Below, piece after piece: positions 1 to 55,899 of a stretch of 55,899 bases of DNA. The DNA comes from Nitrospirae bacterium 13_2_20CM_2_62_8. Its GTDB lineage: Bacteria; Nitrospirota; Nitrospiria; Nitrospirales; Nitrospiraceae. The stretch spans positions 1-55,899 of the forward strand of contig MNDM01000054.1 of assembly GCA_001914955.1 (NCBI GenBank), read 5' to 3'. Position numbers and translations under genes: made by a program. The notes beneath the pieces were generated by a model that saw only the letters and a list, made by a program, of their open reading frames with translations, did no database searches and was not told the DNA's origin. The stretch's first letter is position 1. The number at the start of each line of letters is the position of its first letter.

Positions 1-213
1 TCGGGCCAGGTCCAACCCAAACATGCGGATCGACCCGGCGGTCGGGGTGATCAGCCCCAGCAGCATCTGGATCGTGGTGGTTTTGCCGGCCCCGTTCGGA
101 CCCAAGAGGCCAAGGATCTCCCCGGGATGGATCTCGAACGACACCCCGTCCACGGCGGTGAACTCACCAAACCGCTTCGTGAGGCCTCGGACTTCGACGA
201 TCGGATCGGACAT
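1..213 (-). CDS. ABC transporter ATP-binding protein (N-terminal part, runs off window)
   Basis: The first 71 codons of an ABC ATPase are visible, with the ATG at 211-213 on the complement. The reading begins [18 protein letters not shown] and reaches a Walker A motif, [14 protein letters not shown], at about residues 36-49. The rest, including the signature motif and Walker B, lies outside the window. The TKRFG start and GPNGAGKTT loop resemble ABC-2 type exporters (drug, Cu or lipid subfamilies), where a permease usually follows. It lies 19 bp downstream of the hexahaem cytochrome gene on the same strand, so co-transcription is likely. The substrate cannot be told from this fragment. Confidence 0.85.
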
Positions 214-232
214 CGAAGGGCTCGGGAGGCGA

Positions 233-940
233 TTAGTTGAAAAGATAGCCGGCGATTTTCTCCGGCAGATGGCAGGTCTCGCACCGTTTGTCGAGCACCT
301 TCCCCTCGTACGTGGCGTTGCCATCGTGACATCGGAAGCAATCCGCCAAAGCCGCCGAACGGAGCTTCGTCCCTTCCGGATGATCAGGATAGTAGGGTTC
401 GCTGTCCTCGGACACATGCCCGCGTGGGAGGACGATCGGGTAGCCCTTGATCGGCTTCTCGTGGACGACCCGAGAGTGACAGGTGGTGCAGCCCTCCCCT
501 TTTGCCCGCTTGGCGAACGCCTCGATGTGCTTCCGATGGCTCATGACCAGCCCGACTTTCTGCACGGGTGGCGGCAGGTCACGGACAGCGACCTCCGACA
601 CGCGCAGGATGGCCCGGTGGCAGCTCAGGCAGACCTCGGTGTGAACGGTGGCTTGGAGGTTGTGGGCATCGGTGGGCGTGCCAAAGACAGAAATCGCCAC
701 GTCCTTGAGGCCGGCCTTCACCTTGTCGTTCAGGTATCCTTCGAGGGTGGGCCGCACGTGACAGTCCACGCAGGTCACGTCCTTGTGTGTCGACACGACC
801 CAGCTGTCGTAGGAAGGCTTGATGTTATGGCAGCTGGCGCAGAACCGAGGATGACTGGTCAGCGGGACGGCGACTCCCCCAAGGGCCAGCGCGGCGGCAA
901 CGATCGCCATGATGACGATGGCCTTGGGCTTCCGGATCAT
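233..940 (-). CDS. Membrane-anchored hexahaem c-type cytochrome, NapC/NirT-like
   Basis: This is a 235-residue protein with one N-terminal membrane anchor (about residues 8-26) and six CXXCH haem motifs, at residues 34-38, 57-61, 104-108, 151-155, 201-205 and 220-224. The anchor and first motifs ([15 protein letters not shown]) are typical of NapC/NirT-type quinol dehydrogenases, which pass electrons from membrane quinol to periplasmic reductases. NapC itself carries four haems, so six is more than usual. The start overlaps the mobB stop region by 4 bp (937-940), indicating translational coupling. The neighbouring molybdenum-cofactor genes and TatC suggest it serves a periplasmic molybdoenzyme; that link is inference. 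Confidence 0.9.
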
Positions 941-1440
941 GCCACCGGTAGTTTGGGAAAATGACGGATAATGAGCGCGCTCAGCGCCTGCACGTCGTCG
1001 GGGTGCAGGCGAGGCACGGGAACATCCACCGGCTCGTTGGACACGACCGCCAGCAGGCCTTGCGGGGACACCGGAACCTCGCCGAGCTGATCCCGTACGA
1101 CGACGATCTTGGGATAGTCATCACTCTTCCAGCCTTCGGCGATAATGAGATCGATTTCATGATCGAGGTACCGGTCCCGTATCTCCTCCACCTTGATTTG
1201 CTCGGACACGTCGGAAAACATCGCCAGGCTCCCCCTCGCCAGCACGATCACCGTGCTGGCGCCGGCGCGTTTATGCCGCCAACTATCCTTTCCCTCCGTA
1301 TCCAGGTCGAAGCCGTGTCCTGCATGTTTGACCGTCGCCACGCGATAGCCTGCCTGCACGAGCTCCGGGATAAGGCGCTCGATCAGCGTGGTCTTTCCGC
1401 TATTGGACCGCCCGACGACGCAGAGGATGGGAATAGCCAT
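937..1440 (-). CDS. mobB: Molybdopterin-guanine dinucleotide biosynthesis adaptor protein MobB
   Basis: This 167-residue P-loop protein has the MobB pattern: CVVGRSNSGKTTLIERL at residues 7-23, then ATVKHAGHGFDLDTEGKDSWRH, in which the conserved KH and D-x-D-S-x-R segment follow the P-loop. MobB binds GTP and assists MobA in attaching GMP to molybdopterin for the DMSO reductase family of enzymes. It follows moeA in the same direction, separated by an inverted-repeat hairpin (1443-1580), and overlaps the cytochrome gene by 4 bp. No mobA is visible in this window. Confidence 0.93.
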   Translation of the reverse strand: MAIPILCVVGRSNSGKTTLIERLIPELVQAGYRVATVKHAGHGFDLDTEGKDSWRHKRAGASTVIVLARGSLAMFSDVSEQIKVEEIRDRYLDHEIDLIIAEGWKSDDYPKIVVVRDQLGEVPVSPQGLLAVVSNEPVDVPVPRLHPDDVQALSALIIRHFPKLPVA

Positions 1441-1442
1441 GA

Positions 1443-1580
1443 GACGTGAATCGTTATCCGTTAATCGTTAATCGCGACCCCGAATAAGCCAAGTAATTAA
1501 GTAACTTAGTAATTGGTAATTACTCACTTACTTATTTACTCAGTTACTATCGCCAACGGTTCACGTATAACGGTTAACGG
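1443..1580. repeat. Heptad inverted repeat 1 (mobB-moeA gap)
   Basis: This fills the whole gap between moeA and mobB. An outer pair of arms is built of GTTAATC/GTTAACG-like units (1443-1476 and 1550-1580). Nested inside is a second, AT-rich pair built of GTAATTA-like heptads (about 1491-1548) bounded by GTAACT and AGTTAC. It is the only site with two unit types nested in one hairpin. Confidence 0.75.
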
Positions 1581-1583
1581 CCT

Positions 1584-2819
1584 TCAACACACCCAAAAGT
1601 TGGAACCGAGCAGCTGCACCGTGACCGTGTCGCCCGGGTTCAGCCGTTCCACGTCCTCCGGGACATCGATCAGGCAATGCGCCTTCACCATCGAGGTCAG
1701 GATCCCGGAGCCCTGATCACCCGTGGTTCGAACCGTCAGCACGCCGTTCTCCCGGTTCAAAATTCCCCGCAGGAAATGCCGGCGGTCAGGACGCTTCGAG
1801 AACTTCTCCTGGAACACGGCCTGGATCACGGGGCGTCCGTAGCTGCGGTGTCCTGACATCTTCAAGAGGGCCGGACGCACGAGCTGCTCAAAGGTGACCA
1901 TGGATGACACCGGATTGCCCGGCAGTCCGAAGGCCAGTTTGCCCTGAATTTTGCCGAACGCCAATGGCTGCCCGGGACGGATCGCCAGCTTCCAGAAATG
2001 CATCTCCGCGCCCAGTTCATTGAACACCGCTTTCGTGAAATCATAGTCGCCCATCGAGACGCCGCCGGATAGCACGAGGAGATCGGCGTTCAGGCCTTGC
2101 TTAATCTTCTCCTTCAAGACCGCCGGCTGATCCTGGGCAATGCCGAGCAGGACCGGGACTCCCCCCGCTTCCTGCACCGCGGCCGCCGTCCCATAGCTGT
2201 TCGAATTGACGATCTTCGTTTCGTCGAACCGCTCGTCGAGGTCTGCCAGCTCATCCCCGGTCGCGAGAATCGCCACCCGGGGCCGTTGATAGACCGGAAC
2301 AAAGGATTTTGCAAGGATGGCCAGCATGCCTGCCTCGGCCGGACGGATCTGCGTGCCCTTGGCAATGATGCAGTCCCCTTTTTTGACGTCTTCGCCTTGG
2401 GGGCGAATATTTGCTCCTCGCTCCACTTCCTTGAAGATCCTGACCGAGGCCTCGGAGGGCTCCGTGTCTTCCACCTTCACCACGGTATTGGCCCCCTTGG
2501 GAATGGGCGCCCCGGTCATGATCCGGATGGCCTGGCCTCGTCCCACCACTTTGGCTGGCACCTTGCCGGCCGGCACCTCCTCGATCACCTTCAACAGGAT
2601 CGGCTTCGTGATCGCGTGCTCCTGCTTGATATCCTCCCAGCGCACGGCAAACCCGTCCATGGCGGAGTTGTCCCACGGGGGGTTATCCCTCGGAGCGATG
2701 ATATCTTCCGCCAGCACGCGGCCGAGCGCATCGAGCAGTCCGACTTTCTCGACCGCAAGCGGCTGAGCCGCAGCCAGGACTATTTTCTGAGCCTCATGAA
2801 GCGGCGTAAGTCCCTGCAT
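1584..2819 (-). CDS. moeA: Molybdopterin molybdenumtransferase MoeA
   Basis: This 411-residue protein matches MoeA end to end. It has PPWDNSAMDGFA near the N-terminus, ATGDEL (MoCF domain entry), LSGGVSMGDYDF, and FGLPGNPVSSMVTFEQ towards the C-terminus. MoeA inserts molybdate into adenylylated molybdopterin. I place the start at the ATG 2817-2819 (MQGLTPLHEA), which fits the family length. An ATG four codons upstream (2829-2831) is possible, but the extension beyond it is encoded by repeat DNA. It lies between mrp and mobB on the same strand, within the Moco/Tat cluster. Confidence 0.95.
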   Translation of the reverse strand: MQGLTPLHEAQKIVLAAAQPLAVEKVGLLDALGRVLAEDIIAPRDNPPWDNSAMDGFAVRWEDIKQEHAITKPILLKVIEEVPAGKVPAKVVGRGQAIRIMTGAPIPKGANTVVKVEDTEPSEASVRIFKEVERGANIRPQGEDVKKGDCIIAKGTQIRPAEAGMLAILAKSFVPVYQRPRVAILATGDELADLDERFDETKIVNSNSYGTAAAVQEAGGVPVLLGIAQDQPAVLKEKIKQGLNADLLVLSGGVSMGDYDFTKAVFNELGAEMHFWKLAIRPGQPLAFGKIQGKLAFGLPGNPVSSMVTFEQLVRPALLKMSGHRSYGRPVIQAVFQEKFSKRPDRRHFLRGILNRENGVLTVRTTGDQGSGILTSMVKAHCLIDVPEDVERLNPGDTVTVQLLGSNFWVC

Positions 2820-2836
2820 GACGATTCCCATATCAG

Positions 2837-2900
2837 GCAATGGGCGATAGGCTAGAGGCAATAGGGCAGATCGCCTTCCCTATAGCCCATCGCCTCGAGG
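2837..2900. repeat. Heptad inverted repeat 2 (mrp-moeA gap)
   Basis: The left arm has four heptads such as GCAATGG and GCGATAG (about 2837-2865). The right arm has complementary heptads, CTATAGC then CCATCGC (2880-2893). It lies directly upstream of the moeA start. Confidence 0.7.
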
Positions 2901-2907
2901 TTTCGGG

Positions 2908-3858
2908 TCAGTGGCGCTTCGGCGACACCCGCAACAACGATCCGCTCCGCTTACAAAACTGCTCAACCTTGTTGGCGATGGTGTGGTACGCCTCGGCGGT
3001 GGGGGTGTCGGAGTAGAACATCGCAAACGGCTCACCCGCATCGCATTGGGTCACCACGTCGGGGTCCAGCGGAATGCGACCCAAAAACGGCACGTCCATG
3101 TCCAGCGCGGACGCTTCGCCCCCGCCCTTCTTGAAGACCTCGATATGCTGGCCGCAATGCGGGCAATCCATCCCGCTCATATTTTCCACGATGCCGATGA
3201 TCGGGATCTGGCTGTCCTTCGCGAACGAGACCGACTTCCGGGAATCCAACAGTGCCACTTCCTGCGGGGTGGTGACGATGACGGCCCCGCTCACGTTCCC
3301 GATCAGATCAATCGTCGTCACCGACTCATTGCCGGTCCCAGGCGGGAGATCCACGAACAGGAAATTCAGATCTTGCCACTCGACTCCGCCGAGCAGTTGG
3401 TTGATGAATTCGTACTTGTAGGCATCGCGCCAGATGATGGGGTCATCGGAATTTTGGAGGAGGAAGGACATCGACGCAATCTTGAGGTTATAGGCTCGAT
3501 ACGGGATGATCCCTCCGGACGTGCTGACCTTCAGTTTCTGGCCCTCGGCTCCGACCATCTTCGGGATATTGGGGCCATGGATATCCATGTCGCAGATGCC
3601 GACGTGGTGCCCCTTCAGGGCCAAACTGACGGCCAGGTTCGTGGTGACCGTGCTCTTGCCCACCCCTCCCTTGTTGCTCATCACCAACACCTTATACTCG
3701 ATCTGCCGCATCCGCTGCGCGACGAGCCAACGACTATGTCCTTCCTTGTCCTTCTGGCAGGTCTCGTTCTCGTCGCAAATGGCGCAGGCCCACAGATAGG
3801 TGCAGGCATCCCCGCTTCCGGACCCCGGATGCTGGATCACATTCAGTTGCCCCGGCAT
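2908..3858 (-). CDS. mrp: Mrp/Nbp35-family iron-sulfur carrier ATPase
   Basis: This 316-residue P-loop ATPase of the Mrp/ApbC/NBP35 group carries and delivers Fe-S clusters. The deviant Walker A, NKGGVGKSTVTTNLA, sits at residues 62-76. FVDLPPGTGNESVT is the Walker B region, and the cluster-binding CPHC pair is in NMSGMDCPHCGQH. The N-terminus also has cysteines at 19, 25, 28 and 34; CAICDENETC gives C-x2-C-x5-C, resembling the extra N-terminal cluster site of eukaryotic Nbp35. The start ATG (3856-3858) has GAGGAGAA just upstream. It sits among molybdenum-cofactor genes, whose final enzymes normally carry Fe-S clusters. Confidence 0.92.
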   Translation of the reverse strand: MPGQLNVIQHPGSGSGDACTYLWACAICDENETCQKDKEGHSRWLVAQRMRQIEYKVLVMSNKGGVGKSTVTTNLAVSLALKGHHVGICDMDIHGPNIPKMVGAEGQKLKVSTSGGIIPYRAYNLKIASMSFLLQNSDDPIIWRDAYKYEFINQLLGGVEWQDLNFLFVDLPPGTGNESVTTIDLIGNVSGAVIVTTPQEVALLDSRKSVSFAKDSQIPIIGIVENMSGMDCPHCGQHIEVFKKGGGEASALDMDVPFLGRIPLDPDVVTQCDAGEPFAMFYSDTPTAEAYHTIANKVEQFCKRSGSLLRVSPKRH

Positions 3859-3867
3859 TTCTTCTCC

Positions 3868-3944
3868 TCGTAAAACGCGAGGGGTGAGGCGTTAGGGGGT
3901 TCGATTCCGCTTACCCCTTGCGCCTCACGCTTTACGCCTCACGT
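3868..3944. repeat. Heptad inverted repeat 3 (moaB-mrp gap)
   Basis: Left-arm units are like GTGAGGC and GTTAGGG (3868-3899). Right-arm units are GCCTCAC and GCTTTAC (3920-3943). The right arm contains the TGA stop codon of the moaB/mog gene (3939-3941). Confidence 0.75.
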
Positions 3945-4409
3945 CTTTTTGATTTTCTCCACCGCGTGCTCCAGCACCGGCAGGATGACCGCAAGGTTTT
4001 CCCGGGCCCCCTTCGGACTTCCCGGCAGATTGACGATCAAGGTGGTGCCCAGGATACCCGCTGTTCCGCGCGACAGCATCGCGGTCCGCACCTTCTTCAG
4101 ACTTTCCTGACGCATCGCTTCTCCGATCCCGGGGACTTCCTTCTCGATGACGTCGCGGGTGGCCTCCGGCGCCCAGTCGGTGGGTCGCACGCCGGTCCCA
4201 CCCATGGTCAGGATCACGTCCGGGTTGTCGGTCCCACACAGGGTACGCAGTCGGTCGCGGATCGCGTTCCGATCATCAGGCACCGGCGCATAGGCGACCA
4301 CCGTGCCGGGCAGCTCGCTGACCATCCGCTCCACCGCGTCCCGTCCCTTGTCAGGCTCCTCTCCCGACTCGATTGTGCTGCTGATCACCAGGATCGCGAC
4401 TCTCAACAT
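3939..4409 (-). CDS. moaB: MoaB/Mog molybdopterin-binding protein (molybdopterin adenylyltransferase type)
   Basis: This 156-residue MoCF-fold protein has ILTMGGTGVRPTDWAPEATRD, the characteristic GGTG-x4-D segment, and the IVNLPGSPKGARENL loop. This family binds molybdopterin, and in Mog it adenylylates it before MoeA inserts molybdate. I start it at the ATG 4407-4409 (MLRVAILVIS). Upstream in-frame sequence to 4445 is made of AGCGAAC heptad-repeat DNA and is unlikely to be coding. The C-terminal codons and stop fall in heptad repeat 3. MogA and MoaB cannot be separated by eye; the gene symbol is tentative. Confidence 0.88.
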   Translation of the reverse strand: MLRVAILVISSTIESGEEPDKGRDAVERMVSELPGTVVAYAPVPDDRNAIRDRLRTLCGTDNPDVILTMGGTGVRPTDWAPEATRDVIEKEVPGIGEAMRQESLKKVRTAMLSRGTAGILGTTLIVNLPGSPKGARENLAVILPVLEHAVEKIKKT

Positions 4410-4411
4410 CT

Positions 4412-4511
4412 CAGCTAATAGCGAACAGCCAGCAGCGAACAGCAAAGATCATGACGCGGCCAGTCTCATGCCCCAAGCTGTTTGCTACTCGCTATGTGCT
4501 GCTCGCTTTCT
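4412..4511. repeat. Heptad inverted repeat 4 (tatC-moaB gap)
   Basis: The left arm has heptads such as AGCTAAT and AGCGAAC (4413-4447). The right arm has GCTGTTT, GCTACTC and related units (4477-4511). A loop of about 30 nt separates them. It occupies nearly all of the gap upstream of moaB/mog. Confidence 0.75.
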
Positions 4512-4515
4512 CGAT

Positions 4516-5469
4516 TCAGCGCTTGTGGCCGGCATGGGGAACGCCCACATACTCGCTTTCGGCCGTCATGGCCGGCTGCGCCGGTCTGGGCGTCAGGCCG
4601 CCGTTGCCGCCGGCAGGCGCCACGGCCGCCGCCGTTTCTGGTGTCAGCCCGACCCCTCTGCCTCGTTTCCCGAAGACCCCTGCGCTGATGATGCCGACCT
4701 CGTAGAACACATACATCGGCAGGGCCATCAAGCACTGATTAAACGGGTCGGGTGTCGGGGTCAGAATCGCCGCGAACACGAACGCGCCCAGGAACGCCCA
4801 TTTCCGGTACCGCTTCAGGACCGGGGCATCCACCCACCCCAGCTTGGCCATCAGCGTGAGGGCGAGCGGCACCTCGAAGATCAGGCCGAACACCAGCAGG
4901 AACCAGAGCGCGAAGCCCACGTATTGCGCGATGGAGAGCTGGGGGATGAACCCGGCGTTGACACCGTACGAGACGAGGAAATTCAGGGCGAACGGTAACA
5001 CGAAGAAGAACGAAAACAGAATCCCGGCGTAGAACGCCACACTGCTGACCAGGACAAACGGGCCGACGAAGCGCCGTTCCTGGACATGCAGGCCCGGCAC
5101 CACGAACTGCCACAGCTCCCACATCGCGTACGGGGTGGCGAGCACGAGCGCGAACAGGCCGGCCACCTTGACGTTCTGCCAGAGCGCTTCGGCCGGTGCC
5201 AGAAAGACGAACGGGATCAGCGGGAGATCGGTGGGAACCCATGCGAGCTTCCCGGGGATAAACATGTTCTGAAGCGGAACGCGCAGCCATTGCACCAAGG
5301 TATCGGCATAAAAGAAAGTCCCGACGAACACGACGCCGATGATGATGACCGCTCGGGTCAGCCGGACCTGGAGCTCGATCAGGTGCTCCATGACCGGCAT
5401 CTTTTTGTCTTCCAGCGGCGCGAAGACCGAGTCCTGCAGCCACCTCTTGAACCGTGACCAGTCAGCCAT
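4516..5469 (-). CDS. tatC: Twin-arginine translocase subunit TatC
   Basis: This 317-residue, six-helix membrane protein has the TatC marks: MEHLIELQVRLTRA at the cytoplasmic N-terminus, PYAMWELWQFVVPGL in the first loop/helix region, and a final helix after RKWAFLGAFVFAAILTPTPDPFNQ. TatC binds the RR signal of folded, often cofactor-bearing, proteins for export. The start at 5467-5469 is fixed by AGGAG five bases upstream; the in-frame ATG further up would place this site inside the gene. The Gly/Pro/Ala-rich tail of about 50 residues is longer than usual. No tatA/tatB is seen nearby. The location beside Moco genes fits export of a periplasmic molybdoenzyme (inference). Confidence 0.95.
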   Translation of the reverse strand: MADWSRFKRWLQDSVFAPLEDKKMPVMEHLIELQVRLTRAVIIIGVVFVGTFFYADTLVQWLRVPLQNMFIPGKLAWVPTDLPLIPFVFLAPAEALWQNVKVAGLFALVLATPYAMWELWQFVVPGLHVQERRFVGPFVLVSSVAFYAGILFSFFFVLPFALNFLVSYGVNAGFIPQLSIAQYVGFALWFLLVFGLIFEVPLALTLMAKLGWVDAPVLKRYRKWAFLGAFVFAAILTPTPDPFNQCLMALPMYVFYEVGIISAGVFGKRGRGVGLTPETAAAVAPAGGNGGLTPRPAQPAMTAESEYVGVPHAGHKR

Positions 5470-5485
5470 CGCCGCTCCTGAGAGC

Positions 5486-5592
5486 AATCAGGCTCAGGTT
5501 GAGGCTGAGGTTAAGGGGTGAACTGAGCCTCAGCCGTGATCCGGACTTCAAGCAAGGTCCTCGCTCAACCTCGACCTTAACCTCAACCTCCC
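5486..5592. repeat. Hexad inverted repeat 5 (htrA-tatC gap)
   Basis: It has the same architecture as the heptad hairpins but a 6-bp period: CAGGTT and GAGGCT units at 5489-5518, and CTCAAC, CTCGAC and CTTAAC units at 5564-5591. It ends one base before the htrA stop codon and precedes the tatC Shine-Dalgarno. Confidence 0.75.
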
Positions 5593-7137
5593 TTACTTCG
5601 GGTTCACCGCCACGAACAGGTTGTTGCCCTGACGACTCAACAGCAACACCACCATTTCTTCCTTCTTAATCTTGGCCGACGCCTTCTGATAGTCCTCCAG
5701 GCTCTTGATGACTTCTCTGTTGACCTCCTGGATCACATCTCCCCGCTGGAGGCCGGCCGCTTCCGCGGGACTGCCACCTTCGACGTGGTTGATGACGACG
5801 CCGGTGGTCTTGCTGGGCAGGTTGAGCTGGCTCATCGTCGCCGTATCCAGCGCCTGCACGCGGAGGGACGCCAGCACGTTGTCCGGCGGCTTCACGCCCT
5901 CCGGAGCCGGCACGGCTGCAGGCGGCTCACGGCGAGCCAGCATCTCATCCGCCGGCCGCTCGCCGATCTTGACGGCGACGAGCTGCTCTTTGCCGTCCCG
6001 CAGCACCTTCACCCTGGCGCTGCGCCCTACCAGCGTGCGCGCGACCATATTCCGAAGCTGGCTGACGTTCTGGATCTCTTTGTCATCAAACCCGACGATC
6101 ACGTCACCCCGCTTGAGGCCCGCCTTCGCCGACGGACCTTCTTCGTTGACATCGCTGATCAGCACGCCGGTCTTGCGGTGCTCCGGGAGCTTGAACGACT
6201 TGGCCAGCGCCGGCGTGATCTCCTGGATCGCGATCCCCATCCATCCTCGCACGACCTTGCCCGTCCTCACCAGGCTGTCCACGATGTCCAGCGCGATGCT
6301 GCTGGGAATCGCGAACCCGATGCCTTCCGACCCTCCGGTTCTGGAGAAGATAGCGGTGTTGATGCCGATCAGTTCGCCGTTCAGGTTCACCAGCGCCCCA
6401 CCCGAGTTGCCCGGGTTGATCGCGGCGTCGGTCTGGATGAAGTCCTCATAGTCGGCGATCCCCACATTCCCGCGGCCCAGCGCGCTGATAATCCCGAGCG
6501 TGACGGTCGAGCTCAAGCCGAATGGACTGCCGACCGCCAGCACCACATCGCCCACCTGCAGCTTGTCATAATCGGCCCATTTGAGCGAGGGCAGATTCTC
6601 CGCCTCGATCTTGACGACCGCCAGGTCCGACTTCGGGTCAGTCCCCACTACTTTCGCCGGAAACTCACGTTTATCGCTCAGCGTGACGGTGATCTGGGTG
6701 GCGTTTTCGACCACGTGGTTGTTGGTCACGATGAAGCCGTTGGAATCCAGAATGACACCAGACCCCGCGCTCTGATCCGGACGGCCTGGAGGCCCTGGCA
6801 GGGGGGGTGGCTCCATCCCGGGGGGTTCTTCGCCTGGCGGCCCTTCGGGAGGCCCTCCGAACGGGCCCGGTGGAAGCGGAGGTCGCCGGGGCCCTCCCGG
6901 CCTGCGGGTACTTTCGCCCCCGGTGACGGCGATATTGACGACCGCCGGGGTCACTTTCTTGACGATGTCCGCAAACCCCTGCGCCAGTTGTGCCGGCATT
7001 GCGGCCTCAACGACGGGCAACGTGAACCAGCCGGAACGACCGACCGGGGCCGTGACTCCGACCGCCGTCACGGAGAGCAACACCGCTCCCCATCCGCACA
7101 GGTGACGTCTGAACGATCCTTGGCTGCTCATCAGCAT
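5593..7137 (-). CDS. htrA: HtrA/DegP-family periplasmic serine protease with two PDZ domains
   Basis: This is a 514-residue DegP-type protease/chaperone for envelope protein quality control. An N-terminal signal/anchor segment (about residues 15-32) is followed by a trypsin-like domain with His141 (TNNHVVEN), Asp171 (KSDLAVVKI) and Ser245 ([10 protein letters not shown]), all three catalytic residues intact. Two PDZ domains follow at about 290-375 and 415-505 (GLKRGDVI and GLQRGDVI). An unusual Pro/Gly-rich stretch of about 45 residues (78-120) lies between the N-terminus and the protease core. The start ATG 7135-7137 has GAGGT seven bases upstream. It is first in the run towards tatC and has its own promoter candidate at 7230-7259. 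Confidence 0.95.
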
Positions 7138-7229
7138 ACGTATGACCTCAATTCTTCGTTAGGTTCATCGGCTCGGTCGTTTCCGCTTACGGCTGCTCGC
7201 CTCTTGATCTGCCAGGCGGACAACGGGTC

Positions 7230-7259
7230 ATTCTACACCAACCACTCTCCCGCCTTCAA
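7230..7259 (-). promoter_or_regulatory. Candidate sigma-70-type promoter for htrA
   Basis: On the minus strand, a TTGAAG -35 (complement of 7254-7259) and a TAGAAT -10 (complement of 7230-7235) are 18 bp apart. They point towards htrA, leaving a leader of roughly 90 nt. Confidence 0.45.
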
Positions 7260-7262
7260 AGA

Positions 7263-7312
7263 CAAAAAACCTCCCTCCCGGCTCCGGAATAGCTGGTCTG
7301 CCAGGGAGAAGA
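7263..7312 (-). terminator. Candidate rho-independent terminator after the 7362-8144 lipoprotein gene
   Basis: On the minus strand, CTCCCTGGC pairs with GCCGGGAG (one bulge) across a loop of about 17 nt. A run of six T follows (complement of 7264-7269). It lies just upstream of the htrA promoter candidate. Confidence 0.4.
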
Positions 7313-7361
7313 TCGAACGGGACACGCCGAGTTGGGAGGACGACCGGGAGGGACCGCAGAG

Positions 7362-8144
7362 TTACCCACTCGCGGCGGTCAGTTCGGCCTGGCGTTTCTG
7401 GATCCAGGCGTCCTGCAGGTGCATCAGCAGGCGTTTTGCCGCTTCATTCATCGCGATGACTCGCAGCGTATTGGGCGCGCCGGCGTAGGTCGGCGGCCAC
7501 CAGCGCCAGTTCGGATCCTGCGGACGCCGCCAAATGACCGGATACCACTGGTTAATGCCGGGCGCCATCGGACGATCCAGCGTGGCCCAGCCTCGCCCCT
7601 CGGCGCGGAGCAAGGACCGCCCGCTCCTCACATCCACCAAGGCGACTTCCATGAGCGACCAGTTGTCGCGCCGCAAGCCAGGCTGGCTGTGAGACACCCA
7701 TCCCAGGAAAAGGGTCATGGGGTATTCCTGCTCGGTGCTGGACGCCACCACAACCGCCACGTAGTCCAATCCATGCTTCTTCCCGAGCTCGCTGAACTGA
7801 GAGATATCGCCCCCGGGCCGGATACCCTCGGCAGGCAGGATGCGCTCGATCTTGAGAGATGGAAGAAATTCGTTGATCTGCCGCCGCAATGACTCGGCCA
7901 GCCGGTTCAGCGCCTCGTCGGGAAGGGCTGGCGCGGCACCGGAGGCCGTGGTGTCTGAGACCAGCACGAGACCGGCCCGAAGAGGACCTTGCGGCAGCGG
8001 TGAGGCCGAAAGCGGCTCGTTCACCGCCTGGGGCCCGACGTATTCGGCCATACGGCTCGGTGGAACCATGGAGGCGCAGGCGGACAGGGAGGCTGCTCCC
8101 AGCAAGAGACCGACAGGCTTTCCCACGAGTCCCAACAGGCGCAT
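7362..8144 (-). CDS. Putative lipoprotein of unknown function
   Basis: This 260-residue protein has a lipoprotein signal peptide (LLLGAASLSAC, lipid-accepting Cys at residue 23). I do not recognise the family. The mature part has a segment resembling the nucleotide-free periplasmic folds of outer-membrane assembly lipoproteins (LRAGLVLVSDTT, then YVAVVVASSTE), but this is only a visual impression. The end is rich in Trp and Pro (PNWRWWPPTYAG). The start ATG has AGGAGG eight bases upstream (complement of 8153-8158). Upstream is the large heptad repeat 6; downstream are a candidate terminator and htrA. Confidence 0.8.
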   Translation of the reverse strand: MRLLGLVGKPVGLLLGAASLSACASMVPPSRMAEYVGPQAVNEPLSASPLPQGPLRAGLVLVSDTTASGAAPALPDEALNRLAESLRRQINEFLPSLKIERILPAEGIRPGGDISQFSELGKKHGLDYVAVVVASSTEQEYPMTLFLGWVSHSQPGLRRDNWSLMEVALVDVRSGRSLLRAEGRGWATLDRPMAPGINQWYPVIWRRPQDPNWRWWPPTYAGAPNTLRVIAMNEAAKRLLMHLQDAWIQKRQAELTAASG

Positions 8145-8160
8145 GGCACACCTCCTCTTC

Positions 8161-8330
8161 TAGCTGGTAGCACGCAGCGATCAGCTTCGTTAGCTAGTAG
8201 CGGACAGCTTGTCGCTAATTGCTCGGAGCTACTCGCTATTGGCTATTCGCTACCCGCTCTCGGCTATTTGCTACTCGCTATTCTCTATTCGCTACCCGCT
8301 ATTCGCTATTTGCTACTTGCTATCATCTAT
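8161..8330. repeat. Heptad inverted repeat 6, the longest array
   Basis: The left part has AGC-centred heptads (TAGCTGG, TAGCACG and others, 8161-8215). The right part has about fourteen GCT-centred heptads (GCTACTC, GCTATTG, GCTATTC and others, 8228-8330). It lies between the divergent lipoprotein gene (minus) and the glycosyltransferase gene (plus). Confidence 0.8.
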
Positions 8331-8432
8331 ACGTTCGCGCGAGCGAGGCTGATCTGTCAAGCCCATCCCCTGTCTTGCAATCTAGGCCGGCCTCAGCTAG
8401 GCTGGCACCCTCCTGCAACCCAGGGAGCCCCT

Positions 8433-9227
8433 GTGACGACTCTCTACGAGAGCGAAACCGTTCATCTTTCCGTCATTATCCCCGCCTACAACGAGCGCGA
8501 GCGTCTCGTTCCCTATATGACTGAGATCACCGGCTACTTAGGACGGCGTGCCAAGCCTTACGAAGTCCTGGTCGTGGACGATGGAAGTCATGACGGAACC
8601 GCCGCACTGGTCGAGCAGTTCCGAACAAAAGAACCGGCGGTCCGACTTCTTCGGCTGGCCCAGAACACCGGCAAGGGGTGCGCCGTCCGCACCGGCATGC
8701 AGGTGGCGCGGGGTGAATTCCAGCTCATGGCGGACGCGGATGGGGCAACCCCTATTCAGGAACTGGAGCGCTTGGAAGCTGCCATCGGCACTGGCGCGGA
8801 CATCGCGATCGGCTCCCGTTTCCTGGCATCGCGAGATCGCGGGTACACCGTCAAAGCCCGGTGGCACCGAAGCGTGCTCGGGAATACCTTCAATTGGATC
8901 GTCCAGCGGCTGGGGATTCCCGGGATTAGCGACACGCAATGCGGCTTCAAGCTGTTTCGGAAGACGGTCGCCCGGGATCTTTTTGGGGCGGCGCTCGTCG
9001 CCGGCTACGGGTTCGATCTGGAACTCCTATATGTGGCCCAACGCCGCGGGTACCGTATCGCCGAGGTGCCGGTCAACTGGGCGGACCAGCCGGGCTCGAA
9101 GGTTCGGGTGCTGCAGGACGGCCTGCGCATGTTGCTGGATCTGTTCGCGGTCAGGCGCAACTACGCAAACGGGCGGTATGAGCCATCGTCAACCGAGGCG
9201 GTGACTCATGTTCCACGCTTGACGTAG
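8433..9227 (+). CDS. GT2-family glycosyltransferase (dolichyl-phosphate glucosyltransferase-like)
   Basis: This 264-residue GT-A fold enzyme begins HLSVIIPAYNERERL. It has VLVVDDGSHDGT (nucleotide-sugar site), a DADGATP motif in the DXD position, and RWHRSVLGNTFNWIVQRLGI, which is typical of the ALG5/DPM1-like group that loads sugars onto polyprenyl phosphate. The start is the GTG at 8433 with GGGAG five bases upstream. The reading frame is open further upstream, but that part is translated heptad repeat and only mimics a membrane helix. The 3' end overlaps the convergent GT-C-like gene by 22 bp; a lipid-linked sugar made here could be the donor for that enzyme (inference). Confidence 0.9.
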   Translation: MTTLYESETVHLSVIIPAYNERERLVPYMTEITGYLGRRAKPYEVLVVDDGSHDGTAALVEQFRTKEPAVRLLRLAQNTGKGCAVRTGMQVARGEFQLMADADGATPIQELERLEAAIGTGADIAIGSRFLASRDRGYTVKARWHRSVLGNTFNWIVQRLGIPGISDTQCGFKLFRKTVARDLFGAALVAGYGFDLELLYVAQRRGYRIAEVPVNWADQPGSKVRVLQDGLRMLLDLFAVRRNYANGRYEPSSTEAVTHVPRLT

Positions 9228-10732
9228 ATACTGACTTTGGTGTCTGCGTAGACCTCTCGCCACTCATCCAGGCTTGCTAAGGCTTGGGCAAGGGGACTGC
9301 CGCGTTCCACCAGAGCCCAATCCACGCCGTACTTCTGGAGCACCCCGAGCGCGGGTGGATCCCAGTTGGTCAAGGCGAGGTAATCGTAGTAGATCCGCCG
9401 ATTCCCGATTCTCCAGGCCGGCATACGGCCGTCAATGAAAATCTTCTCGCCCGGCAGCCACCAGTGCAGAAATCCGCCTAGGTCGTAGTCGTTGTACAGC
9501 CGCGTGCCGAGTTTGTCCCGATGCTCGTGAATCCACTGCACCGCTTCAATCGGATACTCGGTCCCTCGGAAGAATTCCGCCGGCGCGAGGCCTGACCGGG
9601 CCACCCGCTCGAGGTGGCCCGGTCCCAAGATGCCGACCCCCAGGCCCGCCGCCAGCGTGGCGGCCAACAGCCACCGTTTGGCATGCTGCCTGACAACCGG
9701 GAAGCGCGTTGTCATCCGTGCCGTCAGCTCGGCCAGCAGTTCAGCCCACAGCGGGACGCTCACCAGCAGAAAGAACGGGACATTGCGCCAGTGCCGCAAC
9801 GAAAGGCCCAGGAACACCGCCAGGACTGTCCATCGAACCGGCTCGATCCGGCGATAGAGGAGCAGCAGGGCAAAGCCCAGCGCGGCCAGGTACCCTAGAT
9901 AGCTGACGCCGGTCCGGCTTTGGAGCGAGACCGGCTGCCACTCATGCAACGTCGCGATCATAAACCGGTCCGACAATGACATGAGAATCTCGCCGTAAAG
10001 ACGCCAGCCATAAGGGTTGAGCAGCGTCACGAGGACGCACAGGCCGATCACCAATGCGAGGTGTCCGATGTGTGGCCAGGCCAGCGTTGGCTCATCGAGA
10101 CGATCGGCCAGGGAGGCCCACCTGCTCACGGCCAGGCGCGTGGCGATCGTGATGAGCAAGACCAGGGTCAGCGCGAATAACCCCGCCGTGAAGCCACCGT
10201 GCAGATTCGCCCAGAGGAGAAACAGCGGCGGAAGCAGCCAGAGGTGAGCCACCCGCCTTGCGAGATACCGGTCGCACGCCCAGAGGACCGTGGCCAGTCC
10301 AAGAAGCGTGACCAGTTGGGTCCGCGCGCCAAGGAACGGCAGCGCGGTCCAGAGAGCGCCCGAGATGGCCAACAGTTTGTGCGTCCGGCCCGCCCGCCCC
10401 AGGCCGGCCGCCACGAAAAACGCGCCCGCCGTCACCGCCGCAAAGAACAGGATGACACCCAGCGGGCCCATGCCCGTATAGATGAGGCCGATCAAGCCGT
10501 CCGTGAGCCAGGCATGCTCCACCCACGGCCAGTCGGGCATGGTGTGGGAATAGGGGTCGGTCTCCGGCAGCCGCCATCCGTTCCTCAGCAGATCGAGTCC
10601 CGTCCGGAGGTGCCACCCGAAGTCCGGCTCCACGAGAGGCTGGAGGACGAGGTTCAGGAGAAAAAACAGCAGGAGAGCATCGAGGGCGGGGTATCGGACG
10701 TTATTCGTTATTCGTGAATCGTTATTCGCCAA
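9206..10732 (-). CDS. Polytopic membrane protein, GT-C glycosyltransferase-like
   Basis: This 508-residue protein has about ten hydrophobic segments. An early periplasmic-type loop, EPDFGWHLRTGLDLL, and SHTMPDWPWVEHAWL resemble the first loop of GT-C enzymes that use polyprenyl-phosphate sugars. A soluble C-terminal part contains FIDGRMPAWRIGNRRIYYDYL. I do not recognise a named family, so GT-C-like is inference. The apparent TTG start (10730-10732) lies in heptad repeat 7, so the first 12 or so residues are repeat-encoded; the SD-like GGGGGAG is in the hairpin loop. It is convergent with the GT2 gene and downstream of the carbamoyltransferase gene. Confidence 0.8.
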   Translation of the reverse strand: MANNDSRITNNVRYPALDALLLFFLLNLVLQPLVEPDFGWHLRTGLDLLRNGWRLPETDPYSHTMPDWPWVEHAWLTDGLIGLIYTGMGPLGVILFFAAVTAGAFFVAAGLGRAGRTHKLLAISGALWTALPFLGARTQLVTLLGLATVLWACDRYLARRVAHLWLLPPLFLLWANLHGGFTAGLFALTLVLLITIATRLAVSRWASLADRLDEPTLAWPHIGHLALVIGLCVLVTLLNPYGWRLYGEILMSLSDRFMIATLHEWQPVSLQSRTGVSYLGYLAALGFALLLLYRRIEPVRWTVLAVFLGLSLRHWRNVPFFLLVSVPLWAELLAELTARMTTRFPVVRQHAKRWLLAATLAAGLGVGILGPGHLERVARSGLAPAEFFRGTEYPIEAVQWIHEHRDKLGTRLYNDYDLGGFLHWWLPGEKIFIDGRMPAWRIGNRRIYYDYLALTNWDPPALGVLQKYGVDWALVERGSPLAQALASLDEWREVYADTKVSIYVKRGT

Positions 10733-10777
10733 AAAACTTGCTCCCCCACGTTTAACAATTCACGTTTAACGATTCAC
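10699..10777. repeat. Heptad inverted repeat 7
   Basis: Left-arm heptads are GTTATTC and GTGAATC (10700-10727). Right-arm units are GTTTAAC, AATTCAC and GATTCAC (10749-10777). The right arm includes the stop codon of the carbamoyltransferase gene, and the left arm includes the first codons of the membrane protein gene. Confidence 0.8.
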
Positions 10778-12480
10778 TGCGGCCTCTTCACCAGCAGGTT
10801 TCCGAGCACCAGCCAATCAACCTGGCTCCGCAGGAAACATCGAACCGCTTCATCGGGATGGCAGACAATCGGCTCGTCCACGTTAAAGGAGGTATTCAAG
10901 AGTACCGGGACACCGGTCTCCCGCTCGAACGATTCGATCAGCTGCCTGAACCGCGGATTGGCATGCCGATCCACGGTCTGGATGCGCGACGTGCCGTCCA
11001 CATGGACCACGGCCGGAATCACCCCTTTGGCCGACGGCAGCGCGGCGAAGGTGAACAGCATGAAGGGCGACGGAAAAGGGCCGTCGAAGTAATCTCCAGC
11101 GCGCTCCTCCAGCACCGCCGGCGCGAACGGTCTGAACGGCTCCCTCAATTTGACCTTGGCATTGATCAACTCCCGCATGTCTTCCCGCCGCGGATCGGCC
11201 AGGAGGCTTCGATTGCCCAGCGCCCGCGGCCCCCATTCCATGCGCCCCTGAAACCAGAATACCAGCCGGCCATGTGCCAGCTCCGCCGCCAGTCGGTTAC
11301 ACAAGGCATCGTCCGTCAGTACGTCATAGTGAAGCCCGACGCGGTCCAGGGAACGCCGGCAGTCCGCCTCGGTGAACTGCGGCCCCAGGAACACATCCCG
11401 CATGACCTCCCGGTGCGGCAGCCCGCCGCGCCGGTTCGTGAGCCAGAGCGCGGCGCCCAGGGCGGTGCCCGCATCCCCCGCTGCCGGCTGGACAAAGACC
11501 TGCCGGTAATCAAGTTCGCGACGGATGCGACTGTTGGCGACACAGTTGTAGGCCACGCCCCCGGCCATGCAGAGATTCTGCTCCCCGGTCAGGCGGTGCA
11601 GGTGACGGGCCATGTGCACGAGCGCCTCCTCCAGGACGAGCTGGGCGCTGGCGGCAACATCACGGTGGCGCTGTACTAGTTCGTCGCCGGGCCGCCGATT
11701 TATGCCCAGCAGACGCAACAGCTCAGGCACGAAGATGCCGACCCGTGCCAGATGGAAGTCCAGCAGCCGTGTATTCAGGTGAAACACGCCATCAGGCAGC
11801 AGCCCTAACACCTGCTTCCGCAACACCTCGGCGAACCTGGGCTCCCCGTGTGCTGCCAGGCCCATCACGATGTATTCGTCCTGGTCAGGGCGAAACCCGA
11901 GATAGGCGGTGATCGCGGCGTAGTATTGCCCGAGCGAATGCGGCAGGGCGATCCGCTTGAGGACCCTGATAGCGTTCCCTTCTCCCGCCGCCAGCATCGC
12001 CGTGTGGGCTTCCGAGGCTCCGTCGACGACCAGGATGGCCGCTCGTTCAAACGGGGAAACGAGGAAACTGCTCGCGGCATGACAGAGATGATGGTCGAGA
12101 AAGACTGGCCGGTACCGGCCCGCTCCGAACCGCTTCTGGAGCTTAGGGGCCAGGAGCGCGAGCTCCGTCCACTCGTGGCCCAGCCGCTCCAGACTTCGTC
12201 GTCCTTTCACTCGAAAGAGCGTCGGGGACCGGACCATGGCACCAAGCGCCAGTGCGGCCCGGCGGCCAAGCACCCAATATTTCCAGGGCACCGCGATCCC
12301 GTCCACATCAGCCAGCCGGACCCCGGCTACTTCGAGACAATACCGGATGGCGTTCACCGGCAAGGCGGTCACATGCTTGATCCGGACAAACCGCTCCTCT
12401 TCGGCCGCGGCCAGGATGCGGCCGTCCCGGACGAGTGCCGCCGCCGCATCACGCATGTTCGAGAGGCCCAGGACCAGCAT
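10774..12480 (-). CDS. NodU/CmcH-family carbamoyltransferase
   Basis: This 568-residue protein has the two-part architecture of the family. The N-terminal Kae1-like ATPase region has VFLDHHLCHAASSF (metal-binding histidines), VVDGASEAH and CMAGGVAYNCVANS. The C-terminal carbamoyl-transfer region has GRMEWGPRALGNRSLLADP, FRPFAPAVLEE and LNTSFNVDEPIV. These enzymes move a carbamoyl group from carbamoyl phosphate to a sugar or antibiotic hydroxyl via carbamoyl-AMP. With the two glycosyltransferase-like neighbours, a surface or secreted glycan is the likeliest acceptor (inference). The divergent neighbour is the pseudo-caspase lipoprotein. Confidence 0.93.
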   Translation of the reverse strand: MLVLGLSNMRDAAAALVRDGRILAAAEEERFVRIKHVTALPVNAIRYCLEVAGVRLADVDGIAVPWKYWVLGRRAALALGAMVRSPTLFRVKGRRSLERLGHEWTELALLAPKLQKRFGAGRYRPVFLDHHLCHAASSFLVSPFERAAILVVDGASEAHTAMLAAGEGNAIRVLKRIALPHSLGQYYAAITAYLGFRPDQDEYIVMGLAAHGEPRFAEVLRKQVLGLLPDGVFHLNTRLLDFHLARVGIFVPELLRLLGINRRPGDELVQRHRDVAASAQLVLEEALVHMARHLHRLTGEQNLCMAGGVAYNCVANSRIRRELDYRQVFVQPAAGDAGTALGAALWLTNRRGGLPHREVMRDVFLGPQFTEADCRRSLDRVGLHYDVLTDDALCNRLAAELAHGRLVFWFQGRMEWGPRALGNRSLLADPRREDMRELINAKVKLREPFRPFAPAVLEERAGDYFDGPFPSPFMLFTFAALPSAKGVIPAVVHVDGTSRIQTVDRHANPRFRQLIESFERETGVPVLLNTSFNVDEPIVCHPDEAVRCFLRSQVDWLVLGNLLVKRPQ

Positions 12481-12594
12481 GGAGCGCTAGGATAAACGAG
12501 CCACCCGCGGCTGGCAAGTTCCTGTCGCAGGGCGGAGTTGCATTTCAACGTCGATTTCGGTACCGTGGCGCCAGATTAATCTGGGTGAGCCGTC

Positions 12595-14508
12595 ATGAGA
12601 CGCAACTCTGTGCCATGGAAATACCTGCAAGGCGGGGTCTTGCTCCTCTGCTTGCCGGCGCTCTCAGTGGGGTGTGAGAAGATCACGGGAGCCTTCGGCA
12701 GGGCAACGCTCCCGGACTTCGGCCCCCCCATTCCCGTCTCGGTCAGGATGGAATTCGACTCCTCCCTGTCCGATGCGAGTGCCCCGTATCTGGATTCCTG
12801 CAACCATCCTCGGGAGGTCAGGATCGGACCCGTTCTCGAAGACACGTTGCTCCAGGCTGCTTACCAGACATTCAAGACCGTCTCTTTCGCCGGCTCCGGT
12901 CCTACTACGCAGGCCAAGCCTGACGTGGACGTGCGCATCACTCTGCTGAAGCCGCGCTTCAACATTAAAAACGATAATGTCTACGACCGTGAGCCTGCCC
13001 TGCTCGCACTGGACGCGGTCGCGACGTTCCGGGACTCGACAGGAAAGCTCCTCCGTGAGCAGCCGCTCCAGGTCTCACGACAAGAACGACTACTGCTCGA
13101 ACCGACCCAGGAGCGGTGCGCCTACGCGAGCCTTGACAAATTCGTATCTGATACCGCCGTGGTACTTTCTTCCAAGTTCATTCGAGAGGCTCGCGCTTTA
13201 CTGGCTCCCGAACCCATGACCGCATCGGCCGGCCAGGCCTCGGCTGGCCAAGCCCCGGCCCCCCAGGCCCCCCCGTCCGTGTCCGCAGGACAGGTCCTTT
13301 CGTTCAAGGCCACGATCCTCGACGAGAACGGGAACCTGATCCTGGAAGGCGGCGAGCGTGTCAGACTGCGGGTGGACCTGGTGAACTCGGGGACCGCCCC
13401 GGCTCAAGGCGTCTCGGTGACCCTGGCCGGCACGCCCGCGGTCGTCACGCAGTTTCCCGCCACCACCTTGACGGTGGGAGCCCTCCAGCCTGGAGAATCC
13501 CGGTCGGTGGAGTTCGCGGCCACGCTGCCCCAATCGGTTCCAGCGCAGCGAGCCGAGCTTCTGGTCTCGATCGCGGAGGCTTCCGGCGGAGCCGCTCCGG
13601 CGGCGCAGACGATCGTGGTTGCGATGCGGCCAGGGGGGCTGGCTGCAGGCGGGGGCTTCGTGGCCGGGCGTTACGACGATGTTGCCCGGGTGCCCGCCGC
13701 ATCGGCGGAGTTCAAGCGGCCCCAGGCGTTCCTCATCGCGGTTGGGATCGGGGCCCATCGCGACGAGCGGAACCACACGCGCAAATACGCGGCACGGGAC
13801 GCCGAATTGGTGGCCGCCCACTTTCAAACCCTGGGCGGCGTGCCGCCCGCCAACGCGCTGGTCCTGCAAGACCGGAAGGCATTGCGGCCCGGCATCGAGG
13901 AGGCGCTCCTCGATTGGCTCCCGCCGCGAGTGAAGCGCGAGTCCGTCGTGATCGTCTACTTCGCCGGACAGGCGGTGGTGTCTCCATCGGGCGAGACCTA
14001 TCTGGTCCCTTACGAGGGAAGCAGGAACTCCGTGTCAAGGCTCTATCCGCTCAACGACCTTCATGCGGCGCTCTCCAAGCTACATGCCCAACTGACGCTG
14101 CTGATCTTTGATGGCTCGGTGTCGCAGGTGGGCAGGGACGCCCGAGCCAAAGCGAAGCTACCTCGATGGGACGTGGGTGGGGGAGGGGCTGGAAGAGGGG
14201 GAACGATTGTCCATCTGATCGGAACCACAGGCCTTCACAACGCCCTTGAATCGGACAAGCTCCGTCACGGGCTTTTTACCTACTACCTGCTCCGGGGGCT
14301 CCGGGGTGAGGCCGACGTCAACCACGATGGGGAGGTCACGCTGGGGGAACTGACCGCCTTTCTTGGGACATCAGTACCGGCTGCGGCCAGGAGCGACTTC
14401 AGGCAGGAGCAGCATCCGCTGGTGTTCCCGGCCATGCCCTCTACGAGCAAGCTCGCCGGCTTCACGCTGACGAAGCCAAGGGCCAGCCAGGCGCCTCAGA
14501 ACCGCTGA
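12595..14508 (+). CDS. Lipoprotein with CARDB-like and caspase-like (C14-type) domains; catalytic residues replaced
   Basis: This 637-residue protein has a lipoprotein signal (LPALSVGC, Cys27), an N-terminal domain to about 205, and an Ala/Gln/Pro linker. A CARDB/Ig-like domain follows (about 234-345, with VDLVNSGTAPAQGVSVTL), then a caspase-like domain (about 375-592). The strand that normally ends in His-Gly reads VVIVYFAGQAVVSPSGETYL, with Gln459 where His is expected. The strand that normally reads D-[AS]-C is LLIFDGSVSQ, with Ser508 where Cys is expected. A Ca-binding-like loop (DVNHDGEV, 574-581) is retained. It is probably a catalytically dead pseudo-caspase used as a binding or scaffold protein in the periplasm. 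A strong terminator follows at 14523-14556. Confidence 0.85.
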   Translation: MRRNSVPWKYLQGGVLLLCLPALSVGCEKITGAFGRATLPDFGPPIPVSVRMEFDSSLSDASAPYLDSCNHPREVRIGPVLEDTLLQAAYQTFKTVSFAGSGPTTQAKPDVDVRITLLKPRFNIKNDNVYDREPALLALDAVATFRDSTGKLLREQPLQVSRQERLLLEPTQERCAYASLDKFVSDTAVVLSSKFIREARALLAPEPMTASAGQASAGQAPAPQAPPSVSAGQVLSFKATILDENGNLILEGGERVRLRVDLVNSGTAPAQGVSVTLAGTPAVVTQFPATTLTVGALQPGESRSVEFAATLPQSVPAQRAELLVSIAEASGGAAPAAQTIVVAMRPGGLAAGGGFVAGRYDDVARVPAASAEFKRPQAFLIAVGIGAHRDERNHTRKYAARDAELVAAHFQTLGGVPPANALVLQDRKALRPGIEEALLDWLPPRVKRESVVIVYFAGQAVVSPSGETYLVPYEGSRNSVSRLYPLNDLHAALSKLHAQLTLLIFDGSVSQVGRDARAKAKLPRWDVGGGGAGRGGTIVHLIGTTGLHNALESDKLRHGLFTYYLLRGLRGEADVNHDGEVTLGELTAFLGTSVPAAARSDFRQEQHPLVFPAMPSTSKLAGFTLTKPRASQAPQNR

Positions 14509-14522
14509 CGTATTGAGGGCAT

Positions 14523-14556
14523 AAAAAAGCAGAGGGGGGGTCCCCTCTGCTTTTTT
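14523..14556. terminator. Strong bidirectional rho-independent terminator
   Basis: AAAAAAGCAGAGGGG pairs with CCCCTCTGCTTTTTT around a three- to four-base loop. A-run and T-run flanks allow it to work for the pseudo-caspase gene (plus) and the cytochrome c gene (minus), which converge here. Confidence 0.93.
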
Positions 14557-14575
14557 CCTCGCGCCCTTGCGGGTA

Positions 14576-15028
14576 TTACTCTGAATCCTTCTTACAGAAG
14601 CTCCGCTCGTAGTTGATGATCGTCCAGGCCTCTTCCTCGTTGATCGCGGCCGGAATCAGCGGCACCATCCCGGTTCCTGCGCTTCCGTTTTTGATGACCC
14701 AGAAGAACTCGCCGTCCTTGCGCTTCTTGTGGAACTTGCAGTTGGTGAAGTTCCGCGGGCTCGGGTTCAGTATCTGGCCGGCCGGACCATCCCCCTTGCC
14801 CTCCTTGCCGTGGCAGTTAAAGCAGGTGCCCTTTCCCTCAAATAACGCCTTCCCCTTTGCGACGTTTTCGGGTGTGTTCGCAATGGGGTTCTTGAGCGCC
14901 TTTGCATCTGCGATCTGGTCAGGGGGGACTCTCGGCTTCAGCGGATCCCGCTCTTCGGCCACGACCGCCGTGGCCGCAACGAACATGAGTGCAGTCAATA
15001 AACCGGCGAATCTCAATACGTACCGCAT
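14576..15028 (-). CDS. Periplasmic monohaem cytochrome c (class I)
   Basis: This 150-residue protein has a signal peptide (cleavage likely near AVVAEE, residue 24) and one haem motif, CFNCHGKEGKGDGPAG. The C-terminal segment GSAGTGMVPLIPAAINEEEAWTIINY carries the Met that would be the distal axial ligand. It is a soluble electron carrier or a subunit-like cytochrome c of the cbb3 CcoP/nitrite-oxidoreductase-associated type; the partner is unknown. The start ATG (15026-15028) has AAGGAGGAG five to six bases upstream. It stands alone with its own strong promoter (15126-15155) and a shared terminator. Confidence 0.92.
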   Translation of the reverse strand: MRYVLRFAGLLTALMFVAATAVVAEERDPLKPRVPPDQIADAKALKNPIANTPENVAKGKALFEGKGTCFNCHGKEGKGDGPAGQILNPSPRNFTNCKFHKKRKDGEFFWVIKNGSAGTGMVPLIPAAINEEEAWTIINYERSFCKKDSE

Positions 15029-15125
15029 CAGGGCTCCTCCTTCTCGTTAGATCAACCTGACGGATTATGATTCCTGTATGCTCTACCCAGGGACCTGGTC
15101 GGTCGGGCGCTTCAAAACGGCCCGC

Positions 15126-15155
15126 ACTATAGCAACGCTTTTCAAGGTTTGTCAA
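15126..15155 (-). promoter_or_regulatory. Strong sigma-70-type promoter for the cytochrome c gene
   Basis: On the minus strand, a perfect TTGACA -35 (complement of 15150-15155) and a TATAGT -10 (complement of 15126-15131) have an 18-bp spacer. The leader to the ATG is about 90 nt. Confidence 0.75.
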
Positions 15156-15230
15156 CCGTCATTCATCCTCGGCTGGAAAGGAGGGGATCAACATGGAGGT
15201 TCTCACACCGCTCTAACCGTTCTCAAGGGG

Positions 15231-15373
15231 GTGGCCGGGCAGCCTCAGACTGCGCGCGTCATCACCCGTTGCATGAAACTGAGCAACGGGTACCCGGCAC
15301 TCCATCCGCCTAGGCCCGGAACCAATCAATCCTGAGTGCGCGGTGCGCGAGCACGGGGGATTAGCCTGGCCGC
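15231..15373 (+). repeat. REP/BIME-like palindromic element, copy A
   Basis: It starts GTGGCCGGGCAGCCTCAGAC followed by TGCGCGCGTC. It ends in a GAGTGCGCGGTGCGCGAGCAC-like arm and GGGGGATTAGCCTGGCCGC. Compared with copy B, nine central bases are replaced by a 28-bp hairpin (15264-15291). It fills most of the 15029-15395 gap. In the rest of the gap I see only the cytochrome promoter. Confidence 0.8.
15264..15291. repeat. Small hairpin ACCCGTTGC/GCAACGGGT, copy 1
   Basis: A perfect 9-bp inverted repeat with a 10-nt loop lies inside palindromic element A. The same stem with a different loop recurs at 51382-51409, and a degenerate version lies near 46174-46203. Confidence 0.75.
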
Positions 15374-15395
15374 TCCGCCCTCCGTCAGCCCCCCC

Positions 15396-16325
15396 CTACC
15401 CTCCCCGCTTCAGCACAATGTCCCGTGCGACTTTTCCGACCGGACCGAACGGGCCTAGCGGCTTTCCGTTGAATACCACGCGTACTCCGCCTGCGTTGCC
15501 AAGGGTGAGGGTGAACCGGTCTTTGCCCTTCCAACTGATCCTTTCGCCCGCCCGAAGCAGCGCCTCGTGTGGACTGGCGCCATCGACCTGTACCACGACC
15601 CAACTGAGTTCCAGCGCCTCGAGATCCAAGACAAGGGGCGGCTGCTCGGCAGAAACACCTTCGAGGGGGAGTTCTGCCAGGGGTTCAATCGCAACGTTCT
15701 TCGGCGGCACGGATTCCTCTCGGTCGGCCGGCGATGGAGGTGTGCCGGTCTTGGCAGCATGAGGAAGAGCTCCGGGCTCGGCGCCCGGTGCCTGACCGCT
15801 CTCAGCTCGCTCACCCTCTCGACCAGCCGACGAGTCTCCCCGTGGCTGGCTCGCCACCGAACCTCCTGAGCTTTTGGCCGCCGGGAGCGGGGCTGTAGCC
15901 TTGGAAGACGCGGTTTCCGTCGTCGGGCGGGGGCTGAAGACAGCGGACTGTTCTCGGCTCACGAGCAGTACCAGCCCGAGGAGGGCGACCCCGACTGCTG
16001 CAACCGTAATCTTGCGGTTCGCTCTTTTCCGTCGCTCATCCTCAGCCTGCTGCAGCCGGAGACGCTCCAGTTCCCCCTGCCTGCCATAGAAGGCCCCCGC
16101 GGACTCCCCAAACCGTCGAATGGTCTCATCTTCATCCATCCCCAGGGATCGGGCATAGGCCCGGACAAACCCCTTGGCGAAGACCTGATCGGGAAGCTTC
16201 GCGAAATTCCCTTCTTCCAGGGCCTTCAAGAACTCAGGGTGGATGCGGGTCTTTGAGGCGACCTCCTCCAGCGTCAGCCCCTTGGCCTCCCGAACCTGTT
16301 TAAAATACTCACCCACGGAATTCAT
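15396..16325 (-). CDS. rodZ: RodZ-like helix-turn-helix membrane protein
   Basis: This 309-residue protein has the RodZ plan. An N-terminal Xre-type HTH (residues 1-70, GEYFKQVREAKGLTLEEVASKTRIHPEFLKALEEG in pieces) is followed by a basic juxtamembrane stretch and one helix at about 106-122. A disordered Ser/Pro/Ala-rich linker comes next, then a C-terminal DUF4115-type beta domain (about 230-309, WVVVQVDG to VRVVFNGKPLGPFG). RodZ links MreB filaments to the cell-wall elongation machinery. It lies at the 3' end of a long minus-strand run, 9 bp after the TPR lipoprotein gene. Confidence 0.9.
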   Translation of the reverse strand: MNSVGEYFKQVREAKGLTLEEVASKTRIHPEFLKALEEGNFAKLPDQVFAKGFVRAYARSLGMDEDETIRRFGESAGAFYGRQGELERLRLQQAEDERRKRANRKITVAAVGVALLGLVLLVSREQSAVFSPRPTTETASSKATAPLPAAKSSGGSVASQPRGDSSAGREGERAESGQAPGAEPGALPHAAKTGTPPSPADREESVPPKNVAIEPLAELPLEGVSAEQPPLVLDLEALELSWVVVQVDGASPHEALLRAGERISWKGKDRFTLTLGNAGGVRVVFNGKPLGPFGPVGKVARDIVLKRGG

Positions 16326-16334
16326 GATCGTGTG

Positions 16335-17102
16335 CTACCGCCTCAGTCTGTCGATTAATTTTGCGGCCGCGGCGGCGTACTCCCCTCCCTTATCCAGACT
16401 AGACACACGAGTCAGCTCCTCGCGCGCCTTGGTGTCATAGCCGAGCTTGTAATACGCCCGCCCGAGCTCAAGATGAATCGCTGCTGGTTGGACGTTGGGC
16501 GGATTGATGCGCAGCGCATCCTCAAAGGCTTGAGTGGCTTTCTCCATGTCCCCCTCGTGCGCCAAGGCGAGTCCCAAGTTAAACCAAGCGATGTCAGGCG
16601 TCGCATACAAAGGGTTGCTGAGCGCCCGACGGTAGGACTCGATCGCGTCCGTCCAGCGGTCCTGCAGGGCGAGCATGGCGCCCAGGTAGTTATGGGCTTC
16701 AGAATAATCCGGATCGATCCGAATGGCCTCGCGGAACTCCTCTTCAGCCTGTCGGTATTTCCTTTGCAGGGCGTAGAGACGTCCCAAGGAATAGTGCGCT
16801 TCTTTGTGCCGTGGATCGGCCTGGATCGCTTTCTGGAATGACACGAAGGCTTGCTGGGGATCTGCGTCCAGGTTTGCGATTCCTTCCTGGTAATGTCCCT
16901 TCGCCTTCTTGATCTTATCCTCAGTGACGGTCACGCAGCCTCCGAGCACGAGCATTACGCCAAGGCACAGCGCCACGGCGCATGGGATGCGAACGAGCCG
17001 CGCGGAGGATGACCGACCATGGACGCGGCGGCGCGGTGAGACAGGCAGGGCGTGAGTTCGACAAAGCCACACATCATGCATGGCAGCGAGTCCCCTGGTC
17101 AC
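16335..17102 (-). CDS. TPR-repeat lipoprotein (PilF/PilW-like)
   Basis: This protein of up to 255 residues has a lipoprotein signal, ALCLGVMLVLGGC. Four to five tetratricopeptide repeats follow (AFVSFQKAIQADPRHKEAHY, then YRQAEEEFREAIRIDP and others). PilF/PilW-type TPR lipoproteins help assemble outer-membrane secretins, but TPR lipoproteins also have other scaffold roles and no pilus genes are seen here. The GTG at 17100-17102 overlaps the PfkB stop (GTGA), supporting coupled translation. It leaves an unusually long 55-residue lead before the lipid Cys, so an internal start (for example ATG at 17079-17081) is possible. Confidence 0.8.
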   Translation of the reverse strand: MTRGLAAMHDVWLCRTHALPVSPRRRVHGRSSSARLVRIPCAVALCLGVMLVLGGCVTVTEDKIKKAKGHYQEGIANLDADPQQAFVSFQKAIQADPRHKEAHYSLGRLYALQRKYRQAEEEFREAIRIDPDYSEAHNYLGAMLALQDRWTDAIESYRRALSNPLYATPDIAWFNLGLALAHEGDMEKATQAFEDALRINPPNVQPAAIHLELGRAYYKLGYDTKAREELTRVSSLDKGGEYAAAAAKLIDRLRR

Positions 17103-18013
17103 GAGAGGTCCTCAAAATGCGTCAGGCGCTTGAATTCCCGAAAACGCGCCTCGATCTCTTTGTAGTCGAGTACACGCAAGCGGTCAAGGCTGAACGCTTC
17201 CACGGTAAAGGACGCCATGACACTTCCGAAGATAATCGCCTGGCGGAGCGACGCCTCGGAAAGATTGCCGGTGGCCGCGAGGTAGCCCATGAATCCTCCC
17301 GCAAACGTGTCGCCCGCCCCGGTCGGATCCCGCACCTGCTCCAGCGGAAAGGCCGGGGCCCCGAACGTCTGCTTGTGGTTGAACAGCAGCACACCGTGTT
17401 CACCCCGTTTGATGATGAGGTGCTTCGGTCCTTTCGTCAAGATGTCCCGGGCCACCTGGACCAGATTCGGCTGACCGCCGAGCGCTCTGGCTTCGCCGTC
17501 ATTGATGATCAGCGCATCAACCTGCTCCAACACCCGCCAGAGCGCCTCTCGCTTGCGATCGATCCAGTAATTCATGGTATCGCAGGCCACCAGGAGGGGG
17601 CGTCGAACCTGGCGGAGCACGTCGAGTTGAAGCTCCGGATCGATGTTGCCAAGGAAGAGCATGGCGGGCGATCGGTACCGATCCGGAATAGAGGGCCGGA
17701 AGGTCTCGAACACGTTCGGGCGAGTGTCCAGAGTCCTGGCCTCGTTCAATTGATACGAATATTCCCCCTTCCAGCGGAACGTGTCGCCTTTCCGCCGCTC
17801 GAGGCCCGTCAAATCAATCCCCCGGCTCTTGAGAAACTTGAGATGCTGATCTGGAAAATCCTCCCCTACCACCGCGATCAGGTCCACGGTGGTGAAGTAA
17901 CTGGCCGCCGTCGCGAAATACGCGGCCGAGCCCCCCAGCACCTCGCTGGCCTCCCCGAACGGGGTCCGGACCGTATCCAGCGCCACGGATCCGACCACTA
18001 AGAGCTTACCCAC
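17099..18013 (-). CDS. PfkB-family carbohydrate/nucleoside kinase
   Basis: This 304-residue ribokinase-fold enzyme has LGGSAAYFATAASYF (signature 1) and VRDPTGAGDTFAGGFMGYLA (signature 2 with the anion hole and catalytic Asp). It transfers phosphate from ATP to a sugar or nucleoside hydroxyl. The substrate is not evident from sequence. Position directly downstream of the methylthioadenosine phosphorylase gene suggests a pentose or nucleoside salvage role, for instance 5-methylthioribose- or adenosine-type substrates; this is inference. The start is GTG (18011-18013) with GGAGGG six to seven bases upstream, and the stop overlaps the next gene by 4 bp. Confidence 0.88.
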   Translation of the reverse strand: MGKLLVVGSVALDTVRTPFGEASEVLGGSAAYFATAASYFTTVDLIAVVGEDFPDQHLKFLKSRGIDLTGLERRKGDTFRWKGEYSYQLNEARTLDTRPNVFETFRPSIPDRYRSPAMLFLGNIDPELQLDVLRQVRRPLLVACDTMNYWIDRKREALWRVLEQVDALIINDGEARALGGQPNLVQVARDILTKGPKHLIIKRGEHGVLLFNHKQTFGAPAFPLEQVRDPTGAGDTFAGGFMGYLAATGNLSEASLRQAIIFGSVMASFTVEAFSLDRLRVLDYKEIEARFREFKRLTHFEDLS

Positions 18014-18027
18014 TCAGTCCCTCCAGA

Positions 18028-18092
18028 GCGTATGGCTTATGGCGTATGGCCAGACCTCTTACCATTGGCTGTAAGCCATCAGCCACCAGCTC
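18028..18092. repeat. Heptad inverted repeat 8 (pfkB-mtnP gap)
   Basis: Left-arm heptads are GCGTATG and GCTTATG (18028-18049). Right-arm units are GCTGTAA, GCCATCA and GCCACCA (18067-18091). The right arm contains the last codons and the stop of mtnP. Confidence 0.75.
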
Positions 18093-18975
18093 TTCGGCGG
18101 GCTCCCAGGTACCGGCCGATCAGGAGTCCCAGCCGCTTGCGCGTTGACGCACCAATCTGGTCCGGCGCCGTGACGATCGCGTTGGCCAGCGCGTGCCCGC
18201 AGCCGCACCGGCGCGGCTCTGCCGCGACGGGCACCACTGCGCGCAGGATCCGCTTGGCCAACGCCACGTTCTTCCGGAGCGTGTCCAGAATCATCTCGAC
18301 CGTCACGGATTCCTCGCTGCCATGCCAGCAATCGTAGTCGGTCACCAGCGACATCGTGGCATAGCAAAGCTCCGCCTCGCGGGCCAGCTTCGCCTCCGGC
18401 AGATTGGTCATTCCGATCACATCCACTCCCCATTGCCGATACACAAATGATTCCGCGCGGGACGAAAACTGCGGGCCGTCGATACACAGATACGTGCCCC
18501 CCTGATGCACCACGGCGCCTTCACCGGTCGCGGCTTTGAACAGGGCTCCGGAGAGGGCGGCGCAGACCGGATCGGCAAACGCCACGTGCGCGACGATGCC
18601 CTCGTCAAAAAACGTGCTGGCGCGCCGTCTGGTCTGGTCCACAAACTGATCCGGCAGCACGACCTGGCCCGGCCGCAGCGCTTCCTTCATGCTCCCGACG
18701 GCGCTCACGGAGATGACCCTGGTCACCCCGACCGATTTCAACGCGTAGATATTGGCGCGGTAATTGATCTCGCTCGGCCCGATCCGGTGGCCGCGGCCGT
18801 GCCGGGCCAGGAACGCGACCCGTACGCCATCGATCACCCCAAGGATCAGGGCATCCGACGGACGGCCAAACGGCGTGCCGGGCCGGATCTCGTGGATCCG
18901 TTCCAGTCCCTCCATGGCGTACAGCCCGCTCCCGCCGATGATCCCGATTTCGGCCTGAGGCTTTCGTCTCGCCAT
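18079..18975 (-). CDS. mtnP: S-methyl-5'-thioadenosine phosphorylase
   Basis: This 298-residue PNP-family enzyme splits methylthioadenosine into adenine and methylthioribose-1-phosphate. It has IGIIGGSGLY, FLARHGRGHRIGPSEINYRAN, VISVSAVGSM, YLCIDGPQFSSRAES and IGMTNLPEAKLAREAELCYATM. VTDYDCWH, with the base-binding Asp pair, indicates an adenine rather than a guanine substrate. The start ATG at 18973-18975 is preferred because AAAGGTGG precedes it; a GTG five codons upstream would overlap that site. The final residues are encoded by heptad repeat 8. MTA is a by-product of polyamine and homoserine-lactone synthesis. Confidence 0.93.
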   Translation of the reverse strand: MARRKPQAEIGIIGGSGLYAMEGLERIHEIRPGTPFGRPSDALILGVIDGVRVAFLARHGRGHRIGPSEINYRANIYALKSVGVTRVISVSAVGSMKEALRPGQVVLPDQFVDQTRRRASTFFDEGIVAHVAFADPVCAALSGALFKAATGEGAVVHQGGTYLCIDGPQFSSRAESFVYRQWGVDVIGMTNLPEAKLAREAELCYATMSLVTDYDCWHGSEESVTVEMILDTLRKNVALAKRILRAVVPVAAEPRRCGCGHALANAIVTAPDQIGASTRKRLGLLIGRYLGARRRAGG

Positions 18976-19005
18976 CGCCACCTTTCTCACACCAACACCG
19001 CAACG

Positions 19006-20055
19006 CTACCCGCCTGCCGAAGCCGCTGCCGCCAGCTTGCCGACCACCGTCCCGGGGGCCGACCGCGTCGCCAGATGCGACAGAAACCGAGTGACGCGCT
19101 CCAGAATCCTGGCGGCCACCTCTTCCGAGGATTCGCGCTCACCGATGGACAGCCAGGCGACCTCAGGCTCTTTCCGAAACCACGTGAGCTGGCGCTTCGC
19201 GAAATGGCGGGTATCGCGCTTCAGCCGCCGGACCGCCTCGACGTGATCATAGTCCCCTGCGAGATACCCGGCCATCTGCCGATAGCCCAGCCCTTTCATG
19301 GCGCCCAGATGACGTCCATACCCATTTTCCAAGAGATGCTGCGTTTCCCGGACCAACCCCTTGGCCAGTTGCGCCTCCACGCGGGCTTCGATCCGCCTGT
19401 AGAGCGCCTCGCGTTCCCTGATCAGACCGATCAGCAGGGGCGAATACGACGCCTCGGCAGACGCGTGTCGCCGGTGCGCGTCGGACAGCGGGCGACCCAG
19501 CAGATGATGTACCTCCAGCGCCCGGATGATCTTCACGTGATCATGCGGATGCAGCCGGTCGGCCGATTCGGGGTCCACGCGCGCCAGTGCTTGGTGGAGA
19601 TAGCCCGCGTCCTTCTCGCGCGCTTCCCCCACCAGTCTCTCGCGAAAGTTCCAGTCCGCGGACGGTCCCGCCCACAGTCCCCGGATCAGCGCCCGCACGT
19701 ACAGTCCCGTTCCCCCCACCACCAGGGGAATCCGTCCTGTGCGGTGCAATCGCTCGATCTCGGCGAGCGCCTGCCTGCGGTAGACACCAACATTGAACGG
19801 CTGATCCGGCTCCACCAGATCGATCAGCCGGTGCGGGACGCCTTGCCGCTCCTCAGGTCCCGGTTTGTCCGTTCCGATATCCATGCCCCGATAGACCTGA
19901 CGGGAGTCAGCCGTGAGCACCTCAGTTCCCAGCGCTTTTGCGACGAGGACCCCCACCTGACTCTTCCCGACCGCCGTCGGACCGACGATGACGACCAGCG
20001 GCTTCAGCCGCTGAGTGAGAAGTGAGGAGTGAGGAGTGAGGGGAGCGTAGGTCAT
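19006..20055 (-). CDS. miaA: tRNA dimethylallyltransferase MiaA
   Basis: This 349-residue protein has the P-loop VVIVGPTAVGKSQVGV near the start, then LTADSRQVYRGMDIGTDKP and VVGGTGLYVRALI. RRLKRDTRHFAKRQLTWFRKE lies near the end, all diagnostic of MiaA, which isopentenylates A37 of tRNAs reading UNN codons. About 16 residues before the family core (TYAPLTPHSSLLTQ) are encoded by the left arm of heptad repeat 9. The ATG at 20053-20055 is the nearest usable start. It lies between mutL and mtnP; a mutL-miaA pairing is common in bacteria. Confidence 0.95.
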   Translation of the reverse strand: MTYAPLTPHSSLLTQRLKPLVVIVGPTAVGKSQVGVLVAKALGTEVLTADSRQVYRGMDIGTDKPGPEERQGVPHRLIDLVEPDQPFNVGVYRRQALAEIERLHRTGRIPLVVGGTGLYVRALIRGLWAGPSADWNFRERLVGEAREKDAGYLHQALARVDPESADRLHPHDHVKIIRALEVHHLLGRPLSDAHRRHASAEASYSPLLIGLIREREALYRRIEARVEAQLAKGLVRETQHLLENGYGRHLGAMKGLGYRQMAGYLAGDYDHVEAVRRLKRDTRHFAKRQLTWFRKEPEVAWLSIGERESSEEVAARILERVTRFLSHLATRSAPGTVVGKLAAAASAGG

Positions 20056-20120
20056 GGGGATTTCTTCCAAACTTTGGCGGATCGAGACATTCTCCTTACG
20101 CCTCGCGCCTCACGCTCTCC
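20012..20120. repeat. Heptad inverted repeat 9 (miaA-mutL junction)
   Basis: The left arm has four GAGTGAG-type heptads (20012-20041) inside the miaA 5' coding region. The right arm has GCCTCGC, GCCTCAC and GCTCTCC (20100-20120) and includes the mutL stop codon (20110-20112). Both flanking proteins therefore have repeat-encoded ends. Confidence 0.75.
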
Positions 20121-21888
20121 CGAAAATGCGCGCCAGTTCCTCCGCCGGCAAACGCAGGGCGACGCGTCGCCCGTGGGGGCACGTCATCGGCAGGCCCTCC
20201 TCCACCCAGTCTTCGATCAGCCGCTTGCTTTCCGACGGATCCAGCGCGCGACCGGCCCGCACCGCCCCGTGACAGGCCAGGGACGCCAACACCGGCCGGA
20301 CGCGTGTTTCAAGCGACGACGCCGCGTTCCACTGGGCGAGGTCTTCGACGAGATCCTGTACAAGGGTGGAGTAATCGAACTGCCCCAGCAGCGCCGGGAC
20401 GGCCCGGATCACGAATGAGTTGGCCCCGAACGACTCCAACTCCAGACCGAGTGTGGCCAGATCCGCCAGATGCTCCTCCAGGATTGTCGCGCCATGGGGT
20501 GGCAGATCAACCGGCTCCGGAATGAGCAAAGGCTGCGACTGCACACCGCGCGCCTGCCAGGCCCGCCACAAGCGTTCGTACAGCACCCGTTCGTGCGCGG
20601 TGTGCTGGTCGATCACGTGCAGCTCCGATCCCACCTGCGCGACCAGGAACGTCCGACCGATCTGCCCCATCGGAATCACCTCGCAGCCCGGACCGATCAG
20701 ATAGGTCTGCGTGGGCTCCCCGGCGGCCATCGCCGTCGGCCTGTCGTCCCGACCGGTGTCATGCGCCATCGTCTGCTGTTCGGCCGGTCGCATCGAGTCA
20801 TGAGGCGGCTCTCCCGCAGCCGTACTTCCGGGCCGGGGCCATTCGCCCCGGCTGTCTCCGGGGATGGGCATCCCCAACTCCTCAGAACGAACCCGTAACG
20901 CCCCTCGGATCACCTGACGAACTGACTGATGGATCATGTCCTGGTCGGCAAACCGGACTTCCCGTTTCGTGGGGTGTACATTCACATCCACCCGGTCCGG
21001 GTCCACCGCGAGGAACAGCACGAACACCGGATGCTGTCCTTTCGAGAGATGTCCCCCATACCCGTCGTAGACAGCATGCGCGACGGTTGCGTTCTTGACC
21101 GGCCGGCGGTTGACAAAGAGATCCTGAGGACTCCGGCCCGCCCGTGTCCGAACCGGATTGACCGTAAAACCTTCCAGCAGAAACCCCGGTCGCTCCTCCC
21201 GCACCGCGATGATGTCTTTCAGAAATCGCGCCCCATAGATTTGCAGGACACGATCTCGGAGGGAAGAGACGGGAGAGTATTCCAGCACATCCTGCCCGTT
21301 GTGCCTGAGCCGAAACTGCGTGCGCGGCCACGCCAGCGCGGCCTGCTGGACGATCTGGCAGAGATGAGAAAACTCGGTCGTGGTCGCTTTGAGAAACTTC
21401 CTCCGGGCAGGAGTGTTGAAGAACAGATCCGTGACCTCGATCTGGGTCCCTGGAGCCGCGGCAGCCTCTTCCGTTTTGGTGATGGTGCCGCCGGTCACCA
21501 GCATCCGGGTTCCTACGGGCTCATGCCGGCATGCGGTGACCATCCGCACCTTCGACACCGAAGCGATGCTCGGCAAGGCCTCGCCACGAAAGCCCAGGGT
21601 CCTGATCCCCAAGAGGTCTTCCTCAGACCGCAGCTTGCTCGTCGCATGGCGTTGAAACGCCAGCAAGGCATCGGCCTGCCCCATCCCCTCGCCGTCATCG
21701 GTCACCTTGATCATCCTGCGCCCACCGTCCGTGACCTCGATGGTGATCCGTGTACTCCCAGCGTCGAGGCTGTTGTCGATGAGCTCCTTCACCACGGCCG
21801 CTGGACGCTCCACGACCTCGCCGGCGGCGATCCGGCTGACCACCTCTCCCGGCAGGACCTGGATTTTGCCGACGCCGGCGACGCTCAT
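20110..21888 (-). CDS. mutL: DNA mismatch repair protein MutL
   Basis: This 592-residue protein has GHKL ATPase motifs RIAAGEVVERPAAVVKELID, DDGEGM and TLGFRGEALPSIASV, then GRAGRSPQDLFVNRRPVKN. A C-terminal dimerisation domain carries the metal-binding endonuclease motif DQHTAHERVLYE (Thr in place of the usual Ala), with ACHGAV and CPHGRRVAL, the other metal-site motifs. It should thus be a nicking-type MutL as in bacteria lacking MutH. The start ATG 21886-21888 gives the family N-terminus; the longer open frame up to 22011 has no support. The stop lies in heptad repeat 9. Confidence 0.95.
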   Translation of the reverse strand: MSVAGVGKIQVLPGEVVSRIAAGEVVERPAAVVKELIDNSLDAGSTRITIEVTDGGRRMIKVTDDGEGMGQADALLAFQRHATSKLRSEEDLLGIRTLGFRGEALPSIASVSKVRMVTACRHEPVGTRMLVTGGTITKTEEAAAAPGTQIEVTDLFFNTPARRKFLKATTTEFSHLCQIVQQAALAWPRTQFRLRHNGQDVLEYSPVSSLRDRVLQIYGARFLKDIIAVREERPGFLLEGFTVNPVRTRAGRSPQDLFVNRRPVKNATVAHAVYDGYGGHLSKGQHPVFVLFLAVDPDRVDVNVHPTKREVRFADQDMIHQSVRQVIRGALRVRSEELGMPIPGDSRGEWPRPGSTAAGEPPHDSMRPAEQQTMAHDTGRDDRPTAMAAGEPTQTYLIGPGCEVIPMGQIGRTFLVAQVGSELHVIDQHTAHERVLYERLWRAWQARGVQSQPLLIPEPVDLPPHGATILEEHLADLATLGLELESFGANSFVIRAVPALLGQFDYSTLVQDLVEDLAQWNAASSLETRVRPVLASLACHGAVRAGRALDPSESKRLIEDWVEEGLPMTCPHGRRVALRLPAEELARIFGRA

Positions 21889-22044
21889 CACTCCGCTCTC
21901 CCTAGCCCCAGGCAGCCCTCCGGCCGTGCCCCGTCTCAGGACGCCTGGTCCCCGGTTCCACAAGTGATGAGTCGGTGGGTCGAGGGAGCAGGACGAAGGG
22001 CAGGTCTTCACGCCACGGCCGGCGAGCTAGCGACGGGTCGCACG

Positions 22045-22869
22045 TCATCGGATCTCGGTCAACTTATTTTTGGCCAGCTTGGCCTCATCGGAGTGTGAAA
22101 ACTCCTCGATCACTCGTTTCAGGAGTCCGCGCGCTCTCTGCGTGTCACCGACTTCGGCAGCGGCCAGCCCCAGCTTAAACAATGCCGGAGCGACCTTCTC
22201 GCTGCGCGGATACTCATCCACGACCCGTTCAAATGCCTGCATCGCATGCACATAGTCTCGCATGCCGTAATAAGACTCCCCAAGCCAGTAATGAGCGCTC
22301 GGAACCAGCGAGGCCGTGGGAAAGTCCTTCAAAAATCGCTGAAACCCGGTCACCGCCAGTTCGAACCGGCCGTCCAGGTAATCATTGTAGGCCAGGTTAA
22401 AGGCTGAGGTTGGCGTGATAGTCGGTGTGCCAGGCATCGTGATCCCCGGCCTGGGAGAGTCTGGAAGCCTGGCCGGCTTGGATTGACGCGAGGGCTCACG
22501 CGACGGGCCGTCCGGCTTCGCAAGGCCGGCATGTTGAGTGTCCTCGAGATAAGCCAGCCGTCTTTCCAGATCCGCCAGCCGTGCCTTGAGTTCCTCGAGC
22601 CGCTGCTCTTCGCCGGCGGATTCCTTCCCCCCTTCGGCGGCCGATGCCGGTTTTGCTGCCGGTTTGGCTTCCTGCTTCGTCTCCAGGGACTGGAGCCGGC
22701 GCTGCAACGCCTCCTGTTGTTTGGCGGCTTGATTCTGAGCCCTAACGACCGCATGAAGTTCTTCCCGCATTTCCAGAAAGTCTGCGTGCTTGGCGCAGCC
22801 GGTCGCGAGCCACGCCAGGACGAACAGCCCGGCCAGGGTCGCGAGAGCAGTGAAGATTTGTCTTGCCAT
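22045..22869 (-). CDS. cpoB: CpoB/YbgF-like Tol-Pal accessory protein (second of two)
   Basis: This 274-residue protein has a lipoprotein signal (LAWLATGC) and a Gln/Glu-rich coiled coil (about residues 33-105). A Pro-rich linker follows, then a C-terminal TPR domain (AFNLAYNDYLDGRFELAVTGF, YWLGESYYGMRDYVHAMQAF and so on). CpoB/YbgF works with TolA to couple peptidoglycan synthesis to outer-membrane constriction. E. coli CpoB is periplasmic and not lipidated, so the lipobox is a difference. It is adjacent, 5 bp away, to a longer paralogue in the same tol-pal operon. Confidence 0.88.
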   Translation of the reverse strand: MARQIFTALATLAGLFVLAWLATGCAKHADFLEMREELHAVVRAQNQAAKQQEALQRRLQSLETKQEAKPAAKPASAAEGGKESAGEEQRLEELKARLADLERRLAYLEDTQHAGLAKPDGPSREPSRQSKPARLPDSPRPGITMPGTPTITPTSAFNLAYNDYLDGRFELAVTGFQRFLKDFPTASLVPSAHYWLGESYYGMRDYVHAMQAFERVVDEYPRSEKVAPALFKLGLAAAEVGDTQRARGLLKRVIEEFSHSDEAKLAKNKLTEIR

Positions 22870-22874
22870 CGCGC

Positions 22875-24170
22875 TTAGCGTGTTTGGTTGAGCTGGGACA
22901 ACTTGCCCGAGGCCTTGTCGGCCTCCGGCGTCTTGGGAAAGCCATTCACCACCTGCTTGAGTGCCGACACGGCTCGACTTCGGTCATTGAGCGCCAGGTA
23001 GGCGAACCCCTTTTTTAGCAGAGCGGCGGGGACCTTCTCGCTGGCCGGATAGGCCAGCTTCACACGGTCGAACGCCTCGATCGCCTGCTCAAACTGCTTT
23101 TTCCCGTAGTAGCACTCACCGAGCCAGTATTGAGCATTGGGGGCGAGCGTTGACGTGGGATAGCGCACCAGGAATTCTGAAAAGCCTTGCATGGCCGTAT
23201 CCAGTTCACCCTGTTGAAATTTCTCCATGGTTCGCTGGTAGGTCTGCTTGACACTGTCCTGTGGTGATGGGCCGGCCTGGTCCGGTTCCGATTTTGTAGA
23301 GCCGACGGCCGGCTCGGTGTGCTGCTCCGGTCGCTGATCAAGCCGTTGCTGCTCCACCTTCCCGGCCGGTTTCATACCCTTCGTGGCGCCGGCGCGTGAT
23401 TCTCGGATCTGCGCTACCGTCTGGGTCAACGCGTTGATCTGACTGCTCACCGCCTGCAAGGACTTGGCCATGTCGTCGAGACGACGATCCCGCTCCTCAA
23501 CCCGGGCCATGACTCTGCCCGCGACGGTTTCGAGCGCCTTGGCGACCGACCCCACGCTCTTGTTGACTTCGTTCAGATGGCTGGTCGTGGCACGGGCATC
23601 CGATTCGACCTTGGCCGTCAGCGCATCCACCCGCTGCCCTTCTTGCACGAGCTTCTCGCCCAAGCCGGTCAACGCGTTCTTGAAGTCCGAGAGCGCTTGA
23701 CTGAGTTGAGTCAACTGTTCGGACAGGGCGCGGTTCTGAGAATCCAGCTGCTGGGCCAGCTTGCCCGTCCTCGCCTCCCCGGCACCGATCGCGACCTGAT
23801 GTTCCTCCAGACGCATCTCGCTGGATTTCGTCACCGACCCGACCGTGGCGCTGATCGTGTCCAGCCGTGCGACGATACGATCCAACTGCTCCTTCATGAG
23901 TTGCTGGCCTGCCGCCCGATGGTCCAGATCGTCCAGGCGGCTTCCCAGTGCGGCGATCTGATGCGCGTTCTCATCCAACCTGCCCTGGACCCGGGACAAA
24001 TCCGCTTCCCGAAGTTCGGTAATCTCGCTGCGGAGTTTGGCGCTGGTCTCGCTCACCCGTTGGTTAACCTGTTTCACGTCCGCCTGTTGGGCGAGACAGC
24101 CGGACAGAAGCACCCCGCCCAGCGCACACGTGACCGCGACCCGAACCGCCCGCGTCCCGCCCTGTGTGAC
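22875..24170 (-). CDS. CpoB/YbgF-like lipoprotein with long coiled coil (first of two)
   Basis: This 431-residue protein has a lipoprotein signal (TCALGGVLLSGC) and about 250 residues of predicted coiled coil. A charged linker precedes the same YbgF-type TPR domain as its neighbour (TYQRTMEKFQQGELDTAMQGF, YWLGECYYGKKQFEQAIEAF). The start is put at the TTG complement of 24168-24170, which has GAGGGAGGG four bases upstream and gives a standard signal peptide. A GTG at 24212 in the same frame is possible. It lies between pal and the shorter CpoB gene. The coiled coil is much longer than in E. coli CpoB, so it may span more of the periplasm. Confidence 0.85.
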   Translation of the reverse strand, partial: VTQGGTRAVRVAVTCALGGVLLSGCLAQQADVKQVNQRVSETSAKLRSEITELREADLSRVQGRLDENAHQIAALGSRLDDLDHRAAGQQLMKEQLDRIVARLDTISATVGSVTKSSEMRLEEHQVAIGAGEARTGKLAQQLDSQNRALSEQLTQLSQALSDFKNALTGLGEKLVQEGQRVDALTAKVESDARATTSHLNEVNKSVGSVAKALETVAGRVMARVEERDRRLDDMAKSLQAVSSQINALTQTVAQIRESRAGATKGMKPAGKVEQQRLDQRPEQHTEPAVGSTKSEPDQAGPSPQDSVKQTYQRTMEKFQQGELDTAMQGFSEFLVRYPTSTLAPNAQYWLGECYYGKKQFEQAIEAFDRVKLAYPASEKVPAALLKKGFAYLALNDRSRAVSALKQVVNGFPKTPEADKASGKLSQLNQTR

Positions 24171-24212
24171 CAACCGACCCTCCCTCGACGTACCCGTTAG
24201 AGCACCCTCCAC

Positions 24213-24836
24213 TTACCTCACACGGAGGGTCATATGGCCGCGCCGATTCTGTTGATAGCATGTCTCGTCGTGCCCCTCACAGAATGGCCGCTCCTTCCCG
24301 TATGAGGTCACGGTCAGCCCCCCCGTGCCGACGCCAAGCTCGGTGAGATAGTTGCGCACGGCCTTGGCCCGCTTCTCACCCAGCACCAGGTTATAGGCCT
24401 GCGTGCCGCGCTCATCACAGTGTCCCTCAATCGTGACCATCTTCTCCGGATTGGACTTTAGCCATTGGGCGTCCACTTCAAGCGCGTGCTTGCCTTCATC
24501 AGAGATGTTCCAACTGTCGAATCCGAAAAAGACGTCCTCGATCCCTGCGATGGCCGTGGCAACCCGCTCCCGCCGTATGTCTTCGGCATGGCGACGGGCA
24601 GCATCGGACGGCTCAACCTTCGCGACCGCGATGTCCTTGGACTGGCGCCCCTGCCCTGGCGCAGAGGGGGATTTTCCCAGGAGGTCTTGCTCCGAGACGC
24701 GAGGCTCCTTCGAAACGCCCGGTTCAGTCGACGAATCCGAGGCCGTCTGAATCGCCTTCGAGCTGCAACCCAGTGCAAGCACGAGCAGCAACCCGACTGC
24801 CGCCGCCAGACCCGCCATTCGAGAGTGTGTGTCCAT
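24213..24836 (-). CDS. pal: Peptidoglycan-associated lipoprotein Pal
   Basis: This 207-residue protein has a lipoprotein signal (LLLVLALGCSS) and a C-terminal OmpA-like domain: VFFGFDSWNISDEGKHAL, VTIEGHCDERGTQAYNLVLGEKRAKAVRNYL, then VTSYGKERPFCEGHDETCYQQNRRGH. These are the peptidoglycan-binding residues of Pal. It anchors the outer membrane to the wall and is pulled by TolB/TolA at division. The start ATG 24834-24836 has AAGGAG nine bases upstream. It lies between tolB and the CpoB-like pair, the usual position. Confidence 0.96.
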   Translation of the reverse strand: MDTHSRMAGLAAAVGLLLVLALGCSSKAIQTASDSSTEPGVSKEPRVSEQDLLGKSPSAPGQGRQSKDIAVAKVEPSDAARRHAEDIRRERVATAIAGIEDVFFGFDSWNISDEGKHALEVDAQWLKSNPEKMVTIEGHCDERGTQAYNLVLGEKRAKAVRNYLTELGVGTGGLTVTSYGKERPFCEGHDETCYQQNRRGHMTLRVR

Positions 24837-24918
24837 CTGCTCTGCTCCTTGTTGAGGTTGTGGCACCGACTTGCCTCCTGCAGGCGCCGACGTGCCCTTA
24901 GGGTATCACGTTAGGGTA

Positions 24919-26244
24919 TCACGCCGGAGACCAGGACGGAGAGCTGTGATGCGTTCCGCCGGAAGTCAGACGCTCCTGCTCAGTCCCGTCCCTGTTGATC
25001 ATGAAGATATGACTCTGGCCATTGACCATCGAGCTGAAAACTAAGTGACGGCCATCCGGCGACCAGGACGGGGAGTCGTCAATCCCAGGACCTGTGGTGA
25101 TTTGCAGGCGTTTCTGCCCGTCCGGTGTGATCAAGCACAGCTTGAACTGCCCCTCTTGTGACCGGCAGACGAACGCGATCCAGTCTCCACGGGGCGACCA
25201 AGCCGGAGCCGCATTGTAGTCGCCCTCGAACGTCAGGCGACGCACGTTCGAGCCGTCTGCGTTCATGAGATAGATCTGAGGGCCGCCTCCGCGATCCGAG
25301 GTGAAGACGAGTTCCCGGCCCGAGGGCGACCAGAATGGAGAGAGGTCTCCTGCAGCCTGAAACGTCAGCCGTTGCAGCTCATTGGTCCGCGTGTCAAGCG
25401 TGTAGATCTCCGAGTTGCCGTCCTGGCTGGTGGCGAACGCCAGGTAGCGGCCATCTGGGGATAGGGAGGGTGTGATGTTCAACCCCGCCAGGGCGACAAG
25501 CGTCCGGCGTTTGCCCGTTGCCAGCTCAATCAAATCGATGGTCTGGTTTCTGCGGTTGCGATAGGCCGTGAAGACCAGGGAGCGCCGGTCCCGAGACCAT
25601 TCCGGCGTCAGGTTGAGAAAGCCATCCGCGGTGACCTGGCGAGGCGCATATCCGTCGTAATCCATGACAAACACCTCTCGACCACCCCTCTGATCCGAGG
25701 CATAGGCGATCTTGGTTCTCGCGATGCCGGGTTCCCCGGTGTAACGAGAGACCAACTCATCTGCCAGTCGGTGCGCCATTACGCGCAAGGTAGAAGGTGC
25801 TCCCACATAACGTTTTCCGATTAGCAACTCGGCGGTTCCGCCATCATAGACATATCCGTCCAAGACGAGGTTAGCGTCGCGGGTCGCCATCTTTCCCCAG
25901 ACCAGCGCCGCGACCCCGTTGTCAGCAGCCTGCTTGAACAGCGGCAGCTGGGCACCGTCCAGCAGCTCCAGCTTCTCGTCCACCTTGATCCCCAGCTTGA
26001 CCAGATCGGCGACCGTAAAGATCTGCGACCGCCGGAGATCGGCCTTCAGGACCTCGGCGACGCGTTCTGCCGCATTGGCAGGCGCCATCACGCTCTTAAA
26101 CTCCAGCACCCCGACCGGGATCTTCTGAAAATCAGGACGCGTGGCCTCCAGGAACACATCCGCTGCCCCCGACTCCATGATCCCCACGAAGCCGGCGCCA
26201 AGAACGAGGTACGCAATGACGGGTACGATGCTGTTCTGCCTCAC
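24919..26244 (-). CDS. tolB: Tol-Pal system beta-propeller protein TolB
   Basis: This 441-residue protein has a signal segment, the TolB N-terminal domain (IPVGVLEFKS, then ADLRRSQIFTVAD) and a six-bladed WD-like propeller. Repeated blades end in SPSWSPDGRHLVF, APAWSPRGDWIAF and SPFWSPSGRELVFTSDRGG. TolB binds Pal and TolA in the periplasm. Its start overlaps the tolA stop by 4 bp (26241-26244), showing coupled translation in the order tolQ, tolR, tolA, tolB, pal. Confidence 0.96.
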   Translation of the reverse strand: MRQNSIVPVIAYLVLGAGFVGIMESGAADVFLEATRPDFQKIPVGVLEFKSVMAPANAAERVAEVLKADLRRSQIFTVADLVKLGIKVDEKLELLDGAQLPLFKQAADNGVAALVWGKMATRDANLVLDGYVYDGGTAELLIGKRYVGAPSTLRVMAHRLADELVSRYTGEPGIARTKIAYASDQRGGREVFVMDYDGYAPRQVTADGFLNLTPEWSRDRRSLVFTAYRNRRNQTIDLIELATGKRRTLVALAGLNITPSLSPDGRYLAFATSQDGNSEIYTLDTRTNELQRLTFQAAGDLSPFWSPSGRELVFTSDRGGGPQIYLMNADGSNVRRLTFEGDYNAAPAWSPRGDWIAFVCRSQEGQFKLCLITPDGQKRLQITTGPGIDDSPSWSPDGRHLVFSSMVNGQSHIFMINRDGTEQERLTSGGTHHSSPSWSPA

Positions 26245-27269
26245 CCGGCTTGGTCTCCCACGGTGAAACTGAAATGCGCGTCCACAGCCGTGTCCGACAT
26301 ATCCTGCGGGAACGGGGGCAACGGATTGGCCGAGAGGACCGCTCGCGTGCCGGCCATGTCGTAATACTCGTTTCCTGATGGCTTTTCGACCGCCACGTGA
26401 CTCACGACGCCGGCTCGGTCCAGCCGGAACTTGATGACCACCTGGAGCGATCGGCCCGTGAGGTCAACCTGTGGCGCCACCCACTGGCTGCTGATCTTGC
26501 TCTGGACGAGAGCCAAGTAACGGTTCAACCCCGGAACGATCCCCGGCACCTGGATCGCGGTTGTTGGCTGGTTGAGACTTGCCGGCTTGGCAGCCACGAT
26601 CGGTTCGGTCGCGGCTTGCTCCGTCGGCTGCTGCAAGGAGTGGCGGGAAGGCACCTGTGGCGGGACCTCTATTGACGCGACGGACAACTCGATCGGAGGC
26701 GGCGGCAGCGCCTGCACCTCCGGCACTTTCAATGGGTCCAAGAGCTTCGCAATGTCTTGTCTGGACGTCTCGACCCGGTCGAGCGGCGACACCGGGCTGA
26801 GTTTGCCCAGCTTGGGTGCCTCGGGTGGCAGCTCGATCGAGCGCAGCAGGTCCTGCATCTCGGTCTTCGGCTGGCGCTTGATGTCCATCCCCATGCGGAG
26901 AGGCGACACGGTGATGGCAGGAGCAACCTTCGGCGCGCTCGGCCTTACCGGAGGCGTCGTGGCCGGCTTGGACGCGCGCAAGGGAGGAGGCTCGGCCGGT
27001 TCCCGGATCCGGTCCGGCTCCGTGGAACGCACGGCTGGCGGCGGCGTGGACCGAACCGGCCGTGGCATGGAGACCAGCGAGACCTGGTATGAAGTCAGCG
27101 GCCGCTCACCCGCCGGCGACAAGCGTAAGCCGCTGACTAGCGCCAGGAGGCACAGATGCAGCGCCAGTGAAACGGCCAGCATCCTTCCGACCAGCCTGGG
27201 CGGGTCTTCCAACAAGGCTTCGAGACTGCGATACGATTCAGCCAACGTCACGGTCCCACCATCCCCCAT
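26241..27269 (-). CDS. tolA: TolA/TonB-like energy-transducing protein
   Basis: This 342-residue protein has one N-terminal helix (about residues 29-49, MLAVSLALHLCLLALVSGL) and a long Pro-rich periplasmic region. Its C-terminal TonB-type domain (about 245-342) contains LTGRSLQVVIKFRLDRAGVVSHVAVEKPSGNEYYD and LPPFPQDM. In the Tol system it transmits proton-motive force from TolQR to TolB/Pal. The Pro-rich rather than Ala/Lys-helical middle is more TonB-like than enterobacterial TolA, but the gene order points to TolA. The SD before the ATG at 27267-27269 is poor; a GTG six codons later is an alternative. Confidence 0.88.
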   Translation of the reverse strand: MGDGGTVTLAESYRSLEALLEDPPRLVGRMLAVSLALHLCLLALVSGLRLSPAGERPLTSYQVSLVSMPRPVRSTPPPAVRSTEPDRIREPAEPPPLRASKPATTPPVRPSAPKVAPAITVSPLRMGMDIKRQPKTEMQDLLRSIELPPEAPKLGKLSPVSPLDRVETSRQDIAKLLDPLKVPEVQALPPPPIELSVASIEVPPQVPSRHSLQQPTEQAATEPIVAAKPASLNQPTTAIQVPGIVPGLNRYLALVQSKISSQWVAPQVDLTGRSLQVVIKFRLDRAGVVSHVAVEKPSGNEYYDMAGTRAVLSANPLPPFPQDMSDTAVDAHFSFTVGDQAG

Positions 27270-27296
27270 CCTTCACGGAGGCGACCCCACGGCTGT

Positions 27297-27749
27297 TCAG
27301 CGGGCCCCTGGTACTTGGATCTTGATGAGGTCTTCCATCACACGCTCCGGCCCTTCCGGGTCCGTCACCATCCCCAGCTTTTCGATCCCCGACCGCTTGA
27401 CCCCGTCCATGACCTGCACCACCGTCCCGTACGGGACATCCCTGTCAGCACGGAGGTACACCGCGATGTCGGCGTTCCGTTGTTTCGCCGACCTGAGCTT
27501 GAACTCCATCTGGCCCGTAGTCACCGGATCTTTATCCAGATACAGCTTCTGGTCTCGCTCGATCGTCAGGACGATGCGCTCTTCCGGCGTGATGGTGTTA
27601 CTCGTGGAGGTGGGAAGCTTGATGTCCATTCCACGGTACAGCATCGGTGCCGTCACCATGAAGATCACCAGCAGGACGAGCACCACATCCACCAACGGGA
27701 TCACGTTGATCTCGGCCAGAAACCGGCGACGTCGACTTTCGAAGATCAC
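27297..27749 (-). CDS. tolR: TolR/ExbD-family biopolymer transport protein
   Basis: This 150-residue protein has one N-terminal helix containing the conserved proton-path Asp: [24 protein letters not shown] (Asp about residue 21). A periplasmic domain follows with [29 protein letters not shown]. With TolQ it forms the proton-driven motor. The GTG start (27747-27749) overlaps the tolQ stop as GTGA, so translation is coupled. Confidence 0.95.
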
Positions 27750-28471
27750 GCGCGCACACCCACCTGTTTGACCCAGGAGTCGAGTGAATTCAGAAACTCG
27801 AGGCTAAACGATTCCACCCGGAAGGCCGTCCGCCGGATCCGGGTTAAGTAATAGTTATAGGCGATCACCGCCGGAATCGCCGCGAACAGCCCGGCCGCAG
27901 TGGCGACGAGGGCTTCTGCGACGCCGGGTGCGACCGCCGCGATGTTGGCGGTTCCCTGTTTGCCGATCTCGTGAAATGCATTAATGATGCCTATCACCGT
28001 CCCGAACAGGCCGATAAAGGGCGTGATGTTCCCGGCCGTAGCCAGGAAGTGCAAGTAGGCTTCCTGTTTGGATATTTGCCCCTGCAGAATGAGTGTCACG
28101 ACGCGATCCAGGTACGGCCGGTCGGCTGCGGCGCGCTCGCCCCGCTGTTCAAGATGTGCCCCTCTGGCACCCTGCTCGCGCCCTGAGCCCTCGTCTTCAG
28201 GGGTGATTCGGTCCATGACCCCCACGAACACCGCCGCGCTCGGACTGGCCGCGAGGCGTCGCGCGCGGCGGCGCAGGTCGTTGCCGTCCCGAGCCCGCGA
28301 ATAGGCGCTCAGGAAGCGCTGATCCTCCTGGTCACTCAAACGGAACGCGCGCCACTTGTACAGGATGATGGCCCAAGAAATGACGGAGAAGAGGAAGAGA
28401 ATCAGAAGAACAATCTTTGACACCGCCCCGAGCGAACCGAAGAGCCCCATGGGACCGGATTGAAACATCAT
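27746..28471 (-). CDS. tolQ: TolQ/ExbB-family proton channel protein
   Basis: This 241-residue protein has three helices. [20 protein letters not shown] is near the start, and the conserved [24 protein letters not shown] and [26 protein letters not shown] segments are typical of the MotA/TolQ/ExbB family. I start it at one of two adjacent ATGs (28466-28471) behind AAGGG. The frame is open further upstream, but there it overlaps tRNA-derived repeat sequence. It heads the tol-pal operon, downstream of the tRNA-Val/tRNA-Asp promoter, with no clear terminator between. Confidence 0.94.
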
Positions 28472-28531
28472 CACCCTTGCGCATCGATAGACCGGCCCTG
28501 CACAGAGAGCACCGCAACCGACCGGGGACAA

Positions 28532-28556
28532 TGGCGGGGCCGACGGGATTTGAACC
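28532..28556 (-). repeat. Direct repeat of the tRNA-Asp 3' end
   Basis: The 25 bp here are identical to the 3' end of the tRNA-Asp gene (28706-28730), including the T-arm half, the acceptor strand and CCA. The flank ACCGGGGA before it is also shared. It lies 174 bp from the real tRNA and only about 60 bp from tolQ. Confidence 0.9.
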
Positions 28557-28635
28557 ACGCTCCGTCGCCAACTCGGCGCTGAAGCGTGCCTCGCCGGCTC
28601 CTTCTGAGGGCGCCAGCCCCCTCGTATGCTCCCCA

Positions 28636-28657
28636 CGAAGGGGGCACACCCCCTTCG
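28636..28657. repeat. Perfect 9-bp hairpin between tRNA-Asp repeat copies
   Basis: CGAAGGGGG and CCCCCTTCG are separated by CACA. No T-run follows on either strand, so it is not a clear intrinsic terminator. It may process or pause transcripts between tRNA-Asp and tolQ. Confidence 0.55.
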
Positions 28658-28705
28658 CAGCCCCCGGTCGCGGGCTCACATCCCACGACGCCGTACCGGG
28701 GAAAG

Positions 28706-28784
28706 TGGCGGGGCCGACGGGATTTGAACCCGCGACCTCCAGATTGACAATCTGGCGTCCTAAACCAGGCTGAACGACGGCCCC
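28706..28784 (-). tRNA. tRNA-Asp (GTC)
   Basis: On the complement, acceptor GGGGCCG pairs with CGGCCCC, followed by discriminator G and an encoded CCA. The anticodon stem CCAGA/TCTGG encloses the loop TTGTCAA, so the anticodon is GTC. The T arm reads GCGGGTTCAAATCCCGT. It lies downstream of tRNA-Val on the same strand. Confidence 0.93.
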
Positions 28785-28872
28785 ATACCGGATAGGCTTG
28801 TACGAGAACATGGATGCCGCCCGGATTCCGAATGGCATCCACGATGAAAGCAGTCCCCCGTCTCACGCGGTT

Positions 28873-28948
28873 TGGTAGGCGGAACAGGGATCGAACCTGT
28901 GACCTCTGCCTTGTAAGGGCAGCGCTCTCCCGGCTGAGCTATCCGCCC
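28873..28948 (-). tRNA. tRNA-Val (TAC)
   Basis: On the complement, GGGCGGA pairs with TCCGCCT (one G-T pair), with discriminator A and an encoded CCA. The anticodon stem CTGCC/GGCAG encloses CTTACAA, anticodon TAC. The T arm is CAGGTTCGATCCCTG. A consensus promoter lies about 45 bp upstream. Confidence 0.95.
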
Positions 28949-28987
28949 GAATTCTCAAGTTGGCCAAATGGTTGCGGATGGTGGCGA

Positions 28988-29016
28988 ATGGTATCAAGTC
29001 CGCCGGGTCTTGTCAA
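28988..29016 (-). promoter_or_regulatory. Promoter for tRNA-Val, tRNA-Asp and probably tolQ
   Basis: On the minus strand, a perfect TTGACA (complement of 29011-29016), a 17-bp spacer and TACCAT (complement of 28988-28993) lie between xerC and tRNA-Val. Confidence 0.75.
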
Positions 29017-29046
29017 CCGCGCAGCCTCCGAGAACGCGCTCCACCC

Positions 29047-30006
29047 TCATGCTTCACGTCTTGGGAGACGGCGCTGCTTCCTCGGAAACAGCGCCGAATG
29101 AAGGCGCTTCAGCCGCTCGCGCTCGACATGCGTGTAGATTTGGGTGGTGGAGATCCTGGCATGGCCCAGCATCGCCTGGACGGATCGAAGGTCTGCTCCG
29201 TGGTCCAACAGATGTGTGGCGAACGAGTGCCTGAGCATGTGCGGCGTGATCGGCTTGGAGATGCCGGCTTTCCGCGCGCGGACGCGGAGCAACTTCCAGA
29301 ACCCCTGCCGTGTGAGCTTGCCCCCACGCCGCGTCACGAACACGTGGGGCGATTGCCTGGTCTTCATCAGCCTGCTCCGGGCCGTTTCCAAATAGGCCGC
29401 CACCTTCCGCCGCGCCAGGTCTCCGATCGGCACCACCCGCTGCTTCGCGCCCTTGCCGAAGGCCAGCACATACCCCACCGCGAGGTTCAGTTGGGAGAGC
29501 TCCAGATTCACCAGCTCGGAGACCCGGAGGCCGGTCGCGTAGAGCAGCTCGATCATCGCCGCGTCGCGCTGGCCCTCAGGCCGCGATCCACCGGCACGCT
29601 CCAGCAGCATGGTCACTTCGCTCTGGGTCAGGATCCTGGGAAGCTTGACCCACGGGCGTGGCGGGCCCAGGTGCATCATCGGGTTCTCGCGCACGAGACG
29701 CTCCTTGCACAGAAACCGATAGAACCCCCGGAGTGCCGCCATGCAGCGCGCAGACGAGGCCGGGGAGGGACTCGACCGTTTCACCTGCCCGAAGAACCCC
29801 GACATCGTCTGCCGCGTGGCGCCGGCGGGGTCATGCATGCCCGTCGCTGCAAGATACGCCTGCAGCTTGCGCAGGTCCCTGCGGTAGGCCTCCAGCGTGT
29901 TCACCGCCAAGCCGCTTTCCACGCGAAGACTGTTCAAATATCTGTCAACGAGCCTGTCCATCAGTGAGCGAGCAGCATCGACCGGGTCTGCCGGACAAGG
30001 ATTCAT
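29047..30006 (-). CDS. xerD: Tyrosine recombinase XerC/XerD
   Basis: This 319-residue protein has an N-terminal SAM-like core-binding domain (LVDRYLNSLRVESGLAVNTLEAYRRDL) and a C-terminal catalytic domain. The full set of catalytic residues is present: Arg in ATGLRVSELVNL, Lys in GKGAKQRVVP, HMLRHSFATHLL (His-x-x-Arg), LGHARISTTQIYTHV (His and the nucleophile Tyr). With a partner Xer it resolves chromosome dimers at dif. XerC and XerD are not separable by eye, so the symbol is tentative. It is a housekeeping-type Xer rather than an obvious phage integrase, although it sits next to tRNA genes with a 3'-end repeat. Confidence 0.92.
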   Translation of the reverse strand: MNPCPADPVDAARSLMDRLVDRYLNSLRVESGLAVNTLEAYRRDLRKLQAYLAATGMHDPAGATRQTMSGFFGQVKRSSPSPASSARCMAALRGFYRFLCKERLVRENPMMHLGPPRPWVKLPRILTQSEVTMLLERAGGSRPEGQRDAAMIELLYATGLRVSELVNLELSQLNLAVGYVLAFGKGAKQRVVPIGDLARRKVAAYLETARSRLMKTRQSPHVFVTRRGGKLTRQGFWKLLRVRARKAGISKPITPHMLRHSFATHLLDHGADLRSVQAMLGHARISTTQIYTHVERERLKRLHSALFPRKQRRLPRREA

Positions 30007-30020
30007 CGGAGGTGTCCATC

Positions 30021-30049
30021 ACTATAACCAAGTCGACCATCGAGGACAA
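30021..30049 (-). promoter_or_regulatory. Candidate promoter for xerD
   Basis: On the minus strand, TTGTCC (complement of 30044-30049), a 17-bp spacer and TATAGT (complement of 30021-30026) lie 15 bp before the start codon. It is back to back with the promoter at 30072-30100. Confidence 0.5.
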
Positions 30050-30071
30050 GCAGAGGCCATGGCGTGGCGCC

Positions 30072-30100
30072 TTGACACCCTCAAGTTGGTCTCCTATAGT
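30072..30100 (+). promoter_or_regulatory. Strong sigma-70-type promoter for the LpoA-like gene and trpS
   Basis: A perfect TTGACA at 30072-30077, a 17-bp spacer and TATAGT at 30095-30100 are followed by the ATG at 30143. Confidence 0.8.
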
Positions 30101-30142
30101 GAAAGACTGGATCGGCTCGAGCGTCCGATATGTCCGGAGCCA

Positions 30143-32122
30143 ATGCTCATTCCTCCTTCATCACGACGACGCGCGAGGCGAGGCATCCACCTCTCGTGCG
30201 CCTTGCTGCTCGCGTTTCTATTCGCCACGGCCTTCCCGCACGGTCTCTCACTCTGGGACCATTCGCCGGCCAAGGCTGAGGTCCCCCAGACGGATCAAAG
30301 CGGTCCAGCCGCCGAGGCCTCTCCTCAGTCTGTCATCGAGCGTGCCAAGACCCTGATCGATGCCCACGAGGTGGATGAGGCAGTGGACTTGCTCAACAAG
30401 TTCATCGCGTCATCCCCCACGGAGTATCTGGACCACGCCTATCTTCTCATGGCCGCCGCGCTCAGCGGCAGAAATGAGCACGCGGAGGCCATCAGCTACC
30501 TGGACCAACTCCTGAACGAGTTTCCGACCTCCGACCTGGTCGGCCGCGCCCGCCTCAAGCTGGGCGCCGAGTATGCTCAATTGGGCAACTTGGATGCGGC
30601 GTTACCCGTGCTCGCGGAAGCACGCAGCCTCTCGCCGGACGGTGAGACCCAGCGCGAAGCGCTCACGCTGATCGGGGACATCCACACACGCAAGGGGGAC
30701 TTTGTGCGAGCGATCCAGGCCTGGCTGGATGAAGTGACGCTCGCCCCGAAGGAGCAGCGCGCCGAAATCCACGAGCGCATCCAGAGCCTGGTGCAGGTCA
30801 AGATGGACAAGAAGGACTTGCTTCGGCTCCGGGATATCTATCCAACCGTGTTCCCCGGCGATGTGGCCTTGATCCGACTGATCGAGCTGCACACCGCCCG
30901 CGGGGAGGAGCACCTGGCGGAGCGGAACATCCGCATTTTCCTGAACCGCTTTCCGACCCACGCGTATGCGCCGACCGCGACGGACACGCTCCGTTCCTTC
31001 AAAGAGAGACTCAAAGCCAGCCAGCACGTGATCGCGGCGGTGCTTCCCCTGTCCGGACGAATGGCCCCCTTCGGGACCGACTCCTTGAACGGGATCCGAC
31101 TCGCCCTCGAGAGAGCGAAAGAGACGCTGGGCCCGAACTCGGTCGGCCTCCTGGTCAAAGACAGCGTGACCGACAGGACCCTGCTCCGATCCCAGCTTGC
31201 AGACATCGTGAGCGAGTACCAGCCTCTGGCCGTCGTCGGGCCGCTCCTCTCGCGCGATCTCCAAGCGGTGGCGGGATTTGCAGAGCAGGCGGAAATCCCG
31301 TTTATCACCCCCGCAGCCACCCTCCCCGACGTCCGACGGTACGGATCATTTCTCTTCAGCACCGCCCTCACCTATCCGCTGCAGATTCACCGCATCGCGG
31401 ATTTTGCGGTGACGCAGGGGGGCCACCACCGTTTCTGCGTGCTGTATCCCGACACCGCCTACGGTCAGGACCTCGCCCGTCTGTTCATTGCAGAGGTCCG
31501 GCTGCTCGGCGGAGAGGTCATCGCCGTGGAGTCCTACAAAGAAACCGACACTGACTACGGCCCCCAGATCAAAAGGCTGAAGGCGGAGGATCTCAAACGC
31601 CATGGGAGAACGCATGCGGTGAAGATCGGCAAGGGCGTGACGCGGGTCCTGTACAGGCCGGGGTTCGACGCGATATTCCTACCCGGCGACTACACGCAGA
31701 TTGCGCTGATTTCCGCCCAACTGGCGTTTTACGACGTCAACGTTCCCCTCTTGGGAAGCAACGGCTGGAATTCTCCCGAGTTGCTTCGTTTGGCGGACCG
31801 CTGGGTTGAAGGGGGCGTCTTCGTGGACGGATTCTTCCTGGACAGCCGTGACGCCAACGTTCAGGATTTTGTGGAGCGCTACCGGCGGCGCTACCAGTCT
31901 AATCCGTCTTTGTTCTCGGCACTGGCCTACGATGCCGCGTGGCTGGTTCTGGATGCGATTGTGAAGGGCGCGACATCCGGCAAAGAGATCCGCGATCACC
32001 TGCTGAAGCTGCAAGAGGTGCCCACGTTGGGGGGGCCGGCCGAGTTCGGCCCTGGAGGCGTCCTCCGCCGGCCCGTGTTCCTCATCCAGGTGAAACACGG
32101 CCAATTCGTCCAGCTCGACTAG
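30143..32122 (+). CDS. Periplasmic TPR plus type-1 periplasmic-binding-fold protein (LpoA/LivJ-like)
   Basis: This 659-residue protein has an N-terminal membrane/signal segment (about residues 14-33) and a TPR region (about 55-290: AISYLDQLLNEFPTSDLVGRARLKLGAEYA). A C-terminal Peripla_BP_6-type domain (about 298-655) reads HVIAAVLPLSGRMAPFGTDSLNGIRLAL and VVGPLLSRDLQAVAGFAEQAEIPFITPAA. The TPR plus binding-fold layout is that of LpoA, the outer-membrane activator of PBP1A. Here there is no lipobox, and the binding-fold part also resembles amino-acid receptor domains. A wall-synthesis role is plausible but unproven. The ATG at 30143 has GGAG close upstream. Confidence 0.85.
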   Translation: MLIPPSSRRRARRGIHLSCALLLAFLFATAFPHGLSLWDHSPAKAEVPQTDQSGPAAEASPQSVIERAKTLIDAHEVDEAVDLLNKFIASSPTEYLDHAYLLMAAALSGRNEHAEAISYLDQLLNEFPTSDLVGRARLKLGAEYAQLGNLDAALPVLAEARSLSPDGETQREALTLIGDIHTRKGDFVRAIQAWLDEVTLAPKEQRAEIHERIQSLVQVKMDKKDLLRLRDIYPTVFPGDVALIRLIELHTARGEEHLAERNIRIFLNRFPTHAYAPTATDTLRSFKERLKASQHVIAAVLPLSGRMAPFGTDSLNGIRLALERAKETLGPNSVGLLVKDSVTDRTLLRSQLADIVSEYQPLAVVGPLLSRDLQAVAGFAEQAEIPFITPAATLPDVRRYGSFLFSTALTYPLQIHRIADFAVTQGGHHRFCVLYPDTAYGQDLARLFIAEVRLLGGEVIAVESYKETDTDYGPQIKRLKAEDLKRHGRTHAVKIGKGVTRVLYRPGFDAIFLPGDYTQIALISAQLAFYDVNVPLLGSNGWNSPELLRLADRWVEGGVFVDGFFLDSRDANVQDFVERYRRRYQSNPSLFSALAYDAAWLVLDAIVKGATSGKEIRDHLLKLQEVPTLGGPAEFGPGGVLRRPVFLIQVKHGQFVQLD

Positions 32123-32150
32123 CCGATCATTGAGGGAGTCGATTCATCCG

Positions 32151-33143
32151 ATGAGCCCACCCGCGCGGAAACGCGTCCTCAGCGGGATGCAGCCCAGCGG
32201 TTTGCTCCACCTGGGGAACCTGCTGGGTGCCCTGGACAATTGGAAAGCCCTTCAAGAAAAGTACGAGTGTTTCTTCTTCGTGGCGGATTGGCACGCCATC
32301 TCCACGAATTATGCCGACACCAGCCGGATCAAGGAATTTACTCGGGAGTTACTGATTGACTGGCTGGCAGCCGGGATTGACCCACAGCGGGCAGCGGTCT
32401 TTATCCAGTCGCGCAACCCGGACCACGCCATCCTGCATCTGCTGCTCTCGATGATCGTGCCGGTGCCCTGGCTGGAGCGAAACCCCACCTACAAGGAGAA
32501 GCAGGAGGAGATCAAAGATCGGGATCTTTCCACCTACGGGTTCCTGGGCTACCCGGTTCTCCAAGCGGCCGACATCCTGCTCTACAAGCCGGACTATGTG
32601 CCGGTCGGCAAGGACCAACTCCCCCACCTGGAACTGACGCGGGAGCTGGCCCGCCGCTTCAACAGCCTCTACCGGCCGGTCTTTCCAGAGCCCCGGGAAC
32701 ACCTGACGCAGTTTCCCAAGGTGCTCGGAACGGACGGGCGGAAAATGAGCAAGAGCTACGGGAACACCATCAACTTGTCCGATGCGGAGCCGGTCGTGCG
32801 CCAGAAGCTCAAGACGATGGTCACGGATCCTGCACGGGTCAAGCGCACCGATCCCGGCAACCCGGATGTCTGCCCGGTCTATGACTTCCACAAGATCTTC
32901 TCGCCGGCGGCGGTGATCGAACGCGTGAACCGCGAATGCCGGACCGCCGAGATCGGCTGCATCGACTGCAAGAAGCTGGTCGCGGACGCGATGGTGGAAC
33001 GGCTGACGCCGATCTGGGACGAACGAAATAAATTAACGGCGAAGCCGGATCGGGTTGAAGAAATCGTTCGCGAAGGCGGCAAGCGGGCCGCGGCGGTGTC
33101 GCACGGGACGCTGGAAGAAGTGAAAGCGGCGATGAACATTTAG
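32151..33143 (+). CDS. trpS: Tryptophanyl-tRNA synthetase
   Basis: This 330-residue class I synthetase has PSGLLHLGNLLGAL as its HIGH-type motif, DWHAIST, and KMSKS in GTDGRKMSKSYGN. It attaches Trp to tRNA-Trp. The length is typical. The start ATG 32151 gives the usual N-terminus; GAGGGAG lies 12 bases upstream, slightly far, and a TTG at 32130 in frame is the alternative. It follows the LpoA-like gene by 28 bp and is likely co-transcribed. Confidence 0.96.
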   Translation: MSPPARKRVLSGMQPSGLLHLGNLLGALDNWKALQEKYECFFFVADWHAISTNYADTSRIKEFTRELLIDWLAAGIDPQRAAVFIQSRNPDHAILHLLLSMIVPVPWLERNPTYKEKQEEIKDRDLSTYGFLGYPVLQAADILLYKPDYVPVGKDQLPHLELTRELARRFNSLYRPVFPEPREHLTQFPKVLGTDGRKMSKSYGNTINLSDAEPVVRQKLKTMVTDPARVKRTDPGNPDVCPVYDFHKIFSPAAVIERVNRECRTAEIGCIDCKKLVADAMVERLTPIWDERNKLTAKPDRVEEIVREGGKRAAAVSHGTLEEVKAAMNI

Positions 33144-33151
33144 CGGGCTAG

Positions 33152-33264
33152 GTGGCCAGATGGCCTCACGTGCTCGCGCGTCGCGCACTCAAGATTCAAT
33201 CGTTCCGGGCCTAGGTGGATGGAGTGCTCGCCGGACGCGCGCAGTCTGAGGCCACCTGGCCACC
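33152..33264 (-). repeat. REP/BIME-like palindromic element, copy B
   Basis: This copy is inverted relative to A and C. Its ends are GTGGCCAGATGGCCTCACG and GAGGCCACCTGGCCACC, complementary to each other, and its inner arms carry TGCTCGCGCGTCGCGCACTCA and GGAGTGCTCGCCGGACGCGCG. It is the simplest and probably least altered copy. Confidence 0.85.
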
Positions 33265-33581
33265 CGCCCGTCAGATAACGCCTTCCATCCGAGGCAACAT
33301 CCCGCTTCAGTGTCCCTCGCCCCTTGGGAAGAGGGATGGGGTGAGGGCGCGCATCAGCGGGCGGCCAGGCTCCCCGGTCGGCGCCACCCGCTGAACCATC
33401 TCTTCAATACTTCATGCGCCTGCGAGTGTGAACGAAGTATCGCTCTCCGGTGAAGTCGCTTTGGGCCGCCTCACACCCCCAGCCACCACCTCGCCACTCG
33501 GGGAGAGGGATGAGGGGACACACCTCAGCGGGCGGCTGGTGTGCTCGCGGGAGAAACCCTACCCCGGCATCCCCCAATTGC
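33265..33581. other. Non-coding stretch before gap with two degenerate direct copies
   Basis: I see no gene in this stretch. Two segments, about 33308-33357 and 33491-33534, share a TCGCC-ACTTGGGGAGAGGGATG-like block followed by TCAGCGGGCGGC. The first is followed by a complementary GCCACCCGCTGA (33382-33393), so it can form a hairpin. These look like degenerate copies of another short interspersed repeat. Confidence 0.5.
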
Positions 33582-33610
33582 TTGACATCCGGTACAGGCC
33601 TGGGTACGAT
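33582..33610 (+). promoter_or_regulatory. Sigma-70-type promoter for the gap-pgk-tpiA-secG run
   Basis: A perfect TTGACA at 33582-33587, a 17-bp spacer and TACGAT at 33605-33610 would start transcription near 33617, about 59 nt before the gap ATG. Confidence 0.75.
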
Positions 33611-33622
33611 GCCGTGATGTGT

Positions 33623-33648
33623 GCCGGTCGCTGTTCGGCCGGCATTTT
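33623..33648 (+). terminator. Terminator-like hairpin in the gap leader (possible attenuator)
   Basis: GCCGGTCG (33623-33630) pairs fully, with one G-T, with CGGCCGGC (33636-33643) across a 5-nt loop, followed by ATTTTTG. It begins only a few bases after the predicted transcription start and ends about 28 nt before the gap start codon. Confidence 0.6.
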
Positions 33649-33672
33649 TGTCTTTGGGAGTGAGCTGGCTGA

Positions 33673-34680
<1,008 letters not shown>

Positions 34681-34767
34681 CCGCTTTTCACTCCAACACA
34701 CTGACGAGTTTTCACGCACCAATCGTCCACGTAACCACAGGACATGAGCCCAAGACCGAGAGCGCAG

Positions 34768-35967
34768 ATGATCATTCGTAAGCGGACGATCGACGAGACC
34801 GATCTTCGCAATAAGCGCGTCATCATCCGGGCTGACTTCAATGTCCCTCTCGACCACGATCATCAGATCACCGACGATACCCGGATCCGCTCCACGTTGC
34901 CCACCATCAACCGCACCGTGGATGAGGGGGCCAAGGTCATCCTGTGCTCCCACCTGGGCCGCCCCAACGGCAAACCGGACCCGAGATACAGCCTGGCACC
35001 GATCGCCAGACGGCTCCAACGCCTTCTGGGCAAAGAAGTCCTCTTCGCACCCGATTGCGTCGGGCCGGAGGTCGAGAAACTGGTCGCCCGGATGAAGCCG
35101 GGCGACGTGCTCCTCCTGGAAAACCTCCGTTTTCACCCTGGCGAGGAGAAAAACGACGAGGCGTTCGCGCGGGCCCTCGCGTCGCTCGCCGATGTCTATA
35201 TCAACGACGCCTTCGGCGCCGCCCATCGCGCGCATGCGTCAATCGTGGGCATCCCGAGATTCATCAAGACGGCCGCCGCCGGCTACCTCATGAAAAAGGA
35301 GATCGAATACCTGCAAGGGGCGGTCGCCGATCCCATCCGGCCGTTCGTCGCGATCCTGGGCGGAGCCAAGGTCTCGGGGAAAATCGGGGTGATCGAGAAC
35401 CTGGGGAAGCGCGTGGACAAGGTCATCATCGGAGGAGGCATGGCCTTCACGTTCCTTAAGGCGATGGGGTTGGAAATCGGCAACTCGCTGGTCGAGGACG
35501 ATATGTTGGATTTTGCCCGGGGCATCCACGAACACGCTCTCTTGCGGGGGGTGAAGTTCTATCTTCCCGTGGACTGCGTCGTGGCAGCCGGCCGTGAGCC
35601 CGGCGCCGAGACTAAGATCGTGCCCATGCAGGAGATCCCCAAGGGTTGGTACGGGATGGATATCGGCCCGGCCTCCGTCAGACTGTTCACCGAGGCGGTG
35701 CAGAACGCCAAGACCATTCTCTGGAACGGCCCGATGGGAGTCTTCGAGGTCGACGCGTTCTCCCGAGGAACCCAGGCCATGGCCCACGCCGTCGCCAATG
35801 CCTATGCGCTGACCATCGTGGGCGGAGGCGAGACCAACGACGCGGTCCATCGAGCCGGTGAATCGGAAAGCATGTCGTTCGTCTCCACCGGCGGAGGCGC
35901 GACCCTCCAACTGCTGGAAGGCAAAGAGCTGCCGGGGCTCGCGGCCCTGCCTGATCAGGAGCGTTGA
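34768..35967 (+). CDS. pgk: Phosphoglycerate kinase
   Basis: This 399-residue enzyme has RVIIRADFNVPLD near the start, CSHLGRPNGKPDPRYSLAP, LLLENLRFHPGEEKND, FVAILGGAKVSGKIGVIENL and a C-terminal GGGETNDAVHRAGESESMSFVSTGGGA. It transfers phosphate between 1,3-bisphosphoglycerate and ADP. The ATG at 34768 gives the family-standard N-terminus (MIIRKRTIDE). An in-frame ATG at 34744 would add eight residues and cannot be excluded, since neither has a strong SD. Confidence 0.96.
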   Translation: MIIRKRTIDETDLRNKRVIIRADFNVPLDHDHQITDDTRIRSTLPTINRTVDEGAKVILCSHLGRPNGKPDPRYSLAPIARRLQRLLGKEVLFAPDCVGPEVEKLVARMKPGDVLLLENLRFHPGEEKNDEAFARALASLADVYINDAFGAAHRAHASIVGIPRFIKTAAAGYLMKKEIEYLQGAVADPIRPFVAILGGAKVSGKIGVIENLGKRVDKVIIGGGMAFTFLKAMGLEIGNSLVEDDMLDFARGIHEHALLRGVKFYLPVDCVVAAGREPGAETKIVPMQEIPKGWYGMDIGPASVRLFTEAVQNAKTILWNGPMGVFEVDAFSRGTQAMAHAVANAYALTIVGGGETNDAVHRAGESESMSFVSTGGGATLQLLEGKELPGLAALPDQER

Positions 35968-36014
35968 GCCACGCCCTCCGGCCGCGGGCGCGTGGCTCTT
36001 CCCGCGAGGGTTCT

Positions 36015-36785
36015 GTGCGCCGACGACTCATCGTGGGCAATTGGAAGATGCACAAGACCGCGACCGAAGCGGCGGTCCTGGTGCGTCGCCTCTCGGACCT
36101 GGTCTCCGAGCCGGGGCAGGTCGAGGTGGTCATCGCCCCCCCGTTCACCGCGCTGCATGCCGCCGCTCGGGCGCTGCCGGCTTCTCCGTCCTTCGCGCTC
36201 GCCGCGCAGAACCTGCACTGGGAAGACGAAGGGCCTTTCACGGGTGAAGTGTCTGCTCCGATGCTCAAGGACCTGGGGTGCCGGTACGTAATTCTGGGCC
36301 ATTCGGAACGGAGGCAATTGTTCGGCGAGGATGATGAGGGGATCCAGAGAAAAATCCGTGCCTCCCTCCGCCACGGGCTACGCCCGATCCTCTGTGTGGG
36401 GGAGTCGCTCTCGGATCACAAGAAAGGACGGACCGAGACCGTGGTCACCGGACAGCTCCGGAAGGGCCTCGACGGAATCTCAAAGGATGAGATCCGCCTG
36501 GTCACCATCGCCTACGAGCCGGTGTGGGCCATCGGGACCGGCCAGGCCGCCTCGCCCGCCCAGGCGGGGGCGGTCCACGAGACGCTTCGGGGTGCCCTCG
36601 CCAAGAGTTGGGGCGCTGGGGCCGGCGAGCAGGTCCGGATTCTGTACGGGGGCAGTGTGACGGCGGAGAATGCCGGCGAGTTTCTGGCTTCGTCCCGGAT
36701 CGACGGCGCATTAGTGGGAGGGGCTTGTCTCGATCCGCAGTCCTTTGCTACTATTATTGCCGTCGCGCAGAAAACCGCCCGCTAA
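36015..36785 (+). CDS. tpiA: Triosephosphate isomerase
   Basis: This 256-residue TIM-barrel enzyme has RRLIVGNWKMHKT (catalytic Asn and Lys), YVILGHSERRQLFGE (catalytic His) and AYEPVWAIGTGQ (catalytic Glu). RILYGGSVTAENAGEF closes the phosphate loop. The start is taken as GTG at 36015, with GAGGG four bases upstream. A TTG overlapping the pgk stop (35964) is in frame but would add 17 non-family residues. It is third gene in the glycolytic run. Confidence 0.95.
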   Translation: MRRRLIVGNWKMHKTATEAAVLVRRLSDLVSEPGQVEVVIAPPFTALHAAARALPASPSFALAAQNLHWEDEGPFTGEVSAPMLKDLGCRYVILGHSERRQLFGEDDEGIQRKIRASLRHGLRPILCVGESLSDHKKGRTETVVTGQLRKGLDGISKDEIRLVTIAYEPVWAIGTGQAASPAQAGAVHETLRGALAKSWGAGAGEQVRILYGGSVTAENAGEFLASSRIDGALVGGACLDPQSFATIIAVAQKTAR

Positions 36786-36815
36786 GTGAAGGTCTTACGG
36801 AAGTAAGGAGGAGGC

Positions 36816-37187
36816 ATGTACACCCTGGCCGTCGTGGTTCACGTGATCGTGTGCTTCTTGATGATCGCCGCCATTCTGTTGCAGGCCGGCAAGGGCGCCG
36901 AGATCGGAGCCGCCTTCGGGGGATCGAGCCAGACGGTGTTCGGCAGCCGGGGACCCGGCACGTTCCTGAGCAAAGTGACGGTGGTGGCGGCAATTATATT
37001 CATGCTGACCTCGCTCGGCCTAGCCGTGTTGTCCAGGGAAAGGACCTTCTCCTCGACCGTCATCGACCTCAATAAGACGGACACCTCCACCGCCCCCGCG
37101 TCCCCGCCCGGAACGCAGACACACGAACCCGCTCCGGCCGCTCCGCGTTCCGGCGAATCACCGCCTCCAGCCCCAGCCACGCCGTAG
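36816..37187 (+). CDS. secG: Preprotein translocase subunit SecG
   Basis: This 123-residue protein has two helices (about residues 4-22 and 52-72) flanking the conserved loop LLQAGKGAEIGAAFGGSSQTVFGSRGP, the SecG signature. A Pro/Ala/Thr-rich cytoplasmic tail of about 45 residues follows. It stimulates SecYE-dependent export. AAGGAGGAGG lies directly upstream. The tpiA-secG order is common in bacteria. Confidence 0.95.
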   Translation: MYTLAVVVHVIVCFLMIAAILLQAGKGAEIGAAFGGSSQTVFGSRGPGTFLSKVTVVAAIIFMLTSLGLAVLSRERTFSSTVIDLNKTDTSTAPASPPGTQTHEPAPAAPRSGESPPPAPATP

Positions 37188-37237
37188 CGCGCCGTCGTAC
37201 CAAACCTGAATTGAAGGGAAGTGAGGATGATGTCGCG

Positions 37238-38155
37238 TCAGACGCGCGTGAGCCACGCGCTATGGGCGCGGTCCTCCCCGCGCACGATCTCGAAGAAGGT
37301 CTTTTGCAGGTCCTTCGTCACCGGGCCTGGAGTGCCGGTTCCGATCCGGCGGCCATCTATTTCACGGACCGGGGTAATTTCCGCGGCGGTGCCCGTCAGG
37401 AACGCCTCATCCGCCACGTACATGGCATCGCGCGTGAACCGCTCCTCGATGACGGAAACATTCCGTTCCCGCGCGAGCTGCAGCACCGACTGGCGGGTGA
37501 CGCCTTCCAGAATGGAGGTGAGCGGCGTCGTCTTCAGCACCCCCTTGCGGACGATGAAGACATTCTCCCCCGTCCCCTCCGCCACGTAGCCGTCCGGGTC
37601 GAGCAGGATGGCCTCGTCGTACCCGTCCGCCTTCACTTCCTGCTTGGCCAGGATCGAATTCACATAGTGTCCCGAGATCTTGGCGCGCGTCATGGCAATG
37701 TTGACGTGATGCCGCGTAAACGAGGAAACCTTCGCCCGGATGCCGTTGGCCAAGGCGTCCTCTCCGAGATAGGTGCCCCACCGCCAGGCGGCGATCGCCA
37801 TGCGAATCGGGTTCTCACCCGGATAGAGCCCCATCACCCCATGTCCGATGTAAACCAGCGGCCGGATGTAACAGGCCTCCAACCGATTGACACGTACTGT
37901 TTCGATGATCGCGTCGGTCACCTGTTTCTTATCGTACGGGATCGTCATCAGGGCGATGTGGGCCGATTCAAACAGCCGGTCCACGTGGTCCTGGAGCCGG
38001 AAGATCGCCGACCCGTTCCGACCCTTATAGCAGCGGATCCCCTCGAACGCGGCCAAGCCATAGTGGAGCGAATGCGTCAACACATGGACCGAGGCATCCT
38101 CCCAATTGACGAACGCGCCGTCCATCCAGATCTTCTTGCTCGGTTCCAGCATCAT
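37238..38155 (-). CDS. ilvE: Branched-chain amino acid aminotransferase
   Basis: This 305-residue fold-type IV PLP enzyme has HSLHYGLAAFEGIRCYK, ACYIRPLVYIGHGVMGLYP, and the PLP-lysine segment TRAKISGHYVNSILAKQEVKADGYDEAI. EGTGENVFIVRKG and TAAEITPVREID bind the cofactor phosphate and substrate. It makes or degrades Leu, Ile and Val. Two adjacent ATGs (38150-38155) follow GGAG; the longer frame upstream lacks support. It converges on secG. Confidence 0.95.
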   Translation of the reverse strand: MMLEPSKKIWMDGAFVNWEDASVHVLTHSLHYGLAAFEGIRCYKGRNGSAIFRLQDHVDRLFESAHIALMTIPYDKKQVTDAIIETVRVNRLEACYIRPLVYIGHGVMGLYPGENPIRMAIAAWRWGTYLGEDALANGIRAKVSSFTRHHVNIAMTRAKISGHYVNSILAKQEVKADGYDEAILLDPDGYVAEGTGENVFIVRKGVLKTTPLTSILEGVTRQSVLQLARERNVSVIEERFTRDAMYVADEAFLTGTAAEITPVREIDGRRIGTGTPGPVTKDLQKTFFEIVRGEDRAHSAWLTRV

Positions 38156-38318
38156 ACGCTCCGTAGAGCTCACAGGGATGGGAGAATCATGGTCGAAATT
38201 CTCCAGACGCCGCAACTATAGCAGCGCCTCCGAAGAGCCGTCAAGCAACTCGGACATCCGGCCTGACGCGTGACCCACTGGAAAGTTCCCGGCGCCTTCG
38301 CTTGAATCCTGGGGTGGT

Positions 38319-38585
38319 TCAGTTGGTGCCGGTCTGGCTCCGGTCGATCTTCTGAACCTCTTCACAGGTTTTCGGATCGCCCCACGCGAAGGCCCGAGCA
38401 ACATATTCCGCGGAGGGAGGGGCGCCGCGGCACCGCGAATGCATGACCGCCATACGCACGCCGCGCTCGTAGGCCTCCCGCTCCGTCTTCAGAAGACTCT
38501 GCCCTACAAACAGCCCGATCACGACAAGCATCGTGGTCAGCAACAGACCGGCGATCACCCCGCTTTGCAAGTGCGTCAGTGGCAT
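38319..38585 (-). CDS. Small single-helix membrane protein of unknown function
   Basis: This 88-residue protein begins MPLTHLQSGVIAGLLLTTMLVV, with one membrane helix at about residues 8-28. A soluble part with two cysteines follows (MHSRCRGAPPSAEYVARAFAWGDPKTCEEVQ). I do not recognise it. The ATG at 38583-38585 has GGAG eight bases upstream, which supports it as a real gene. It is divergent from rplU. Confidence 0.65.
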   Translation of the reverse strand: MPLTHLQSGVIAGLLLTTMLVVIGLFVGQSLLKTEREAYERGVRMAVMHSRCRGAPPSAEYVARAFAWGDPKTCEEVQKIDRSQTGTN

Positions 38586-38652
38586 GCCCGGTTCTCCTCT
38601 CTTTTTCCAGTATGGTAGCACGTAGCTGGAGCGTGCGGATCGTCAGAGAACC

Positions 38653-38681
38653 TTGACACCTCTGGATAGTCTATGATAGAA
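38653..38681 (+). promoter_or_regulatory. Candidate promoter for rplU-rpmA
   Basis: A perfect TTGACA at 38653-38658 is followed, 17 bp on, by ATAGAA at 38676-38681 (TATGAT at 38672 would give only 13 bp). It lies 30 nt before the rplU ATG. Confidence 0.5.
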
Positions 38682-38710
38682 AACTTTTGTATTTCTGGAG
38701 ACTTCTGCTT

Positions 38711-39025
38711 ATGTACGCCATCGTGGAGACCGGGGGAAAACAGTACCGGGTCCAGCCGGGTGAGGTCCTCCGGATCGAAAAACTGCCCGGCGATGTGGGC
38801 GGAACGGTCGAATTGACCCAGGTTCGATTGGTCCAAGGCGACGCCGGACTCCTGGTCGGCCGTCCCTGGGTTGAGCGCGCTCGTGTGACCGCCGAGATCA
38901 TCGCTCAGGGGCGAACCCGGTCCATCATGGTGTTTAAGAAGAAGCGGCGGAAAAACTACCGGCGGACCAAAGGCCACCGCCAAAGTTTCACGCAGGTTCG
39001 GATCACCGGCATCGCAACCGCATAG
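38711..39025 (+). CDS. rplU: 50S ribosomal protein L21
   Basis: This 104-residue protein starts [20 protein letters not shown] and ends in the conserved [16 protein letters not shown] segment that contacts 23S rRNA. rplU, rpmA and obgE usually form one cluster, and do so here apart from an inserted response-regulator gene and a MITE. GGAG lies 11 bases upstream of the ATG. Confidence 0.97.
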
Positions 39026-39046
39026 CGAAGGCAGAGGGAACGGAGC

Positions 39047-39319
39047 ATGGCAACCAAAAAGGGCGGCGGGTCATCCCGGAACGGCCGAGACAGCAATCCG
39101 CAGTATCTCGGCGTCAAAGCGTTCAGCGGGGAGCCTGTGAAGGCCGGGAGCATCCTTGTGCGTCAGAGAGGAACCAAGATTCATCCCGGCTTCAATGTGG
39201 GCCTCGGGCGCGACCACACGCTGTTTGCACGGATCACCGGCATTGTCAAATACGAAGGCGGCCGGGCGAGGCAGAAAGTCAGCGTCTATCCCCCAGTTCT
39301 TGCCTCGACGACTACCTGA
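39047..39319 (+). CDS. rpmA: 50S ribosomal protein L27
   Basis: This 90-residue protein starts [24 protein letters not shown] and contains [17 protein letters not shown]. The extended N-terminus reaches the peptidyl-transferase centre. It has CGGAGC before the ATG and follows rplU by 21 bp. Confidence 0.97.
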
Positions 39320-39394
39320 ATCGGTGCATCATTCCTCTGCCTGACCCGTCAGGCGCCTCTCATCGCCTGCTGTCCCGTTCACCGGGGGGGAGAA

Positions 39395-39769
39395 ATGTCG
39401 CAGATCCGTGTGCTCTTGGTTGATGACAGCGACATGTTTCTGAAGGTTGAGGAACGCTGGCTTTCGAAGGATCCGCGAGTTCAGATCGTGGGGCGCACCG
39501 ACTCCGGCCAGAAGGCGGTCGAGCACGTGACTCGACTGAGCCCCGATCTCGTGTTGATGGATGTGACCATCGCGGATATGGACGGGTTGGAGACCGCACG
39601 GAAAATCAAAGCCAAGCCCGGCGCGCCACGCATTGTGCTGGTGACCATTGAAACGGACGCGTCACTCAGAACCGAGGCTTATGCCATCAAGGTCGATGGC
39701 TTTCTTGCCAAAGCGCAGATGAGCACCGACCTCCTGCCGTTGATCCAGAGGCTGTTCCCCGATTCGTAA
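39395..39769 (+). CDS. Single-domain response regulator (CheY-like receiver)
   Basis: This 124-residue receiver domain with no output domain keeps all key residues: Asp10-Asp11 (LLVDDSD), the phospho-acceptor Asp56 (LVLMDVTIADMDG), Thr84 (VLVTIETD) and Lys106 (DGFLAKAQ). It probably works through protein-protein contact. No histidine kinase is nearby. It is unusual between rpmA and obgE. Its TAA stop (39767-39769) is the first three bases of the MITE-like element that follows, so the original C-terminus may have been changed by that insertion. GGGGGAG lies just upstream of the ATG. Confidence 0.9.
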   Translation: MSQIRVLLVDDSDMFLKVEERWLSKDPRVQIVGRTDSGQKAVEHVTRLSPDLVLMDVTIADMDGLETARKIKAKPGAPRIVLVTIETDASLRTEAYAIKVDGFLAKAQMSTDLLPLIQRLFPDS

Positions 39770-39981
39770 CCCGCATTATTCATGACGGTTCGTCGCGAAA
39801 TCGCGAAGTCGCCAGGCGAGACGGGCGCGTGGAGCCCTGAGGGGCCGAGACGTACTTGAAACAGTACGTTGAGGCCGCGAGGGGCGAGCCCGCCCGCCGG
39901 CATGCCCGTCAGCCGCATGCCGGCTTGTCGCAGCGGCGAATCCGCGATTGCAGCAGAAGCGTTCATGAATAATGCGGGTTA
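39767..39981 (+). mobile_element. MITE-like element, copy 1 (215 bp)
   Basis: Terminal inverted repeats TAACCCGCATTATTCATGA and TCATGAATAATGCGGGTTA enclose about 177 bp of GC-rich sequence with inner palindromes (for example AAGCGTTCATG and CGCGAAATCGCG). It ends in TA on both sides, as expected of TA-target insertion by IS630/Tc1-type transposases. It encodes no transposase. A second, inverted copy is at 50995-51240. Confidence 0.85.
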
Positions 39982-40084
39982 AGGCACGCGACGCGCTCGG
40001 CTTCTGCTTCTCTGCCATCTCCCCAGGCCCAACCAGACCGATCCGGCGCTCCTCGCCACGCGCACCCTGGCCGACCCGTTCGGT

Positions 40085-40113
40085 TTGCTTTGCAAGTTAT
40101 TGACATTTATACT
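40085..40113 (+). promoter_or_regulatory. Candidate promoter for obgE
   Basis: TTGCTT at 40085-40090, a 17-bp spacer and TATACT at 40108-40113 lie 50 nt before the obgE ATG. A TTGACA within the spacer has no good -10 partner. This lies downstream of the MITE copy and would make obgE independent of rplU-rpmA. Confidence 0.5.
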
Positions 40114-40162
40114 GTCGTGACCACAGACGGTCACGGGATCCCGGAAAGGTGCACTCACTTGT

Positions 40163-41185
40163 ATGTTCGTCGATGAAGTCCGCATTTTCGTTCACTCCGG
40201 GCGCGGGGGCGACGGGGTCTGTAGCTTTCGACGGGAGAAGTATGTCCCGCGCGGCGGACCTGATGGCGGCGACGGGGGCGATGGAGGGAACGTGATGGTG
40301 GTTGCCTCAGGGCGTCTCACGACCCTGCTGGATCTTCGCTACCAGCAACATTATGAAGCCAAGCCCGGCAACCCCGGCGAGGGGTCGAACCGGCACGGGC
40401 GCACCGCGCCCGATGTGATCATCCACGTCCCGGTGGGCACCGTCATCACCGACGAGGCCACGGGCGAGACGCTGGCCGATCTCACCGCCGACGGACAGTC
40501 ACAGGTGGTCGCTCGTGGAGGGCGTGGTGGTCGTGGGAATGCGAATTTCGCCACCTCGACCAACCGAATCCCGACCCGCACCGAACCCGGGACGCCGGGT
40601 GAGGAGCGGTGGCTTCACCTGGAGCTGAAGCTGCTGGCGGATGTCGGACTCGTGGGGTTTCCCAATGCCGGGAAATCCACTCTGATCGCGGCGATTTCCG
40701 CGGCGCGCCCCAAGATCGCGGACTACCCGTTCACCACCCTCACACCCAACCTGGGGGTGGTCTCCTGGGGCGAGGACCGCAGCTTCGTGGTGGCCGACAT
40801 CCCCGGCTTGATCGAGGGAGCCCATGAGGGCAAGGGGCTCGGCGTTCAGTTTCTCCGCCATATCGAGCGGACCTCGTTTCTGCTCCACCTGGTTGACATC
40901 TCGGAATGGGCAGCCGAGGACCCCGTCGTCAGTTACGAGGTCATGCGGAAGGAGCTCGCCGCCTATGATCCTTCGTTGAAATCCAGACCCTCGGCGGTGG
41001 TCGGCACCAAGCTGGACATCAGGGGAGACGAGCAGCGCCTGGACCGCCTTCGAACCTATTGCAAGCGGCACCGCTTGCGATTCTTCCCGATCTCCGCCGT
41101 CACGCGCGAAGGGCTCGGCGCGCTCATCAGCTTCGTGGGGAAACAGGTCGACACGTTGAGGGCGCCGTGCGCGACGACCTCCTGA
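40163..41185 (+). CDS. obgE: Obg-family GTPase (CgtA)
   Basis: This 340-residue protein has a Gly-rich Obg fold (residues 1-158, RGGPDGGDGGDGGNVMV, then ARGGRGGRGNANFATSTNRIP). A G domain follows with the P-loop GFPNAGKST at 165-173, DIPGLIEGAHEGKGLG and GTKLD in place of NKxD. It acts in 50S ribosome assembly and stress response. The C-terminal OCT domain is absent, as in many bacteria. The end overlaps the proB start by 19 bp. Confidence 0.96.
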   Translation: MFVDEVRIFVHSGRGGDGVCSFRREKYVPRGGPDGGDGGDGGNVMVVASGRLTTLLDLRYQQHYEAKPGNPGEGSNRHGRTAPDVIIHVPVGTVITDEATGETLADLTADGQSQVVARGGRGGRGNANFATSTNRIPTRTEPGTPGEERWLHLELKLLADVGLVGFPNAGKSTLIAAISAARPKIADYPFTTLTPNLGVVSWGEDRSFVVADIPGLIEGAHEGKGLGVQFLRHIERTSFLLHLVDISEWAAEDPVVSYEVMRKELAAYDPSLKSRPSAVVGTKLDIRGDEQRLDRLRTYCKRHRLRFFPISAVTREGLGALISFVGKQVDTLRAPCATTS

Positions 41186-42288
41186 AGCAGGCCAGACGGG
41201 TGGTGGTCAAGATCGGGAGCAGCCTGGTGGCCTCCCGAGAGTCAGGGCTCAGACCCGACCGGATCGACCGATTGGCCGAGGACATTTCTGCAGTCAAGGA
41301 CGGCGGCCGCGAGCTGTTGCTGGTCTCTTCGGGCGCGATCGTGTCCGGCATCCAAAAGCTGGGCCTCAAGGCGTATCCGAAGAGCCTGCCGGTGAAGCAA
41401 GCGGCGGCGGCCGTGGGCCAAAGCCGCCTCATGTGGGCCTACGAGAAAGCGTTCGAGCGGCTGGGCCGAAAGGTTGCCCAGATCTTGCTCACACACCAGG
41501 ATCTGGCGGACCGCCGGCGCTTCATGAATGCACGCCATACCTTGTCCACCCTGATCGAATTCGGGGTCATCCCCATCATCAATGAAAACGACACCGTCGC
41601 CGTCGATGAAATCCGCTTCGGGGACAACGACACTTTGGCAGGCAATGTGGCGCATCTCGTGGATGCCGACCTCCTCGTCATTCTCTCGGATGTGGACGGG
41701 CTCTTCACCGACGACCCGCGGCGGAACGCCTCCGCGACGCTGGTGCCTCTGGTGTCCGAGATCACCAAGGACATCGAACGGCGAGCCGGCCTCTCCGGCA
41801 GCTTCGAGGGCACGGGCGGCATGGCGAGCAAGATCCAGACAGCCAAGAAGGTGGCCGAGTACGGCATCCCGACCCTCATCTTGAACGGAGAGAAACCTGG
41901 CCTGCTTCCGGCCATCTTTGAAGGGCTGAACGCCGGCACCTTTATCCTGCCTCGTGGGCGCCGCCTGACCAGCCGGAAACACTGGATTGCCTTCACCCTC
42001 CGGACGAAGGGGAAGGTGACGCTCGACGACGGGGCCGTCGAGGCGCTCGTGCGCCGCGGGAAGAGCCTGCTCCCGTCAGGCATCATCGAGGTCAGCGGCG
42101 ACTTCGGCCCCGGAGACGCCATCAGCTGCACCGACCGGCATGGAAAAGAGTTCGCGAAAGGGTTGGTCAACTTTTCTTCGGAGACCTTGGCGAAGATCAA
42201 AGGGCTCAAGACCTCCGAGATCCAGAGAACCATCGGCTCGCAGGAGTACGAAGAAGTGATCCACCGGGACAATCTCGTCATCCTGTAG
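41167..42288 (+). CDS. proB: Glutamate 5-kinase
   Basis: This 373-residue protein has an amino-acid kinase domain (RRVVVKIGSSLVA, LLLVSSGAIVSGIQKLG, INENDTVAVDEIRFGDNDTLAGNVA, GTGGMASKIQTAKKV). A C-terminal PUA domain begins near residue 275. It phosphorylates glutamate in the first step of proline synthesis. The start is GTG at 41167 with GAGGG five bases upstream, inside the obgE 3' end. The obgE-proB order is common. Downstream is heptad repeat 10, not proA. Confidence 0.96.
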   Translation: MRDDLLKQARRVVVKIGSSLVASRESGLRPDRIDRLAEDISAVKDGGRELLLVSSGAIVSGIQKLGLKAYPKSLPVKQAAAAVGQSRLMWAYEKAFERLGRKVAQILLTHQDLADRRRFMNARHTLSTLIEFGVIPIINENDTVAVDEIRFGDNDTLAGNVAHLVDADLLVILSDVDGLFTDDPRRNASATLVPLVSEITKDIERRAGLSGSFEGTGGMASKIQTAKKVAEYGIPTLILNGEKPGLLPAIFEGLNAGTFILPRGRRLTSRKHWIAFTLRTKGKVTLDDGAVEALVRRGKSLLPSGIIEVSGDFGPGDAISCTDRHGKEFAKGLVNFSSETLAKIKGLKTSEIQRTIGSQEYEEVIHRDNLVIL

Positions 42289-42374
42289 CAGGCAGCGAAT
42301 AGCTAACAGCCAACAGCTGAATTGCAGGTTTCTTCAGAGCTATTCGCTACTAGCTATTTGCTATACGCTGTACT
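42287..42374. repeat. Heptad inverted repeat 10 (proB-nadD gap)
   Basis: Left-arm heptads are AGCGAAT, AGCTAAC and AGCCAAC (42288-42322). Right-arm heptads are GCTATTC, GCTACTA and GCTATTT (42339-42374). It takes up the entire gap, ends three bases before the nadD ATG and leaves no room for a normal SD. Confidence 0.8.
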
Positions 42375-42376
42375 CC

Positions 42377-43063
42377 ATGCGCATTGGTCTTTTCGGCGGA
42401 ACGTTCAACCCCATCCATCGCTGCCACCTGGTCATCGCAGCCCAAGCTCGTGACCGGCTGCGCCTGGATCGCATCGTCTTCATTCCCTCGGGCCATCCTC
42501 CCCATAAGCCGTCGGAGCCCCTGGCAGAGGCCCGACATCGACTTGAGATGGTGCGGCGCGCTATTGCAGAAGATCCTTCTTTCCAGGTGTCAGAGGTGGA
42601 ACTCCGCCGCGCCACCACGTCGTACTCCATCGAGACCGTCCGGACGCTTCGAGGAGAATACGGCCCGAATGCGGAACTGTTCTTCCTCATCGGGCTTGAC
42701 GCGTTTCTCGAGTTTCCCAGTTGGAGGCAGGCATCTGAACTGCTTCAAGCCTGCCACTTCGTCGTCGTGTCGCGTCCGGGCAGCGCGTTTCTGTCCCTCT
42801 CGGCCATGCCATTGCTTCCCAAGATCCCGCCCGGCTTGCTCACGGCGCTGGATGCCCGGAGCCAAGACCGCATTGACGTCCCGATCCCCGGCGGCACCAG
42901 GCTCACCCTCCTGGGGCTCCCGCCCTGTGACGCCTCGGCGTCCGAGATCCGCGACCGGCTCAGAAAGCGGCTGAGCCTGTCACCCCTATTGCCTGCCTCC
43001 GTGGAATCCTATATAATCCGCTTCGGACTTTATCAGGAGGAGAGCGATCGGACCGGAGTCTAA
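42377..43063 (+). CDS. nadD: Nicotinate-nucleotide adenylyltransferase
   Basis: This 228-residue nucleotidyltransferase begins MRIGLFGGTFNPIHRCHLVIA. The family nucleotide-binding motif is GGTFDPIHxGH; here the Gly is Cys (HRCH, residues 14-17), which is unusual. DRIVFIPSGHPPHKP, FLIGLDAFLEFPSW and the C-terminal ASASEIRDRLRKRLS (ISSTxIR-like) support the call. It makes deamido-NAD from nicotinate mononucleotide. It has no visible SD because heptad repeat 10 abuts the ATG. The end overlaps rsfS. Confidence 0.94.
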   Translation: MRIGLFGGTFNPIHRCHLVIAAQARDRLRLDRIVFIPSGHPPHKPSEPLAEARHRLEMVRRAIAEDPSFQVSEVELRRATTSYSIETVRTLRGEYGPNAELFFLIGLDAFLEFPSWRQASELLQACHFVVVSRPGSAFLSLSAMPLLPKIPPGLLTALDARSQDRIDVPIPGGTRLTLLGLPPCDASASEIRDRLRKRLSLSPLLPASVESYIIRFGLYQEESDRTGV

Positions 43064-43469
43064 GCCGAAAGCCCTTGCCATCGCCAGGGCGTGCCTTGAG
43101 AAGAAGGCCAACGATGTCCTGATCCTGCATGTTGCCAAGCTAACCTCATTCACCGATTATCTGGTCTTGTGCTCCGGGGAATCGGAGCGTCAAGTGCGGG
43201 CCATCGCGGACAACGTTGACGCCCACCTCTCCGGCCAGCGCGTTCCTCCACTCAGCATCGAAGGCACCATGACTGCGCAATGGATTCTCCTGGACTTCGG
43301 GGACGTCGTGGTCCACGTCTTCCGGGCCGACATCCGCGACCATTATGGCCTGGAGAGACTCTGGAACGATGCCAGGCGGATCCGGCTGCCGGCAGAACCA
43401 GCCACCGCCCCGGCGTCACCCCTGCGTTCAGCGAAGCGACGTTCCCCGCGGGCGCGGGAACAGGGATAG
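43047..43469 (+). CDS. rsfS: Ribosomal silencing factor RsfS, apparently starting at ATC
   Basis: This is a 140-residue RsfS/YbeB/Iojap protein. It has KPKALAIARACLEKKANDV, LTSFTDYLVLCSGESERQVRAIADNV and WILLDFGDVVVHVFRADIRDHYGLERLW. RsfS binds L14 and blocks subunit joining in starvation. In this frame there is no ATG, GTG or TTG between the upstream in-frame TAA (about 43011) and a TTG at 43167, which would cut off 40 conserved residues. A perfect AGGAGG (43035-43040) lies six bases before ATC at 43047-43049, so ATC is the likely start unless the base is an error. It overlaps nadD by 17 bp; the nadD-rsfS order is usual. The Ala/Pro/Arg-rich tail is longer than usual. Confidence 0.9.
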   Translation: MGPESKPKALAIARACLEKKANDVLILHVAKLTSFTDYLVLCSGESERQVRAIADNVDAHLSGQRVPPLSIEGTMTAQWILLDFGDVVVHVFRADIRDHYGLERLWNDARRIRLPAEPATAPASPLRSAKRRSPRAREQG

Positions 43470-43472
43470 CCG

Positions 43473-44873
43473 ATGCTGCGACTGCTGCTGACAGTGTTCC
43501 TGCTGAGCGTGGCCATCCTCCTCTACGGGTACTTCCAGGAGCTGAACCCCGGTTCCGTCAGCTTCCGTACCGGTCCCACCACGGCATTCGACCTCAGCCC
43601 GGTCTCTCTGGTCCTGGTCTCAATGGCGCTGGGCGCACTGATCGTGACCCTGTTGGTCGGGGCCCGCGAGACCAAGCACATGGTCTTGAACTGGCGAAGT
43701 GCCAGGCTGCGCCGCCGGGAGGAGAAGGTCGAGGCTCTCTACCGAGAAGGCATCCATGCGTTCCTGTCCAAGCGGACCTCCGAAGCGATGGAGTTGTTCC
43801 AGAAAGCATTGGCCCTCGATCCCACCCATGCGGAGTCGCTGCTGTGGCTGGGCAACATCTATCGGTCCGAAAAGAACTATCCGGAGGCCATCCGCCTCCA
43901 CCGGAAAGCGCGAAGCCTCGAGGAGCGCAGCGTCGAGGTCTCCCTGGCGCTGGCAAAGGACCTGGAAGACGCCAAGCGGTTCGAAGAAGCCTTGCAGACT
44001 CTTCAGGACGTGCTCAAATTGGACCACGCCAACGTGACGGCATGGATGCGCAAGCGCGATCTGTACATCCGGCTGGAGAAATGGAACGACGCGCTCGAAA
44101 TCCAACACCGCCTGATGAAAGCGAACCTCTCGGATGAAGACCAGCGAGCCGAAGCGACCTTGCTGGTCGGCATCACGTATGAAGTCGGCCGGCAATTCCT
44201 CGAGCGGGGGCGTCCGGAGAAGGCCCGTCGCTATTTTCGCGGTGCCATCAAACGGGACAAACGCTTCCTGCCCGCCTATATCGGCCTGGGCGAGATTCTC
44301 ATTCACGAAGGGAAGACCAAGAACGCGGCAGAGATCCTCGAGAAGGTCTACGCCAAGACCGGCAATGTCATCGTCCTGCATCGCCTGGAAGAGCTCTATC
44401 TCGAGATGGGAGAGCCCGGCGAGATCCTGAGAGTCTATGAGACGGCCATCCAGCGCGATCCTCAGAATTCGGTGCTCAAGTTCTATTTGGGGAAGCTCTA
44501 TTACCGCCTGGAGATGGTTGACGAGGCGTACGACTTGCTCTCGACCCTGGAGAGGCCCCAGGACCAGCCCTCTGATTTTCACAAGATCATGGCCAATCTC
44601 TACCTCCGCAAGCAGCAGATGGAACTCGCGGTGGAAGAACTCAAGAAGGCCTTGGGGTTCAAAAAGCGAGTGGTCGTGCCCTACAGGTGTCTGCGCTGCC
44701 AGCAGGAGTCCGCCGAATGGTCCGGCCGGTGCCGCCATTGCGGCGTGTGGAACACCTACGTCGCGCTTCCCTGGGTTGACCGTTCCGGCTCTGAGCCGCT
44801 CCGCGACAGCGGCCCGGCGGAGGCCCGTTCGATCCCTTATCAGGGCATCGCGTCACCATTCGAGACCGTGTGA
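43473..44873 (+). CDS. lapB: LapA-LapB fusion: membrane-anchored TPR protein with rubredoxin-like zinc site
   Basis: This is a 466-residue protein. Its first 75 residues have two helices and the LapA/DUF1049 pattern (LYGYFQELNPGSVSF, then SPVSLVLVSMALGALIVTLLVG). Then come about nine TPR repeats (AMELFQKALALDPTHAESLL and so on) and a C-terminal LapB-type zinc site, YRCLRCQQESAEWSGRCRHCGVW. In E. coli LapA and LapB are separate neighbouring genes; LapB controls LpxC turnover and lipopolysaccharide assembly. Here both are one chain. It starts 3 bp after rsfS and ends next to bioB. Confidence 0.88.
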   Translation: MLRLLLTVFLLSVAILLYGYFQELNPGSVSFRTGPTTAFDLSPVSLVLVSMALGALIVTLLVGARETKHMVLNWRSARLRRREEKVEALYREGIHAFLSKRTSEAMELFQKALALDPTHAESLLWLGNIYRSEKNYPEAIRLHRKARSLEERSVEVSLALAKDLEDAKRFEEALQTLQDVLKLDHANVTAWMRKRDLYIRLEKWNDALEIQHRLMKANLSDEDQRAEATLLVGITYEVGRQFLERGRPEKARRYFRGAIKRDKRFLPAYIGLGEILIHEGKTKNAAEILEKVYAKTGNVIVLHRLEELYLEMGEPGEILRVYETAIQRDPQNSVLKFYLGKLYYRLEMVDEAYDLLSTLERPQDQPSDFHKIMANLYLRKQQMELAVEELKKALGFKKRVVVPYRCLRCQQESAEWSGRCRHCGVWNTYVALPWVDRSGSEPLRDSGPAEARSIPYQGIASPFETV

Positions 44874-44905
44874 AGCGTGTACAAGACACGATGGGGATGG
44901 GCACG

Positions 44906-45901
44906 ATGAGCGACTATCAGGCGCTCGCAGAGAAAGCGCTGCGCGATGAACCGTTGACACGCGCCGAGTGTCTTCACGTGCTCGGAACACCCGACGAACG
45001 GCTCCTTGAACTGCTGGACGCCGGCTTCACGGTCCGCGAGCGCTACTTCGGCAGAAAAGTCAGGCTGCAACTGCTCCAGAACGCCAAGAGCGGGGCGTGC
45101 CAGGAGGACTGCCATTATTGCTCGCAATCGGCCGTGTCCACCGCCGACATCGACCGGTACGGGCTGCTCCCCATGGAGCAGATGGTGGACGGCGCACGGC
45201 GAGCCGCTGCGGCCAGAGCCCAGCGCTATTGTATCGTCATCAGCGGGCGCAGCCCTCTGGACCGCGAGATCGCCGAGATCTCGGATGCGGTGCGGGCCAT
45301 TAAGCGCGAACTCCCGATCCAGGTCTGTTGCTCGCTCGGACTCCTGAATCAGGATCAAGCCAGGGAGCTGAGAGCGGCGGGCGTCGACCGGATCAATCAC
45401 AACCTGAACACCAGCGAGGCCTTCCACCCGGCCATTTGCACCACCCACACCTTCCAGGACCGGCTGACCACCATTCGACATGCCCGGAATGCCGGCCTCG
45501 AGATCTGCTCAGGCGGCATTATCGGCATGGGCGAAAGCGACGACGACGTGATCGATCTCGCCCTCGCGCTCCGGGAGGTGAAGCCGGATTCGATTCCTCT
45601 GAACACGCTCCATCCCGTGCCCGGCACTCCGCTGGAGCACTGTGACCATCTGACGCCCCAGCGGTGTCTCAAGGTGCTCTGCCTGTTCCGTTTCCTGCAC
45701 CCCCGGACCGAGATTCGAATGGCGGGGGGACGGGAGTTCAATCTCCGGACCCTCCAGCCGTTGGCCCTCTACGTAGCCGATTCCCTGTTCGTCGGCGGCT
45801 ACCTCACCACCCCCGGCCAGCCTGCGCCGGAAGCCTGGAAAATGATCACCGACCTGGGATTTGAAATCGAAGTGGACTACAGGCAGCCAGTGGCGAAGTG
45901 A
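44906..45901 (+). CDS. bioB: Biotin synthase
   Basis: This 331-residue radical SAM enzyme has the 4Fe-4S motif ACQEDCHYCSQS (Cys65, Cys69, Cys72). CCSLGLLNQDQARELRAAGVDRINHNLNTSE, CSGGIIGMGE and a C-terminal MAGGREFNLR (ligand Arg of the auxiliary 2Fe-2S cluster) complete the pattern. It inserts sulfur into dethiobiotin. The start is uncertain: ATG at 44906 (MSDYQALAEK) fits the family, with in-frame ATGs at 44891 and 44897 and a GTG at 44870 overlapping lapB as alternatives. Confidence 0.95.
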   Translation: MSDYQALAEKALRDEPLTRAECLHVLGTPDERLLELLDAGFTVRERYFGRKVRLQLLQNAKSGACQEDCHYCSQSAVSTADIDRYGLLPMEQMVDGARRAAAARAQRYCIVISGRSPLDREIAEISDAVRAIKRELPIQVCCSLGLLNQDQARELRAAGVDRINHNLNTSEAFHPAICTTHTFQDRLTTIRHARNAGLEICSGGIIGMGESDDDVIDLALALREVKPDSIPLNTLHPVPGTPLEHCDHLTPQRCLKVLCLFRFLHPRTEIRMAGGREFNLRTLQPLALYVADSLFVGGYLTTPGQPAPEAWKMITDLGFEIEVDYRQPVAK

Positions 45902-45933
45902 GACATTTCGTTTCGAGACCCAGAGCTGGTCAA

Positions 45934-46050
45934 GGAATGGTGGGCCCTGCCTGCTCAGGCGCTTCGGCTCGACCGCACTAAGCCTCCCCTCTGCTCGGCA
46001 AGTGCGGGGCCCGAGCCTCCGCGCAATTCGCGACGCAGGGCCCACCATCC
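45934..46050. repeat. Palindromic element with perfect 15-16 bp arms
   Basis: ATGGTGGGCCCTGC (arm at 45934-45950) and GCAGGGCCCACCATCC (46035-46050) are inverted, about 84 nt apart. Shorter internal arms such as CGGCTCG and CGAGCC lie between. It follows bioB directly and does not match the other repeat families here. Confidence 0.75.
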
Positions 46051-46138
46051 CTTTCAAGCCTGATCCCACTAACTTCTTAGATGCCTCGGATGGAAGGGAT
46101 GGGCACGGAGGCTCTCGCCATGGCGGGACCTATTAAAG

Positions 46139-46483
46139 GGGTGGCCTGGCTAATCCCCTATTGCACGCATTATGACCCGCTGAATTGACAGACCAACGGG
46201 CACCCCAGCACCGCTTGGGCCTTCCGCTGTTCCTCGGGCTGGTGGCCGGGCAGCCTCAGACTGCGCGCGTCCGGCGAGCACTCCTCGTTTCTCGATCCTC
46301 TTCAGCTTGAGGCGGTCTGGCAGGCTCAAACTGCGCGCGTCGAGCGAGCACACTATCCATCTGTGGCCGCAATTATAGATCCCGTGTGCGCGCTCCGCGA
46401 GCACATGAGACTGCCAGACCACCTCAAGCCCGCCTCTTGAGTGCGCAACGCGCGAGCACGGGGGATTAGCCTGGCCGCCCCGC
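46139..46483 (+). repeat. REP/BIME-like palindromic element, copy C, nested
   Basis: Outer ends GGTGGCCTGGCTAATCCCC (46139-46157) and GGGGATTAGCCTGGCCGCC (46461-46479) are inverted. Inside lie GGTGGCCGGGCAGCCTCAGA (46241-46260), as in copy A, and a second complete element with changed arms (GGTCTGGCAGGCTCAAACTG at 46314-46333 pairing with ACATGAGACTGCCAGACC at 46403-46420). A degenerate copy of the ACCCGTTGC hairpin lies at about 46174-46203. I see no gene in 45902-46536. Confidence 0.8.
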
Positions 46484-46536
46484 CTTTCGTCAGCCAAGTT
46501 GTCTTGAAGTAAGAAACTTCTCTTGTGACTCTCGCG

Positions 46537-49137
46537 TTACTCGTATCGGAGCCCGTCCACTACCGGCTGCCTTGCGGCCCAGCGGGCCGGCAGCAGGCCG
46601 GCCACGACCGCCGTCGCGAAGGCGAGCAGGACGGCTTCGACCAGCATCGTGGCAGGGAGCGTCAACTGGATGGTCCAGCCGAACGATTGTTTGTTGATCA
46701 CCTCGACCAGCAGCACCGAGAGGAGTACCCCCCCTACCACCCCCATGGCCGCGCCGAGCAACCCGAGGTAGGACGATTCCCAGAGCACCAGCATGCCAAT
46801 CTGCCGTTTGCTGGCCCCGATCGCCCGGAGCGTCGCGAGCTCCCGCTGGCGCTCCAGGACCGAGGTCAGCAGCGTGTTCACGATGCCCAGGAGCGCAATC
46901 ACGACCGCGATGAACTCGAGCGCGTAAGTCACGGCAAAGGTTCGGTCGAAGATGGCGAGAATCTCTTTCTTCAGCTCTCCGTTGCTGATCACGAGCAGAC
47001 GGCCTTCCCGGCCCACCGTCTCGGCAATCTGCCGTCGTACCGCGTTCATGTCGGCGCCCGGCCGCCCGTAGACCCCGAAGACGGTGGCCGTGTCGTCTGG
47101 CCAGAGCCGGCGATACAAGGCGCGGTCCATGACCATCTTTCCCCCGTCGGTCGCGTAGTCATAGAACACGCCCATCACCGGAAACCGCTGCTCACCCGCG
47201 GGCGTCATCAGACGAATCGTCCCCCCCGCGGCGACGTTCAAGGCTCCCGCGAGGACCTCGGACACGACCACGCCATTCTCGTCGGCGGCACGATTGAGCG
47301 TCGTCGCAGAATCGCCGCTGATGAACAGGTAGCGGCTGCGCTCCGCGTGTAGCCGCAGGTCGCGCGACACCAGCGCCCTGGGCTGACCCTGAATCTCGAC
47401 GGTCAAGTCCCGGAACGGGTCCACCGCCGCCACGCGGGGGATCGCGGCGATCCTGTCGCCCCAGGCGAGCGGAATGCGATTCGCCAACATCCCGCCCTCA
47501 TCTCCCTGGAGCCACGAGATCGGCGCGACCACCAGATCGGCCATGATGGTCTGGTTGATCCACGCCTCGACCGTGTACCGGAAACTCTGAATCATGATCC
47601 CGACGCCCACCATGATGGCGATGCCGACCATCAGCGCCGAAATCGTGACGGCGTTCCGGCCCGGCGCCCGCGCCATCTGATCGGCCGCCAGGCGACCCAG
47701 CGCGCCGAGCCCACGCCCCCCTTTCCCTGTTCCCCATCCCAGGTGAATGAGCGCGCCGGCGCCGCGCACGATGGCGGGGGCCAGACAGGACAAGCCGAGC
47801 AACAGACAGAACGCGGACGCGTACCCGAAGACCGGGAGCCCGCCGACGGGGCCCGGAAGCGCGAGCAGGCCGGCCAGGACCAGTCCCCCGCAGCCGACTC
47901 CAGCCAGCGCCCCGGTGCGCAGCTCTTGCGCCACCTCGTACTCACCGGGCGCCAGGGCCCGGGCGGGAGCGGTCCGGCTCGCATCGAGGCTGGGACCGAT
48001 CGCGCCCAGCATGGACACCGCCGTTCCCAGCGCGCCTCCTTCAAGCACCACCCAGGGCGGGACGTCAAGGACCGCACTGCCGGTTGCCGCGACGGGCACG
48101 TAGAGCTCCGAGACGGTTCGACTCAGGATCGAGACCAGACCACGCGCCAACACCACTCCCAGCCCGCTGCCCACCACCCCGCCGATCGCGCCGATCAGGG
48201 CCGCCTCACCTAAGAACAGCGCACTGATGCTCCCGTGCGACATACCGAGGGCACGGAAAATCCCGATCTCCCGCCGGCGCTGCACGACGGCGAAGGACAC
48301 CGTGTTGTAGACGAGGAGGAGACCGACCAACAGCCCGACGGCGCTCAACGTCGTCAGATTGAGTTGAAACGCCTTCACCATCCGCTGCACCTGTTCGTTG
48401 CGCTGAGAGGGGCGCGCCACGGTCAGCGAGGGCGGGAGCAATGTCCGTAATTCATCCGCTACCGAGGAGACGGAAGCGCCGGGCTCGGTCACCAGGTCGA
48501 TCCGATCCAGTCGGCCGACCAGCCCGAACAGAGCCTGGGCCGCCGCAATGTCCATCACGCCCAGGTTTTCCCAGACTGAGGGCAACCCGGTTCCGGACTC
48601 AACGATCCCCTGGATCACCACCCGGTGCACGCGCGTCCCGATCAGAATGTCGAGCATCGTGCCCGTCTGCACCCCCCATTCTGCGGCCAACCGCGTCCCC
48701 ACAAACATCGCATTCGATGAGAGCAGGCTCTCCAACGACTGTTCCGATCCGCCGTCGCCCCGCACGCGGAATTCTTTGAGGTCAGCCGCTTCCAGCAGAT
48801 CGAGTCCCATCACGACAAAGGATTTCCCGTGATTCGGCCCTCCCTCCACCCTTGCCCCCTGCTGGAGCACCGGCGTGGCGGAGACCACGTCCGGGTGACG
48901 CCTGAGGACCGTGATCACGGACTCGTCCAGCCCCAGCTCGCCGCCGGATACCTGCAAGGTCGCCCGCCCCGCCACCGCCGAGACGGTCTCCTCGAAGGAC
49001 CTCAGCACATCGACGTTGGCGGTGCGAATCGCGACGGAGACCGATACTCCGAGACCGACGCCCAGGATTGTGATCATGGTTCGAACCGGCCGCTCGAAGA
49101 GATGGCGACGTGCGATGAGACGCAGTGGGGCAAACAT
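46537..49137 (-). CDS. ABC transporter permease, FtsX/MacB type (two fused halves)
   Basis: This protein of about 866 residues is built of two MacB/FtsX-like units, each an N-terminal helix plus large periplasmic domain. The first begins RPVRTMITILGVGLGVSVSVAIRTANV and has helices after AVVQRRREIGIFRALGMSHG. The second begins APGRNAVTISALMVGIAIMVG and ends with ERQRELATLRAIGASKRQIG and three helices. Such 8-10 helix permeases work with LolD/MacB-type ATPases in lipoprotein, lipid or antibiotic export. The ATPase at 50304 is the obvious partner although two genes lie between. The start ATG 49135-49137 has no clear SD; a TTG at 49185 is the alternative. Confidence 0.9.
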   Translation of the reverse strand: MFAPLRLIARRHLFERPVRTMITILGVGLGVSVSVAIRTANVDVLRSFEETVSAVAGRATLQVSGGELGLDESVITVLRRHPDVVSATPVLQQGARVEGGPNHGKSFVVMGLDLLEAADLKEFRVRGDGGSEQSLESLLSSNAMFVGTRLAAEWGVQTGTMLDILIGTRVHRVVIQGIVESGTGLPSVWENLGVMDIAAAQALFGLVGRLDRIDLVTEPGASVSSVADELRTLLPPSLTVARPSQRNEQVQRMVKAFQLNLTTLSAVGLLVGLLLVYNTVSFAVVQRRREIGIFRALGMSHGSISALFLGEAALIGAIGGVVGSGLGVVLARGLVSILSRTVSELYVPVAATGSAVLDVPPWVVLEGGALGTAVSMLGAIGPSLDASRTAPARALAPGEYEVAQELRTGALAGVGCGGLVLAGLLALPGPVGGLPVFGYASAFCLLLGLSCLAPAIVRGAGALIHLGWGTGKGGRGLGALGRLAADQMARAPGRNAVTISALMVGIAIMVGVGIMIQSFRYTVEAWINQTIMADLVVAPISWLQGDEGGMLANRIPLAWGDRIAAIPRVAAVDPFRDLTVEIQGQPRALVSRDLRLHAERSRYLFISGDSATTLNRAADENGVVVSEVLAGALNVAAGGTIRLMTPAGEQRFPVMGVFYDYATDGGKMVMDRALYRRLWPDDTATVFGVYGRPGADMNAVRRQIAETVGREGRLLVISNGELKKEILAIFDRTFAVTYALEFIAVVIALLGIVNTLLTSVLERQRELATLRAIGASKRQIGMLVLWESSYLGLLGAAMGVVGGVLLSVLLVEVINKQSFGWTIQLTLPATMLVEAVLLAFATAVVAGLLPARWAARQPVVDGLRYE

Positions 49138-49190
49138 GGGGGTCAGGCTTGACCTGGATTCTTCGTAAGGGATACCCCTGGCCAAAGAGG

Positions 49191-49220
49191 TTTACAGAGG
49201 GGGGTGATTTCTGCTAGACT
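49191..49220 (+). promoter_or_regulatory. Candidate promoter for the LuxR-type gene
   Basis: TTTACA at 49191-49196, an 18-bp spacer and TAGACT at 49215-49220 lie 33 nt before the ATG at 49253. Confidence 0.55.
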
Positions 49221-49252
49221 CCACCTGCTCGCAACGAAGGAAACACAGGCCG

Positions 49253-49519
49253 ATGACAAGGTCGCGGGCCAGACGCCGGTCCCCGGCAAGACGGGTTGAT
49301 GCGAGCCCTACCTTGACCCCCCGTCAGAAGGAAATTCTTCGCCTCGTGGCCCAAGGATCGACCAACCGGGAAATTGCCGCGCATCTCGGGATCAGCGTGA
49401 GAACCGTCGAGGTCCACCGGTTTAATTTGATGCGACGCCTCAGAGTGCGGAACGTGGCCCAACTCCTTCGTCAAGCCCTCCTCTTGCGTCTCCTGCCGAA
49501 GAGCTTCGCATCGGGATAG
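49253..49519 (+). CDS. Small LuxR/GerE-type HTH DNA-binding protein
   Basis: This 88-residue protein is little more than a GerE-type HTH (residues 19-80): TLTPRQKEILRLVAQGSTNREIAAHLGISVRTVEVHRFNLMRRL in pieces, with the recognition helix around ISVRTVEVH. The N-terminal 18 residues are basic. It has no receiver or ligand domain, so DNA binding may be regulated by expression or by partner proteins. It stands divergent from the permease gene and convergent with pyrD, so it may control this transporter locus (inference). Confidence 0.88.
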   Translation: MTRSRARRRSPARRVDASPTLTPRQKEILRLVAQGSTNREIAAHLGISVRTVEVHRFNLMRRLRVRNVAQLLRQALLLRLLPKSFASG

Positions 49520-49524
49520 TCCTT

Positions 49525-50307
49525 TCAGAGTTCCTTGAGTTTCCCCCGACAAGCCAAGACCGACGCGTAGCCTTTTTTTTCAAGTAGCGACGCCAATTCA
49601 TGCTCGAGGCGTTCGAAGGCCCCCACCCCTTCCTCAACCAACGTCGTCCCGACCTGCACCGCAGTCGCTCCGCACAGAAAATGCTCGAATGCATCCGAGC
49701 CGCTGCCCACGCCGCCTGTTCCAATGATGGGAAGTCGCCCGCCGAACAGCTTCCAGAACGCGCGCACGTTGGCCAGCGCGACCGGCTTGATGATGGAACC
49801 GCCCAGGCCGCCGAACCCCCCCTTCGGCTTGATGACCACAGACTCCCGATCAGGATCCACCACCAGCGTGTTTCCAACCGAATTGATGAGCGAGAGGAAC
49901 TCCACGCCGCCCCGCTCCAGGACTCCAACCATCTTCTCCTGATGAGCCGGGTCAAAATAGGGCGGGAGCTTCACGCCCAGGGGGACGGACACCACCTTCC
50001 GCACCTTCGTGAGCAAGCGCGCTGAGGCCTCCGCATCGTAGCCGATCTGCGGCTCACCCGGGACGTTCGGGCACGACAGGTTCACTTCAATGAGGTCCGG
50101 CCGGCTTTCATTGATGACCCTGGCGATCTTCCCCGACCTCGGCTCAACCGTCATGGACTTCGTGACGATCGCCCCCGTACGGGAACGGCCCAGCTCTTCG
50201 AGCTCGTCCCGGGTCACGCAGCGCGCGCCTGCGGCGTTCATGAAGCAGCTCGGGAAGCGCACGCCCGCGATGGTGGTGGTGAGATCGATGGACCCGCGCC
50301 GGCTCAT
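49525..50307 (-). CDS. pyrD: Dihydroorotate dehydrogenase, class 1
   Basis: This 260-residue TIM-barrel flavoenzyme has PSCFMNAAGARC, ATG-region TKSMTVEPRSG and LIEVNLSCPNVPGEPQIGYD, with the catalytic base Cys of class 1 enzymes. INSVGNTLVVDP, GFGGLGGSIIKPVALANV and IIGTGGVGSGSDAFEHFLCGA bind FMN. The cysteine base and short N-terminus indicate a soluble class 1A-like enzyme; no pyrK is adjacent. The start overlaps the ATPase stop (ATGA, 50304-50307). Its position between two ABC transporter genes is odd. Confidence 0.92.
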   Translation of the reverse strand: MSRRGSIDLTTTIAGVRFPSCFMNAAGARCVTRDELEELGRSRTGAIVTKSMTVEPRSGKIARVINESRPDLIEVNLSCPNVPGEPQIGYDAEASARLLTKVRKVVSVPLGVKLPPYFDPAHQEKMVGVLERGGVEFLSLINSVGNTLVVDPDRESVVIKPKGGFGGLGGSIIKPVALANVRAFWKLFGGRLPIIGTGGVGSGSDAFEHFLCGATAVQVGTTLVEEGVGAFERLEHELASLLEKKGYASVLACRGKLKEL

Positions 50308-50990
50308 GTCGGCTCCCTGCCGGCGGACACGTCCAACCGGCCGTCTTGCATGACGTGCACGAGATCAGCCTGCTGAGCGGCCGTCCGGCTGTGGGTCGCC
50401 AAAATCACGGTGTGGCCGAACTGCTGCGGCAAGGACCGCAACAGCGAGATAATCTCGGCTCCGCTGTGTGAATCCAGATTACCGGTCGGTTCGTCCGCGA
50501 GGATGAGCTGCGGCCGGTGCACCAGCGCGCGGGCAATCGCCACACGCTGCTGCTCGCCTCCCGACAATTCACTGGGCCGGTGTTGCTCCCGATGTTGCAT
50601 GCCGACCGTCTCAAGACTCTGGGCCACTCGCCCGCGGATGCTCCGCTCGGGCTCCCCCTTCAACAGCAGCGGCAGCGCGACATTTTCTCCCGCGGTCAGA
50701 CCGGGGATCAGATGGAAGGCCTGGAAGACCATCCCGATGACGTCTCGCCGCAGCCTGGTCCAGCCGGCATCCGACAGGTTCCGCGTGGACTGCCCCGCCA
50801 GAATGACCTCCCCGGAGGTCGGAAAATCAAGCCCCGCCACCAGATTGAGAAGAGTGCTCTTCCCACAGCCACTAGGCCCCATCAAGGCGCAAAACTCCCC
50901 CTTGCCCACGTGGAGGCAGACGTCCCGCAGCGCCGGCACAGCCCTGCCTCCCCGCACATAGTCCTTGTAGACATGGTCCAGCTTGACCAC
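50304..50990 (-). CDS. ABC transporter ATP-binding protein, LolD/MacB type
   Basis: This 228-residue ATPase has Walker A LMGPSGCGKSTLLNLVAG, Q-loop FQAFHLIPGLTAGENV, signature LSGGEQQRVAIARAL, Walker B LILADEPTGNLD and the switch His (ATHSRTAAQQAD). DEPTGNLDS is characteristic of the LolD/MacB/FtsE group. The start is GTG at 50988-50990. The likely partner is the FtsX/MacB-type permease at 46537-49137. A MITE copy lies only 4 bp upstream of the start codon, so the original promoter may have been displaced. Confidence 0.92.
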   Translation of the reverse strand: MVKLDHVYKDYVRGGRAVPALRDVCLHVGKGEFCALMGPSGCGKSTLLNLVAGLDFPTSGEVILAGQSTRNLSDAGWTRLRRDVIGMVFQAFHLIPGLTAGENVALPLLLKGEPERSIRGRVAQSLETVGMQHREQHRPSELSGGEQQRVAIARALVHRPQLILADEPTGNLDSHSGAEIISLLRSLPQQFGHTVILATHSRTAAQQADLVHVMQDGRLDVSAGREPT

Positions 50991-50994
50991 ACTT

Positions 50995-51240
50995 TAACCC
51001 GCATTATCCATGAACGCTTCTGCTGCAATCGCGGATTCGCTACTGCGACCAGCCTGCATGTTGCTTCCGAAGCATGCAGGCGGGCGGGCTCGCCGCTCAG
51101 TCCCTCAACGTACTTTTTCAAGTACGCCTCGGTCCCTCCCGCCTCCGCGCGCCCGTCTCGCGACGCGACTGCCGGGTACCCCTTGCTCGGACGGAATGCA
51201 AGGGGTGGACGCGACGAACCGTCATGAATAATGCGGGTTA
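50995..51240 (-). mobile_element. MITE-like element, copy 2 (246 bp, inverted)
   Basis: TAACCCGCATTATCCATGA at the left and TCATGAATAATGCGGGTTA at the right are the ends. Its right end, read on the complement, matches the left end of copy 1 for about 31 bp. The interior is about 30 bp longer than copy 1, with an extra CCCCTTGCTCGG/ATGCAAGGGG hairpin. It encodes no transposase. It lies just upstream of the ABC ATPase gene. Confidence 0.85.
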
Positions 51241-51294
51241 CCCCCCAGGCCGAACCTTCGTATACCACAACCTCTCGCCGCTAACAACCAGATG

Positions 51295-51377
51295 CGGTAA
51301 GACATGAGGCGTAAGGGGCTAGGCGAAGCCCCACCAGCATCGCGCCGATTTTTCCCTGACGTTTCACGCCTCGCGCC
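51295..51377. repeat. Heptad inverted repeat 12 (partial)
   Basis: Left-arm units ACATGAG, GCGTAAG and similar (51302-51325) face right-arm units GTTTCAC and GCCTCGC (51361-51376). It is less regular than the others. Confidence 0.5.
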
Positions 51378-51381
51378 GGGG

Positions 51382-51409
51382 ACCCGTTGCATTCCCCGGA
51401 GCAACGGGT
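51382..51409. repeat. Small hairpin ACCCGTTGC/GCAACGGGT, copy 2
   Basis: It has the same perfect 9-bp stem as at 15264-15291, with a different 10-nt loop. It follows heptad repeat 12. The remaining gap to the comF start (51410-51534) shows no other clear signal. Confidence 0.75.
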
Positions 51410-51534
51410 GCCCCTTTCGGCTTCTAGAGCCAGTGCTCTTGACAGCTCAGGGCCGATTCATTCATAAACGAGGTCGCGGGTGGGTTGTGCTGACCCACGC
51501 GAGCCGGCGCCCGGTTCCACGGGAACGAGGCGAG

Positions 51535-52269
51535 ATGCCAGCCCTGGCGACTCTCATGCGGCGGGCCCTACACGTGGTCCTGCCGGTCGATTGCTCGAGC
51601 TGCGGAGTCTCCCTGGACGAGGACCCCGTTCCCTTCTTTTGCCGCCCGTGTTGGGGGAGCATTCAACCCTTGCGGGGCCCGGCCTGTCCCCGATGCGGTC
51701 GCCCCTTCGCTTCGACGACCGCCCTCACCTACAGCCCCGACCACCTCTGCACCGCCTGCCGGTTGCGGCGACCGGCCTTCACGCGGGCGTGGTCGTGCTA
51801 TCCCTACGAAGGCCCGTTGCAGGACGCCATTCGGATGTTCAAGTATCATAGCAAGGTCGCCCTGGCTGAAGCGCTCGGGGAACTCATGTGGAGCGCGTTC
51901 CGGGACTCTCCTGATGTTGATATGCTGCTGCCCGTGCCGCTGCATGCATCTCGGTTGAGGGAACGCGAGTTCAACCAGTCACTCCTGTTGGCGGACCGGC
52001 TGAGTCGTCGGCTTGGTGTGCCGCTCTCGTACGGCAATTTGGTCCGCCTCCGTGACACTCAGCCGCAAACCGAACTGACCCGGTCCGCACGGCTCAAGAA
52101 TTTGCGTCGAGCCTTTTCCGTGCTTCACCCCGAGGAAGTGGACGGGAAGCGCCTCCTGTTGGTGGACGACGTCTTTACCACCGGGACCACGGTCAACGAA
52201 TGCGCCAAGGCGCTCCGCAAGGCAGGAGCGGCCGACGTGTTCGTCTGCACCTTGGCACGCACGATGTGA
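51535..52269 (+). CDS. comF: ComF-family phosphoribosyltransferase-like protein
   Basis: This 244-residue protein has an N-terminal four-cysteine pair zinc module (DCSSCGVSL, FFCRPCWGS, CPRCGRPF, LCTACRL). A type I PRTase domain follows with LLVDDVFTTGTTVNECAKAL as the PRPP loop. ComF proteins (GntX/AmsR-like) act in DNA uptake or carbon metabolism; the exact reaction is unknown. The ATG at 51535 has GAGG four bases upstream. The open frame further up is non-family sequence running through repeats. Confidence 0.9.
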   Translation: MPALATLMRRALHVVLPVDCSSCGVSLDEDPVPFFCRPCWGSIQPLRGPACPRCGRPFASTTALTYSPDHLCTACRLRRPAFTRAWSCYPYEGPLQDAIRMFKYHSKVALAEALGELMWSAFRDSPDVDMLLPVPLHASRLREREFNQSLLLADRLSRRLGVPLSYGNLVRLRDTQPQTELTRSARLKNLRRAFSVLHPEEVDGKRLLLVDDVFTTGTTVNECAKALRKAGAADVFVCTLARTM

Positions 52270-52275
52270 CAAAAA

Positions 52276-52373
52276 GAGCTGATGGCTGATAGCCGATAGC
52301 TAATGGCCAGAGTCTTTTGACATCTTGTGGGGGTTATTCGACATTAACCATCGGCCATCATCTATTTGCTCTT
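52276..52373. repeat. Heptad inverted repeat 11 (comF-fmdB gap)
   Basis: Left-arm units are GCTGATG, GCTGATA and GCCGATA (52278-52309). Right-arm units are ACCATCG, GCCATCA and TCTATTT (52347-52367). They are separated by about 37 nt. Confidence 0.75.
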
Positions 52374-52386
52374 GTTTTGGAGGACC

Positions 52387-52731
52387 ATGCCGATCTACGA
52401 ATATCGCTGTGCGGACTGCGGAAAACGGAGCACCATTCTGGTCCTCAGTCTCAGCAACCCAACTTCACCGGCATGCAAGTATTGCCAAAGCGTACGGCTC
52501 GAACGGATCATGTCCAGGTTTGCCGCTCCCAAGTCCGAGGAAGCCCGCCTGGAATCCCTCGCGGACCCGAGCTCGTTCGGTGATGTTGACGAGAATGATC
52601 CACGGAGCATGGCTCGATTCATGAAAAAGATGGGACGCGAAATGGGAGAAGACGCCGGCGATGACCTCGATGAAGCGCTCGAGGAAGCCGGGAACGAACC
52701 GTCAGAATTGGACACCACTGACATAGATTGA
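52387..52731 (+). CDS. FmdB-family zinc-ribbon protein
   Basis: This 114-residue protein begins MPIYEYRCADCGKRSTILV and has a second CKYCQS pair about 22 residues later, giving the CxxC/CxxC zinc ribbon of FmdB-like regulatory proteins. An acidic C-terminal region follows (KMGREMGEDAGDDLDEALEEAG). The function of this family is largely unknown. GGAGG lies immediately before the ATG at 52387. Confidence 0.88.
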   Translation: MPIYEYRCADCGKRSTILVLSLSNPTSPACKYCQSVRLERIMSRFAAPKSEEARLESLADPSSFGDVDENDPRSMARFMKKMGREMGEDAGDDLDEALEEAGNEPSELDTTDID

Positions 52732-52833
52732 CATGTATCGGCAGGAAAAATCATTTGACAAGTGCGGAGGATCTTTTTACACTCGGGCGCGAGTAGGCCA
52801 CCAAGCTGGACCAGATTCCTTGCGCGAGCCACG

Positions 52834-53034
52834 ATGCCACAACAAGCGAAGGACGAACTGCTCACGGCAGCCGAAGCCTGCGGCTACCTTAAGATCGCGC
52901 CACGCACGCTCTATCGTTACATCCAGGATCGCAGTATGCCCGCGTTCAAGTTAGGAAAAGAATGGCGTTTCGTGCGGTCCGATCTGGAGCAATGGGTCCG
53001 GCGGCGCATGACCGTGCATCGCAGACGAGGGTGA
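52834..53034 (+). CDS. Excisionase/MerR-like HTH DNA-binding protein
   Basis: This 66-residue protein is a single HTH_17-type winged helix: LLTAAEACGYLKIAPRTLYRYIQDRSMPAFKLGKEWRF, then VRSDLEQWVRRR. The family includes phage excisionases and small chromosomal regulators. The start at 52834 gives the family N-terminus; its SD is weak. It lies 15 bp before mraZ on the same strand. Confidence 0.87.
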   Translation: MPQQAKDELLTAAEACGYLKIAPRTLYRYIQDRSMPAFKLGKEWRFVRSDLEQWVRRRMTVHRRRG

Positions 53035-53049
53035 GGAGGAGGGTTGAGT

Positions 53050-53490
53050 ATGTTTGCCGGCGAGTACCTGTGTAAACTGGATGAGAAAGGCCGTTTTATC
53101 GTTCCCTCGCCCATGCGAGAGCGGCTGGAGACCGAGGGAAACGGCGTGGTGTTTTTGAAAGGACCGGAACAGTCGCTCTGGATCTACTCCACGGCCGAAT
53201 GGGCCAGGGTGCTCGAGCGCACCAAAACGAAACTGGACGAAGACCAAAGCCGCCTGTTCATGCATTTCATCGTGTCTGAGGCCGGCACCTCCGACGTGGA
53301 CAAGGCCGGCCGCATCCTGATCCCGACCCGGCTCCGCAAACTCATACCGGTCGAAGAGGATCAGGAGATCATCCTGGTCGGGTTGTATAACCGCATGGAG
53401 GTCTGGAATCCGTCCGAGTGGCGTCGGTATCTCAGCAAGACAGAAGACAAGTACGAGCAAAATCTCAGCAAGATTCTCAATCTTCTCTAG
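53050..53490 (+). CDS. mraZ: Transcriptional regulator MraZ
   Basis: This 146-residue protein has two SpoVT/AbrB-like repeats: GEYLCKLDEKGRFIVPSPMRERL (residues 4-26) and SDVDKAGRILIPTRLRKL in the second half. MraZ represses the division and cell wall (dcw) cluster by binding repeats upstream of itself. Here it is followed by a RusA-like gene rather than rsmH/mraW. The ATG at 53050 has GAGGAGGAGGG upstream; a TTG two codons earlier is less likely. Confidence 0.93.
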   Translation: MFAGEYLCKLDEKGRFIVPSPMRERLETEGNGVVFLKGPEQSLWIYSTAEWARVLERTKTKLDEDQSRLFMHFIVSEAGTSDVDKAGRILIPTRLRKLIPVEEDQEIILVGLYNRMEVWNPSEWRRYLSKTEDKYEQNLSKILNLL

Positions 53491-53654
53491 TGACCCGACT
53501 GTCCCGTAGAGCCGAGCCTCACCGCAAGCCGGTCGTCCTTCGGCTGACACGCTACGGTCCCGTCCCTCCGGCCCAATCGTTCGCCCCATCCCTGGACAGC
53601 CCGGCGCGTGACTTCCGAGCTCTATTCCGACATCCGTCCTCACGATCCCGTCCC

Positions 53655-54095
53655 ATGCCCGCGGCCGCCAATCCGACCAGGATCGTTCCCAACGGCCGTC
53701 TGACGCCGACCAGTCTGGCGATCACCCTCCCCGTCCCGCCGACCATCAACCATCAGTACGCCACCGTCAACGCGCGGCGTCTGCTCACGGCCAAGGGACG
53801 CCAGTACAAGGAAAGCGTGGCGCAGGAGGTCCTCATCGTCCTCGGCCGCTCGGCGTACCGGCAGCCGCTCCTGCGTGCCTTACGCAGCTCGGATCTGGCG
53901 CTCTCCATCCGGTTTCATTTCACCTCGCCGCTCCGCCGCGACGTGGACGGGGGGTTGAAGATCGCGCAGGACGCCCTCTGCGAGGCGCTGGCCATCAACG
54001 ACAACCGGATCACCGAGATCCACCTCTACAAACAGCGCGACCCCACCCACCCGCGCATCGAGGTCACGCTGATTCCAGTTCCCTGCCGTTCCTAG
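53655..54095 (+). CDS. RusA-family Holliday-junction resolvase-like endonuclease
   Basis: This 146-residue protein has LPVPPTINHQYATVNARRLLTAKGRQYKE, matching the RusA N-terminal core, and RRDVDGGLKIAQDALCEALAINDNRI. The catalytic set is present: Asp96, Asp98, Lys102 and Asp116 (D-x-D-x3-K and a later D). RusA enzymes cut Holliday junctions and are mostly of phage origin. The start at 53655 is chosen because the domain begins soon after; the frame is open back into mraZ. Proximity to an excisionase-like HTH and an AT-rich tract hints at remnants of an element. Confidence 0.82.
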   Translation: MPAAANPTRIVPNGRLTPTSLAITLPVPPTINHQYATVNARRLLTAKGRQYKESVAQEVLIVLGRSAYRQPLLRALRSSDLALSIRFHFTSPLRRDVDGGLKIAQDALCEALAINDNRITEIHLYKQRDPTHPRIEVTLIPVPCRS

Positions 54096-54150
54096 CCTCG
54101 CTCCACCCGTTCGGCCATCATCTTCCCCGCGCTGCCCCTCGCGCAGTTGA

Positions 54151-54606
54151 CTAAGTTAAGACCTGACCGCGGCCTCCTGTGAAAAAGTCTGCTTCCTTTA
54201 CTAGTCGGTAGATTATGTAGGCATGAATCAGCAGCGGCAGAAGTGCTAGAGTTGAAAGGCTCTTCAAAAGACTACTAACGTCGATTCCCAGACCAATTTT
54301 CCAAAAATCGGTGAGAAGTGAGGCGACTGTTAATCCCAGCAGAAGACCTCGCCCTGTAGCAGCGTACACAAGACCAATGAAAATCATAACAGTACACACC
54401 GATGCAAGAACGCAATTCACAATGAAGTAGGGTCCCCATTCCGGAAGCTTCCAAAGGCTTACGAACGCTTCTATCAGCGAGTCATCAGCTTGTGATCTCA
54501 AGATCGAGATGTTAACTGCAATAAATCCGCCAAACCATAGTACGAGAACTAAATACCAGAACCCTAACACCGCTCTGGGGTCAGATTTTCGGTGAGGCAT
54601 GAGCAT
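54151..54606 (-). CDS. Small polytopic membrane protein of unknown function
   Basis: This 151-residue protein has four hydrophobic segments (about residues 14-34, 60-84, 87-105 and 115-138). These include FWYLVLVLWFGGFIAVNISIL and YFIVNCVLASVCTVMIFIGLVYAATGRGLLLGLTVASLL. I do not recognise it. Either of two ATGs (54604-54606, 54598-54600) could start it; no good SD is visible. It lies in the AT-richer tract that ends the window, so recent acquisition is possible. Confidence 0.6.
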   Translation of the reverse strand: MLMPHRKSDPRAVLGFWYLVLVLWFGGFIAVNISILRSQADDSLIEAFVSLWKLPEWGPYFIVNCVLASVCTVMIFIGLVYAATGRGLLLGLTVASLLTDFWKIGLGIDVSSLLKSLSTLALLPLLIHAYIIYRLVKEADFFTGGRGQVLT

Positions 54607-54661
54607 TGACTTACAATTTCTTTTTTTCTTCTGACACCGTTTCTTCAGTTCTTGTTGGGAA

Positions 54662-55069
54662 TCATATCTTCGCAAGTCTCTTCACGAGCTTACCAGCGCT
54701 GTACACAAGAAGGTTCTTAGCGGAATCTATCCTGACATATTGCATAACTCCAGGTTCGTACTCCGTAAGCGGCGTCACCGTAAAATCTCCATACACAATA
54801 ATGAACGTGTCGGTAAAGAGCTCATGCAGTGCTTCCGGCATTTCTGCTGGCTCGAGATCTCCCCCAGGAATGCCAAGGATTCTATTGGTCCCAATAATCC
54901 AGATCCGATATGCGGGATTGCCATTATAGATGGATAACCTGCCATGAATCTCAAACGCCATGTCCTTGTTCTTGCTTTCACCCGAGGTTGCCGGCCTACC
55001 GTGGCCGCAAATGAGAAAAAGCACCGTGGAAGCAATCAATAGGGCCGAAAAACGAGAATGTTTAGTCAT
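54662..55069 (-). CDS. Small secreted protein of unknown function
   Basis: This 135-residue protein has an N-terminal signal peptide (about residues 8-30, ALLIASTVLFLICGHGRPATSG). A mature domain follows with FEIHGRLSIYNGNPAYRIWIIGTNRILGIPGG and FIIVYGDFTVTPLTEYEPGVMQYVRIDSAKN. The beta-rich GRL-x-YNGNP-x-RIWI pattern looks like a conserved family, but I cannot name it. A weak GGGATAA lies upstream. Base use is more AT-rich than in the rest of the window. Confidence 0.7.
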   Translation of the reverse strand: MTKHSRFSALLIASTVLFLICGHGRPATSGESKNKDMAFEIHGRLSIYNGNPAYRIWIIGTNRILGIPGGDLEPAEMPEALHELFTDTFIIVYGDFTVTPLTEYEPGVMQYVRIDSAKNLLVYSAGKLVKRLAKI

Positions 55070-55209
55070 TTCTTTATCCCAAACTATGAGTAGGCTGGTC
55101 AGCCTAGCTCGGTCACCAACCTGTCCATTGAAAATACATTGGGTCAGCCAACGCAGCCAAGGGGGTCAGAGTGGAATTTCGTTCAACCGCGAGATGAGCA
55201 GCTTCTCTC

Positions 55210-55524
55210 CTACTCCCCTAGAGCGTGATCCACAGAGCCATTCATGTATACTCGCACAAACACCTGCCCCCCCTTCATATATTCCTTGCGCTGCTAAGTT
55301 ATCAACCAGAATTTGCCGCGATCTCCGCGAGCGTTTTGGTCTAACACTACGGAGTCCACGTAAGCGTCAGAAACGTCGATATGTTTGTCGCGAACATACG
55401 ATTTCGCTTTCGCCACAGCCAACTCGAGAGTAATCCCAGGTTCGCGCGTGTCTGGACTGGTCTGAGCAGCAATCGGCACGGCGACAAGCGCCACCAAGAC
55501 GCCAAAGACTATCCCACGCATCAT
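55210..55524 (-). pseudogene. Small secreted protein gene interrupted by an in-frame TAG
   Basis: From the ATG at 55522-55524 the frame encodes a signal peptide (MMRGIVFGVLVALVAVPIAAQ) and ITLELAVAKAKSYVRDKHIDVSDAYVDSVVLD, ending at RGDRGKFWLIT. It stops at TAG (55294-55296). The same frame continues without another stop for 28 codons, beginning QRKEYMKGGQVFVRVYMNG, to a TAG at 55210-55212. The continuation reads like the natural end of the domain, and the stop sits where a Trp (TGG) would fit, so a single nonsense change (or error) seems likely. Otherwise it is a 76-residue truncated protein. Function unknown. Confidence 0.65.
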
Positions 55525-55564
55525 GAAATAATACTCCGACCCCAACTGCGTCTCCCTCCGCTCA

Positions 55565-55589
55565 GAAAACGGTTCCTGACACCGTTTTC
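55565..55589. repeat. Hairpin GAAAACGGT/ACCGTTTTC
   Basis: A perfect 9-bp inverted repeat with loop TCCTGAC. A partial copy, TTCTGACACCGTTTCTTCAG, lies at about 54630-54649. The pattern resembles short palindromes that accompany REP-associated transposases, but no transposase is in the window. Confidence 0.6.
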
Positions 55590-55606
55590 CTCCACCATTC
55601 TTTCCT

Positions 55607-55899
55607 TCATTTACCTCTGAAATTGGCCAGAACATCTCCGGTGAATGCGTCGATGAATATGAACAGGTCACCGCCTAGCGTAAGAGGATCTTTCGGGTGG
55701 AAATATGCGGCACGGTATTTCTTTCCTGCTAGCCTTGATCGTATGCTATCCAAATATCTCTCGGAATCTTCTTTCATTTCATGGCCCGCCAGAAATAACT
55801 GGTATTCATTCCATCTTCTCTCGCCTCCGTCGAGGTCTATTTCCATCTCTTCCAGGTTATACCCCAGCCGCACGGCCTCCACGCTAACCAGCTCGCCGA
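55607..55899 (-). CDS. Secreted-type protein of unknown function, C-terminal part (runs off window)
   Basis: About 97 codons are visible, and the frame is still open at the window end, so the GTG at 55880-55882 need not be the start. The visible part includes AVRLGYNLEEMEIDLDGGERRWNEYQLFL, then LAGKKYRAAYFHPKDPLTLGGDLFIFIDAFTGDVLANFRGK. The closing FIDAFTGDVL resembles PepSY-like domains (strand with D-x-x-T-G-x-V). It is next to, and on the same strand as, the disrupted secreted protein gene. AT-richer than most of the window. Confidence 0.65.
   Translation of the reverse strand, partial: GELVSVEAVRLGYNLEEMEIDLDGGERRWNEYQLFLAGHEMKEDSERYLDSIRSRLAGKKYRAAYFHPKDPLTLGGDLFIFIDAFTGDVLANFRGK

Follow-up and report, generated by a model that had tools for sequence, protein, structure and literature searches.

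The rsfS locus and its start site

The window (the whole stretch of DNA analysed here, 55,899 nucleotides) carries obgE, proB, nadD, rsfS, a TPR gene and bioB in this order and is contig 23 of a draft genome of 2.0 Mb in 86 contigs that is 73% complete and contains a single copy of rsfS. To judge from the closest named records, the genome belongs to a Nitrospira-like member of the family Nitrospiraceae. The product of this gene covers the whole RsfS domain (PF02410, 3.7e-31, residues 12-106 counted from the ATC discussed below and profile positions 3-98 of 98) and scores 110.9 bits with TIGR00090 against a cut-off of 56.9. The features of the start region are as follows:

42377..43063, forward strand: nadD, the last 17 bases of which run into rsfS in a different frame
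42989..43017, forward strand: putative sigma-70-like promoter TTGCCT-17-TATAAT, lying within the 3' end of nadD
43014..43016, forward strand: TAA in frame with rsfS, the upstream limit of its reading frame
43035..43040, forward strand: Shine-Dalgarno (SD) sequence AGGAGG, 6-nt spacer to the rsfS ATC, kept in the family
43047..43049, forward strand: rsfS start codon ATC, the sole in-frame candidate behind the SD
43047..43469, forward strand: rsfS coding sequence, 140 codons from the ATC to a TAG stop, with PF02410 and TIGR00090 matches
43167..43169, forward strand: TTG, first canonical codon of the rsfS frame (codon 41), inside the domain and too late

The original prediction placed the start of rsfS at the ATC at 43047 even though AUC is almost never used as a bacterial start codon, and our analysis bears this out, with conservation across independent genomes as strong support. 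After the TAA at 43014, the frame reads TCC GCT TCG GAC TTT ATC AGG AGG AGA GCG ATC GGA CCG GAG TCT AAG and contains no ATG, GTG or TTG until the TTG at 43167, which confirms for the window that the first such codon comes 40 codons too late. The perfect AGGAGG claimed six bases ahead of the ATC is likewise present (43035-43040), and its predicted pairing with the 3' end of 16S rRNA amounts to about -11 kcal/mol. Codons 2-40 evolve as coding sequence, with synonymous exceeding non-synonymous codon differences in all four comparisons (3:1, 9:7, 11:10 and 17:11, with a same-genus relative and three others).

Conservation and replacement of the ATC in the family

We found rsfS in 58 of the 61 genomes searched, which comprised the source genome, the one relative of its own genus (92% identity), and more distant relatives. 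Across 83 family genomes, the start site reads ATC in 71 (22 genera) and in none of them ATT, ATA or ATG, while the remaining 12, all of a single genus (g18), carry AGC. ATC is also what the named Nitrospira records of another collection show. Comparison with orthologues in close relatives, proposed as a check on the original prediction, therefore yielded no relative with ATG at this codon; the sole replacement is AGC, and every one of the 12 genomes that carry it has gained a GTG one codon upstream.

Isoleucine codons at the start site are ATC in 70 of 70 cases (a 71st genome, L027, also has ATC), compared to 155 of 220 at four other mostly-isoleucine positions of the same genes, where ATT is common. 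Because of this difference, the site is, as judged from codon usage, constrained as a codon and not as isoleucine. When each genus is represented by one ATC-bearing sequence, the columns A, T and C are invariant in 22/22 while neighboring bases vary, including several columns just upstream. Under the isoleucine codon shares given above and if observations were independent, the chance of 70/70 would be around 2e-11, a value that is too small given the relatedness of the genomes, and that of 22/22 genera around 5e-4.

The replacement itself can be followed in genus g18, where some genomes keep the old state with GCG ATC (L209) or ACG ATC (L213), another one has GTG ATC (L208), and the 12 genomes mentioned above have GTG AGC. 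The combination GTG ATC arose separately in genus g10 (L220) and in the named record L073. In the genomes compared, loss of the ATC is thus confined to those in which a canonical codon had appeared directly before it, and this series is therefore the behavior expected of a start codon and not of an internal codon.

Start codons of rsfS across the phylum

Under a strict rule (no ATG, GTG, TTG or CTG from the upstream stop, or 40 codons, to the conserved core), these codons are missing near rsfS in 81 of the 175 phylum genomes, which belong to 12 of 26 families. Within the same order, the ATT of genus g24 follows TAAGGAG or AAGGAGG, and in family f2 an AGGAGG-like sequence precedes ATA or ATC; ATT is also found in order and phylum relatives (L051-L054 and L056-L058). 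Among farther families, f17 uses ATA (with one ATC) and f9/g46 ATA, while the start in f24/g72 is, by its sequence, most likely ATC. No candidate better than TTA or ATA was found in f11, f19/g70 and f26, and TTA is probably among the rsfS start codons of the phylum. At four loci of f26, f11 and f19 (L178, L193, L252 and L287), the best candidate behind an SD is TTA; we know of no case of TTA as a natural bacterial start. Other Nitrospirota families start rsfS at CTG, TTG or ATG. Some relatives contain a far-upstream in-frame NTG and may make a longer product, which the reading frame excludes in the window.

Outside the phylum, none of around 48 named loci had an rsfS gene without a canonical start. 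Among L083-L138, NTG starts are missing only in L087, L093 and L112, which their record titles all assign to Nitrospirota. As a side observation, the record of L083 is titled as a Klebsiella pneumoniae MAG, and its rsfS shows about 51% identity to the Nitrospira query; the name of this record is probably wrong.

SD strength follows the start codon

The mean SD strength is -10.3 kcal/mol in 19 genera without a canonical rsfS start versus -4.1 kcal/mol in 23 ATG genera (outside the family). This contrast gives a Mann-Whitney value of 1e-7 for genera and 5e-5 for family averages (12 versus 11 families), with kinship handled by family averaging only. Both codon states occur inside family f3 and inside family f9, and in each of them SD strength follows the codon. 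We infer selection for a low total initiation rate, achieved either by pairing a poor codon with a strong SD or by using ATG and no SD. A weaker genome-wide trend of the same kind has been described for GUG and UUG (PMC5622118).

In families f21 and f12, the ATG lies 1-11 bases behind a TATAAT or TATACT box in nearly all cases and mostly lacks an SD. The loci with an ATG close to the box are:

Family f21: L181, L184, L185, L187, L188, L192, L202, L254
Family f12: L190, L250, L255, L257, L260, L263

Because the ATG follows the box so closely and without an SD, this arrangement suggests that the rsfS mRNA of these two families is leaderless or nearly so.

Noncanonical initiation elsewhere in the genome

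Our survey of the source genome covered 20 contig pieces (369 kb) with 353 scored open reading frames. Only two of these, rsfS and infC, are recognised genes that begin with an SD-led ATC and carry a coding signal upstream of their first NTG. The other entries of the survey list, judged by eye only, look like antisense shadow frames or noise. Genome-wide relaxed initiation is unsupported by this result and by the neighboring genes, which mostly use ATG: The TPR gene 3' of rsfS has an ATG start in 60 of 60 relatives, as does nadD at 31 of 38 aligned positions, the rest probably being misaligned N-termini.

The infC gene of the source genome (L139) reads AAGAGG TGCAGT ATC GTT CCC at its start. 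In the family, every readable genome that we sampled has ATC as its infC start, and across most of the sampled phylum this start is ATA, ATT or ATC. The idea that infC and rsfS share a codon type everywhere is contradicted by genus g24, which combines an rsfS ATT with an infC ATG that overlaps the thrS stop (TGATG). At L166, L171, L177 and L309, infC appears to start in this way, and start-codon autoregulation of infC may, to judge from this arrangement, have been lost in g24. Separately, we observed stretches between genes, at several sites in the genome (42286-42376 of the window; 730-815 and 1190-1270 of L139), that are rich in related AGCTATTCGCTA-, AGCTGTTGGCTGTT- and GCCATCAGCCATAAGCC-like words, which looks like a dispersed family of short intergenic repeats.

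A probable weak start codon with proposed discrimination by IF3

We consider it very likely that the AUC of rsfS is a real and selected start, presumably weak and discriminated by initiation factor IF3, of the same class as the starts of infC, pcnB, sigR (GTC) and ccpN. IF3 rejects weak third-base pairs (PMC10158994) and represses both E. coli infC and the GTC-started sigR of Streptomyces, in which a change of GTC to a canonical codon or a weakened IF3 raised protein levels (PMC5472188). Reporters in S. aureus that started at AUU or AUA reached around 10% of the AUG level in poor medium, and that of ccpN up to 30% in rich medium (PMC13009471). By analogy, the ordinary initiator tRNA would read the AUC of rsfS in Nitrospira and relatives. 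The near-perfect SD would keep the 30S subunit bound to the mRNA, but the third-base mismatch would lower the efficiency of initiation and expose it to rejection by IF3. Selection would then keep the strong SD paired with the poor codon, and RsfS would be held low, its level rising when IF3 becomes scarce relative to 30S subunits; this last step would be the physiological use of the codon. A low level of RsfS would be sensible because the protein binds uL14 on the 50S subunit and blocks subunit joining, as shown in S. aureus (PMC7125091).

The original prediction had compared rsfS to infC and raised self-regulation as its control. The comparison stands, given that infC also starts at ATC behind an SD in L139, but self-regulation of the infC type does not follow because it is IF3 that rejects poor starts, while RsfS binds uL14. 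We know of no role of RsfS in start-codon choice. Any control of rsfS would therefore be cross-control by IF3, which is plausible, or amount to a constant low set-point.

The latter alternative concerns the purpose of the weak start and not its position: A constant small amount of RsfS would be made irrespective of IF3 levels, and we give this possibility a chance that falls only somewhat short of even. It fits the present data equally well as a response to IF3, and no computed result opposes it. A weak start has precedent in this gene, given that E. coli rsfS uses UUG (PMC10917681), and the AUU of S. aureus cvfC1 lowered expression without any medium-dependent effect (PMC13009471). However, a weak SD would be a simpler way to the same end, and the ATG genera have exactly that.

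The remaining alternatives dispute the position of the start. RsfS could be made as a NadD-RsfS fusion via a frameshift near the nadD stop, or by reinitiation, so that the ATC would be an internal codon. The 17-base overlap in the window would allow this, as would the nadD stop of most relatives, which begins 8-29 bases after the rsfS start. Yet the position of this stop varies freely in relatives, between 14 bases ahead of the rsfS start codon and 440 bases behind it, and thus leaves no fixed slip site, while the codon stays ATC whatever the overlap; moreover, a frameshift needs no SD and leaves the GTG replacement series of g18 unexplained. Since the position of the nadD stop varies relative to the ATC, we dropped this explanation as very improbable.

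The 3' end of nadD also holds a putative sigma-70-like promoter that matches at 10/12 positions (shuffles give 0.0), and in 82 of 83 family genomes the last base of a TATAAT or TATACT box lies 23-36 nt upstream of the rsfS start codon. This box is formed by the nadD codons TAT ATA, and ATA accounts for only about 6% of isoleucine codons (194/3,452 in a genome sample). We predict a transcription start (+1) near 43024 and a leader of around 23 nt that contains the SD alone, and rsfS probably has its own short-leader mRNA.

Translation from the TTG at 43167, the first canonical in-frame codon and as such the likely choice of automatic annotation, has even less in its favor and is ruled out by domain and conservation, because the protein would lose around 30 RsfS domain residues that relatives conserve and that evolve under coding constraint. 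Finally, the window stems from an incomplete draft genome, but a sequencing or assembly error for ATG is ruled out to a probability close to nil by the ATC in dozens of independent assemblies, single-contig genomes included.

Relation to known systems

The reading of the rsfS AUC as an IF3-discriminated weak start invites comparison with the few precedents; apart from infC, very few bacterial genes are known whose start codon is one that IF3 rejects. The autoregulated infC itself (AUU, AUC or AUA) is alike in its odd third base, the SD in front, and conservation over a phylum, but there IF3 controls its own gene, whereas RsfS is no fidelity factor and any control would act in trans. Streptomyces sigR is alike as a gene other than infC with a conserved NTC start behind AGGAGGTG and a product that must stay low (PMC5472188). 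It differs in being a stress sigma factor, described in a single genus, with GTC (32 of 34 genomes; GTT in 2) instead of ATC, demonstrated by Western blots and infC mutants (PMC5472188). The AUA of ccpN in Staphylococcus and Bacillus and the AUU of Staphylococcus cvfC1 are AUH starts conserved together with a strong SD (PMC13009471), and an AUU start of E. coli pcnB is cited in the same work (Binns and Masters 2002, as cited in PMC13009471). These three genes differ from rsfS in identity and function, and the rsfS codon, known from sequence, rotates between ATC, ATT, ATA and probably TTA across the phylum. E. coli rsfS with its UUG (PMC10917681) is the same gene with a poor start, but UUG is one of the canonical starts, which IF3 tolerates, and AUC is not. 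None of the full texts that we searched, a set that leaves many subscription papers outside, links rsfS (ybeB, iojap) to an AUC, AUU or AUA start.

Implications

The odd start of rsfS spans a phylum and sits in a gene that controls ribosome assembly. Its evolution is visible step by step in codon turnover, the trade-off with the SD, and the escape via a neighboring GTG, and gene callers limited to ATG, GTG and TTG must truncate or misplace rsfS in these genomes. Whether IF3 controls other genes linked to the state of the ribosome becomes a simple reporter question. As a tentative extension that we regard as rather unlikely, IF3 might set both subunit anti-association factors by one codon rule: IF3 on the 30S side and RsfS on the 50S side both start at AUC in Nitrospira, so that a shortfall of IF3 relative to 30S subunits would raise both. 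Across Nitrospirota, rsfS would be kept on a third-base mismatch that rotates between ATC, ATT, ATA, and perhaps TTA and GTA, with ATG excluded where the SD is strong. If this were true, the anti-association factors of both ribosomal subunits would be coupled through the response to a lack of IF3.
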